A stretch of DNA of 43,455 nt from Vicinamibacteria bacterium (lineage in GTDB: Bacteria; Acidobacteriota; Vicinamibacteria; Vicinamibacterales; UBA8438), in the NCBI GenBank assembly GCA_022821235.1, contig JAJEEA010000526.1, forward strand, positions 1 to 43,455, given 5' to 3'. The notes beneath the pieces are model-generated. The model was not told the DNA's origin and did no database searches. It worked only from the letters and a program-made list of their open reading frames with translations. The position numbers and the translations under genes were made by a program. Within the stretch, counting starts at the first letter, position 1, and each line of letters begins with the position of its first letter. Positions 1 to 43,455 of this stretch are shown here, one piece after another.

Positions 1-805
1 TGCTGCCGCCGAGGAGGTCGATGGTCCACACCAGGGCGGGGCAGCCCGCGCTCTTGACCCGGTCGATGACCCGCTTGTTCACGTTCCAGTCGGGCACCGT
101 GTAGATCTGGAACCAGTGCGGCTCGCCGCGGGCCTCGGCGAGGTCGGAGTAGGACTGCGAGCTCTGGTGCGACTGCATCTGCAGGATGTCCCGCGCCCGG
201 GCGGCGCGGGCGGCGCCGCTCTCTCCCTGCGTGTGATAGGCCTCGAGGCTCGCGACCGGGCACAGGAAGAGGGGTGAGGGCCACCGGCGGCCGTAGAGCT
301 CGGTCGACGTGTCGAGCTCGCCCATCGGCGCGCCGCCGAGCCGCCGGGGACGGATCATCAGGCGCTGGAACCCTTCCCGGTTCGCCCGCCGCGTCTCGTA
401 GTCGTCGACCCCCATGTGCAGGTAGTCCCAGTGCTGGGCCAGGTTCGTCGCGTGCGCCGCGCGCTCGAGGTCCCAGACGTTGAAGGCCTCGTAGGGCGAC
501 TCGACGACCTGCACCGTCAACTGGTCCTCGATGGAGTTCTGGGGCTGCAGCTCGGGCTCCTGGAAGGCGGTGAAGCGGGGCTGCACCAGCGACCGGGGCA
601 TCTCCGCCCCGCACTCGGGACAGTGAGGCGTCGCGGGACCGGCCGTCGCGTGGCGCTCGGCCTCGTGCGCGAGCGCGCGCTGCCAGCTCGCGGGCAGGCC
701 CGAGGCGGCCACGCCGAGCAGCGGGCTCGCGGCCAGCAGCCTGAAGAACTCGCGCCGGCTCGCGGCGCGGTCGGGGGAGCTCGTGTCCAGTTTGGGTCCA
801 GTCAT
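1..805 (-). CDS. FMN-dependent alpha-hydroxy acid dehydrogenase, Tat-exported (3' end outside window)
   Basis: The reading frame is open from an ATG at 805 to the window edge, giving 268 residues of a longer protein. Residues 16-21 (SRREFF) followed by a hydrophobic stretch look like a twin-arginine signal, so export is likely. From about residue 100 the sequence resembles the FMN_dh family (lactate or glycolate oxidase type): an RPRRLG segment, a DTSTELYG segment, PLFLCP, and HWFQIY followed by a segment ending in LVWTIDLLGG, which matches the strand carrying the FMN-binding glutamine. Members oxidise 2-hydroxy acids to 2-keto acids. The catalytic His/Arg region lies beyond the window, so the substrate cannot be judged. 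An HCPEC pair near residue 60 lies in an N-terminal insertion not usual for cytosolic members. Periplasmic location would match the exported quinoprotein-type genes next door. Confidence 0.75.
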   Translation of the reverse strand, partial: MTGPKLDTSSPDRAASRREFFRLLAASPLLGVAASGLPASWQRALAHEAERHATAGPATPHCPECGAEMPRSLVQPRFTAFQEPELQPQNSIEDQLTVQVVESPYEAFNVWDLERAAHATNLAQHWDYLHMGVDDYETRRANREGFQRLMIRPRRLGGAPMGELDTSTELYGRRWPSPLFLCPVASLEAYHTQGESGAARAARARDILQMQSHQSSQSYSDLAEARGEPHWFQIYTVPDWNVNKRVIDRVKSAGCPALVWTIDLLGGS

Positions 806-1193
806 CCTCAACTCTCCTCGCAGGCCCGCAACGCGGCAAGGAATCGGCGCGCGGCCGCCGGCCATCGGTCCGCAAAGTGTAGCCGAACGGCAACCGAATG
901 CAACCCGGACGCGGCCACTCCCGGTCTGTGGGGGGTCGCCCGTCCTGCGCACCTGTCCGCACTCACCTGTCCTCACGGCCACCAGCACCCGCACGCCCGC
1001 CCTTGCGCACCTGGTCCGCACTCCGGCGTGTCGGGAAGACGAGCGGCCGAGCCGCGCGCGCGACGTCCGGGCGCCCCGCCAGCGCCCGGGGCGACGGCCC
1101 TCGTCGATTCCGGGGGCGTCGGTGGTCGCGAGGATCGAGCGCCGCGTCCCGGGTTCCACGGCCGCCCGAGGCAAGCTCCCGGGGCGGCCACGC
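806..1193. other. Intergenic region, no gene recognised
   Basis: This 388-bp gap holds the upstream region of the FMN dehydrogenase and the terminator hairpin of the PQQ gene. A 19-20 bp near-repeat occurs at 946-964 and 1004-1023 (TGCGCACCTG...CCGCACTC), a small case of the duplication seen elsewhere in the window. I see no convincing coding sequence. Confidence 0.5.
1160..1189 (-). terminator. Hairpin downstream of the PQQ-type dehydrogenase
   Basis: An 8-bp perfect inverted repeat (GGCCGCCC at 1160-1167, GGGCGGCC at 1182-1189) with a 14-nt loop starts 5 bp past the stop codon at 1194. There is no T-run, so it may act as a Rho-assisted stop or as mRNA 3' end protection. Confidence 0.4.
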
Positions 1194-2939
1194 TCACGGC
1201 AGCCTGAACACGAACAGCATGTTGCCGCCGCCCGGCTGCCGGATCTCGGGCGTGAGCCCCCGGAAGTTGATGCCGCCGCCGGACGCGATGGCGATGTACT
1301 GCACGCCGTCGTGCATGTAGGACACCGGGAACCCGCCCGCGCTCGAGTTGAGGATCTGCTCCCACAGCACGTCGCCGGTCTCGGCGTCGAAGGCGCGGAA
1401 GCGGCGCGCATCGTCGGTCACGAACACGAGGCCGCCGCCGGTGGTGAGCACCGAGCCGCCGATGCCGGCCCGCTGCCGGTACACCCACCGCGGCTCGCCG
1501 GTGGTCAGGTCGATGGCGCTGAACTGCCCGATCTGCCCGCCCATGTCCGGGGCCGGCACCTGCGCGATGCGCGCCGAGCCGTGGTGCAGGCCCGGTCGGT
1601 AGCGGAACTCGTTCAGGGTCAGGTCCATGCAGACGTTGTTGGTCGGGGCGTAGAGCACGTTCGTCCCCGGGTGGTAGCCGGTGCCCTGCCAGTTGATGCC
1701 GCCGAGCGCGCTGGGGCAGACGAAGACCGGCTCGCCGACCTGCGGGAACTTGAGCGACTGGTTCACGATGACCCGGCGGCTCTCGGCGTCGATGTCCGCG
1801 ATGACGTTCTGCACGTTGGTGGGCTGGGCCCACAGGAAGGCCCCGGTGGCGGCGTCGAGGGCCCACACGATGCCGGTCTTGCCGGGGATGCCGGTCACGA
1901 TCTTGCGCCGCCGCCCCGGCGTGATCGACCTGCTCCGCCACTCGACGTCGCCGGGCGAGACCTCGGTCTCGACCACGAGACGCGCGAAGGGAGGGTAGAG
2001 GTCCCACTCGTCGTTGGGGATGTGCTGGAAGTACCACGCGATCTCGCCGGTGTCGGCATCGAGGGCGAGGGTCGAGTTGGTGTAGAGGACGTCGCCGTCG
2101 CCGGTGCCCCGCTGCACCGAGCCCCACGGAATCGGCACCCCGACGCCGGTGTAGATGAGGTTCAGCCCGGGGTCGAAGCTCGGCGAGTTCCAGGCCGAGC
2201 CGCCGCGGCGGTCCTCGTCGGGCACGTCGCCCCAGCTCTCGTAGCCGAACTCGTCGGGACCGGGAATGGTGTAGGTGCGCCACACCTCGGCCCCGGTGGC
2301 GGCGTCGTGGGCCGACACCCAGCAGCGGGTGTTGAGGTGGTAGCAGCCGGACATGCCGGCCACGACGCGCCCCTTGATGACCATCGGCCCGCCGGAGTAG
2401 TGCTGGCCGATGGTCCAGTCGCCCACCGCGACGTCCCACGCGACCTCGCCGGTGCGGGCGTCGAGGGCCACGAGGTGGGCGTCGTGGGTGGCGATGAACA
2501 GCTTGTCGTCGTAGAGGGCGCCGTTGCGGTTGACGCAGGCGAGGTTGGCGGCGTGGTCGACCCGCTCCCGGCGGTACTCCCACACGCGCGAGCCGTCGCG
2601 CACGTCGAGGGCCTCGACGAAGTCGCACGGCTGCACCAGGAACATCATGCCGCCGTGCACGAGCGGCGTCGTCTCCTGCCGGCCTTCCCCCATCGTCCAC
2701 GCCCACGCCAGCCGCAGCCGGCCGACGTTGGTCGTGTCGATCTGGTCGAGGGGGCTGTGCCCCCAATGGCCGTAGGTCCGCCGCCACATCGGCCAGTCTT
2801 CCGGCGGCGGGTCGAGCAGCATGGCCTCGGTCACCGGCGTGTAGCCGTCGGCGACCGACTGCGCCGGGGCGGGCGCCCCGGTGAGCAGAAATCCGATTAG
2901 GACGGCACCGAGGCCGTGCAGATTCCTCTCAGGTCGCAT
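1194..2939 (-). CDS. Exported PQQ-type beta-propeller dehydrogenase (581 aa)
   Basis: The protein begins with a Sec-type signal peptide (residues 1 to about 27, ending APAQ). It then shows repeated tryptophan-docking propeller blades of the type DA.TGE..W, as in quinoprotein alcohol dehydrogenases. Family members oxidise alcohols or sugars in the periplasm using PQQ. The catalytic-Asp region is recognisable as NDEWDLYP, with Asp about residue 313. Two metal-ligand positions look altered: the usual G.SG.E segment reads GMSGCYHLNTRC, and the usual GNPAPWN segment reads GVGVPIPW, so the normal Glu and Asn are absent. There is no CxxCH haem motif, so it is not a quinohaemoprotein. The ATG at 2939 was chosen because it places the signal peptide at the N-terminus; the frame stays open upstream to 3074 without signal-like sequence. 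Substrate unknown; it could be a non-enzymatic propeller. Confidence 0.75.
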   Translation of the reverse strand: MRPERNLHGLGAVLIGFLLTGAPAPAQSVADGYTPVTEAMLLDPPPEDWPMWRRTYGHWGHSPLDQIDTTNVGRLRLAWAWTMGEGRQETTPLVHGGMMFLVQPCDFVEALDVRDGSRVWEYRRERVDHAANLACVNRNGALYDDKLFIATHDAHLVALDARTGEVAWDVAVGDWTIGQHYSGGPMVIKGRVVAGMSGCYHLNTRCWVSAHDAATGAEVWRTYTIPGPDEFGYESWGDVPDEDRRGGSAWNSPSFDPGLNLIYTGVGVPIPWGSVQRGTGDGDVLYTNSTLALDADTGEIAWYFQHIPNDEWDLYPPFARLVVETEVSPGDVEWRSRSITPGRRRKIVTGIPGKTGIVWALDAATGAFLWAQPTNVQNVIADIDAESRRVIVNQSLKFPQVGEPVFVCPSALGGINWQGTGYHPGTNVLYAPTNNVCMDLTLNEFRYRPGLHHGSARIAQVPAPDMGGQIGQFSAIDLTTGEPRWVYRQRAGIGGSVLTTGGGLVFVTDDARRFRAFDAETGDVLWEQILNSSAGGFPVSYMHDGVQYIAIASGGGINFRGLTPEIRQPGGGNMLFVFRLP

Positions 2940-2955
2940 CGCTTGATCCAAGCCC

Positions 2956-3165
2956 TCACACCCCGGCGGGGCGCCCAGTAACGGCCGAGTTCGGCTGCTC
3001 CGCGCTCTCGCACCCCGCTCGCGGCCCGGTACGCCGCCCGGCTTGGCGGGCCGCCGCCAGACGGTCCTCCTCACGTTGCATTTCGGCCTTGATGCGGTCG
3101 ATCTCCGCCCGATCCTCCGGCGTCATGTCCTGAGTGAGCTCGCTCAGCGGTCCGAATCCCTCCAT
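2956..3165 (-). CDS. Truncated HigA-like antitoxin remnant (69 aa)
   Basis: This small ORF starts 28 bp after the HigB-like toxin gene, behind a purine-rich GAGAGGGGG stretch. Its N-terminal half (SELTQDM, then TPEDRAEIDRIKAEMQREED) resembles the helical leader of HigA-type Xre antitoxins, which commonly reads MSPE.RA...AE. The expected helix-turn-helix is missing: after about residue 45 the sequence becomes Arg/Ala-rich and ends. No HTH-like sequence appears in other frames before the next gene at 2939. I infer a 3'-truncated antitoxin that may still bind toxin but should not bind DNA. An unrelated short protein is possible. Confidence 0.45.
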   Translation of the reverse strand: MEGFGPLSELTQDMTPEDRAEIDRIKAEMQREEDRLAAARQAGRRTGPRAGCESAEQPNSAVTGRPAGV

Positions 3166-3193
3166 CGTCCCCGCCCCCTCTCTTCCGCTCGCC

Positions 3194-3574
3194 TCATCGC
3201 TCACGGCCGCGGCCGGCATCGGGTTCCCGGTTCAGCGCGCCCAGATACCGATCATAGATCGCGTCCGCCTGCCGCACTTGCTGGCGGTAGAACCGCCTGT
3301 CCTGCCCTCTCTTGCGCCCTCCAACCAACACAACCGCTCGACGCCGAGGATCGAACGCATGAAACACGCGGATGGCTTCGCCGCGCGTGTCGATGCGCAA
3401 CTCCCGCATGTGACCGTGCCTCGACGTGGTCACGGCCGACGACTGCGGATAGTCCAGCGTCACGCCCCGCTCTTGCAGCCGTTCCAGTGCCGCCGTCACG
3501 GTGTTTCGCTCTCTTGCCGGCAGCTCGCGCCACCAAGCGTGGAACTCCCGCGATTTCGTGACTTCGCACCGCAT
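3194..3574 (-). CDS. HigB-like / RelE-superfamily toxin (126 aa)
   Basis: The sequence matches phage-derived Gp49-like HigB toxins: an N-terminal EFHAWWREL helix, then LQERGVTLDYP, a conserved HGHMRELRID strand, IRVFHAFDPRR and VVLVGGRKRGQDRRFYRQ. These toxins are ribosome-dependent mRNA endonucleases of the RelE/ParE fold; the basic patch RKRGQDRR and the Tyr in FYRQ sit where family active-site residues lie. ATG 3574 was preferred over GTG 3589 because the conserved first strand starts there. Gene order is toxin first, antitoxin second, typical of higBA, but the partner downstream looks truncated. If active, the toxin would need another antitoxin. Length is normal for the family. Confidence 0.7.
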   Translation of the reverse strand: MRCEVTKSREFHAWWRELPARERNTVTAALERLQERGVTLDYPQSSAVTTSRHGHMRELRIDTRGEAIRVFHAFDPRRRAVVLVGGRKRGQDRRFYRQQVRQADAIYDRYLGALNREPDAGRGRER

Positions 3575-3622
3575 CCCGCCTTCGACCACGGCCAGACAGC
3601 CCGCTCAGTGCAGGAACCGGTA

Positions 3623-3712
3623 TCAGGCGTCGGACCGGACCTGTCGGGCGGGCTCGGAGGCGTCGGACCGGTAGACGAGGACGTTGGTGTCAACGAAGAC
3701 TCGTCCGGTCAT
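3623..3712 (-). pseudogene. VapC PIN-domain toxin, truncated after 29 codons
   Basis: The ATG at 3712 overlaps the vapB stop (ATGA). The first residues (MTGRVFVDTNVLVYRSD) are a textbook PIN-domain start containing the first catalytic Asp in VDTNVLVY. The frame then hits a stop at 3623-3625 after ARQVRSDA. The remaining roughly 100 residues and the other acidic residues are absent, and the HigB-like gene starts about 50 bp further. The toxin is therefore dead, leaving vapB as an orphan. Confidence 0.7.
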
Positions 3713-3933
3713 GCAACTCGTCCCGAGTCGGCCGGCGGCCGTCGACCCACGTCATCTTCCGGGGCTCTACTCGCCAGCGCGCGCGCCATCGCGACCGCGT
3801 AGTCGTCCTCGCGGCGTCTCATCTCTTCGGCGGTCTCCGCGAGCCGGTTCGAGACGCTGCGATTCGCCTCGGCGGCGCGCAACCGCAGCCGCAGCGCGGT
3901 GTCTTCGGGAAGCGTGACGGTGACGTTCTTCAT
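3709..3933 (-). CDS. VapB-type antitoxin (orphan, 74 aa)
   Basis: The N-terminus (MKNVTVTLPEDTALRLRLRA) is a ribbon-helix-helix strand plus first helix, followed by NRSVSNRLAETAEEMRRRED. This is the arrangement of CopG/Arc-like VapB antitoxins that bind their own promoter as dimers and neutralise a PIN toxin through the C-terminus. It overlaps the truncated vapC start by 4 nt, the usual vapBC arrangement. Because the toxin is truncated, the gene may be under relaxed selection or may act on another VapC. Confidence 0.65.
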   Translation of the reverse strand: MKNVTVTLPEDTALRLRLRAAEANRSVSNRLAETAEEMRRREDDYAVAMARALASRAPEDDVGRRPPADSGRVA

Positions 3934-4064
3934 GTCACGAGAATAGTAGAAGCACGAATCCTCGCGTCAAACGATCGGAGTGCGGTGGCAGTGTTGCCGG
4001 AGCCTGCGGCCGAGACGACCGCACGCCGATTCGCGACAGTGAAGTCGTTGCGGGCGTGAGTGGA

Positions 4065-4098
4065 ACAGGGGGCGCCCCCCACGAGGACCGCCCCCTGT
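4065..4098 (-). terminator. Strong hairpin downstream of the 701-aa PQQ dehydrogenase
   Basis: A 10-bp perfect inverted repeat (ACAGGGGGCG at 4065-4074, CGCCCCCTGT at 4089-4098) with a 14-nt loop lies 20 bp past the stop codon at 4119. No T-run follows on the minus strand. Confidence 0.5.
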
Positions 4099-4118
4099 CC
4101 GCCACGGAACGGAACCGC

Positions 4119-6224
4119 TCAGTGCCCGTCGCCGGCCGCGTCCTCCTCGCTGGGCAGGCCCATCGCGGCGAGGCCGTCGCGGAGCTGGATGATGACGTAC
4201 TGCCGGCCCTCGTGCGACCAGCTCGACATGCCGTAGCGGGTCAGGCCGGGAATCTCCACCGCCCCGAGCCGCTCGCCGGTGCGCTTGTCGATGGCGAAGA
4301 GGTGCGGCGTGTTGTCGGCGGTCTGGCCGCCGGCGAGGAGCATGGTCGGCGTGACCACCATCGCGGTGTTGCCGCCGCGGCCGCGGTTGATCTCGACGCC
4401 CTCGAGCCCCTGCACGAGGGGGTGGTTGCGGATCGTGTCCTGCTGCGCCTGCGGGGAGTCGCCGTTCGGGGCCACCCACAGGTGCTCGCCGGTGTTCACG
4501 TCGATGGCGGTGATGCGCCCCACCGGCCCCTTCCAGATGGGGAGCCCGTCGAGGGTGAACGCCTCGATGCTGCCGCGCACCGTCGTCGCCACGGCGGCGA
4601 AGTCGGTGTGGGTCGTGCCCGACTGCGGGAGCTCTTCCAGGGGCGAGTCCACGCCGGGCATGACCTGCAGCCGGAAGCAGCCGCTCGTCGAGCTCACGAA
4701 CATGACGCCGGCGACCGGGTCCCCGACGGCCGGCCCGGTGATGTTGGTGCCGCCACCGCCGCCCGGGCAGTTCCACGCCGGCCCCGCGGGGTCGGCGGTG
4801 TGCGTCGGCGGGTCGAACAGCCCGTTGAAGAGGTTGTTCTCCTCCGCCACCCGGCGCGCCATCTCCTTGATCTCGGGCGTGTAGTCGATCAGGTGGTCCT
4901 CGGTCCGGCCCTGCAGGTCGTAGGGGGCGGGCCGGGTCGGGAACGGCTGGGTCTCGGAGAGCACATCGCCGGGAATGTTGGACGGCGGGACGGGGCGCTC
5001 CTCGATGGGCCAGATGGGCTCGCCGGTCTCGCGGTCGAGGGCGTAGAGGAAGGCCTGCTTCGTGGCCTGGAAAAGCCCCTTGATCTCCCGCCCGTCGACG
5101 GTCACGTCCATCAGGACCGGCGCGGTCGGGGTGTCGTAGTTCCAGATGTCGTGGTGGACCATCTGGTAGTGCCAGCGCCGTTCCCCGGTCTCGGCGTCCA
5201 GCGCGATGACGCTCGTGCTGAACAGGTTGTCGCCCGGGTGGTGCCCCCCGTAGTAGTCGATGGTGGCGCCGTTGGTGACGATGTAGACGAGCCCTAGCTC
5301 GGGGTCGGCCGACATCGGGGCCCACGACGACACGTCGCCGATCCACTGCCAGGCGTCGTTCTCCCAGGTCTCGTGACCGAACTCGCCGGGCCGGGGAATC
5401 ACGTGGAACTTCCACTTGAAGTCGCCGGTCCGCACGTCGTAGGCGAGGATGTCGCCGGGCACGTTCTCGACCCGGGTCTGCAGGTAGCCCTGCTCGGCCG
5501 AGTTGCCGACCACGACGGTGTCGTTGACGACGATGGGCGGCGACGACGCGGTGATGTAGCCGATCTCCCGGGGGATGCCGATGTAGGGGTCGTAGGGACG
5601 GTCCATGCTCGTCCACGGGCCCCAGTCGGCAATCAGGTCCTCCACGAGGTCGACGACCCCGGTGTCGCCGAAGCCGTCGAGGGGTACGGGGCGCCCCCAG
5701 CCCTCGAGGGGCAGGCCGGTGTCGGCGTCGAGGGCGTGCAGGAAGAAGCCCGGCGAGGTGATGAACACCACCCCGCGGCCGTCGATCTCGGCGTAGGCGA
5801 CGCCCTTCCCGTAGCCCTTGCGCATCGAGTACTCGTAGCGGTAGGTGTTGGGCTCGCGGAAGCTCCAGAGCAGCTCGCCGGTCGCGGGGTCGAGGGCGAC
5901 CACGTGGCGCCGGTTGCCGGCCACGGTGATGAGCTTGCCGCCGACCAGGGACGGCGTGGCCCGCGCCGTGGCGGGGCCGAAGCTGGTCGCGTTCCACTGC
6001 CAGACGACCTCGAGCTGCTCGAAGTTCGACGGATCGAGCTGGTCGGCCGTCGTGTACCGGGTGTGCCAGGCGTCGCCTCCGAGGTAGGTCCACCCGCCGT
6101 CCTCGGTCCCCGGCCCCTGGGCCGCGGCGCCCCCCGGCGCGAGCAGGCCGCACGCCGCCGCGAGCGCCAGCGCGAGCACCACGGGCGATGTCCGGCCGGC
6201 CCCGCGTCGTTCTTCGACTCTCAT
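4119..6224 (-). CDS. Exported quinoprotein glucose-dehydrogenase-like protein (701 aa)
   Basis: The protein has a Sec signal peptide (hydrophobic core about residues 15-33, ending AAAQ) and a full set of propeller blades with repeated LD..TGE..W motifs. Its closest visible type is the soluble part of membrane glucose dehydrogenase: MVHHDIWNYDTPTAPVLMD corresponds to the mGDH HHD.WD.D motif. Family members oxidise aldoses or alcohols in the periplasm and pass electrons to the respiratory chain. The residue at the usual catalytic Asp position is Asn (WNYD, Asn about 362), while the second Asp is kept. There is no membrane anchor and no CxxCH. Start ATG 6224 follows GGGAGTGACAGGAA, a good ribosome-binding site. 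The nearby 581-aa propeller and FMN dehydrogenase suggest a cluster of periplasmic oxidoreductases. PQQ dependence is inferred. Confidence 0.75.
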   Translation of the reverse strand: MRVEERRGAGRTSPVVLALALAAACGLLAPGGAAAQGPGTEDGGWTYLGGDAWHTRYTTADQLDPSNFEQLEVVWQWNATSFGPATARATPSLVGGKLITVAGNRRHVVALDPATGELLWSFREPNTYRYEYSMRKGYGKGVAYAEIDGRGVVFITSPGFFLHALDADTGLPLEGWGRPVPLDGFGDTGVVDLVEDLIADWGPWTSMDRPYDPYIGIPREIGYITASSPPIVVNDTVVVGNSAEQGYLQTRVENVPGDILAYDVRTGDFKWKFHVIPRPGEFGHETWENDAWQWIGDVSSWAPMSADPELGLVYIVTNGATIDYYGGHHPGDNLFSTSVIALDAETGERRWHYQMVHHDIWNYDTPTAPVLMDVTVDGREIKGLFQATKQAFLYALDRETGEPIWPIEERPVPPSNIPGDVLSETQPFPTRPAPYDLQGRTEDHLIDYTPEIKEMARRVAEENNLFNGLFDPPTHTADPAGPAWNCPGGGGGTNITGPAVGDPVAGVMFVSSTSGCFRLQVMPGVDSPLEELPQSGTTHTDFAAVATTVRGSIEAFTLDGLPIWKGPVGRITAIDVNTGEHLWVAPNGDSPQAQQDTIRNHPLVQGLEGVEINRGRGGNTAMVVTPTMLLAGGQTADNTPHLFAIDKRTGERLGAVEIPGLTRYGMSSWSHEGRQYVIIQLRDGLAAMGLPSEEDAAGDGH

Positions 6225-6871
6225 TTCCTGTCACTCCCGTGAATCTGGTCCGCGTGTCGCCCGCGGCCGCGGATCAACCGCCCAACCAATCCTCCCCGGC
6301 GTCCGCGACGTTCCGGAGCGCGGACTCCCGGCAACCCGCCGGCGACCTGCGGGGCAGCCTATCGTAACAGCCGGCACCGAGATATGCGACCGTCGCGGCG
6401 TGTCGAGGCGCGCCCCGGAAGCCGGGACCCGATCCCGATGCACTCGACCCGTGCAACACGGGTTCGCCGCGGGCTCCCGGCCCGGGACGGCTCGCGGCCG
6501 CGGACGCGGACGCCCGACGTGACCTGACCGAAGCGACCGTCCCGTCGCGGGCCGTCGGGCCGCCGCGGCGGGAGGCCGGCTCCGGCCCGGGCGGGCCAGG
6601 AGTCCGCGCCGTAGAAGGCCGCAGGCTCCGCGGACTCCTGCCAGGGTTGCCGTGAGAGTACACGGGGCAAGGACACACCAACCCTTTCGCGACGCGAGGG
6701 CTGGTCCAGGATCGACAAGAACGTCGAAACACCGCCGATCCCCGCAACAGAAACGTCGATAACCGGGTCTCCCCTTGCCCGGTTCCACCATCCGGGATCT
6801 GACGAGAACGTAGCTCTCGCCAAGCAGGAAACGTCCATTCCGGCCGCGTCCGGAGCACGGCGCCGAAAGGA
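6225..6871. other. Long divergent intergenic region
   Basis: About 650 bp separates the divergent quinoprotein-type gene and the urea operon promoter. Its short minus-strand frames lack any recognisable domain and have no plausible starts. I looked for NtrC-type dyads (GCAC...GTGC) and saw none that I would call. Enhancer sites for the sigma-54 promoter at 6872 would be expected here. Confidence 0.4.
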
Positions 6872-6888
6872 CGGCACGCGCCTTGCTT
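6872..6888 (+). promoter_or_regulatory. Sigma-54 (RpoN) promoter of the urea operon
   Basis: The site reads CGGCACGCGCCTTGCTT. GG at 6873-6874 and GC at 6885-6886 are separated by exactly 10 nt, and the match to TGGCACG-N4-TTGCT fails only at the first base. Predicted transcription start is about 6898, some 73 nt before the porin start at 6971. It implies that transcription needs a sigma-54 activator, such as NtrC under nitrogen limitation. The activator is not identified by this sequence. Confidence 0.7.
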
Positions 6889-6970
6889 GTCACCTTGCGC
6901 GAACCGAGGCCCACGCCTCACGGCAACCCGCAACGCGCAACGCGCGGCGCACAACGGAGGAGTATCGTTC

Positions 6971-8110
6971 GTGTCCAGCCACACACCAAGACATCGCGGC
7001 GCCCGCGTCGAGCGCGGGCGGCCCGGCGGTCCGACGGCGGCGCTCCTGCTGGCGCTGGCCGGCTGGCTCGGCGCGGCGGGCGCCCTCCACGCGCAGGATG
7101 CCGAGACCGAAGAGCCGCCGCCGCCCCTGCCGATCACCATCGGCGGCGGGCTGCAGACCAGCTTCCTGCACCGGACGTCGGACGACGCCGACGCCTCGGA
7201 CCACTTCCGCGTCAACAGCCTGCGCCTGTACCTGAACGGGGCGGCCACCAACAAGATCAAGTTCATGGTCAACACCGACCTCGACTACGGCGGCTCGCTG
7301 GGGGCGCCGGGGCCCCAGGGCTCCGAGTTCCAGATTCTCGACGCCGTCGCCCAGTTCGAGATGTCGGACACGTTCAACGTATGGGTGGGACGCTTCCTCC
7401 CGCCGAGCGACCGCGCCAACCTCTACGGCCCGTTCTACGCGCACCACTGGGGGGTCTATGCCGACGGGGTGCAGGACGGCTACCCCTTCGTCTTCCAGGG
7501 GCGCGACAACGGCGCCGCCTGGTGGGGGCAGTTCGACAAGGTCAAGCTGTCTGCGGGCGCGTTCGACGGACGGTCCGCGACCGGCAACTCGTCGCTCATC
7601 GGGGCGGGCCGCGTCCAGGTGAACTTCTGGGACCCCGAGCCCGGGTACTACCTGAACAGCACCTACTACGGCGAGAGGAACATCCTCGCCATCGGCATCG
7701 CCGGCCAGACCCAGGCCGACGCCGGGACCGCCTGGTCCGCCGACTTCCTCGTCGAGCGCAAGGTCGGCGACGGCGGCGCGGCGTCGCTCGAGGCCGAGTG
7801 GGCGCGCTACGACAAGCTCGGCGGCTACGACCCGCGGTACCTGACCAACGACGGCGGCTACGTGCTCGCCGCCTACCTGTTCCCCCAGCGCGTGGGGGAA
7901 GGCCAGTTCGAGCTGCTCGGCAAGTACGCCCGCGCCCGGTTCCGCGAGGGCCTCATGGCCGACTACGACCAGACCACGACCGAGATCAACCTCAACTACG
8001 TCATCCGCCAGTTCAACGCACGCGTGATGATCTTCGTCAAGGACACCGCCTTCACCGCCGTCAACCCCGACGACCTCCAGGTCGGGCTGGGGTTGCAGTT
8101 GCAGATGTAG
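6971..8110 (+). CDS. Outer-membrane porin heading the urea operon (379 aa)
   Basis: The protein has a basic N-terminus, a hydrophobic signal core (ALLLALAGWLGAAGALHAQ) and a mature region of alternating beta strands rich in Tyr, Gly and Asp, ending in LGLQLQM. The pattern resembles phosphate-selective/OprO-P-like or carbohydrate porins: an early SLRLYLNG segment, then FMVNTDLDYGG and VWVGRFLPPSDR. I chose GTG 6971 because GGAGGAG at 6956-6962 lies 8 nt upstream and because the TTG at 6887 falls inside the sigma-54 promoter, before the transcription start. As the first gene after that promoter and ahead of urtA, it probably gives urea or short amides access to the periplasm. Specificity is inferred from context only. 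Confidence 0.75.
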   Translation: MSSHTPRHRGARVERGRPGGPTAALLLALAGWLGAAGALHAQDAETEEPPPPLPITIGGGLQTSFLHRTSDDADASDHFRVNSLRLYLNGAATNKIKFMVNTDLDYGGSLGAPGPQGSEFQILDAVAQFEMSDTFNVWVGRFLPPSDRANLYGPFYAHHWGVYADGVQDGYPFVFQGRDNGAAWWGQFDKVKLSAGAFDGRSATGNSSLIGAGRVQVNFWDPEPGYYLNSTYYGERNILAIGIAGQTQADAGTAWSADFLVERKVGDGGAASLEAEWARYDKLGGYDPRYLTNDGGYVLAAYLFPQRVGEGQFELLGKYARARFREGLMADYDQTTTEINLNYVIRQFNARVMIFVKDTAFTAVNPDDLQVGLGLQLQM

Positions 8111-8195
8111 CGAGCCGTTCACTCACAGCTCGGGCTCGTCGGAACATCCACGCGGCAGCAAGTCGCTGCAGATGCAGCGAGCCGTTCACTCACAG
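8101..8195 (+). repeat. 67-bp-period duplication of the porin 3' end before urtA
   Basis: The 28-nt segment 8101-8128, which contains the porin stop codon, recurs at 8168-8195 with one mismatch. In the second copy the stop TAG has become CAG. The second copy ends in CACAGGAG and thereby supplies the urtA ribosome-binding site. It belongs to the junction-duplication pattern of this window. Confidence 0.85.
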
Positions 8196-8202
8196 GAGCC
8201 AG

Positions 8203-9516
8203 ATGATGAAACCCAACCATGCCTTTCTCGTCGCCGGCCTCACCGTCGCCCTCGGGGGCTGCGGCGGGTCCGGGGACGAGCCCGGGTCGGCGCCCGGCGC
8301 CGCCGGCGATCCCATCAAGGTCGGCGTCCTCCACTCGCTGTCGGGCACCATGGCCATCAGCGAGACGACGCTGAAGGACACCATCCTGATGATGGTCGAG
8401 GAGCAGAACGCCAAAGGCGGTCTTCTCGGCCGGCCGGTCGAGGCGGTGGTCGTCGACCCCGCGTCGGACTGGCCGCTCTTCGCCGAGCGGGCGCGCGAGC
8501 TGCTCGAGTCGGAGCAGGTCGACGTGGTGTTCGGCTGCTGGACCTCGGTGTCGCGCAAGTCGGTGCTGCCGGTGTTCGAGGAGAACAACGGCCTGCTGTT
8601 CTACCCCGTCCAGTACGAGGGCGAGGAGTCGTCGAAGAACGTCATCTACACCGGCGCCGCCCCCAACCAGCAGGCCATCCCCGCCGTCGACTACCTGATG
8701 AACGAGGTCGGCATCGAGCGCTGGGTGCTCGAGGGCACCGACTACGTCTATCCCCGCACCACCAACCGCATCCTCGAGGCGTACCTGAAGCAGCAGGGGG
8801 TGGCCGACGAGGACATCGACATCAACTACACCCCCTTCGGGCACTCCGACTGGCAGACCCGCGTGGCCGCCATCCGTCGCTTCGGCTCGGCCGGCAAGCC
8901 GACGGCGGTGGTGTCGACCATCAACGGCGACGCCAACGTGCCCTTCTATCTGGAGCTCGCGAACCAGGAGGTGTCGGCCGACGACATCCCCGTCGTGGCG
9001 TTCTCGGTGGGCGAGGAGGAGCTGTCGGGCCTCGACACCGCGCCGCTGGTCGGGCACCTCGCGGCGTGGAACTACTTCCAGAGCGTGGAGTCGCCGGCGA
9101 ACGGCGAGTTCATCACGAAGTGGAAGCAGTTCGTCGACAATCAGGACCGGACGACGAACGACCCCATGGAGGCGCACTACATCGGGTTCAACCTCTGGGC
9201 CCAGGCGGTGGAGAAGGCCGGGACGACCGACGTCGACGCGGTGCTGGCGGCGCTGCCGGGCACCGAGACCCCCAACCTGACCGGAGGCATCGCGCGGGTG
9301 CTGCCGAACCACCACATCACCAAGCCGGTGTACATCGGCGAGGTGCAGGCGAACGGCCAGTTCGACGTGGTGTGGGAGACCGACGGCACCGTGCCGGGCG
9401 ACGCGTGGTCCGACTACCTGCCGGTGAGCGAGGTCACCGAGGCCGACTGGGTCGAGCTGAACTGCGGGAACTACAACACCGAGACGCAGGTGTGCTCGGG
9501 GCAGAACTACGAATAG
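8203..9516 (+). CDS. urtA: Urea ABC transporter substrate-binding lipoprotein UrtA (437 aa)
   Basis: A short lipoprotein signal with a lipobox-like LGGC is followed by a periplasmic-binding domain of the amide/urea type: IKVGVLHSLSGTMAISE, VEEQNAKGGLLGRPVE, VFGCWTSVSRKSVLPVFEE, LLFYPVQYEG, then TDYVYPRT and STINGDANVPFY. These stretches are diagnostic of UrtA/FmdD proteins. UrtA captures urea in the periplasm for UrtBC. Two adjacent ATGs (8203, 8206) are possible; AGGAG at 8194-8198 is 4 or 7 nt away, so the second may be the real one. The gene is followed by a hairpin-rich spacer before urtB, a common way to keep the receptor in excess. Length is normal. Confidence 0.93.
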   Translation: MMKPNHAFLVAGLTVALGGCGGSGDEPGSAPGAAGDPIKVGVLHSLSGTMAISETTLKDTILMMVEEQNAKGGLLGRPVEAVVVDPASDWPLFAERARELLESEQVDVVFGCWTSVSRKSVLPVFEENNGLLFYPVQYEGEESSKNVIYTGAAPNQQAIPAVDYLMNEVGIERWVLEGTDYVYPRTTNRILEAYLKQQGVADEDIDINYTPFGHSDWQTRVAAIRRFGSAGKPTAVVSTINGDANVPFYLELANQEVSADDIPVVAFSVGEEELSGLDTAPLVGHLAAWNYFQSVESPANGEFITKWKQFVDNQDRTTNDPMEAHYIGFNLWAQAVEKAGTTDVDAVLAALPGTETPNLTGGIARVLPNHHITKPVYIGEVQANGQFDVVWETDGTVPGDAWSDYLPVSEVTEADWVELNCGNYNTETQVCSGQNYE

Positions 9517-9531
9517 GAGCCATCGCCGAGG

Positions 9532-9564
9532 ATCGGCGCCCCCTCCAGTCGAGGAGGCGCCGAT
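9532..9564 (+). terminator. Hairpin after urtA (attenuator or mRNA stabiliser)
   Basis: ATCGGCGCC at 9532-9540 pairs perfectly with GGCGCCGAT at 9556-9564, 15 bp past the urtA stop. A second 11-bp perfect dyad, GGAACGGCGCC, lies at 9641-9651 and 9666-9676, and a third, CGGCAACCGG, at 9694-9703 and 9716-9725. There is no T-run. Partial termination would raise UrtA over UrtB; this role is inferred. Confidence 0.45.
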
Positions 9565-9595
9565 TCCCTGACGGGTCGGCTGGACGGCACTCGCG

Positions 9596-9892
9596 ACCGC
9601 AAGGCGACGATGCCGGCCGGAATCCGCGCGGTGGCCCGGTGGAACGGCGCCGCCTCCGTCGAAAGGGCGCCGTTCCCCTGGAGGTCGGCCGGGCGGCAAC
9701 CGGAACGGCGAAGCGCCGGTTGCCGGGCGGGCAGCCTGCGCCGCGCGGCGGGGCGGATGACCGGCGGGTTGGTTGGGGCGGGCAATCGGAACCGCAAGGC
9801 GACGACTGCCGGGCGTGGCGCCACGGAACGGCGCCGACCACGGGAGGGATGGGATGGGCGGCTCTCGGAGCCGAAGGGCGACGGTTGCCGGG
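9596..9892 (+). repeat. Degenerate tandem copies of the urtB start region
   Basis: A core of about 22 nt (ACCGCAAGGCGACGA..TGCCGG) occurs at 9596-9616 and 9791-9813, more diverged at 9701-9726, and at 9870-9892, where it encodes residues 6-13 of UrtB. Flanking bases align as well: GGCGGGCAATCGG before one copy, GGGCGGCTCTCGG before the gene copy. Spacings are about 80-105 bp. The spacer between urtA and urtB thus consists largely of decayed copies of the urtB 5' end. Confidence 0.7.
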
Positions 9893-11548
9893 CGGGCCGC
9901 GAGGGTTCCCGGCGGGCGGCGGCTCGCGTGGCTGCTGCTCGCCGCGTGCCTGGCCGCCCATCCCGCCGCGGCGCAGACCGGCGACGACGAGTTCCGCACG
10001 CTCGTCGGCGAGCTCGCCGGCGCCAACCTCCGGCAGAAGGAGGAGATCGCCGGACGACTGCTCGCCACCGGGCACGGCGGCGTCCGCGACGTGCTCACGG
10101 CCCTGCTCGAGGACCGCCTGTTCGAGCGCGAGGACGATGGACGCGTGTTCGTCGTCGAGTCGAACGAGGAGGGACTCGCCACCTTCCAACTGCTCGATCC
10201 CGCCACCCTGGCCGACGCGGGGACCATCGCGCCCGACCGGCTGGACCGCATCATCACCAACAACCGGCTCCGCCGCTTCCTGCGCACTGGCATCGCCCGG
10301 TTCGACTCGTCGAGCCCCGACGCCGGCGTGCGCCTCGAGGCGGTGCGCGAGCTGCTCCGCAGCCTCGACGACGCCACCCTCGACCTCCTCCGCGAGAGGG
10401 CGGCGGTCGAGACCGACCCCGATGTCGCCTTCGAGATCGAGACGGCGCTCTCGGTCGAGGCGCTCGACGACCCCGACCCCGGGGTCCGCCTCGCCGCCGT
10501 CGAGCGGCTCTCCGGCCGCCTCAACCCCGTCGTCCACAACCGCCTGTCGGCGCTGGTCAGGACCACGGACGACGGCGGGTTCGCGGAGCCCGACGAGGCC
10601 GTCCGCGCCGCCGCCACCGACGCCCTCTGGCAGATCGACTCGCGGCGCAACGTCTACTCGGTGCTCGAGACGGTGGCCTTCGGGCTGAGCCTCGGCTCGG
10701 TGCTGGTGCTCGTGGCCATCGGCCTCGCCATCACCTTCGGGGTGATGGGGGTCATCAACATGGCCCACGGCGAGCTGATGATGCTCGGGGCGTACACCAC
10801 CTACGTCGTCCAGCTCTGGATGCCCGACCACATCGGCGTCTCGCTGCTGGTGGCGGTGCCCGCCGCCTTCGTCGTCGCGGGGTCGGCGGGGGTGCTCATC
10901 GAGCGGACGGTCATCCGCTTCCTCTACGGACGGCCGCTGGAGACCCTGCTCGCGACCTTCGGCGTGAGCCTGGTGCTGCAGCAGCTCGTGCGGACGGTGT
11001 TCTCGGCCAACAACCGCGCCGTCACCACCCCGGCGTGGATGAGCGGGGCGCTAAGGTTCAACGAGGCGTTCGCGCTGACCTACAACCGGCTCTACATCGT
11101 CCTCTTCGCCCTCATCGTGTTCGCCCTGGTGCTCGCCGTCATGCGGTACACGCGCCTCGGCCTCGACATCCGCGCCGTCTCCCAGAACCGCACGATGGCG
11201 CGGGCGATGGGGGTCCGGACGGAGTGGGTCGACGCGATGACGTTCGGCCTCGGGGCGGGCATCGCGGGGGTGGCGGGGGTGGCCCTGACCCAGCTCACGA
11301 ACGTGGGGCCCAACCTCGGCCAGTCCTACATCGTCGACTCGTTCATGGTCGTGGTGTTCGGCGGGGTCGGCAACCTCTGGGGCACCCTCATCGGCGGCAT
11401 GTCGCTGGGCATCGTCAACAAGCTGCTCGAGCCGTTCGCAGGGGCGGTGCTCGGCAAGATCCTGGTGCTGGTGGTGCTGATCCTGTTCATCCAGCGCCGT
11501 CCCCGCGGGCTGTTCCCCCAGACGGGGCGGGCGGCGGAGAGCGTGTGA
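9854..11548 (+). CDS. urtB: Urea ABC transporter permease UrtB with N-terminal HEAT-like domain (564 aa)
   Basis: A signal peptide (ending AHPAAAQ) leads into about 240 periplasmic residues with repeated Asp-rich helical pairs (LDDPDPGVRLAAVERL), the HEAT-like extension typical of long UrtB. From about residue 265 a LivH-type permease follows: FGLSLGSVLVLVAIGLAI, GVMGVINMAHGELMMLGAY, RPLETLLATFGVSL, RAVSQNRTMARAMG. UrtB with UrtC forms the membrane channel for urea. ATG 9854 was chosen because GGGAGGGATGGG lies directly upstream and the signal peptide starts there. It overlaps urtC by 1 nt (TGATG), showing translational coupling. Length and domain order are normal for the family. Confidence 0.92.
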   Translation: MGGSRSRRATVAGRAARVPGGRRLAWLLLAACLAAHPAAAQTGDDEFRTLVGELAGANLRQKEEIAGRLLATGHGGVRDVLTALLEDRLFEREDDGRVFVVESNEEGLATFQLLDPATLADAGTIAPDRLDRIITNNRLRRFLRTGIARFDSSSPDAGVRLEAVRELLRSLDDATLDLLRERAAVETDPDVAFEIETALSVEALDDPDPGVRLAAVERLSGRLNPVVHNRLSALVRTTDDGGFAEPDEAVRAAATDALWQIDSRRNVYSVLETVAFGLSLGSVLVLVAIGLAITFGVMGVINMAHGELMMLGAYTTYVVQLWMPDHIGVSLLVAVPAAFVVAGSAGVLIERTVIRFLYGRPLETLLATFGVSLVLQQLVRTVFSANNRAVTTPAWMSGALRFNEAFALTYNRLYIVLFALIVFALVLAVMRYTRLGLDIRAVSQNRTMARAMGVRTEWVDAMTFGLGAGIAGVAGVALTQLTNVGPNLGQSYIVDSFMVVVFGGVGNLWGTLIGGMSLGIVNKLLEPFAGAVLGKILVLVVLILFIQRRPRGLFPQTGRAAESV

Positions 11549-12648
11549 TGAAGGCGCCGGCCCTGCGCCTGCCGGCCGTGATCGCGGATCGCGCCAGCGT
11601 GGCGTTCCTCGCGTCGCTGGCCGTGGTGGCCCTCGTCGCGCCGCTCCTCAACCTGGCGGTGCCCGAGTCGTCCCCGCTCCACCTGTCGAGCTACGCCGTC
11701 GGCCTCATCGGCAAGTACCTCAGCTATGCCCTGCTCGCCCTCGCCGTCGACTTCATCTGGGGGTACTGCGGCATCCTGAGCCTGGGGCACGCGGCGTTCT
11801 TCGCCCTCGGGGGCTACGCCATGGGGATGTACCTCATGCGCCAGATCGGCACCCGGGGCGTGTACGGGCATCCCGTCCTGCCCGACTTCATGGTGTTCCT
11901 CAACTGGGAGGAGCTGCCGTGGTTCTGGTACGGCTTCGACCAGTTCTGGTTCGCCCTCGTCATGGTGGCCCTGGCCCCCGGCGCGCTGGCGTTCGTGTTC
12001 GGGTGGCTGGCGTTCCGGTCGCGGGTCACCGGCGTCTATCTCTCCATCATCACCCAGGCCCTCACCTACGCCCTGATGCTCGCGTTCTTCCGCAACGACA
12101 TGGGCTTCGGCGGCAACAACGGCTTCACCGACTTCAAGGACCTGCTCGGGTTCGACCTCCAGAGCGACGCCACCCGCTCGGCCCTCCTCGCGGCGACGGC
12201 GGTCGCCCTCGGGGGCGCCTACTGGACCTGCCGGGCCGTCCTCGCGTCGCGGGCGGGCCGGGTGCTGCGCGCGATACGCGACGCCGAGAGCCGCACCCGG
12301 TTCCTCGGCTACCGGGTGCAGGACTACAAGCTGTGGGTGTTCGTGCTCTCGGCGGTGCTCGCGGGGGTGGCGGGGGCGCTCTACGTGCCCCAGGTGGGCA
12401 TCATCAACCCCAGCGAGTTCGAGCCCATCAACTCCATCGAGGTGGTGATCTGGGTGGCGGTCGGGGGGCGCGGCACGCTGTGGGGCGCGGCGGCGGGGGC
12501 GGTGCTCGTGAACTATGCGAAGACCTGGTTCACGGGGGCCCTGCCCGACGTGTGGCTCTACGCCCTCGGGGCGATGTTCGTGGGGGTCACCCTCTTCCTG
12601 CCCCGCGGGCTGGCCGGCCTTTTGCCGGTGAGGAGCCGGGACGCATGA
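11548..12648 (+). CDS. urtC: Urea ABC transporter permease UrtC (366 aa)
   Basis: This is a LivM-type permease with about eight to ten hydrophobic segments and the family signatures LAVDFIWGYCGILSLGHAAFFALGGY (residues about 64-90), FGGNNGFTDF, RAIRDAESRTRFLGY and INSIEVVIWVAVGGRGTLWGA. It pairs with UrtB. The start ATG overlaps the urtB stop by 1 nt, and its own stop overlaps the urtD start (ATGA), so urtB, urtC and urtD are translated in tandem. Nothing is missing. Confidence 0.93.
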   Translation: MKAPALRLPAVIADRASVAFLASLAVVALVAPLLNLAVPESSPLHLSSYAVGLIGKYLSYALLALAVDFIWGYCGILSLGHAAFFALGGYAMGMYLMRQIGTRGVYGHPVLPDFMVFLNWEELPWFWYGFDQFWFALVMVALAPGALAFVFGWLAFRSRVTGVYLSIITQALTYALMLAFFRNDMGFGGNNGFTDFKDLLGFDLQSDATRSALLAATAVALGGAYWTCRAVLASRAGRVLRAIRDAESRTRFLGYRVQDYKLWVFVLSAVLAGVAGALYVPQVGIINPSEFEPINSIEVVIWVAVGGRGTLWGAAAGAVLVNYAKTWFTGALPDVWLYALGAMFVGVTLFLPRGLAGLLPVRSRDA

Positions 12649-13523
12649 ACGCCAACCTCCAACCGGGCGGCGCCGTTGCCGCCGAGCCCCGAGCGGGCGC
12701 CCCTCGTCGCGGCGCGGCCCCGGGCGGGCGCGACCCCTGGCGCGAGAAACGCGAGGCGGCCGCGGCGCGGCAACCGTCGGTGCTGACCGGCGACGTGCTC
12801 TACCTGCAGCAGGTGACGGTGAGCTTCGACGGCTTCAAGGCCCTCGACGACCTCACGCTGCACGTCGACCCCGGCGAGTTGCTCTGCGTCATCGGGCCGA
12901 ACGGCGCCGGCAAGACCACGATGATGGACGTCGTCACCGGCAAGACCCGGCCCGACGCGGGGCGCGTGTTCTTCGGGAACATGACCAACCTGCTCACGAT
13001 GAGCGAGCCGGAGATCGCCCAGGCCGGCATCGGCCGCAAGTTCCAGAAGCCGACCGTCTTCGACTTCCTCACCGTGTTCGAGAACCTCGAGCTCGCCCTC
13101 GCCGGCGAGAAGTCGTTCTGGCGCACCTTCTTCGCCCGCCTGACGCCCCGCGACCGAGAACGCATCGACGAGGTGCTCGAGACCACGGGGCTGGCGGCGA
13201 AGCGCGACACTCCGGCCGGCACCCTCGCCCACGGCCAGAAGCAGTGGCTCGAGATCGGCATGCTGCTCATGCAGGAGCCGAAGGTGCTGCTGGTCGACGA
13301 GCCGGTGGCGGGCATGACCCCGCAGGAGACCGAGCGCACCGGCGAGCTGCTGCTGTCGCTCGCGGGGCGGCACTCGGTGGTGGTGGTCGAGCACGACATG
13401 GAGTTCGTCCGCTCGATCGCGCGGCGGGTGGCGGTGCTCCACGAGGGGCGCGTGCTCGCCGAGGGCGGCATGGACGCGGTGCAGTCGGACCCCCGCGTCA
13501 TCGAGGTGTACCTGGGGGCATGA
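12645..13523 (+). CDS. urtD: Urea ABC transporter ATPase UrtD (292 aa)
   Basis: This ABC ATPase of the LivG/UrtD type has Walker A GPNGAGKTT, the UrtD-characteristic GIGRKFQKPTVFDFLTVFENLELAL, a signature region read here as LAHGQKQWLEIGMLL (in place of LSGGQ), Walker B VLLVDEPVAGMT and the H-loop VVVVEHDMEFVRSIA. It hydrolyses ATP at the cytoplasmic face of UrtBC. The first 45 residues are a low-complexity Arg/Ala/Gly-rich extension; similar N-terminal tails are known in UrtD but this one is long. The stop codon overlaps an ATG at 13520 that opens an 85-codon repeat ORF before urtE. Confidence 0.92.
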   Translation: MNANLQPGGAVAAEPRAGAPRRGAAPGGRDPWREKREAAAARQPSVLTGDVLYLQQVTVSFDGFKALDDLTLHVDPGELLCVIGPNGAGKTTMMDVVTGKTRPDAGRVFFGNMTNLLTMSEPEIAQAGIGRKFQKPTVFDFLTVFENLELALAGEKSFWRTFFARLTPRDRERIDEVLETTGLAAKRDTPAGTLAHGQKQWLEIGMLLMQEPKVLLVDEPVAGMTPQETERTGELLLSLAGRHSVVVVEHDMEFVRSIARRVAVLHEGRVLAEGGMDAVQSDPRVIEVYLGA

Positions 13524-13777
13524 CCCTGCATCGGATCCACGGCATCGACCGCCGGAGCACGCCGACCGACCTCGCGCCGGTCGGGGAGGCGGCAACCGGC
13601 CCCGCGCGTCACCCGGGTGGACCTGGCCGCACAAGCCTGCTCAGAATCCGCGGCCTCGAACGGCCCCGCCGCGCCGGCCGAACGCGGTGGCGCGTCATGA
13701 ACCTGCTCCGAATCCGCGGCCTCGACCGGCCCCGCCGCGCCGGCCGGACGCGGTGGCACGTCGACCGCGAGGTGTAA
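13520..13777 (+). repeat. Three in-frame degenerate copies of the urtE 5' end (85-codon ORF)
   Basis: Copies of the urtE start begin at 13520, 13631 and 13697; the true urtE starts at 13788. The second and third copies are nearly identical over about 60 bp with a 66-bp period. The third reads MNLLRIRGLDRPRRAGRTRW and aligns without gaps to MSLLEIRGLNQSYGGSRTLW of UrtE. All three stay in one open frame, from an ATG overlapping the urtD stop to TAA at 13775. It may be translated by coupling to urtD into an Arg-rich peptide, or may be harmless debris. Confidence 0.75.
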
Positions 13778-13787
13778 CCTGGGAGGA

Positions 13788-14492
13788 ATGAGCCTGCTCG
13801 AGATCCGCGGCCTGAACCAGTCCTACGGCGGCAGCCGCACCCTGTGGGACGTCGACCTCGACGTGGCGGCGGGGACCCGCCTGTGCCTGATGGGGCGCAA
13901 CGGCATGGGCAAGACGACGCTCCTGAAGTGCATCATGGGGCAGATTCCGGTGGAGTCGGGCGGGATCGCCTTCGACGGCGCCGACCTGCTCGCGCGTTCC
14001 CCCGAGAGCCGGGCGCGGCTGGGCATCGGCTACGTGCCCCAGGGACGCGAGATCTTCCCGCAGCTCACGGTCGAGGAGAACCTGCGCATCGGCCTCGGGT
14101 CGCGGCGCGGCGGCCGCGGCGGGGGAATCCCCGACCGCGTCTTCGAGCTCTTCCCGGTCCTGAGACAGATGCTCCAGCGGCGCAGCGGCGACCTGTCGGG
14201 CGGCCAGCAGCAGCAGCTCGCGATCGGGCGTGCGCTGGTGCTCGAGCCGCGGCTGCTCATCCTCGACGAGCCCACCGAGGGCATCCAGCCGAACATCGTC
14301 CACGAGATCGGCGATATCATCGTCCGGCTCAACCGGGAGGCCGCGGTGACGGTGCTGCTGGTCGAGCAGAAGCTGCCGTTCGCCCGCCGCGTGGCCAGCG
14401 AGTTCCACATCCTGGACAAGGGACGGTCGGTCGCCGGCGGTCCGATCGACGCCCTGACCGACGATGACATCCGCAGGCACCTCACGGTGTGA
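13788..14492 (+). CDS. urtE: Urea ABC transporter ATPase UrtE (234 aa)
   Basis: This LivF/UrtE-type ABC ATPase has the typical start LLEIRGLNQSYGGSRTLWDV, Walker A GRNGMGKTT, Q-loop region IGYVPQGREIFPQLTVEENL, signature LSGGQQQQLAIGRAL, Walker B LLILDEPTEGIQPNIV and H-loop VTVLLVEQKLPFARRVA. It is the second ATPase of the urea importer. GGGAGG sits only 1-2 nt before the ATG, an unusually short spacing. Two fragments of its 3' half recur outside the gene: at 14527-14595, and inside the first codons of ureD (18029-18060). Confidence 0.93.
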   Translation: MSLLEIRGLNQSYGGSRTLWDVDLDVAAGTRLCLMGRNGMGKTTLLKCIMGQIPVESGGIAFDGADLLARSPESRARLGIGYVPQGREIFPQLTVEENLRIGLGSRRGGRGGGIPDRVFELFPVLRQMLQRRSGDLSGGQQQQLAIGRALVLEPRLLILDEPTEGIQPNIVHEIGDIIVRLNREAAVTVLLVEQKLPFARRVASEFHILDKGRSVAGGPIDALTDDDIRRHLTV

Positions 14493-14508
14493 GGCCGCCC
14501 TGCTCGCC

Positions 14509-14595
14509 GCATTCGACATCGCGGAGGACGACGCCCGGCCGGCCGGCAGGATCGACGCCCTGAGCGACGATGACATCCGCACGCGCATCAATGTG
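14509..14595 (+). repeat. Decayed duplicate of the urtE 3' end
   Basis: The sequence from 14527 reads DDARPAGRIDALSDDDIR in frame and matches DKGRSVAGGPIDALTDDDIR at the urtE C-terminus (14415-14489). It includes a 14-nt exact run (GATCGACGCCCTGA) and a 16-nt exact run (CGACGATGACATCCGC). It lies just after the urtE stop and before the DUF262 cassette. The following 14596-14777 holds nothing recognisable. Confidence 0.8.
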
Positions 14596-14777
14596 GGAGC
14601 CCCGACTCGGCGCGTTCGATCTCGGAAGCTGGAGTACCCTGTGGGTGGGGCGAAAGGACCGACGACCCGGCATCCGCAGGCGAATCAACGTTTGAGACAG
14701 CCGGCCAGCGGTTCCTGTTTGACCGAACCGGAGCACAGTGCCAGCATGTGGCGCTGAGATTGCAGAGCGACGCAACC

Positions 14778-15881
14778 ATGGACTCCGAGCCATCCAGCCG
14801 ACCGCTGAGCGACGAAGAGATCGAGGGTCTGGATCAAGACGATGGTCCAGGGGGTGACTATCCCATCGACGATCTCTTGATCCGCCACCAGAGCCGTACG
14901 ATTCACGACGTCACCAGACGGATCGACCAAGGCTCGTACGTGATGGATCCTGATTTCCAGCGCGATTTCATCTGGCCGGAAGACAAGCAAAGCAAGCTGA
15001 TCGAATCCGTCATCATGCGCATCCCTCTCCCTGTGTTCTACATGGCGGAAGACGACGAGGGTCGGATGGTGGTCGTCGACGGTTTACAGCGCCTGTCCAC
15101 GTTCAGCCGGTTCGTTCGGAATGACCTGAAGCTGAACCTACCGGATCGCTCCGAGTTGCATCACAAGAGATTCTCGGACCTGCCATCCAAGCTCCAGAAT
15201 CGCGTCGAGGACTGCAACCTCATATTCTACATTATCGACGCCAAGGTTCCAGAACGAGCCCGTCTGGATATCTTCGACAGGGTGAACAGCGGCGAACCGC
15301 TTACTCGGCAGCAGATGCGCAACAGCCTGTTCATGGGATCCGGAACCCTCTTTCTGAAGACAGAATCGCGAACCGATGTTTTTCTCAAGGCGACCGGCAA
15401 GAGCTTGAACTGGAAAAAGATGAGAGATCGGGAGTTCGTCAATCGATTCTGCGCATTTCAGATCCTCGACCTCGACGAATACCGCGACATGGATAAGTTT
15501 CTTGCCGACTGCCTCCGCCGCATGAACCGGATGGCTGAAGCCGAACTCTCACGGTTGTCCGCCGACTTTCGCAGGGGCCTCACCAACAACTTCATGCTGT
15601 TCGGCCGCCACGCGTTCAGAAAGCACAGACCTCGGCAGAAACGACGCGGCGTTCTCAATGCTTCGTTCTGGGACGTAATGTCTACCGGCCTGTCTCGCCA
15701 TCCGGGAGACGCGGTCAAGCGATCTCACGGCCCTCTCCGCCGCCGGGTTTTCGATCTCTTCGACGACGAAGAGTTCAACGATGCGATCACGTACGGTCCC
15801 AACGACGCAAGAAAGGTGAAAACGCGGTTCCGTCTGACACAGGAGGTCTTCGAGGAGGTTCTGGGTGCTCACGCGCATTGA
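14778..15881 (+). CDS. DUF262 (GmrS-type / ParB-like) protein of a putative defence cassette (367 aa)
   Basis: DUF262 hallmarks are clear: DPDFQRDFIWPEDKQSKLIESVIMRIPLPVFYM, then VVDGLQRLSTF (usual motif DGQQR), and later FDRVNSGEPLTRQQMRNSLF. DUF262 is the ParB/Srx-like domain of GmrSD-type type IV restriction enzymes and of several defence systems, where it binds or hydrolyses nucleotides. No C-terminal HNH (DUF1524) domain follows, so nuclease activity would have to come from elsewhere. A GTG at 14748 is an alternative start. The gene overlaps the next by 17 nt, implying one transcript. Base composition is visibly less GC-rich than the flanking urea genes, consistent with horizontal transfer. 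Function in defence is inferred from family and context. Confidence 0.75.
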   Translation: MDSEPSSRPLSDEEIEGLDQDDGPGGDYPIDDLLIRHQSRTIHDVTRRIDQGSYVMDPDFQRDFIWPEDKQSKLIESVIMRIPLPVFYMAEDDEGRMVVVDGLQRLSTFSRFVRNDLKLNLPDRSELHHKRFSDLPSKLQNRVEDCNLIFYIIDAKVPERARLDIFDRVNSGEPLTRQQMRNSLFMGSGTLFLKTESRTDVFLKATGKSLNWKKMRDREFVNRFCAFQILDLDEYRDMDKFLADCLRRMNRMAEAELSRLSADFRRGLTNNFMLFGRHAFRKHRPRQKRRGVLNASFWDVMSTGLSRHPGDAVKRSHGPLRRRVFDLFDDEEFNDAITYGPNDARKVKTRFRLTQEVFEEVLGAHAH

Positions 15882-17028
15882 TCTCCGACATTTCAAGTGC
15901 TTCGAGACACTGAAGCTGCCCCTGCGCCCGCTGACTCTGCTGTCCGGGGCCAACGCCTCCGGGAAGTCATCGGTAATGCAGGCCCTCGTTCTCCTGCACC
16001 AGACGATGCGCGAACACGAGTGGTCCTCCCGCCTGATGCTCAACGGCTCTGCTGTCCGCCTGGGTGCCGTAGCAGACGTGGTCGACCAGGTTCATGGGCG
16101 CCGCGACTGTGGGATCGCTCTGCTGGACGACGATGCGCCGTCGTATCAGTGGGAGTTCGAGGGCGAGCGCGACGAGATGTCCATGGCCGTCCGCAGGGCT
16201 CGGGGCGAGACCGGCGCCGGGGACGGCTGGGACGTCGACGGATCCCAACCGTTCCACCACCTGCTGCCGGCGCCGGCAGGCGACCAGTCACTGACCAGCC
16301 GCCTGCGCAGGCTCACCTACCTGACCGCGGAGAGGCTGGGACCGCGCGAGCTCTACGCCTTCGACGATCCCCAGCTCACGCCGGTCGTCGGCCCGCGGGG
16401 AGAGTACGCCGTCAGCGTGCTCCACTCAGGCCGCGACGGCCGAGTGCTGGACAGCTTGGCGATCGACGGCGTGCCGCCCACGCGGTTCCGACAGGTGGAG
16501 GCGCGGATGGCCCGGTTCTTTCCCGGTTGCGTACTGGCCGTCGAGCAGGTCCCCGGGGCCAACGCGGCGACGCTGGGGATTCGCATATCGGCCGACACTG
16601 ACTTTCATCGCCCCGTGCACACCGGATTCGGACTGACACAGGTTCTGCCCGTCGTCGTGGCGGGCCTGTCCGCAGACGAGGACGACCTGCTGCTGATCGA
16701 GAATCCCGAGGTGCACCTGCATCCCGCCGGACAGGCGGCCATGGGTGAGTTCCTGAGCGAGGTCGCGGCGGCGGGCGTGCAGGTCGTCATCGAGACGCAC
16801 AGCGATCACATCCTGAACGGCATACGGCGGGCAGTCAAGGGCGGCGTGCTGGCCAGCGGGGATGTCGCCCTACACTTCTTTCGGCCACGGATCGAAGACC
16901 AAGCCCAACAGGGCGGACCGCAAGTGGAAAGCCCGATCCTGGACGCGGATGGCAACATCGACAGTTGGCCGGACGGGTTCTTCGATCAGTTCGACCGGGA
17001 CATGAACTACTTCGCGGGCTGGAGCTGA
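15865..17028 (+). CDS. AAA ATPase with C-terminal DUF3696 (387 aa)
   Basis: The N-terminus is SMC/OLD-like: LTRIDLRHFKCFETLKLPLRPLTLLSGANASGKSSVMQAL carries Walker A (GANASGKSS, about residues 29-37). Later come GFGLTQVLPVVVAGL (signature-like), LLLIENPEVHLHPAGQ (Walker B) and VVIETHSDHILNGIRRAV. The tail ILDADGNIDSWPDGFFDQFDRDM is the DUF3696 motif. DUF3696 ATPases are commonly coupled to DUF262 proteins. No TOPRIM domain is present. GTG 15865 overlaps the DUF262 gene; the next gene begins 2 nt after its stop. I infer the ATP-driven sensor or motor subunit of a three-gene system. Confidence 0.78.
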   Translation: MLTRIDLRHFKCFETLKLPLRPLTLLSGANASGKSSVMQALVLLHQTMREHEWSSRLMLNGSAVRLGAVADVVDQVHGRRDCGIALLDDDAPSYQWEFEGERDEMSMAVRRARGETGAGDGWDVDGSQPFHHLLPAPAGDQSLTSRLRRLTYLTAERLGPRELYAFDDPQLTPVVGPRGEYAVSVLHSGRDGRVLDSLAIDGVPPTRFRQVEARMARFFPGCVLAVEQVPGANAATLGIRISADTDFHRPVHTGFGLTQVLPVVVAGLSADEDDLLLIENPEVHLHPAGQAAMGEFLSEVAAAGVQVVIETHSDHILNGIRRAVKGGVLASGDVALHFFRPRIEDQAQQGGPQVESPILDADGNIDSWPDGFFDQFDRDMNYFAGWS

Positions 17029-17030
17029 TC

Positions 17031-17993
17031 GTGGACATCCTGGTCAACGACCTGTCGATCCACGAGCAGTTCCACGACGCGGCGTCCTTCCGCGATGCGC
17101 TCGCACGCCTGATGGCGATGCGCTCCGCCGCGCGACGCTTCGGGCGGGACGTGCATTGCCATCGCGCGGTCCTGACGGTCAGCCCGATCCCGGGTGTGGC
17201 GATACAGCAGGCGATTGGGCGCCTCGCCCTCGAGAGCGAGCGGCGCGCGGCAATGGGCTGGCTCACGCGCTCCGGCCCATTCTGGGACGATCTCCGGCGG
17301 CACGGCGACGGAGACTACCTGGAGTGCGGGGACAAGCTCGTCACGAACAGCGCCGTGGGCGAGGCGGCGTTCCGAACCCTGCATGGTGCGGACTGCGGGT
17401 TGGTCAGCGTCACGCCCTCCGATTGGGACTACTCCCCCGTGGACGTGACCTGGCGTCGAGAGTATGAGGGTGCCGACGATCGGAGAACGGCGCTCCATAA
17501 CTGGCGAAGCGCCCCGGCGCTCGAAGACGGACTGCGGGACCTGGCGCCGCGCATCCGATCCTGGGACGACTTGCGGGCGGCGACGGCAGTCCGGTTCGAG
17601 AGCCTGACGTGCGCCCCGGACTGCTTCGATCCCCTCTCGGGGGTCCCGTTCGCCAGGAGCGTGGCGGAGCGGTTTCTCGCGCTGCTCGGCATCCTGGATC
17701 GCTTGGCGCGGGCGTTCGACGCGACCGGCGCGCGCTCGGCCGAAGGCCAACGGATCTACCAGGACTACTTCACGGGCGACGATGCCCTGTTTTCGGACTC
17801 GTCAGACAAGGAGAAGCAACGTTTCCGAGAGGCGCTGACGTTCCCGCACCCCGGCGAGCGCGGTAGCTCCCTGTTCTGTCCGTGGCACGGCAAGGTGCGG
17901 CACATGACGCTCCGCCTCCACTTCTCCTGGCCGATCCGGACCGGCAGGCCGGTCTACGTCGTGTACGCGGGCCCGAAGCTCACGAAGCGGTGA
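17031..17993 (+). CDS. Unknown third protein of the DUF262/DUF3696 cassette (320 aa)
   Basis: I cannot assign a named domain. The start VDILVNDLSIHEQFHDAASFRDALARLM, a central LTRSGPFWDD...ECGDKLVTNSAVGEAAF, and a C-terminal FPHPGERGSSLFCPWHGKVRHMTLRLHFSW give the impression of a conserved family travelling with DUF262/DUF3696 pairs. The C-terminal Cys-x2-His and clustered His residues (FCPWHGKVRHM) could bind metal. GTG 17031 was chosen because the next gene in such operons normally starts directly after the ATPase stop. It ends 5 bp before the ureD start. Probably the effector or specificity component; this is inference from gene order. Confidence 0.6.
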   Translation: MDILVNDLSIHEQFHDAASFRDALARLMAMRSAARRFGRDVHCHRAVLTVSPIPGVAIQQAIGRLALESERRAAMGWLTRSGPFWDDLRRHGDGDYLECGDKLVTNSAVGEAAFRTLHGADCGLVSVTPSDWDYSPVDVTWRREYEGADDRRTALHNWRSAPALEDGLRDLAPRIRSWDDLRAATAVRFESLTCAPDCFDPLSGVPFARSVAERFLALLGILDRLARAFDATGARSAEGQRIYQDYFTGDDALFSDSSDKEKQRFREALTFPHPGERGSSLFCPWHGKVRHMTLRLHFSWPIRTGRPVYVVYAGPKLTKR

Positions 17994-17997
17994 CGGG

Positions 17998-18900
17998 ATG
18001 CCGACGAACGCGAGAGAGCTCGAGGTCGCCCACGAGATCGGCGATATCATCGCCGGGCTCGACAGACGACGGTCGGCGCCGGAGACGCCGGCGCACCCAG
18101 GCCGCGGACGAGTCGTGGTCGAGCGGGACGGCGGCGGACGGAGCGTCGTCTGCCGGGCCTACGCGACGAGCCCCCTGCGCCTGCTGACGCCGAAGAACCA
18201 CGGGCACGCGGCGTGGGTCTACACGTCGAGCCACGGCGGCGGGCTCGTCGACGGCGACGACGTCGCGGTGCGGGCGTCGGTGGGAGCCGGGGCCGCGGCG
18301 TTCCTGTCGACGCAGTCGGCCACCAAGATCTACCGGTCGCCGCGGGGGACGCGGACCGCCCTCGACGCCGAAGTCGGCGAGGACGCCCTGCTCGTCGCCG
18401 CTCCCGACGCGGTGGTGTGCTTCGCGGGGTCCCGCTACCGGCAGACGCAGCGGATCGCCCTCGACGCCGGGGCCCGGCTCGTCCTCGTCGACCGGGTCAC
18501 CTCGGGCCGGCGCGAGTCGGGCGAGCGGTGGCGCTTCGACGAGTACTTCAGCCGCACCGTGGTCCATCTCGGCGGCCGCCTCGTCGTGCACGACGCGACC
18601 GCCCTGCGCGCGTCGGACGGCCCGCTCGCCGACCGTTTCGGCCGCTACGACGTACTGGCGGTGGCGATGGTGTTGGGCCGCGGCTTCGAGGCGGAGGTCG
18701 CCCGGATCGACGCACGGGTCCGGGCCGAGCCGGTCAGACCGCGCGCCGACCGGCTCCTCGCGGCCGCGCCGGTGGGTGACGCGGGGTGTATCCTGCGCCT
18801 CGCCGGGCGCACGGTGGAGGACGTCGACGCCGCGCTCGAAGACCTGCTCGGCTTCGTGCCCGGGCTCCTCGGCGACAGCCCATGGGCGCGGAAATGGTGA
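17998..18900 (+). CDS. ureD: Urease accessory protein UreD (300 aa) with an N-terminus derived from urtE
   Basis: UreD sequence runs from about residue 37: VVVERDGGGRSVVCRAYATSPLRLLTPK, GGLVDGDDVAVRASVGAGAAAFLSTQSATKIYRS, then PDAVVCFAGSRYRQTQRI and a GRRESGERWRFDEY region. UreD is the scaffold that binds apo-urease with UreF and UreG for nickel insertion. The first 37 codons are not UreD-like: nucleotides 18029-18060 match urtE 14299-14330 with three mismatches (22 nt exact), and the following bases resemble the urtE tail. The true start may be GTG 18115. The gene directly follows the DUF262 cassette, so its expression may now depend on read-through. Confidence 0.85.
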   Translation: MPTNARELEVAHEIGDIIAGLDRRRSAPETPAHPGRGRVVVERDGGGRSVVCRAYATSPLRLLTPKNHGHAAWVYTSSHGGGLVDGDDVAVRASVGAGAAAFLSTQSATKIYRSPRGTRTALDAEVGEDALLVAAPDAVVCFAGSRYRQTQRIALDAGARLVLVDRVTSGRRESGERWRFDEYFSRTVVHLGGRLVVHDATALRASDGPLADRFGRYDVLAVAMVLGRGFEAEVARIDARVRAEPVRPRADRLLAAAPVGDAGCILRLAGRTVEDVDAALEDLLGFVPGLLGDSPWARKW

Positions 18901-19171
18901 CGACAGGCCACGGCACCGCTTCGGCCGGGGGCGGACGGCAGTCGAGGGCTTGAGAATGGTGACGACAGGCCCACGGCGCCGCTCGACCGGGACGACACTC
19001 AGGCGTGGGCCCGGGAATGGCGACGACATGCACTCGACGACGCCGCGGCCAGCGGAATCAGGACGATCTGTCGGGCGTGAGCCCGGGGAACGGTGACGAC
19101 AGGCATCCGACGCCGCTTCGGCCGGCAGAACCGGGGCGACGTTCCGGCGTGGGCGCGCAAGTGGTGACGAC
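18896..19171 (+). repeat. Five tandem degenerate copies of the ureD/ureAB junction
   Basis: GGYGACGACA recurs at 18896, 18958, 19019, 19092 and 19163, periods 62, 61, 73 and 71 bp. Each copy continues with a GCA..CGACGCCGC-like stretch. The first copy includes the ureD stop (TGG TGA) and the last includes the ureAB start ATG at 19172. The intergenic space is therefore an expanded copy array of one gene junction. No promoter or RNA is evident. Confidence 0.8.
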
Positions 19172-19903
19172 ATGCATCTGACGCCGCGCGAGGTCGACAA
19201 GCTCATCCTGCATCAGGCCGGGTTCCTCGCCCAGAAGCGGCTGGCCCGCGGGGTGCGGCTGAACTACGTCGAGGCGGTCGCGCTGATCGCGACGCAACTG
19301 CTCGAGTTCATCCGGGACGGCCGTTCGGTGGCCGACCTGATGGACCTCGGGCGCCGCTTCCTGGGCACCCGGGACGTCCTCGACGGGGTCCCCGAGATGC
19401 TGGACGAGGTGCAGGTCGAGGGCACCTTCCCGGACGGCACGAAGCTGGTGACCGTCCACCACCCCATCGCGGCCGAGCGCGGAGACCACGCCCTCGCCCT
19501 CTACGGCAGCTTCCTCGCGCCAGAGGCGCCGGCGACGGCGGTGGGGCGGCCGGCGTCGGCGCTGGCCGGCGCCCCCGGCGAGGTCCTCGCGGAGGCCGGC
19601 GAGATCACCCTGAACGACGGCCGCGACGCCGTCGCCGTGACCGTGGCCAACACCGGCGACCGGCCCATCCAGGTCGGCAGCCACTACCACTTCTACGAGA
19701 CCAACCGCGCGCTGGCGTTCGACCGGAAGGCCGCCTACGGGCGCCGCCTCGACATCCCCGCCGGCACCGCGGTCCGCTTCGAGCCGGGCGAGGGCAAGAC
19801 GGTGAACCTGGTGCCCATCGCCGGCGCCCGCGTCGTCCGCGGCGGGAACGCCTGGGCGAGCGGCCCCGTCGACGAGACCCGCGACCTGGAGATGCCGGAC
19901 TAG
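19172..19903 (+). CDS. ureAB: Fused urease gamma-beta subunit UreA-UreB (243 aa)
   Basis: Residues 1-100 are the gamma subunit ([20 protein letters not shown], then [44 protein letters not shown]). Residues from about 135 are the beta subunit ([67 protein letters not shown]). The join through an Ala/Gly/Pro-rich linker gives the arrangement called UreA in Helicobacter. It assembles with UreC into the Ni-dependent enzyme that hydrolyses urea. The ribosome-binding site before ATG 19172 is weak (GTGGTGACGAC), and the region upstream is repetitive. Confidence 0.92.
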
Positions 19904-20001
19904 CCGTGCGGCGCCGCATCGCGCCGCGGCGCGGGCGTCGGCGCCGACGAGACCCGCGACATCGAGAGCCCGGAGTAGCCATGCCCCACCGCATCGACCG
20001 G
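19868..20001 (+). repeat. 75-bp-period duplication of the ureAB/ureC junction
   Basis: The segment 19868-19926 (ureAB tail with its TAG stop) aligns along its whole 59 nt with 19943-20001 (TAG stop, ureC start and first codons). GACGAGACCCGCGAC is identical in both. The first copy has GTG where the second has the ureC ATG. Confidence 0.85.
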
Positions 20002-21696
20002 CGTCACTACGCCGACCTCTACGGACCCACCACCGGCGACCGCCTGCGCCTCGGCGACACCGGCCTCGTGGCCGAGGTCGAGGACGACGCGACCGTCTAC
20101 GGCGACGAGTGCAAGTTCGGGGGCGGCAAGGTCCTGCGCGACGGCATGGGGCAGGCGGCCGGCGTGTCTGACGAGCGCGCCCTCGACTGCGTCATCACCA
20201 ACGCCCTCATCGTCGACTGGACGGGCATCCGGAAGGCGGACGTCGGCATCAAGAACGGGCGCATCGCGGGCATCGGCAAGGCCGGCAACCCCGACGTCAT
20301 GGCCGGGGTGGGCGACGACCTCGTGGTCGGGGTGACGACCGAGGCGATCGCCGGCGAGGGGATGATCCTCACCGCGGGGGCCATCGACGCCCACGTGCAC
20401 TTCATCTCGCCCCAGCAGGTCTTCGAGGCGGTCGCGAGCGGCGTGACCACGTTCATCGGCGGCGGGACGGGACCGGCCACCGGCACCAAGGCGACGACGT
20501 GCACCCCGGGCCGCCGCCACGTGCAGTTGATGCTGCAAGCGAACGACCCGTTGCCGATGAACTTCGGCTTCCTCGGCAAGGGCAACACGTCGATGCCCGA
20601 GGGCATCGAGGAGCAGATCCGCAGCGGCGCGGTGGGGCTGAAGCTGCACGAGGACTGGGGCTCGACGCCGGCCGCCATCGACTGCTGCCTGACCGAGGCG
20701 GAGCGCTTCGACGTGCAGGTCGCCATCCACACCGACACCCTGAACGAATCGGGGTTCGTCGACGTCTCGATGGCCGCGTTCAAGGGCCGGACCATCCACA
20801 CCTACCACACCGAGGGGGCGGGCGGCGGACACGCGCCCGACATCATCCGCGTCTGCGGCGAGCCCAACGTGCTGCCGAGCTCGACCAACCCCACGCGGCC
20901 CTATACCGTCAACACCCTCGACGAGCACCTCGACATGCTCATGGTGTGTCACCACCTCGACAAGAACGCGCCCGAGGACGTCGCGTTCGCGGAGAGCCGC
21001 ATCCGCGGGCAGACCATCGCGGCCGAGGACGTGCTGCACGACCTCGGGGCCATCAGCATCATGGCGAGCGACAGCCAGGCGATGGGCCGCGTGGGCGAGG
21101 TGGTCACCCGCACGTGGCAGACCGCCGACAAGATGCGCCACGAGCGCGGGCGGCTCGACGGCGAGCGGGGCGACAACGACAACCTGCGCATCCGGCGCTA
21201 CGTGGCCAAGTACACCGTCAACCCCGCCATCGCCCACGGCATCGCCCACGAGGTGGGCTCGGTCGAGGTGGGCAAGCTCGCCGACCTCGTGCTGTGGAAG
21301 CCGGCGTTCTTCGGCGTCAAGCCCGAGCTGGTCCTCAAGGGCGGGTTCATCGCGTGGTCGCAGATGGGCGACGCCAATGCGTCGATCCCCACCCCCCAGC
21401 CCCAGCTCATGCGGCCCATGTTCGGGGCCTTCGGGCGCGCCACCGGGGCGACGTCGCTGGCGTTCGTCTCGGCCCTGTCCCTCGACACGGGGACGGCCGA
21501 GAGCTACGGGCTCACCAAGCAGCTCTCGGCGGTGCGCGGCTGCCGCACCATCGGCAAGCGCGACATGAAGCTCAACGACGCCCTGCCGCGCATCGAGGTC
21601 GACCCGGAGACCTACGTCGTCAAGGCCGACGGCGAGGTCCTGACGGCCGAGGCGGCGCCGGTGCTGCCGCTCGCGCAGCGGTACTGTCTGTTCTAG
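19981..21696 (+). CDS. ureC: Urease alpha (catalytic) subunit UreC (571 aa)
   Basis: All active-site residues are present with a constant +4 offset from Klebsiella UreC: His138 and His140 (AHVHF), carbamylated Lys221 (GLKLHEDWG), His250 (HTDTLNESG), His276 ([11 protein letters not shown]), Cys323-His324 of the flap (VCHHLD) and Asp364 ([10 protein letters not shown]). It binds two Ni ions and hydrolyses urea to ammonia and carbamate in the cytoplasm. CGGAG lies 5 nt before ATG 19981. Length is normal (about 567-572). The protein looks fully functional. A low-GC frameshifted gene separates it from ureF downstream. Confidence 0.95.
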
Positions 21697-21729
21697 TACC
21701 TCGGCGGAGAGCCCCACACAGCGAAGCTC

Positions 21730-22183
21730 ATGGCTGCCCAAACGACAATAAAGGAGGCCCTGACCTCCATCTTTTGCGGAATCAAGCGTCTACATGAAGC
21801 GTTTCCGAGCCGCGCGTTTACGATCGATGGACGCCTAGTCGGCGACATCGGCGAAGAGATGGCAGAACTCGAGTATGACCTGACCCTGGACGAGGTGTCG
21901 GTGCCTGACCACGACGCTCAAAATGCACGACGGACGGCGAGTCCAGATCAAGGCGACCTTCAAGGACAGCCTGACTTTCACGACATGCCCTGACTACTAC
22001 TTGGGATTCAAGTTGCACTCGGATGGTGATTTCGAGGAGGTCTTTAATGGTCCAGGGAAACTCATGCAGGAGCAGCTTTCACACCGGAAAAACACAGGTG
22101 AGAAGCAGATCTCGATTTCAATCAGAGGCCTCCGCGCTCTTTCGGGAGCAAGTGGAAGTCGCGGACCGAGTGCCGAGACGTAA
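21730..22183 (+). pseudogene. DUF6998-like protein, single-base frameshift
   Basis: The first frame starts MAAQTTIKEALTSIFCGIKRLHEAF...TIDGRLVGDIGEEMAELEYDLTLDEV and matches the start of DUF6998-type small proteins. The rest of the family pattern (DGRRVQIKATFKDSL, DYYLGFKLHSDGDFEEVFNGPG, KQISISIRGLRAL) continues in the next frame from 21923. One extra base around 21915-21922, next to an AAAA run, accounts for the shift; it could also be a sequencing error. Composition is clearly lower in GC than the urease genes, and it separates ureC from ureF, normally adjacent or close, so it looks inserted. DUF6998 has no firmly known role. Confidence 0.6.
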
Positions 22184-22209
22184 GGCATAAGCTAGCCATT
22201 GAAACCGAC

Positions 22210-22866
22210 ATGTCCGACTGGCTCGCCTGGCAGGTCGTCGACTCCGCGTTCCCGGTCGGCACGTTCGCGCACTCGTGGGGCCTCGAAGCGGCGTGGCAGG
22301 CCGGCCACGTGGACGACGACGCGGCGCTGCGGCGGTTCCTGACGGAGACGATCCGGCAGGCGGGATGGGGCGCGCTGCCCCTCGCCGACGCCGCCTACCG
22401 GCAGCCGGAGCGGCTGGAAGAGCTCGACGCGCTGAACGAGGCGTTCCTCACCAACGCCGTGGCCAACCGGGCGAGCCGGGTGCAGGGGCGCACCCTCGCC
22501 GCCACCGCGGCCCGGGTGTGGCCCTCGGCGGCGACGACCGCCCTCGAGGCCCGGGTCCGGCGGGGACGGGCCCACGTGGCGCCGGTCTCGGGGGTCGTCT
22601 TCCGGACCCTCGGGCTGCCGCGCGAGACCGCGGGCAAGGCCGTGCTCTACGGCGCCGCCCGCGGCGTCCTCGCCGCCGCGGTCCGGCTCGGCATCGTCGG
22701 CAGCTACCGCGCGCAGCGGATGCAGCACGAGGCGGAGGCGTGCCTCGACGCGACGCTGGAGACGTGCGCGGGGCTCGCGCCCGAGGAGATCTGCCAGACC
22801 GCGCCCATCGTCGATCTGCTGCAGGGGGCGCACGACCGGCTGTATTCCCGCCTGTTCCAGTCGTAG
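22210..22866 (+). CDS. ureF: Urease accessory protein UreF (218 aa)
   Basis: The start [22 protein letters not shown] is the UreF signature (usually QL.DS.FP.G.F.HS.GLE). It is followed by [35 protein letters not shown] and, near the C-terminus, [20 protein letters not shown]. UreF binds UreD and gates UreG GTPase during nickel delivery. All-helical, normal length. There is no good ribosome-binding site before ATG 22210; the gene follows the inserted DUF6998-like pseudogene, which may have removed the native leader. Confidence 0.9.
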
Positions 22867-22930
22867 AATTGGCACCAGGAGCCCGCCCGCCGCCGCAGGC
22901 GCAGGCTCGTCGTCGAGGAGGACGCGCGAC

Positions 22931-23629
<699 letters not shown>

Positions 23630-23760
23630 CGGGAGCGGACCCCCGAGTCGGCCGGGCGGTGGAGCCATGGCAGAAGCCCCCGTCCGGAGGCGACGGGCCC
23701 AAGTGCCTTCGGCCAACAAGATCAGTTGCGCGACGACAAAATTGTTTGTAGTCTTTGGTC

Positions 23761-25269
<1,509 letters not shown>

Positions 25270-25270
25270 C

Positions 25271-25286
25271 GGCATGGATTTTGCTT
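25271..25286 (+). promoter_or_regulatory. Sigma-54 promoter of the CARF-regulated operon
   Basis: The site reads GGCATGGATTTTGCTT: GG at 25271-25272, then 10 nt, then GC at 25283-25284 within TTTTGCTT. It deviates from TGGCAC-N5-TTGCT at two positions (first T, and C in CAC). Predicted start about 25296, just before ATG 25311. Location immediately after a sigma-54 activator gene mirrors rtcR and its target operon. Confidence 0.65.
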
Positions 25287-25310
25287 ATTTCTATAGCGAG
25301 CACCAGCATC

Positions 25311-25401
25311 ATGAGTCGAACGGAAACGGACTTGCCACGATCTGATTGAGCCCGCCCTCCGCGCCACCGGATGGAGCTGGTACGCCGACGTCGAACTCTG
25401 A
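25311..25401 (+). pseudogene. N-terminal remnant of a restriction-helicase-like protein
   Basis: From ATG 25311 the frame reads MSRTETD and then breaks. A shifted frame continues TCHDLIEPALRATGWSWYADVEL and stops at 25399-25401. The combined pattern resembles the first 30 residues of HsdR-like restriction/helicase subunits (typically E.DTC...I.PAL.AAGW). The match is short, so the identification is tentative. It is the first gene after the sigma-54 promoter and appears to be a deletion remnant. Confidence 0.35.
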
Positions 25402-26181
25402 TGCCCGAAGGGACACCCGGGCGCTCAGAAACACCCAGCCGGCAGAGCATGGGCTCACACCGAACACTTATGGATCACGAGCCCTCAGGCTCCCGAGAAC
25501 ATCCGCCACCTGCTGCAGCACCAGGACGGTCTCTCCGCGATCATCACCGGCTCGCTTCGGCTGAAAAGGCTCCGCGAGGAGTACTGGTCGGCCCTCTTCG
25601 GTCTCGGCTGCCGGATCCCGATCAGTGCGCTGCCGGATCGCGACGCCAAACGACTGGTGACCGAACCGGTCGCCGACCGTCTGGATTACCTGCCGCAAGC
25701 ACGCGATCGGGTCGTGGAGTTGACGTCGCGCCATCCCTTTCTCATGCAGTCGCTCTGCAACCAAGTGTTCGAGCAGGCGGCGGAGACGAGCCGCAGGACG
25801 GTCACGCTCGAGCTGGTCGAGGAGGCGGCAACCGCGTTGGTCCGCGACAACGAACACTTCCGGACGCTCTGGGGCTATGCCGGAAACGAGCGCCGCAGGC
25901 TCCTTCTGGCCCTGTGCGACAAGCTCGCGAAGGGGTCCGACCCGGTCAACCTCGATCTTCTCGATCTGAAGCTGGACAAGCTCGGAGTGCCTGTTCACTC
26001 AGGCCGGGTGCTTTCCGACGATCTGGCGGCTCTTCGGGAGCTGGAGCTGGTCGAATACGCCGATTCGCCTCGCGGCGGCAACTACCGTCTGGCGGTGCCG
26101 CTGATGGCCAAGTGGTTGCAGCACAACGTCGATTTCGAGGACATCGTCAGGCGCGCGCGGCAGGAGGCGATGGAGTCGTGA
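25402..26181 (+). pseudogene. C-terminal part of a STAND/AAA-type ATPase, 5' end deleted
   Basis: An open frame without a convincing start runs to 26181. From about 25492 it is protein-like: ENIRHLLQHQDGLSAIITGSLRLKRLREEYWSALFGLG, then VTEPVADRLDYLPQARDRVVELTSRHPFLMQSLC and a winged-helix-like tail (LAALRELELVEYADSPRGGNYRLAVPLMAKWL). This is the sensor-1/lid and C-terminal portion typical of STAND-like ATPases; Walker A and B are absent. A GTG at 25657 could give a 174-aa product. The stop overlaps the next gene (GTGA), so it was the penultimate gene of the operon. Probably a deletion product; a short functional protein cannot be excluded. Confidence 0.6.
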
Positions 26182-27794
26182 CAACGAATCCCTATCAGGT
26201 TCTTGGTGACTCGGTTCCACGCATGCTCGGACGCGAGACGCTCCTCCGACGCATCGACCGGCATCTTTCGAAGGAGTCGCCCGACCACGTCTCGGTCGTA
26301 GGCCCGGCGCACTACGGGAAATCCGTCCTCCTTCGGCACATCGCGGACGCCTACGGAGAGGACTCGAAGCACTATCTGACGACCGTACACGTCGACCTTC
26401 GGCACGCCAGCATTACGTCCGACGGCGGCTTCAGGCGGTGTTTCGCGGACGACCTCAGAGCCGCGTTGCGACCGTATCGCCCCGGAGTGGCAGAGAACCT
26501 CGACCCCAAGGACGACAGTATCCATGAGCTGCTCGACCTCGTCTTCGACGAGCTCGCGGCTGAACCCGCGCGCGTGCTGGTCGTGTTCGACGGCTTCGAT
26601 CACGTCCTGGCCCGAGCCGACCTGACGAGAACGCTCTGGGACCAACTCCGCACCCTGGCGCAGAAGCCGAGCCTCCAGCTCGTCGCCGGCAGCCGGCTTC
26701 CGCTGCGCGAGGTCTGCCGAACGGAGGAGTCCAGAACGTCCGATTTCTGGGAGATCTTCAATTCGACGCCCGTTCGCGTAGGGGCGCTAGACGGCGACGA
26801 TCTGCGAGCCTTCATGCAGCCGCTCGTGGACGCGGGTTGCACTATCGATGAGTCCGCACGGAAGGAGGTGGAGGGCTCGACGGGCGGTGTGCCGCTCCTG
26901 GTTTGCGCCCTTCTGCGTAGACTGTGGGATTCCCCCGCCAAGACCTCCCGGCTCTCCAGGCAGGACGTCGATCAAGCCGCGGAGGCCGTGTTCCGTGAAG
27001 AACCCGACATCTTCGGAGCTCTGTGGGACGACTGCGACATGGAGTTGAGGGCCGACCTGGCGACCCTCGCCGATGCCGGCATGCCACGCGCCGACCTGTC
27101 CGAACGCCGACTTCGCCCCATCGAGGACCGCGGGTTCGGCAGCGTCACCGGAAAACGCGTGCACAGTGCCTGCCGGTTGATGCAACGGTACGCCAGCGCC
27201 CAGGCGCCCGCGATCGCCGACCTCAAGCGCCTCTTGGGTTCCCCGTCCGGTTTCGAGACTCACATCCGCTCCGCGCTGGAAATGCGTCTACAACAGGTTG
27301 CGACGCCCCGGACGGACAGCGAGCTTCGTGATTTCGTCAGCCGTGCGGTACGCGACCTCGACGACAACCCGGAACTGGCGGTCAACGGCGTCAGGGGCAT
27401 CGCGAACCGCGCGCTGACACTCATCTGGGAAGCAGAGCTCCCGCCCGACCGCACCCTGCCCTCCGACTGGATCGCCGAATGGAAGCACGCCGGCGTGAAC
27501 TTCCCCGACGACAGAGGCAAGCTGCCTCGCGGCTACGGCGCGCAGTGCAACATTCTGCGACTCGCGACGGGGACCCGCGTGCAACGCAAGAGCCGATACG
27601 TCACGAAGACGACCTGCCTGCTGATAGACCACCTGCAGTCCGTCGGCGACTTCGGCCAGCACCGCGGGGACTTTCCGGAGACCCACGTCACCCTCGGTTT
27701 CGCCGCGTCCATCGTCCTGGCGGCGATTGCGCTGGTGGAGAGTCTGACGGCGGACCTGCAACGAGAACAGGAGCCCGACCCCAAGGTGGTCTGA
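26178..27794 (+). CDS. ATPase of the CARF/sigma-54-linked operon (538 aa)
   Basis: The protein starts TTNPYQVLGDSVPRMLGRETLLRRI, a STAND/AAA lead-in, then Walker A VVGPAHYGKSVLLRHIA (about residues 40-56), Walker B RVLVVFDGFDHVL, sensor-1 LQLVAGSRLPL and a GGVPLLVCALL helix. The C-terminal 200 residues have no domain I recognise; a hydrophobic helix (LGFAASIVLAAIALVESL) lies near the end. Such ATPases act as signal-controlled switches in defence and stress systems. GTG 26178 overlaps the upstream remnant by 4 nt, so translation is coupled. As the only intact structural gene after the sigma-54 promoter at 25271, it is the likely target of the CARF regulator. Enzymatic output unknown. Confidence 0.65.
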   Translation: MTTNPYQVLGDSVPRMLGRETLLRRIDRHLSKESPDHVSVVGPAHYGKSVLLRHIADAYGEDSKHYLTTVHVDLRHASITSDGGFRRCFADDLRAALRPYRPGVAENLDPKDDSIHELLDLVFDELAAEPARVLVVFDGFDHVLARADLTRTLWDQLRTLAQKPSLQLVAGSRLPLREVCRTEESRTSDFWEIFNSTPVRVGALDGDDLRAFMQPLVDAGCTIDESARKEVEGSTGGVPLLVCALLRRLWDSPAKTSRLSRQDVDQAAEAVFREEPDIFGALWDDCDMELRADLATLADAGMPRADLSERRLRPIEDRGFGSVTGKRVHSACRLMQRYASAQAPAIADLKRLLGSPSGFETHIRSALEMRLQQVATPRTDSELRDFVSRAVRDLDDNPELAVNGVRGIANRALTLIWEAELPPDRTLPSDWIAEWKHAGVNFPDDRGKLPRGYGAQCNILRLATGTRVQRKSRYVTKTTCLLIDHLQSVGDFGQHRGDFPETHVTLGFAASIVLAAIALVESLTADLQREQEPDPKVV

Positions 27795-28077
27795 TCAACA
27801 GTCCGCCGACGAGCGCCTCGAGTTCGATGCCCTGCATCTCAGCGCCGTCTATCGCCGATCTGCGTCGAGAGACGCCTATAGCCGAGCACCGCGGTCCCGC
27901 TCCGCACTTCGGCCAGTCGGCCCTGACTGGTCTGGCATGAACATGGCCTCCTGTTCGCCGCCCAACCAACCCTGCCAGGAGCCGGCACCGTTCTCGGCCA
28001 TCCGGCCGAGCAGGCGCACTCCAGCGAACTCGCCGCGGTTCGCGGTCGGTCCGACGAGTCCGGCTTCGGGGAACACG

Positions 28078-29250
28078 TCACGAGCGGCCGCGCAGCTCGC
28101 CGGCCATCTCGCGGACGCCGATGGCCTCCACGCTCTCCGACAGCGGGTAGTGGTCGTCTCCGGCGTGCACGACGAAGGCGCGCGCGGGCTCGAGGTCCTC
28201 GCACGAGAGGTGGAACCCGCGGCCGACCCGGGCCGACAGCGAGCGCTTGATCTCGACCGCCCAGCGCGCGCCGTCGGCGTGCTCGACGACGAGGTCGATC
28301 TCGGCGCCGGCGCTGGTCCGGTAGAAGTGGGGCCGCGCCCGCGGGGGCAGCACCGGGATCAGCGTCTCGACGACGTAGCCCTCCCAGCTCTCGCCGACCA
28401 CCGGATGCCCGGCGAGCTGCTCCAGCGACCCGATGCCGAGCAGGGCGTGCACGAGGCCGCTGTCGCGCACGTAGACCTTGGGCGCCTTCACGAGGCGCTT
28501 GCCGACGTTGGCGTGCAAGGGAGGCAGCCGGCGCACCAGCAGCAGGTCGACGAGGAGATCGACGTAACGGGTCACCGACTGCGCGCTCGCCTCCAGGGCC
28601 CGCGCCAGAACCGAGGCGTTCAGCGTGGTTCCCTGGCGGTGCGCGAGCATCGTCCACAGCCGGTCGAGGGTCGTGGCGGGCACGCGCGGCCCGAAGGCCG
28701 CGACGTCGCGCTCCAGATAGGTGCGGATGAAGTCGCGGCGCAGCGCCAGGCTGTCCTCGTCGCTCCCGGCCAGGAAGCTGTCGGGAAAGCCGCCCCGCAA
28801 CCAGAGCCTCTCGCGCGATGCCCGGGTGTCTTCCACTTCCAGCGGCGAGAGCGGCGCCAGGTCGATGTAGGCGATGCGCCCGGCCAGCGTCTCGCCCGAC
28901 TGGCGCAGCAGGTCGATCGACGCCGATCCCAGGATGAGGAACCGGCCCCGGCCCTTCCCCCGGCGCCGGCCCCGGTCGATGACGCCCCGCAGCGTCTGGA
29001 ACAGCTCGGGCATCCGGTGGATCTCGTCGAGGATGACGAGTCGGTCCTCCACGTTGTCGAGGAACAGCGCGGGCTCGGCGAGCCGGTTGCGGTCGTCGCG
29101 GTCCTCCAGGTCGAGGTAGAGCGCGTCGCGCGACCGCGCGATCTCGAGGGCGAGCGTCGTCTTGCCGACCTGCCGCGGTCCGATCAGCCCCACCGCGGCC
29201 TGACGCTCGAGGGCGTTCTCGACGTCGGACGTGACGATTCGGGAGATCAT
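28078..29250 (-). CDS. AAA_14/DUF4143 ATP-binding protein (390 aa)
   Basis: N-terminal AAA_14: AAVGLIGPRQVGKTTLALEIA (Walker A), DALYLDLED, DRLVILDEIHRMPELFQTLRGVID (Walker B), RFLILGSASIDLLRQSGETLAGRI. The C-terminal DUF4143 part includes YVRDSGLVHALLGI, HPVVGESWEGYVVE and the PD-(D/E)xK-like FYRTSAGAEIDLVVEH...WAVEIKRS. Proteins of this build are widespread, mobile and of unknown role; nuclease-like folds are predicted for the C-terminus. ATG 29250 sits directly beside a 37-bp palindrome with an embedded promoter, so the message may be leaderless and strongly repressed. A 66-codon frame follows 1 nt downstream but has no recognisable domain. Confidence 0.82.
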   Translation of the reverse strand: MISRIVTSDVENALERQAAVGLIGPRQVGKTTLALEIARSRDALYLDLEDRDDRNRLAEPALFLDNVEDRLVILDEIHRMPELFQTLRGVIDRGRRRGKGRGRFLILGSASIDLLRQSGETLAGRIAYIDLAPLSPLEVEDTRASRERLWLRGGFPDSFLAGSDEDSLALRRDFIRTYLERDVAAFGPRVPATTLDRLWTMLAHRQGTTLNASVLARALEASAQSVTRYVDLLVDLLLVRRLPPLHANVGKRLVKAPKVYVRDSGLVHALLGIGSLEQLAGHPVVGESWEGYVVETLIPVLPPRARPHFYRTSAGAEIDLVVEHADGARWAVEIKRSLSARVGRGFHLSCEDLEPARAFVVHAGDDHYPLSESVEAIGVREMAGELRGRS

Positions 29251-29287
29251 CCTTGAAATTTATCCACGTTGTGGACAATTTACAAGG
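29251..29287 (-). promoter_or_regulatory. 37-bp palindromic operator over a sigma-70-type promoter
   Basis: The two 17-bp arms, CCTTGAAATTTATCCAC and CCTTGTAAATTGTCCAC (read on opposite strands), match at 14 of 17 positions around a GTT centre. On the minus strand TTGTAA (29280-29285) and TAAATT (29257-29262) are spaced 17 bp like -35 and -10 boxes. The palindrome ends at the ATG of the DUF4143 ATPase gene, so a bound protein would block transcription. Confidence 0.65.
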
Positions 29288-29746
29288 TAAACGCCCATCG
29301 AGGACTCGACGGCGCCACCACCGCGTCGGGGCCGCCCCGCCGGGTCGGCGGTGCCGCGCCCGGTCGATCGCCCGCCACTTGTCACGCCGCCGCGCGCGAG
29401 GCGCGACTCGGGGGAACAGGCGATCCGCGATGCGGTCGAACGCGGCGGCGAGGTCCGCCGGCACGCCGTCGAGCTCGAACGCGTTTCGCAGTGGCATGGC
29501 CCCCGTCGCGCCGGCTCCGCAAGAACCGGCCCCCGACCCGCCGATTGCCGCCCGCCCGGGGCTCCATCGGCGCAACGTCAGCGGCGCCACGAGCCGGAAC
29601 GACGCGTGCAATCACCGTCGGCGTACTGTAGGCCGATGCGCCCATGTTGACCTCGGCCAGCAGCTCCGTCCCGGTGCCCGCCCGTCGCGGTTGACACGCC
29701 GGTCGAAGGCGCACACCATGACGGCTCATCCACCGGGAGGCCAGAG
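29288..29746. other. Intergenic region upstream of the amidohydrolase
   Basis: About 460 bp with short Arg-rich frames on both strands but no recognisable protein, RNA or repeat. A ribosome-binding site (GGGAGG, 29735-29740) precedes the amidohydrolase. I see no clear promoter. Confidence 0.35.
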
Positions 29747-30931
29747 ATGCTGATGAATCGACGCCAGTTCGTCCGGGCCGCGGCCGGGGCCGCCGTCGGC
29801 GCCCGCGCGACCGGCCTGCTCGCGCAGTCGTACGACATGGTCGTCAAGGGCGGACGCGTCCTCGATCCTTCGCTGCACGTCGACGCGGCCCTCGACGTGG
29901 CCATCGCCGGCGGGCGCATCCGGGCGGTCGAAGCGGACATTCCCGCCGGCGGGGCGGAGATCGTCGACGCGCGCGGCCGCTTCGTCGTCCCGGGCCTGAT
30001 CGACGTCCACACCCACTACGCGCGCGAGCCGGAGGGCCCGCAGATCTGCCTCGAGGACGGGGTGACGGCGTGGGTCGACGCGGGGTCGGCGGGGGCCGAC
30101 GACATCGACCCCCAAGTGGTCGTCGCGCGGGCGGCGCCCCAGCAGGGCCGCATCCTGGTGAACATCGGGCGCGCCGGCATCCTGCCCGGCGGCGACACCA
30201 TGGACCTCGACCTCGCCGACGTCGACGCCGCGAGGAGCGCCATCGAGCGGCACCGCGACATCGTCGTCGGGGTCAAGGCGCGGCTGACCGAGGGCGTCGC
30301 GGCCGACGACGTCGAGGTCCTGCGCCGCGCCCAAGCCGCGGCCTCGGCCTTCGGCCTGCCGGTGATGATCCACATGGGCCAGACGGCGTCGCCGCTCTCC
30401 ACCCTGCTCGATCTGCTGAAGCCCGGAGACGTCGTCACCCACATGCTCGCCCCGCCCCCGAACGCCATCGTCGACGACGCCGGCCGCATGGACCCGGCGG
30501 TGCTCGAGGCGCGGCGCCGGGGCGTGTGGTTCGACGTCGCCAACGGGCGGGTCGGCCACGTGCGGTGGGACATCGTCGACCAGGTCATCGCGGCGGGCTT
30601 CTGGCCCGACACCATCTCGACCGACGGCAACACCACGAGCCGGTCGGTGGCGGGGGTCGTGGACCTGCCCAACGTCATGTCGAAGTTCCTGAACGCGGGG
30701 ATGCCGCTCGACGAGGTGGTGGCGTGCGCGACCGTCAACGCCTCGCGCGTCTTCCCCCACCTGAACGACCGCGGCACCCTGCACGTGGGGGCGCGGGCCG
30801 ACCTGACGCTGCTCGACCTGCGGGTGGGCGTCTTCGACTTCGTCGACAACTACGAGAACGTGCGGACCGACCGGCAGCGCCTGTTCCCGGCCGGGACGGT
30901 GCTCGGCGGGCGGTGGATTCCGCGCGGGTAG
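29747..30931 (+). CDS. Tat-exported amidohydrolase/deacetylase-family metallohydrolase (394 aa)
   Basis: A twin-arginine signal (MNRRQFVRAAAGAAVGA) is followed by an amidohydrolase fold: YDMVVKGGRVLDPS, GRFVVPGLIDVHTHYARE (metal ligands His88 and His90), VGVKARL (carbamylated-Lys candidate 177), MIHMG (His209), VTHML (His232) and STDGNT (Asp293). The closest type is the deacetylase-like amidohydrolase subgroup related to dihydroorotase. These cleave amide or ester bonds using one or two metals. The substrate cannot be read from sequence. Start ATG 29747 has GGGAGG 6 nt upstream; ATG 29753 is also possible. It is followed by a repeat-filled spacer. Confidence 0.82.
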   Translation: MLMNRRQFVRAAAGAAVGARATGLLAQSYDMVVKGGRVLDPSLHVDAALDVAIAGGRIRAVEADIPAGGAEIVDARGRFVVPGLIDVHTHYAREPEGPQICLEDGVTAWVDAGSAGADDIDPQVVVARAAPQQGRILVNIGRAGILPGGDTMDLDLADVDAARSAIERHRDIVVGVKARLTEGVAADDVEVLRRAQAAASAFGLPVMIHMGQTASPLSTLLDLLKPGDVVTHMLAPPPNAIVDDAGRMDPAVLEARRRGVWFDVANGRVGHVRWDIVDQVIAAGFWPDTISTDGNTTSRSVAGVVDLPNVMSKFLNAGMPLDEVVACATVNASRVFPHLNDRGTLHVGARADLTLLDLRVGVFDFVDNYENVRTDRQRLFPAGTVLGGRWIPRG

Positions 30932-31057
30932 GCGACAGTTGGGCACCGTGTCCAGCCGCGAGGACGGCCGGGCGGCAACGTGCCCGCGCCGCGCGTCACC
31001 ACGGAAGTGCCGCCGGGCGCATCAGCCGCCGCGGCGGAACTCCGCTTGGCGAAATAC

Positions 31058-31430
31058 GCGGCCGGCTGCATGGATCGCCCGCGGAGCACGGCGAGGGTTC
31101 CCGTCCGCCGACGCGGGTGAACCCAACGGCCCGCGACGGGAGCCGGGCCCAGTCGATGACATGCAGTGATGTAGGCGGCCGGCTGCATGGATCGCCCGCG
31201 GAGCACGGCGAGGGTTCCCGTCCGCCGGCGCGGGTGAACCCGACGGCCCGCGACAGGAGCCGGGCCCAGCCGATGACATGCAGTGATGGCAGCGACGTTC
31301 TGCCGCTCCGCCGCCGCAGGGCGAACCCAACGGCCCGCGACAGAAGCGGCGTCCGGCCGATGACGTCGGAGTGACGACGGCGCGGCGGGCGCCCAACGGC
31401 GCGCGACCGGAGCGGGTCGTCAGGAACCGT
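31058..31430 (+). repeat. 117-bp tandem repeat with decayed further copies
   Basis: Unit 1 (31058-31174) and unit 2 (31175-about 31290) are about 95 percent identical; both contain CTGCATGGATCGCCCGCGG and end in GATGACATGCAGTGATG. Partial copies continue at about 31309-31377 and 31380-31430, sharing the GAACCCAACGGCCCGCGAC-type core in degraded form. The array fills the 517-bp gap between the amidohydrolase and the FG-GAP protein gene. No coding potential is evident. Confidence 0.85.
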
Positions 31431-31448
31431 GCCGGGGAGGACAACAGC

Positions 31449-32645
31449 ATGACGCTACGATCTCGTCTGGAAGCGGCGACGCCGGCAGGCGTCGCGCTGC
31501 TGGTCTCGTCCCTACTGGCGGGCGCGCCCGGGCCGGTACACGCGCAGGAGGGTGCGGCCGGACCGCGGTTCGTGACGCACACCATCGCCGCCGAGCTCGC
31601 GAGCGGCTACCAGCCGGTGGTGGTCGACCTGAACCGCGACGGCCGGCTCGACGTCATCGCCCTGTCGACGCGCCTCGACGAGCTCGCCTGGTACGAGAAC
31701 CCCGGGTGGGAGCGCCACGTGCTGACCACGGGCCTGAACCGCGCCATCAACGCGGCGGCCCGCGACCTCGACGGCGACGGGATCCCCGAGCTGGTGGTGG
31801 CCCACGAGTTCGGCACCACGCACGGCAGCAGCCTCGGCGTCCTGTCCCTGCTGACCCATCAGGGCGACCCGACCGAGCCCTGGAGCATCCGCGAGATCGA
31901 CCGCACCCCGACCGTGCACCGCGTCCGGTGGGCGGACATCGACGGCTCGGGGCGCGACGTGCTGATCAACGCGCCCCTCTCCGGTCCCGCGGCAGAGGCG
32001 CCCGAGTACCGCGACGCCGTACCCCTCATCTGGTACCGGCCGGGCGACTGGGTGCGCCGGACCATCCCGGACGCCGGGCAGGGCGTGGTCCACGGGCTGC
32101 TCGTCAAGCCGTGGCAGGACCCCGACCGCGACACCGTGCTCAGCACGAGCTTCGCGGGCGTGCACCTGCACCAGTACATCGACGGCGAATGGATCGGCGG
32201 CACCATCGCCGCCGGCGACCCCGCCCCGTGGCCCCGCAGCGGCGCGAGCGAGGTCGAGACGGGGCGGCTCGGCGAAGCGACCTTCGTCACCACCATCGAG
32301 CCCTGGCACGGCAACCAGGTCGTCGTCTACCGCGAGGACGGCGACACGTGGACACGGCAGGTCATCGACCGCATCGGCAGCAGCCACACCATCGTCACCG
32401 CCGACTTCGACGGGGACGGCCGCGACGAGATCGCGACCGGCGACCGCGGCGACCCGCGCCGGCTCTATCTCTACACGGCGGCGGACCCGGCCGGCGACGC
32501 CTGGTCCCGCCAGGTCCTCGACGACGGCGACATGTCGCCCTCGGCCTGCGTGGCCGAGGACCTCGACGGCGACGGCCGGATCGACCTCATCTGCATCGGC
32601 GGCGGCACCGCGAACCTCAAGTGGTACCAGAACGTCTCGCCGTGA
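31449..32645 (+). CDS. Exported FG-GAP/VCBS-repeat protein (398 aa)
   Basis: A signal peptide (ending PVHAQ, about residue 36) precedes a seven-bladed-propeller-like protein with five visible calcium-binding D-x-D-x-DG loops: VDLNRDGRLDVI, RDLDGDGIPELV, ADIDGSGRDVLI, ADFDGDGRDEIA and EDLDGDGRIDLI. Such proteins are extracellular or periplasmic and mediate binding or carbohydrate interaction; no catalytic domain is visible. GGGGAGG about 8 nt upstream supports ATG 31449. The stretch after its stop holds a separate decayed gene. Confidence 0.8.
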   Translation: MTLRSRLEAATPAGVALLVSSLLAGAPGPVHAQEGAAGPRFVTHTIAAELASGYQPVVVDLNRDGRLDVIALSTRLDELAWYENPGWERHVLTTGLNRAINAAARDLDGDGIPELVVAHEFGTTHGSSLGVLSLLTHQGDPTEPWSIREIDRTPTVHRVRWADIDGSGRDVLINAPLSGPAAEAPEYRDAVPLIWYRPGDWVRRTIPDAGQGVVHGLLVKPWQDPDRDTVLSTSFAGVHLHQYIDGEWIGGTIAAGDPAPWPRSGASEVETGRLGEATFVTTIEPWHGNQVVVYREDGDTWTRQVIDRIGSSHTIVTADFDGDGRDEIATGDRGDPRRLYLYTAADPAGDAWSRQVLDDGDMSPSACVAEDLDGDGRIDLICIGGGTANLKWYQNVSP

Positions 32646-32693
32646 GCGTCGCTGTCATCGGGAACGACGACTGTTCAACTGCGAGGCGCATTC

Positions 32694-32982
32694 GTGGAGA
32701 TTCCGTGGCCGCAGCTCCCGACCGATGCTCCCTGGGTACTGCCATCGGACCGATTGATAATCGAGGCGTTCAAATGCGCGCTACGCGGACAAGCACGAAT
32801 CGGATTGTCGCACACCGTCATGCACGGGTCGCTTCACTGTCCAGACTCAACTGCTCCCTGAGCCGTTCATCGGCGATCCGAATGCGCGCGCGTACGTCCT
32901 CAACCTGAATCCCGGCTACTTCCAGGGAGAGGACGATGACTGGCAGGTAGCCGACGCACCTCATCACCCTCGTACCGTGTGA
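32694..32982 (+). pseudogene. Frameshifted fragment of a uracil-DNA-glycosylase-like protein
   Basis: Frame 1 reads VEIPWPQLPTDAPWVLPSDRLIIEAF...VMHGSLHCPD and stops; a second frame continues QTQLLPEPFIGDPNARAYVLNLNPGYFQGEDDDW and stops at 32982. LPEPFIGDPNA..YVLNLNPG is the motif that opens UDG-superfamily-like proteins with an LNPG loop. The rest of the protein (about 150 residues) is missing. One frameshift near 32845-32855 plus 3' truncation indicates a pseudogene. Confidence 0.5.
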
Positions 32983-32990
32983 GTTCCCAC

Positions 32991-33530
32991 CTATCGTGCG
33001 CGCGCTCCGCGGGCCGCGGTCGCGCGGTCGGCGATGGATACGACGGTCGAGGCGATCAGCGCGTACGCGGTGAGGCGGGCGGCCAGGAGCAGCATCGCCG
33101 TCACGCTCGGCACGGCCTCCAGCCGCGCCGCCGCGATCACGACCAGCGGGACGAAGTAGCCGATGCCGTTCCACCGGCCGATGGTGCTCATGCGCAGACG
33201 CTTCCGCCGGTGCACGACGTAGGAGTCGAAGACGTACTGGCCGAACGCGACGGCGACGAGGACCGGCAGCGCCGGGGGGACCGCGCCCGCCAGCGCCGCC
33301 CCGGTGAGCCCGGCGGTCACGAAGAGGCAGTCCGTCGCGTGGTCGAAGAGCTGGCCGGCGGGCGACGCGGTGCCCCGCCGGCGGGCGACGACGCCGTCGG
33401 CGTAGTCGGTGGCGAGGGCCACGGCCAGGAGCAGCGCGACGAGGCGGGGGTCGAGGAGGTCGGGCCGGGCGAAGGCGGCGGCCAATGGCGGGGCCAGCGC
33501 CAAGCGGACGCCGGTCAACAGGTGGGCCAT
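32991..33530 (-). CDS. CDP-alcohol phosphatidyltransferase family membrane protein (179 aa)
   Basis: The family motif D-x2-DG-x2-AR-x8-G-x3-D-x3-D is complete in TDYADGVVARRRGTASPAGQLFDHATD. About six hydrophobic helices surround it. Members transfer a phosphatidyl group from CDP-diacylglycerol to an alcohol in the inner membrane during phospholipid synthesis. The alcohol cannot be assigned. Length is within the normal range (170-230). It is next to, and convergent with, the UDG-like pseudogene. Confidence 0.82.
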   Translation of the reverse strand: MAHLLTGVRLALAPPLAAAFARPDLLDPRLVALLLAVALATDYADGVVARRRGTASPAGQLFDHATDCLFVTAGLTGAALAGAVPPALPVLVAVAFGQYVFDSYVVHRRKRLRMSTIGRWNGIGYFVPLVVIAAARLEAVPSVTAMLLLAARLTAYALIASTVVSIADRATAARGARAR

Positions 33531-33569
33531 CTCGGTTCCCAGGTGAACCGACCGCGTTGCCGTCCCGGC

Positions 33570-33962
33570 TCAGAAGAGTCGGAACGTCACGTCGTGGCCC
33601 GTCGACCGCGTCAGCTTGGCGTCGCAGGTCACGATCGAGCCTCCGAGAAGTTCCGCGAGCGCCACGTACGCGGCGTCGTACGCGGTCAGGACGTTGCGCA
33701 ACCGCCATATCGCGGGGCGTAGCGGCTCGTGTTCGTAGCGCGTGATCGCCAGCTTCCCGAGGTCCTCCAGCGCCTGCTCGGCCCGAGCGACCGTCAATCG
33801 GTTGGTCCGGTTGAATCGGCGAATCACGTGCAGCACTTCGATGTCGAGCAACTGGGGGGCTACGGTCGGTTGCCCGGACTCGATCAGGTGCTCCGCGATG
33901 GCGCCCCCCCTCGGCGTCGCCACGAGCATCTCCACGACGGCAGAGGCGTCCGCGACCACCAT
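33570..33962 (-). CDS. vapC: VapC-type PIN-domain toxin (130 aa)
   Basis: PIN fold with the acidic residues in place: VVADASAVVEML (first Asp, position 5), PQLLDIEVLHVIRR (Glu), LTAYDAAYVALAELLGG (Asp) and IVTCDAKL (Asp). These bind Mg and cleave RNA, often tRNA. It lies 29 bp downstream of the antitoxin gene in the same orientation. All four conserved acids are present, so this pair, unlike the vapBC remnant at 3623-3933, appears functional. Confidence 0.88.
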   Translation of the reverse strand: MVVADASAVVEMLVATPRGGAIAEHLIESGQPTVAPQLLDIEVLHVIRRFNRTNRLTVARAEQALEDLGKLAITRYEHEPLRPAIWRLRNVLTAYDAAYVALAELLGGSIVTCDAKLTRSTGHDVTFRLF

Positions 33963-33991
33963 GGCGCATCCGGCAGATGTCGACGGACGCC

Positions 33992-34219
33992 CTATTCGCG
34001 CTCGCGCAATTCGCGGATGACGTCGGCCGCCGACGGAACGAGATGAACCGGCTCTCTCGTTCGAAGGAGCTCACGAAACTCGCGCGGAGTCGGTCGCATC
34101 GCGAGCTTCTCCAACTCGGCGAGCACGAAGTCGGACAACGACGAGCCCTCGGTGGCCGCCTTCGCCTTGAGGACTCGATGGACTTCGACAGGAACGTTTC
34201 TTACCTGAAGCGTCGGCAT
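33992..34219 (-). CDS. vapB: VapB/FitA-type ribbon-helix-helix antitoxin (75 aa)
   Basis: MPTLQVRNVPVEVHRVLKAKAATEGSSLSDFVLAELEKLA is the typical FitA-like RHH DNA-binding half. The C-terminal PTPREFRELLRTREPVHLVPSAADVIRELRERE is the toxin-wrapping tail. ATG 34219 was preferred to ATG 34228 because homologues start MP..QVRNVP. It precedes vapC and would autoregulate through the CATGCAG palindrome at 34237-34251. Confidence 0.85.
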   Translation of the reverse strand: MPTLQVRNVPVEVHRVLKAKAATEGSSLSDFVLAELEKLAMRPTPREFRELLRTREPVHLVPSAADVIRELRERE

Positions 34220-34236
34220 GCACTCCATACTACATG

Positions 34237-34251
34237 CATGCAGTCTGCATG
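34237..34251 (-). promoter_or_regulatory. Palindromic operator of vapBC
   Basis: CATGCAG at 34237-34243 and CTGCATG at 34245-34251 form a perfect 15-bp dyad with a 1-nt centre, about 18 bp upstream of the vapB start. RHH antitoxins usually bind such short dyads. Confidence 0.6.
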
Positions 34252-34382
34252 TCCACGTCCCAATGCACCAGTCTCCCCGTCCGTAGCGGACCGATTCGCC
34301 GGACCGCCGAAGTCCTCGCCACCTCCACCCGCCGTCAACAACCCCGTCAAGGAAGAGAGCAGGATGGCAGCGTCAACCGTCC

Positions 34383-34480
34383 TCGGCCGAACAACTCGCG
34401 CTGCGCCCGCGGCCGGACGCGGCACCGATGAGGGCGTTGAAGGGATGACGAAGTTGCGCTTCACGAAGACGAACGCGGCA
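34383..34480 (-). repeat. Duplicate of the 3' end of the downstream membrane-protein gene
   Basis: Bases 34383-34480 align to 34501-about 34600 with a 118-bp period. Shared stretches include GATGAGGGCGTTGAA, and the copy would encode HPFNALIGAA where the gene encodes ILFNALIGAA. The stop codon of the gene (TCA on the plus strand) is TCG in the copy. Confidence 0.85.
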
Positions 34481-34500
34481 TCCACCCCCCGTTCTCGTCC

Positions 34501-35646
34501 TCAGCCGAACAGCTCGCGCTGGGCCCGCGGCCAGAAGGCGGCGCCGATGAGGGCGTTGAACAGGATGAAGAAGTTGTGCTGGACGAAGCCGAACGCCGCC
34601 ATCTGGCCCTCGTTCTCCGGGAACAGCACCACCCAGAAGGTGATGGCGGCGGCCCGCATCGGGGTCGGCACGGCGGCCGCGAAGAAGACCACCGGCAGGT
34701 AGCCGAGCAGGGCCAGGAACGAGGCGTCGACGCCGAACAGGTTCAGCGCCGTGGTGTAGACGACCACCGCGGCGAGAAGGGCCGGCGAGCGCAGGACCAG
34801 GAACAGGGCGTAGTGCCGGAGCTCGGCGGTCCTGAACGCGTGGAGGATGCGCCGGTCGCGCAGGCGGTTGCCGGGCAGGAGGGCGCCGCGGAAGTACAGC
34901 ACCCACACCGCGAACACCGGCACGGCCGCGAGGGCGAGCCCGGGGACGAGGCCGAACGCCGGGGGCAGCTCCGGCCCCGCGAGGTAGCCGACCGTGGCCC
35001 AGAACAGCAGGTAGAACACCTCGCAGAACATCACGAACAGCATCACCGAGCCGACTTCCCACCCCGGCACGCGGTGGCGCCGGTTCAGGTAGTAGGCCAT
35101 CGCGCCCTTGCCGATCTGCTCGTTGAAGACCGAGATGATGTAGGCGCTGGCCCGGACGGGCAGGATGTCGCGGTAGCGGATGGGGGCGACGAACCAGTTG
35201 AGGGCGCGGGTCACGACCAGGGTGTCGATGAGGAAGTAGAACCCCGAGTAGGCGACCATCAGCGCGGCCCAGGCCCCCCACCGGACGTTCTCGAAGACCT
35301 GCGCCATGTAGGCGGCGAGCGACAGGCCCTCGCGCGCCGCGGCGCCGTCGAGCCGGGTGTAGAGGTAGGCGAAGCAGGCGACGCCGAGGAGGAGAAAGGC
35401 GGCGCGACCGGCCCGGCCGCGCGCCGGGGGCGCGGCCGGCGCAGGCCCGCCGGACACGGCCGACGCGGTTTCGGGTGCGGGCTCGCCAGACGCAGCCGGG
35501 GCGGGCTCCGATGTGGGCTCGTCGGATGCGGCGGACGCGGTCTCCGGCGCCCGGTCGCCCGACGCGGCGGAGTCGACCTCGATCCCGGCAGGGACGGGGT
35601 CACCGGACGCGGCCGGCGCAGGCGTCACTTCGGGCGTGTCTGACAT
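34501..35646 (-). CDS. Polytopic membrane protein, LPG-synthase-TM/flippase-like (381 aa)
   Basis: Residues 1 to about 75 are a cytoplasmic Ala/Pro/Glu/Ser tail made of repeated AASG[ED]PAPETAS-like units. Eight or so hydrophobic helices follow: AAFLLLGVACFAYLYT, WGAWAALMVAYSGFYFLID, VMLFVMFCEVFYLLFWATVG and others. The SAYIISVFNEQIGKGAMAYYLNR segment resembles the loop of lysylphosphatidylglycerol-synthase transmembrane domains and related flippases; the resemblance is moderate. The start at 35646 lies inside the end of the upstream NAD-binding gene (22-nt overlap), so the two are probably co-transcribed. Its 3' end has been duplicated downstream. Confidence 0.6.
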   Translation of the reverse strand: MSDTPEVTPAPAASGDPVPAGIEVDSAASGDRAPETASAASDEPTSEPAPAASGEPAPETASAVSGGPAPAAPPARGRAGRAAFLLLGVACFAYLYTRLDGAAAREGLSLAAYMAQVFENVRWGAWAALMVAYSGFYFLIDTLVVTRALNWFVAPIRYRDILPVRASAYIISVFNEQIGKGAMAYYLNRRHRVPGWEVGSVMLFVMFCEVFYLLFWATVGYLAGPELPPAFGLVPGLALAAVPVFAVWVLYFRGALLPGNRLRDRRILHAFRTAELRHYALFLVLRSPALLAAVVVYTTALNLFGVDASFLALLGYLPVVFFAAAVPTPMRAAAITFWVVLFPENEGQMAAFGFVQHNFFILFNALIGAAFWPRAQRELFG

Positions 35647-36572
35647 AGCTTGTCCAGGGTAGCGGACAACGGGGTGAGGGTGATGCCCAGCTCGCCGTCC
35701 GCGTTCCGTTCGACCGTCTCGTCCGAGGTGATGACGTCGATCACGGCCGGCGTCAGGCCGCCGGTGCGGACGAGGCCGGCGAGGCCGGCGGCGAGCCGGG
35801 CCAGCCAGACCGAAGTAGAACGGATCGCGACCTCGCGGCCCAACCGGTCGGCCGTGCGCTCTATCAGCTCGCGGTGGGTGAGGGTCTCGGGTCCGACGAG
35901 ATCGCAGGTCCGCACCCCGGCCGCCGGCTGCTCGCAGCACCCCAGGATGGTACGGCACAGGTCGTCGACGTCGAGCGGGCGCAGCCGGTGCGCCCCGCCG
36001 CCGAGGACGCGCGCCGACGGCCCCGACGCCGCGGCGAGCAACGAGCGCCCGCCGGCCGTGCCGGGGCCGAGCAGCAGCGGCGTCCGGATGATGGTGGCGT
36101 CGAGGCCCGAGTCGGCGACGAGGCGCTCCGCCTCGCCCTTCGACCGGAAGTAGCCGTTCGGCGACCGTGGGTCGGCGCCGAGCGAGCTGACGAAGACGAC
36201 GTGGCGGGCACCCGCGCCTCGCGCCGCCTCGACCACCGCGCCGGTGACCTCGACGTTCCCCGACCGGTAGTCGGACGTCCGGCTCTCGAAGAGGATGCCC
36301 GCGAGGTGTACGACGACGTCCGAGCCGGCGAACGCCACGGTGAGGCTCTCGGGCCGGCCGTAGTCGACGACGCGAGGGGTGATGCGCGGCGACCGCGGCA
36401 GCCCGCCGACGACCTCCGGGCGCCGCACCGCGGCGACCGCGTCGAGCGCGTCCCCTTCCGCGACCTGCGCCAGCAACCCCGTCCCGACGGCGCTGTTGGC
36501 GCCGACGACCGCGATGCGCCCGCTACCCGCCTGCCCTACCGGGAGTTCCAGAAGAAGACCTCCAAGGTCCAA
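35625..36572 (-). CDS. NAD(P)-binding Rossmann-fold protein, NmrA/NDUFA9-like SDR (315 aa)
   Basis: The N-terminal Rossmann motif IAVVGANSAVGTGLLAQVA is followed by VVHLAGILF, VFVSSLGADPRSPNGYFRSKGEAERLV (Tyr-x3-Lys form of the SDR catalytic pair) and IIRTPLLLGPG. This is the pattern of atypical extended SDRs related to the complex I NDUFA9 subunit and NmrA. The substrate is unknown. No ATG or GTG lies near the start of the fold, so TTG 36572 is proposed without a clear ribosome-binding site. It overlaps the membrane-protein gene downstream. Confidence 0.75.
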   Translation of the reverse strand: MDLGGLLLELPVGQAGSGRIAVVGANSAVGTGLLAQVAEGDALDAVAAVRRPEVVGGLPRSPRITPRVVDYGRPESLTVAFAGSDVVVHLAGILFESRTSDYRSGNVEVTGAVVEAARGAGARHVVFVSSLGADPRSPNGYFRSKGEAERLVADSGLDATIIRTPLLLGPGTAGGRSLLAAASGPSARVLGGGAHRLRPLDVDDLCRTILGCCEQPAAGVRTCDLVGPETLTHRELIERTADRLGREVAIRSTSVWLARLAAGLAGLVRTGGLTPAVIDVITSDETVERNADGELGITLTPLSATLDKLCQTRPK

Positions 36573-36584
36573 ACGATAGCACGC

Positions 36585-36629
36585 GGGCCGCCGGCTCCCG
36601 CGTCACCGCCCCGGGCCGCCGGCTCCCGC
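36585..36629 (-). repeat. 17-bp exact direct repeat at the end of the OLD-like gene
   Basis: GGGCCGCCGGCTCCCGC occurs at 36585-36601 and 36613-36629 (period 28 bp). The second copy lies inside the last codons of the OLD-like gene and the first just beyond its stop at 36603, another 3'-end duplication. Confidence 0.85.
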
Positions 36630-38351
36630 CGACGCCGCCTCGGCGACGTGCGCGATGGCGTCGAGCTTCTCGCCGACCTCGGGATCGATCTCCCCGTCGG
36701 GCACGTAGTCGGTCAGCTCGTGGTAGTTCTTCTTGGCCATGAGGTTCGCCAAGCCGAGCCTCGCGAAGTACGCCTGGAAGAGCGGGTCGAGGAACTCGTC
36801 GCTCGCCTTGACGTCCGCGTCCCACGGCGAGCCCTTGCCCAACGTCTTCAGGGCCGACTCGATCTCGGCGATGGACTCGCGCATCGCCCGCACGCGCCGG
36901 TCGGCCTCGGCCGCCGTGAACAGCGGCCCCGGCCCCGCGCCCGCCACTGAATCCGCCGCGTAGGCCTCCAGCGCGGCCCGCGTGCAGACGTAGCTCTCGA
37001 TCTCCCGGCGCGTCCACGTCAGGCACTCGATCGGCGCCATGTCCGGCGGCGCCGAATCGAGACGATCGAAGAGAGCGACGCCGCCAAGCCGCGGCAGCGC
37101 TTCGCGCAGGCCGTGGAAGTGGCTCTGCACGGCCCGCACCTGGTTCCCGGCATAGTGCACGAACGGCCGTTCCAGCGCCCGGAGCGCGCGTTCGTGCCCC
37201 AGCCGCCGCGCGAAGGCGACGAGGATCGAGAGGTCGGTCGATCCCTCCACGTACAACACCCAGCCGGTCTGCTCCGCCTGGTAGTACTGGTCGAACCCGA
37301 TCTCCCGTAGCGCCTTCAGGACCTGGCTGCCCCGATCGTCGACGCGGTGCGGCCGGCCGACGAACGCCACCACCACGTCCTGGCCCGCCGCCTCGTTCAG
37401 CAGCACTTCGGAATGGCTGGCCGCCACGATCTGGCTGCCGGTCTCCCGCGCCACCCCGGTCAGCAGCCGGTAGGTCTGGCGCTGGCGCAGGATCTCCAGG
37501 TGCGCGTCGGGCTCGTCGAGGAGCAGGACTGCGCCCGGATTTCCGTACATGTACGCGAGCAGGAGCAACGTCTGCTGCAAACCCCGGCCCGACGACGACA
37601 GGTCGAGCCGCGTTCCCCGTTCCCGGTAGGTCATCGCGATCTCGCCGCGCTCGGCGACGTAGCGCGGGGTGTCCAACTCCACGCCGAACAGACTCCGGAT
37701 GTGGTCGACCAGCGCGTTCCAGGCCGACGGTTCCTCTTCGTGAATCCGGAAGCAGAGGTTCCGCAGCACGTCGGCGGTGCGGCCCTCGCCGATGCGCACG
37801 TTGACGGCGCCCTGGTCGAGGCGCGTCTCGGTGGCGGCGAGCCCCGACATCGGCGGCAGGAAGGCGATGCGGACGTGCCCCGCCTCGTCCGGCACCGGCA
37901 TGCGGCCCGCCGCCCCGTCCTCGGACAGACGGAGCGGCCGGCAGTAGAACGACTCCTCGTTCGCGTAGTCGAGCTCCAGCCCGCACGTCCAGGGCCGGTC
38001 GCGGCTCACGCCCTCGACGACGAGATCGATGCGGATGTTGGCGGTCCGTTGCCGGCCGTCGACGCGCTGCACGTCCCGCACGTGCAGGTCCCGCCACAGC
38101 AGGTTGGCGTCGGGGATGGGAATCGCCACGAGGTCGCGCCGGTTCACGGTGACCCCGGGCCGCTTCTCCGGGGTGCTCTTCCCGGCCCGCTTCTCGTTCC
38201 AGCGCTTGAGGCCGACGTCCCAGAGGGCCAGCGCCTGCATGGCCGAGGTCTTCCCAGAGTTGTTGGGACCGATGAAGACCACCGGGCTGCCGAGCTCGAT
38301 CTCGACCTCGCCGAAGCGCTTGAAGTTCCGGATGACGAGCCTGGTCAGCAT
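36603..38351 (-). CDS. OLD-like ATPase with TOPRIM-type nuclease domain (582 aa)
   Basis: The N-terminus is an ABC-type AAA_15/21 domain: LTRLVIRNFKRFGEVEIELGSPVVFIGPNNSGKTSAMQAL (Walker A about residues 29-36), then DLSSSGRGLQQTLLLLAYMY (signature), GAVLLLDEPDAHLEILRQ (Walker B) and QIVAASHSEVLLNEA. From about residue 355 comes a TOPRIM-like region: GWVLYVEGSTDLSILVAFARRLG (catalytic Glu) and GGVALFDRLDS (DxxD pair). OLD proteins use ATP-controlled DNA cleavage in phage defence. The next gene upstream encodes an unknown 161-aa protein, and no GajB-like helicase is nearby, so this is not Gabija as such. A stand-alone defence or repair nuclease is likely. Confidence 0.78.
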   Translation of the reverse strand: MLTRLVIRNFKRFGEVEIELGSPVVFIGPNNSGKTSAMQALALWDVGLKRWNEKRAGKSTPEKRPGVTVNRRDLVAIPIPDANLLWRDLHVRDVQRVDGRQRTANIRIDLVVEGVSRDRPWTCGLELDYANEESFYCRPLRLSEDGAAGRMPVPDEAGHVRIAFLPPMSGLAATETRLDQGAVNVRIGEGRTADVLRNLCFRIHEEEPSAWNALVDHIRSLFGVELDTPRYVAERGEIAMTYRERGTRLDLSSSGRGLQQTLLLLAYMYGNPGAVLLLDEPDAHLEILRQRQTYRLLTGVARETGSQIVAASHSEVLLNEAAGQDVVVAFVGRPHRVDDRGSQVLKALREIGFDQYYQAEQTGWVLYVEGSTDLSILVAFARRLGHERALRALERPFVHYAGNQVRAVQSHFHGLREALPRLGGVALFDRLDSAPPDMAPIECLTWTRREIESYVCTRAALEAYAADSVAGAGPGPLFTAAEADRRVRAMRESIAEIESALKTLGKGSPWDADVKASDEFLDPLFQAYFARLGLANLMAKKNYHELTDYVPDGEIDPEVGEKLDAIAHVAEAASAGAGGPGR

Positions 38352-38531
38352 CCGCTACCGCCCGCTGTTGGAACGATTGTCGTCGGCCTTGATGTGAAAC
38401 CGCAAGTGCCCAATTCCGAATCCGGCCTCCACTCGGCGATGCCCTTCCGTGCCGGAGCAACGACTCCCAGGATGCAGGCAAGCAGACGATACCACCACAA
38501 TGCTCGCAATGATCGCCTCTGCCATGTCGCC

Positions 38532-39017
38532 CTACTTCCTCTTCGACTTGGCCAGCGCGTTCACGGCAGCGGCAAGCTCTTGGGCCGGCCCCACTTTCTT
38601 GCTCAGTCGATTCGCGGCGGCATCCGTGGCCCTCACGAAGGCTTCGAGCAGATCAGGAAGTTTGTCGACGGCCTTGATGCGCAGATAGAGTGGCGCCTCG
38701 TTGAAAGGCCACACTTCTTCAAGGGCATTTTCGGGGTCCTCCCCATGGACCTTGCGAACGGCCAGGCGCCATTCACCGTTGACTATACTGTAGCCGACGT
38801 CCTGGCTCCAGCAATTGTAACCATCGTCGCGACCTGCAATCCTAGTCCAGCATGCCACACCGATGCTCAACCGATGCAGTGCCCTCTCAAGCGACGCGAT
38901 AGGCTGGGCCAATTCGCCTGATACTTCGTTGAGCTTCTTGGCTGATGTAGCAAGGGCGCCAAACGCGACGGCAGTGCGTTCGGTGGGGCCGAGAGAACCG
39001 TGCCTGACCTCAGTCAT
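38532..39017 (-). CDS. Unknown protein linked to the RES/Xre module (161 aa)
   Basis: I recognise no family. The protein is mostly helical: an N-terminal coiled-coil-like stretch (SAKKLNEVSGELAQPIASLERALHRL), a short central beta region with WTRIAGRDDGYNCWSQDVGYSIVNGEWRLAVRKV, and a C-terminal Lys/Ala-rich helix (VGPAQELAAAVNALAKSKRK). GGAGGTTGC precedes ATG 39017; this start and leader are similar to those of the RES gene upstream. It begins 16 bp past the RES stop and so is probably co-transcribed with the toxin-antitoxin pair. It could be an immunity or accessory protein. Confidence 0.55.
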   Translation of the reverse strand: MTEVRHGSLGPTERTAVAFGALATSAKKLNEVSGELAQPIASLERALHRLSIGVACWTRIAGRDDGYNCWSQDVGYSIVNGEWRLAVRKVHGEDPENALEEVWPFNEAPLYLRIKAVDKLPDLLEAFVRATDAAANRLSKKVGPAQELAAAVNALAKSKRK

Positions 39018-39033
39018 GCAACCTCCAAAGAAC

Positions 39034-39840
39034 CTAGTGGCGCTCTGAAAACGAAATCCGTTTGACGGCTTCCGCAGCCTGCTTATTGAACGAGCGGGGT
39101 AGTGGCCCACTCATGCAGGCTTGACGTTGGCTAGAGCAGCGCAGTTCCGGGAGCAGCGCGACCCGCATCGCCCCACAGAATTGGTCGTTTGCCGACCACG
39201 CGATTGCCGGACCGGTGTTCGGCTCAACCACCTCTCCGGTGAACTGGCAGGCAACCTCGGTACCGGGCCGTTCTGACCCGGAATGGCGTGACTCGCCGAT
39301 CGCCGGCAACAACCTGCCCTCGTCATCGATGACCGCGATACGATTCGGCCGGCGATCACTCCAGCGCCAGAGCACCAGATTCAGCTCATCCGGCCGGGCC
39401 CCCGCCACAAAGCTACGAACGCGCATGCCGACGAACCCGGCCGAGGCGAGTCGATCCGCCAGCGCCTGTGACGCCGGAACCACGCCGCCGAGCATCTGGC
39501 GCCGCCAACCCGGTACATCCAAATCGAGATCGGTCACGGCGTGCGCCGTACGCGCCTGCGGGTTCGTCGCGTCAAAGATGGGTTCGACATCAACCTCATA
39601 GGCACACAAGGTGATCGGCTGCAGGCGGCCGGCGGGGAGTGCCTCGCGGATGGCGGTCAACGGCGCCAAGGACAGGTAGAGAGTCGGAACGCCGATTCGG
39701 TTGAATCGGCCGCCGTTGCGACGCGCCCCTTCGCCAGATAGGGGCGACCAGGACCGACGCGGCTTGTGCGCGCGGTACACCAAACCCCGGAACCGCATTC
39801 CTCCGGCGGGACCGGAAGAACCACTCGTGAACTCAGCCAT
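39034..39840 (-). CDS. RES-domain toxin (268 aa)
   Basis: The RES pattern is clear: FRGLVYRAHKPRRSWSPLSGEGARRNGGRFNRIGVPTLYLSLAPLTAIREAL, with the Arg, the GGRFN segment, the LYLS segment and the Glu of the NAD-binding site. RES toxins degrade NAD+ and partner with Xre/MbcA/ParS antitoxins; that partner is the gene upstream at 39986-40345. GGAGGTCGC precedes ATG 39840. The protein is longer than usual, and its last 30 residues (from about QACMSGPL) are encoded by a duplicated leader/junction sequence shared with 39838-39943, so the tail was probably acquired by stop-codon loss. Confidence 0.82.
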   Translation of the reverse strand: MAEFTSGSSGPAGGMRFRGLVYRAHKPRRSWSPLSGEGARRNGGRFNRIGVPTLYLSLAPLTAIREALPAGRLQPITLCAYEVDVEPIFDATNPQARTAHAVTDLDLDVPGWRRQMLGGVVPASQALADRLASAGFVGMRVRSFVAGARPDELNLVLWRWSDRRPNRIAVIDDEGRLLPAIGESRHSGSERPGTEVACQFTGEVVEPNTGPAIAWSANDQFCGAMRVALLPELRCSSQRQACMSGPLPRSFNKQAAEAVKRISFSERH

Positions 39841-39943
39841 GCGACCTCCAGGATCCTAATGATCCGGGGACGAAACCGCTGAACGGCTTCGCTGCCTGCA
39901 TCTGGGTTGGCGGGAGAGTGCCCGCCTATGCAGACTGCTCCGA
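39838..39943 (-). repeat. About 105-bp leader duplicated at 39015-39123
   Basis: The leader of the RES gene (39838-39943) and that of the 161-aa gene (39015-39123) align along their length. Shared blocks include ATGC.ACCTCCA, ACGGCTTC, GCCTGC and ATGCAG. The second copy forms the 3' coding end of the RES gene. The two genes therefore start with related sequence (GGAGGT.GCATG.CTGAG). Confidence 0.65.
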
Positions 39944-39985
39944 GTCTATCACGTTTCCGGATAACGCTGCGGCCCCGACGGGACC

Positions 39986-40345
39986 TCAGGCGTACCCGCC
40001 GTCCGCGACGGCATCAAGATACGCGTGGACATACTCGGCCCGCCCTTCGCGTACGAGCCGATCCGCGGTCATGTCGTCGAAGCCGGCCAGCGGCTCCGCC
40101 CGGAACCAAGCATAGGCAGCCAGATCGTTGGCTCCGGTCTCCGCTTTCACGCGGTGAAGGATCTCCAGCATCTGTCGCAATCGGGTCTGCGTCTTGTGCG
40201 CCCGGATCCGCGACGCTCGAGAGAACGCGTCACGGCCCAGCCCCAGCGTGGCCGCGATCTCTGCCCGGCTGGTGCGCAACGCGTCGGCGACGCGATCGGG
40301 CGAGAACATCTCGCCCTCCATGAATTCCTGGAATGGCACCGCCAT
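39986..40345 (-). CDS. Xre/MbcA/ParS-type antitoxin of the RES toxin (119 aa)
   Basis: An HTH-like N-terminal part (RVADALRTSRAEIAATLGLGRDAFSRASRIRAHKTQTRLRQMLEIL) is followed by the toxin-binding domain AYAWFRAEPLAGFDDMTADRLVREGRAEYVHAYLDAVADGGYA. The motif WFR.EPL.GF...TA..LV..G....V..YL is diagnostic for DUF2384 antitoxins. It neutralises the RES toxin by blocking its active site. It precedes the toxin by 145 bp in the same orientation. ATG 40345 was chosen; the frame remains open upstream without antitoxin-like sequence. Confidence 0.85.
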   Translation of the reverse strand: MAVPFQEFMEGEMFSPDRVADALRTSRAEIAATLGLGRDAFSRASRIRAHKTQTRLRQMLEILHRVKAETGANDLAAYAWFRAEPLAGFDDMTADRLVREGRAEYVHAYLDAVADGGYA

Positions 40346-40503
40346 CGACACCCAATCTACCACGCGATTCGCCGTGATTCCATCGGACTTCGGTCGTCCC
40401 CACCCGCGGCCCTGCTCTCCCCGCCGGTCGGTCCTCCAAAGCGGCGCAGCCAGCGGGCTCGGTCGATCTCCCGAGGCAGCCCCACTCGACGTTCCGAGAC
40501 GCC

Positions 40504-41991
40504 CTACTGCCCGTCGGTCGTCTGCCCCGGCTGCAAGGCCTCGCGGTCGAGCTCGTTGACGTCGTCGACGATGCGCGCGTAGGCGCGGGCCACCGCCTCG
40601 AGGCCCGCCTCGGGCACCCACTCGGGGATGTCCTGGTCGGTGTGCTTGATCTCGGGCGAGCGGATGATCTGCACCGACGGCAGGTCGCGGGCGACGCTGC
40701 CCATCTCGCCCGCCGCGCGGTCCTCCATGCGGTCCCAGACCGCGACGCCGAAGGTGCGGTAGGCGTCGAGAACGAGGTCGACGAGGCGGTCGCTGCCGTT
40801 CACCCACCACCGGCGCGGCGACGGGATGTCGGTCATCCGCATCGCGGGGCCCCAGTACACGGTCTGCTTCACCGAGACGTGCTCGCAGTTGATCATCAGG
40901 GCGGCGTCGGCCAGGGCCGTCTCGCGGTTGTCGTGCATCCAGCGCGAGCCGGGCGAGCCCACGTGGTGGCCGGCGGTGCCGACGAAGACGAGGTTGCGGC
41001 GGCGCTCCTCCGCGGGCCGCGCCGCGAAGTGCTCGGCGAGGGCCAGCATGACGGCGATGCCCGACGCGTTGTCGAGGGCCGCCTCGAAGTAGCCGTCGAG
41101 GTGGGCGAGCACGTAGATGTCCTCGTCGGTGGTGCCGGGAAGGGTGCCGAAGACGCTGGCCGTCTTCAGGCCGTCGCGGTAGTCGACGTCGACCCGCATC
41201 GACACCCGCACCTGCTCGCCGCCGCCGATGAGCTCCTTGACGGTGTTGCCGTCCTCGTAGCCCATGAACGCGCCGGGAATGGCGACGTCCCGGCCGAGGC
41301 CCTGCCAGATGGTGAAGTTGTCCGAGATGCCGTAGATGACGACGACCGCGGCCGCGCCCCGGTCCTGCGCGCGGCTTATCGCGTCCTCCCAGCTCGCGCC
41401 GGCCGAGTGGCCCATCGACCCGGGGGCGGGGATGCTGTGGATGAAGACGGCCTTGCCGGCGACGTCGCGGCCGAGGAAATCGGCGGTCGAGCCGGTGCCC
41501 ACCCACACCGCCTCGAGGTCGAGGGTGCCGTCGGTGGGGTTCGAGCGCAGGGCCGGCACCATGGAGTCGAACCGGTACGTGCGGCCGCCCGCCTCGACGC
41601 GGATGTCGTGGTCGGCCGGGAACCACTGCGTCGGCAGGTCGAACTCCTGATCGCGGATGTCGGTGAGCCCCAGCTCGCGGAACCTCCGCTCGACGTACTC
41701 GCGGGCCATCTCCTCGCCCCGCGTGCCGGCAATGCGGCCCCAGTACTTCGTCCGGTCGTCGCGGTTGGCGAGGGAGATGTCGGCGACCTCGCGCACGATG
41801 TCCTTCATGCGCGCGCCGTCGATGGCGGCGTAGCGTTGATCGGCGTCAGAGAGGGGAATCCGGATGTAGGCGTCCTCGCGGACGTTGCCGTCCGCATCGA
41901 GGCGGCTCGTCTGGGCGAGCGCGGTCCCGGCTGCGGCCCCGATCACGAGCATCGCCGTGCCGATCGCCATCCCTCGCGTCGCTGAAGTCAT
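40504..41991 (-). CDS. Exported M28-family metallopeptidase-like protein with PA domain (495 aa)
   Basis: The signal peptide (about residues 1-26, ending TALAQ) leads to a region with a PA-domain-like insert (GKAVFIHSIPAPG..., RGAAAVVVIYGISDN) and then an M28 fold: VLAHLDGYFEAALDNASGIAVMLALAEHF carries two metal-ligand candidates (His, Asp). The following strand, where M28 enzymes have the catalytic and ligand Glu-Glu pair, reads FVGTAGHHVGSPGS, so both Glu are replaced by Gly-His. A final His is seen in EIKHTDQD. The altered centre may use His as ligand or may be inactive. Location is periplasmic or outside the cell. The 27-bp tandem repeat lies upstream. Confidence 0.78.
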   Translation of the reverse strand: MTSATRGMAIGTAMLVIGAAAGTALAQTSRLDADGNVREDAYIRIPLSDADQRYAAIDGARMKDIVREVADISLANRDDRTKYWGRIAGTRGEEMAREYVERRFRELGLTDIRDQEFDLPTQWFPADHDIRVEAGGRTYRFDSMVPALRSNPTDGTLDLEAVWVGTGSTADFLGRDVAGKAVFIHSIPAPGSMGHSAGASWEDAISRAQDRGAAAVVVIYGISDNFTIWQGLGRDVAIPGAFMGYEDGNTVKELIGGGEQVRVSMRVDVDYRDGLKTASVFGTLPGTTDEDIYVLAHLDGYFEAALDNASGIAVMLALAEHFAARPAEERRRNLVFVGTAGHHVGSPGSRWMHDNRETALADAALMINCEHVSVKQTVYWGPAMRMTDIPSPRRWWVNGSDRLVDLVLDAYRTFGVAVWDRMEDRAAGEMGSVARDLPSVQIIRSPEIKHTDQDIPEWVPEAGLEAVARAYARIVDDVNELDREALQPGQTTDGQ

Positions 41992-42047
41992 GTCGTGCCC
42001 CCTCTTCCGGTCCGCCCCCCACTCGGCACCTCACGGCGCCCATCACC

Positions 42048-42101
42048 ATCCGGCCATGGCTCGTGCACCGACGGATCCGGCCATGGCTCGTGCACCGACG
42101 G
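42048..42101. repeat. Two exact 27-bp tandem repeats
   Basis: The unit beginning ATCCGGCCATGGCTCGTG occurs at 42048-42074 and again, identical, at 42075-42101, in the divergent spacer (42000-42342) between the M28 peptidase and the small-protein/nucleotidyltransferase pair. I found no gene in this 342-bp spacer. Confidence 0.9.
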
Positions 42102-42342
42102 ATCGCACGTGTCGCACGCCTGCGCAGAGTGCGGCCCGGCGACGATTCCCGATGATACCCGATGCTAAACTCGGCAAGAGATGCAGTTCCGTTCTCACGG
42201 GCGGTCCGACACCGGAGCACCACCCCGCCATGGCGAGCCGATATCGGCCGCCGGCTCGTCGCGGATCGCTGTGGGCGGCGAATCCGACGGGACGGCTCCG
42301 GATCGCCCGGGGCGCCGAACCGGCCAGGCCGGTCCCGATCCG

Positions 42343-42495
42343 ATGGTCGAGGCCTACAAGCGCGACGTCGACCGTACGCTGCTCCGACAGAACCTCCGGC
42401 GGTCGGTCACGGAGCGGGTGGAGAACCTGATCGCCCTGCAGGAGCTGGCGGCGGAGGCGCGGCGGGCAGGGCGGGCCCGGGGGCGTGACGGGTGA
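42343..42495 (+). CDS. Small protein paired with a nucleotidyltransferase (50 aa)
   Basis: MVEAYKRDVDRTLLRQNLRRSVTERVENLIALQELAAEARRAG is a compact amphipathic helical protein of the kind often encoded directly before DUF6036-like or MNT-type nucleotidyltransferases. Its stop overlaps the next start (GTGA), so the two are translationally coupled and likely work as an antitoxin-toxin-like pair. The frame is open upstream to 42181, but that part is Pro/Gly/Arg-rich and not protein-like. Confidence 0.6.
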   Translation: MVEAYKRDVDRTLLRQNLRRSVTERVENLIALQELAAEARRAGRARGRDG

Positions 42496-42983
42496 CCGAC
42501 TTCAGGACGGTCATCCAACTCTTCAGCGGCGCCGGCATCGAGTGCGTGATCGTCGGCGGCCTCGCGGCCACGATTCACGGATCGGCCCGGCTCACCCAGG
42601 ACGTGGACTTCGTCTACGCGCGAACACCCGCCAACATCGACCGCCTCGTCGACGCCCTGCGGCCCCACGCGCCGTATCCGCGGGGGGCTCCGCCCGGCCT
42701 GCCCTTCGACTGGAGCCGGGCGACCATCGAGCGCGGCCTCAACTTCACGCTGACGACCGCCATCGGAGATATCGATCTGCTTGGAGAGATCACCGGCGGC
42801 GGAGACCACGATGCCCTCGCTCCCCACACCGTGGACGTGGATGTCTTCGGCTGCCGATGCCGGTGTCTGGACCTGCCGGGACTCATCCGAGCCAAACGCG
42901 CTGCGGGACGGCCGAAGGATCTGGATGCGCTGGCCGAGCTGGAAGCGTTGCTCGAGGAGCGCGATCGCGATTCGTACGAGTGA
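42492..42983 (+). CDS. Nucleotidyltransferase-fold protein (163 aa)
   Basis: The start IECVIVGGLAATIHGSARLTQDVDFVYAR holds the NTase motif hG[G]-x-A...HG..R.T.D.D, with the two metal-binding Asp residues in QDVDF. A later third acidic position may be in GDIDLLGEI. The C-terminal RAKRAAGRPKDLDALAELEALL is the usual K...R.KD..DL helix. Related proteins add nucleotides to proteins or RNA in toxin-antitoxin-like pairs (AbiEii, MNT). GTG 42492 overlaps the 50-aa gene. Confidence 0.78.
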   Translation: MTDFRTVIQLFSGAGIECVIVGGLAATIHGSARLTQDVDFVYARTPANIDRLVDALRPHAPYPRGAPPGLPFDWSRATIERGLNFTLTTAIGDIDLLGEITGGGDHDALAPHTVDVDVFGCRCRCLDLPGLIRAKRAAGRPKDLDALAELEALLEERDRDSYE

Positions 42984-43011
42984 GCCGACGTCACGGACGA
43001 CGGCCGGAAGG

Positions 43012-43374
43012 CTATACGTCCGCCGGCACCCAGGGGGCGAGCGGGGTGCCGCCGCAGTAGTGATTCTCCGCCGGATTCTCGCGGAACAGGACATAGACGT
43101 CGGCAGGTTCGACGCCCATCGCGTCATTCAGGATTTCGGCGATGGCGTCGACCAGCGCCTTCTTGCGCTCCGGTTCGCGGCCCGGGCGCAGATCGACCTC
43201 GACCAGGGGCACGCCGTCGCCGATCTCGCCGACCACCTCGCGCACAGCGACATAGTCGTACTTGGTCTCCTTGGGGGCGAGGGTCTTCAGCACCGCCGCC
43301 TTGACCGCGGTGCTGATGGTTTCCTGCGTGCCGGCGGGCGTGCCGGCCGGGACTTCGACGCGAATCACGGGCAT
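43012..43374 (-). CDS. Tautomerase-superfamily protein (120 aa)
   Basis: MPVIRVEVPAG gives the N-terminal catalytic proline of the 4-oxalocrotonate tautomerase superfamily after Met removal. A beta-alpha-beta unit repeats twice (KAAVLKTL...YVAVREV, VPLVEVDLRPGREPERKKALVDAIAEILNDAMGVEPADVYVLFREN). At 120 residues it is a fused or long member rather than the 62-residue type. The second ENPAENHYCGG tail resembles tautomerase-like proteins of unknown substrate. GGAGATTCACCG precedes ATG 43374. Confidence 0.82.
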   Translation of the reverse strand: MPVIRVEVPAGTPAGTQETISTAVKAAVLKTLAPKETKYDYVAVREVVGEIGDGVPLVEVDLRPGREPERKKALVDAIAEILNDAMGVEPADVYVLFRENPAENHYCGGTPLAPWVPADV

Positions 43375-43403
43375 CGGTGAATCTCCAGTATGATTGAAAT
43401 TCC

Positions 43404-43421
43404 GATTCATGCGTATGAATC
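43404..43421 (-). promoter_or_regulatory. Palindrome upstream of the tautomerase gene
   Basis: GATTCAT at 43404-43410 and ATGAATC at 43415-43421 form a perfect 7-bp dyad with a 4-nt centre, 30 bp before the start codon. It could be the operator of a dimeric repressor; none is encoded in the window beside it. Confidence 0.4.
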
Positions 43422-43455
43422 CGTGAAGAGCACCGTCCATTTCGAGGCGATGTCC

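Follow-up and report, generated by a model that had tools for sequence, protein, structure and literature searches.

A palindrome ending at the start codon of a mobile AAA_14/DUF4143 ATPase gene: a probable private operator and promoter whose inner bases covary with the predicted recognition helix

What is the role of a 37-bp palindrome that ends exactly where an ATPase gene begins? The window, by which we mean the whole stretch of 43,455 nucleotides analysed here, carries such a palindrome on the minus strand, where its last base adjoins the ATG (29250–29248) of a 390-aa AAA_14/DUF4143 gene. Of its 17 arm pairs, 14 are complementary, and the arms are separated by a 3-nt centre. The palindrome encloses the promoter-like pair TTGTAA-N17-TAAATT, with TAAATT lying 6 nt from the ATG; both boxes are thus inside the site, as a preliminary description of this DNA had claimed (Table 1). 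A repeat finder working from a 9-nt seed gave no match for the palindrome because none of its exact runs is as long as that seed. When the sequence upstream of the gene was dinucleotide-shuffled 200 times, the dyad score had p 0.025, which makes the palindrome, taken singly, modest evidence that is suggestive rather than decisive. It becomes convincing because relatives conserve a site of the same plan. The palindrome itself is kept in the two relatives L057 and L058, at 92% and 90% identity.

Table 1. Positions of the putative operator and of the gene, domains and residues proposed to read it (coordinates of the window).
Feature	Position	Strand	Remarks
Putative operator/promoter palindrome, 37 bp	29251..29287	-	17-nt inner part flanked by two 10-nt outer arms; family-wide plan
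Left outer half-site CCTTGTAAAT	29278..29287	-	holds the -35-like TTGTAA (29280-29285); family consensus CC[T/A]TG[C/A/T]A[A/T][A/T]T
Left inner half-site TGTCC	29273..29277	-	gene-specific; covaries with residues 222-224
Right inner half-site, mirroring the left one	29261..29265	-	TATCC on the opposite strand
Right outer half-site AATTTCAAGG	29251..29260	-	abuts the start codon; -10-like TAAATT at 29257-29262
AAA_14-winged helix-DUF4143 protein, 390 aa	28078..29250	-	Pfam; PADLOC PDC-S01 candidate; AlphaFold model; proposed operator reader
AAA_14 ATPase domain, residues 18-138	28837..29199	-	Pfam
Winged helix-turn-helix, residues 191-243	28522..28680	-	AlphaFold model; predicted recognition helix, residues 223-235
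Residues S222-A223-Q224	28579..28587	-	covary with inner operator bases 11-14
Residues S313-A314, turn before D319	28309..28314	-	residue 314 and outer operator base 3 covary
C-terminal PD-(D/E)XK-like domain	28081..28398	-	E290, D319, E333-x-K335 conserved (alignments); weak nuclease fold matches

The protein matches the Pfam families DUF4143 at 151.9 bits (cut-off 28.1) and AAA_14 at 89.8 bits (cut-off 27), and it fits the PADLOC profile PDC-S01 with an E-value of 2.4e-88. Its AlphaFold model has a pLDDT of 92.4, with block means of 90–96 over residues 191–250. The helices and strands of this model, together with a match of profile positions 195–249 to 2fbh (E 7e-4), which we take to be a MarR-type regulator, identify a winged helix-turn-helix fold with a recognition helix. 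Residue 223 opens that helix in the model, and residues 313–314 form the turn before the strand of D319. In the C-terminal domain, E290, D319 and K335 are invariant and E333 is nearly so in alignments of 18 and of 39 sequences, while all four are invariant in an alignment of 21 sequences. The fold matches of this domain are weak: ACE1, McrBC, AgeI and VRR_NUC are matched by the C-terminal model at E 0.0025–0.035, none at or below 0.001, and the Cas4 profile 4r5q is matched at E 0.0088.

PDC-S01 is a very common candidate for phage defence. In the available text of PMC12988326, it is an ATPase fused to a PD-(D/E)XK domain and the fourth most common defence across prokaryotes, counted 29,494 times in bacteria and 9,986 times in archaea, and validation is still pending for most such defence candidates. 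A hint about expression in the family comes from Thermus, where TT_P0211 (AAA_14, DUF4143) was up 6.6-fold with a plasmid in an Argonaute-positive strain, according to the accessible Table 1 of PMC4406477. As for the gene's surroundings in the window, an 807-aa protein is encoded convergently on the plus strand (25371–27794), with an AAA_16 stretch at residues 286–432 (Pfam) and a NACHT match just below the cut-off.

The preliminary description had staked its case on finding a similar dyad upstream of homologous genes. We examined 166 genes, comprising 87 from related genomes (the window's included) and 79 from records whose titles point to about 16 phyla, mostly metagenome-assembled. The search of 149 genomes gave 90 matches, from which three partial or contig-edge rows were dropped to leave 87 upstream regions, four of them from the window's own genome. 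Of 80 named loci that were added, 79 were usable after L183, whose match begins at residue 71, was dropped; L006 (a duplicate of L056) and the fragments L247 and L249 were also excluded. The dyad score was at least 9 in 56 of the 87 upstream regions, compared with 1.3 expected from shuffles and with 3.8% in 863 control windows. A half-site model of the form 10+N14–21+10, fitted on the same 166 sequences that it scores, found the similar dyad in 161 of them at a score of at least 6 (8 of 166 in the reversed-sequence control) and in 150 at a score of at least 12 (none in the control). The spacing was exactly 17 nt in 144 of the 161 two-armed sites.

Furthermore, among new genes outside the fit, 61 of 67 scored at least 8, and 56 of these had the spacing of 17. 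When the spacing was fixed and the symmetry bonus removed, 156 of 228 genes, distant paralogues included, still passed compared with no controls. The outer arms of the sites are fairly constant (consensus in Table 1); the inner arms differ from gene to gene yet remain complementary. Annotated starts on plasmids also fit a dyad that abuts the start codon, for example in L374, L375 and L393. Of 11 plasmid genes inspected singly, seven (L372, L374, L375, L380, L391, L392 and L393) have their best dyad overlapping or ending at the start region, one (L373) has visible half-sites that another dyad outscores, and in three (L388, L389 and L390) the start region lacks a clear dyad. From IMG/VR came 28 loci, 26 of which entered the fit. 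The half-site model fits eight of nine at 41–61% identity and 3 of 17 at 34% identity or less, two of these three, which are identical matches, lying inside the reading frame.

More distant subfamilies lie outside the window's half-site model. One consensus for all the DUF4143 genes of the window's own genome was tried and fails, as only 7 of 38 other paralogues fit the model. Of 37 genes of that genome, 22, counting that of the window, have a dyad at p≤0.05; the sequences of these dyads mostly differ. Upstream of the distant paralogues L008, L049, L002 and L390 we observed direct repeats (e.g., copies of ATTGGACG) instead of a dyad; these genes may belong to a subfamily whose proteins bind DNA in another way. 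In another pair of genes, L010 (G000:C411) and L087 (G001:C200) from two genomes of one genus, the operators are near-identical, and the 17-nt inner part of L010 is the exact reverse complement of that of L087 (centre GTAAG vs. CTTAC), as would be expected of a palindrome-mediated inversion.

Could the variable inner arms be read by the very protein that the gene encodes? We searched for covariation in 154 of the 228 genes, with a spacing of 17 and a score of at least 8 required; three of these training genes are more than 98% identical to another. Across 365 residue columns and 18 bases, the APC-corrected mutual information ranked the residue–base pairs 224-13 and 223-12 at the top, followed in order by 313-6, 224-14, 314-3 and 222-14. 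Base 6 ranks many other residues high too, as a subfamily marker would. Counting both half-sites in the 154 genes, K224 goes with G13 in 63 of 64 cases, P224 with A13 in 60 of 66, D223 with C12 in 50 of 52, H223 with G12 in 46 of 48, Q314 with A3 in 26 of 26 and N314 with A3 in 22 of 22. T224, G223, E223 and A223 go with mixed bases and specify nothing clear. Lysine or histidine with G, glutamine or asparagine with A, and aspartate with C are rules of DNA recognition; several of the covarying pairs obey such known rules, and P224-A, Q224-T and H313-A do not obviously do so.

The rules were written down before the test and were then applied to the 56 fitted genes among the 67 new ones; eight of these 56 are more than 80% and three more than 90% identical to a training gene. 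The results show that 222 of 254 half-site predictions held, with little change in the 48 test genes less than 80% identical to the training genes. K224-G13 was found in 35 of 36 half-sites (19 of 76 with other residues), P224-A13 in 19 of 22 (15 of 90), D223-C12 in 16 of 16 (13 of 96) and Q224-T13 in 9 of 10 (9 of 102). For the weak rule A314-T3, the count was 33 of 38 compared with 44 of 74 with other residues, and the rules S313-C6 (11 of 24), M224-A13 (0 of 2) and R314-G2 (0 of 2) failed on the new genes.

Similarly, in 103 disjoint sister pairs, 223-12, 224-13, 224-14 and 314-3 beat the best of all residues in 2000 of 2000 permutations, and 222-14 did so in 1994 of 2000. The pair 313-6, though strong across subfamilies, gained no support within the sister pairs, where 1856 of 2000 permutations attained its level, and for base 2 the wing residue 239, not 314, came first in a sister-pair ranking made without permutation. 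Because of these two results, the reading of the outer site by the protein appears less settled. For the inner site, proteins only 20–42% identical have an inner-site identity of 0.62 if residues 223–224 are common to both (29 pairs) compared with 0.31 (3202 pairs), and when these residues differ the value stays at 0.31 even at 55–90% protein identity; the protein pairs in this comparison are not independent of each other. The residue pair HH at 223–224, however, was found in three separate protein clusters, and the one operator listed for each cluster has TGGA in both halves. Shared history explains the agreement between residues 223–224 and the inner site poorly. The site sequence follows the protein's own predicted DNA-binding residues: residues 222–224 appear to read the inner bases 12–14, and residue 314 appears to read the outer base 3. 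This covariation between recognition helix and operator supports the earlier suggestion that the ATPase itself could be the repressor, repression as such being a further step that we infer.

We propose that, very probably, the mobile gene regulates itself, the palindrome being its private operator and promoter, which the ATPase binds and represses. The physical binding, the oligomeric state, the repression and any ATP dependence are part of this proposal as we infer it from the sequences. The protein would bind the palindrome as a symmetric dimer or a higher oligomer. The first residues of the recognition helix would contact the inner half-sites, which vary, and the outer ones would be contacted by the turn that adjoins the C-terminal active-site strand. 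The bound protein would exclude RNA polymerase, since the −35 box, the −10 box and the leaderless start codon are all inside or beside the site, and the gene would thereby hold itself at a set level. Derepression would occur when the protein changes state, through its ATP cycle or some trigger, or when it is titrated. Consensus-like boxes and a leaderless start could make the cassette able to work in distant hosts, and the differing inner sites would prevent cross-regulation among the many copies in one genome.

A bolder idea, which we hold as doubtful, comes from the conserved nuclease-like domain helping to read the site. Beyond its role as a switch, the operator may be a DNA leash that keeps the protein in reserve on its gene, in the role of a silent nuclease or an ATPase sensor. 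If the gene or the host DNA were lost, degraded or copied by an invader, the protein would be released or overproduced and would act. PDC-S01 would then be a self-tethered module of addiction or defence in which a private DNA site replaces the antitoxin.

If the gene is mobile, does its operator move with it? The gene or a relative, in some cases a distant one, is present on 356 of 72,556 plasmid records. In the Sphingobium plasmids L373 and L375, the gene lies inside a transfer operon, and the same place lacks it in L376, L377 and L378. In a local alignment of the two inserted blocks, the homology starts 6 bp before the palindrome, which indicates that operator and gene move as a unit; the inserted unit in this comparison is the operator and the gene only. 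On Rhodobacterales plasmids, the gap between DUF2493 and DUF736 holds the ATPase gene, an HTH-RelE pair or a hypothetical gene. A single plasmid site seen in L372, L380, L381, L379 and L382 carries the ATPase gene, an HTH-RelE/ParE toxin-antitoxin pair or a hypothetical gene, and in L380 the HTH gene remains while the toxin's place is taken.

An alternative that is compatible with self-regulation is that the operator is a working site for cutting or recombination, which the PD-(D/E)XK-like domain cleaves or nicks as in a homing or transposition module, and that the overlap with the promoter is secondary. The conserved E290, D319 and E333-x-K335, the covariation of residue 314, beside the active-site strand, with the outer site, and the presence of the gene or distant relatives on plasmids but not at the same place in related plasmids are all consistent with it. 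So is the excess of weak matches to the half-site model within 400 nt past the 3′ end (11 vs. 2 of 112 reversed controls at score 6, and 3 vs. 0 at score 12). However, no general second dyad is found on the 3′ side (4 of 112 vs. 2 of 112 controls at score 8), the result on which a transposon with terminal inverted repeats was rejected; the gene's own half-site recurs downstream in three genes compared with three controls, and the fitted operators are intact beside open reading frames. We consider this alternative unlikely.

The promoter layout was scored in 218 genes, in each of which we assigned the start to the first in-frame start codon where the dyad ends. Among the 122 genes whose dyad abuts the start, 67 have a best −10-like hexamer whose end is 6 or 7 nt away from the start codon; in this class, the hexamer belongs to the conserved dyad and its position is tied to the dyad sequence. 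The same spacing was observed in 32 of 69 genes whose start is at least 9 nt downstream of the dyad, and no such peak was seen in the 27 remaining genes with other spacing. Strong Shine-Dalgarno sequences occur in 0 of 122, 2 of 69 and 0 of 27 genes, the corresponding counts in shuffled neighbours being 7, 3 and 4. A TGG at the end of the right arm, with TAnnnT after it, is frequent in the second group and matches the consensus of an extended −10. Leaderless transcripts have this arrangement, with a −10-like box 6–7 nt upstream of the start codon. The transcripts of the family are probably leaderless, and the same start proposed earlier for the window's gene agrees with this spacing, in which the box mostly precedes the start codon by 6–7 nt across the family.

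Repression rather than activation is proposed because the dyad overlaps the promoter, which is the sole basis for this choice. That the protein activates its own promoter would suit the second subfamily, in which the dyad is mainly upstream of the −10 box; in the window's subfamily, however, both boxes are covered by the dyad, which extends as far as the start codon, so that a bound protein would block the polymerase, and we see activation as quite improbable.

Could the dyad act as RNA instead, as a hairpin in the 5′ leader that masks the start codon? A hairpin would be possible if transcription began upstream of the dyad, and the covariation of the left and right arms, taken alone, would suit RNA. 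At the inner positions 11–15, the two arms agree at 0.70–0.82 within a gene but at 0.25–0.44 between genes, and this coupling is nearly unchanged without the symmetry bonus; the agreement of the left half with the right half of the nearest relative is 0.53–0.65. Where the left base differs from that of the nearest relative, the right base matches its own left base in 56–71% of cases and the relative's in 19–26%. Among the arm mispairs, G-T (147) is somewhat commoner than A-C (110), but A-A (149) and T-T (136), whose bases do not pair with each other in RNA, match G-T in frequency, and there is no marked G-U preference. Furthermore, about half of the genes have a −10-like box 6–7 nt ahead of the start codon, which places the dyad upstream of the predicted transcript, and an RNA stem offers no account of why the helix residues predict the operator bases. 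These observations argue for a DNA site and make the hairpin very improbable.

How private, then, is the operator within its genome? The 6.6-Mb draft genome (92% complete) contains 42 DUF4143 matches, two of them being pieces of one gene, which amounts to a large expansion. A search of this genome with the window's 16-nt half-site, allowing up to two mismatches, returned only the two arms of the palindrome; for the half-site of L010, the genome search gave one further match with two mismatches. Among 59 named genes, operator similarity tracks protein similarity (r 0.23, 0 of 2000 permutations), and its correlation with host group is r 0.09 (13 of 2000 permutations).

There is next to no chance that a host factor such as DnaA reads the palindrome: that host-group link is weak and stands at 0.07 allowing for protein identity, across phyla the inner bases track residues of the protein that the gene itself encodes, and the DnaA-like boxes TTGTCCAC and TTATCCAC of the preliminary description, which we judged against what we take to be the DnaA-box consensus, sit in the fast-changing inner half-sites, where TTATCCAC is kept at 92% and 90% identity but TTGTCCAC has become TTTCCAG and TAACCAC, and both are gone in L059, L142, L143 and L150 at 62–66% identity.

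The best fold matches of the window protein are the archaeal AAA+ ATPases SSO1545 (2fna) and PABY2304 (2qen), with Z-scores of 16.2 and 17.5 over 247 and 248 residues, and they span only its residues 1–272. We know of no operator for either of them and, to our knowledge, the AAA_14/DUF4143 ATPase family has no prior description as a regulator. Familiar parallels are the self-regulating controller (C) proteins of restriction-modification systems and the toxin-antitoxin autorepressors, products of small mobile genes that bind a dyad overlying their own promoters. Unlike in these systems, the proposed reader here forms a single protein with an AAA+ ATPase and a nuclease-like domain, and the inserted unit in the Sphingobium comparison holds nothing besides the operator and the gene. 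A correlation code between protein residues and site bases, like the one described here, is given for the MerR family in the available part of PMC5045206, but MerR is a classical regulator family, whereas here the readers would belong to an ATPase family. Mycobacterial IniR, as far as the accessible text of PMC5760070 goes, is a promoter-binding ATPase that contains an SSO1545-like domain; unlike the window protein, it has a different DNA-binding domain, and it induces the iniBAC operon. Within the portions of the open-licence PMC literature available, we found no earlier description of an AAA_14/DUF4143 operator, though one may exist elsewhere, and no operator, leaderless start, DNA-reading residues or mechanism described for PDC-S01.

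With the palindrome, PDC-S01 gains a candidate DNA ligand, which is partly predictable by a residue-to-base code in one large subfamily. A private operator and promoter of this kind would suggest how one gene might be expressed in many phyla and how one genome might accommodate about 40 related genes. With it, the PDC-S01 family becomes open to experimental test.
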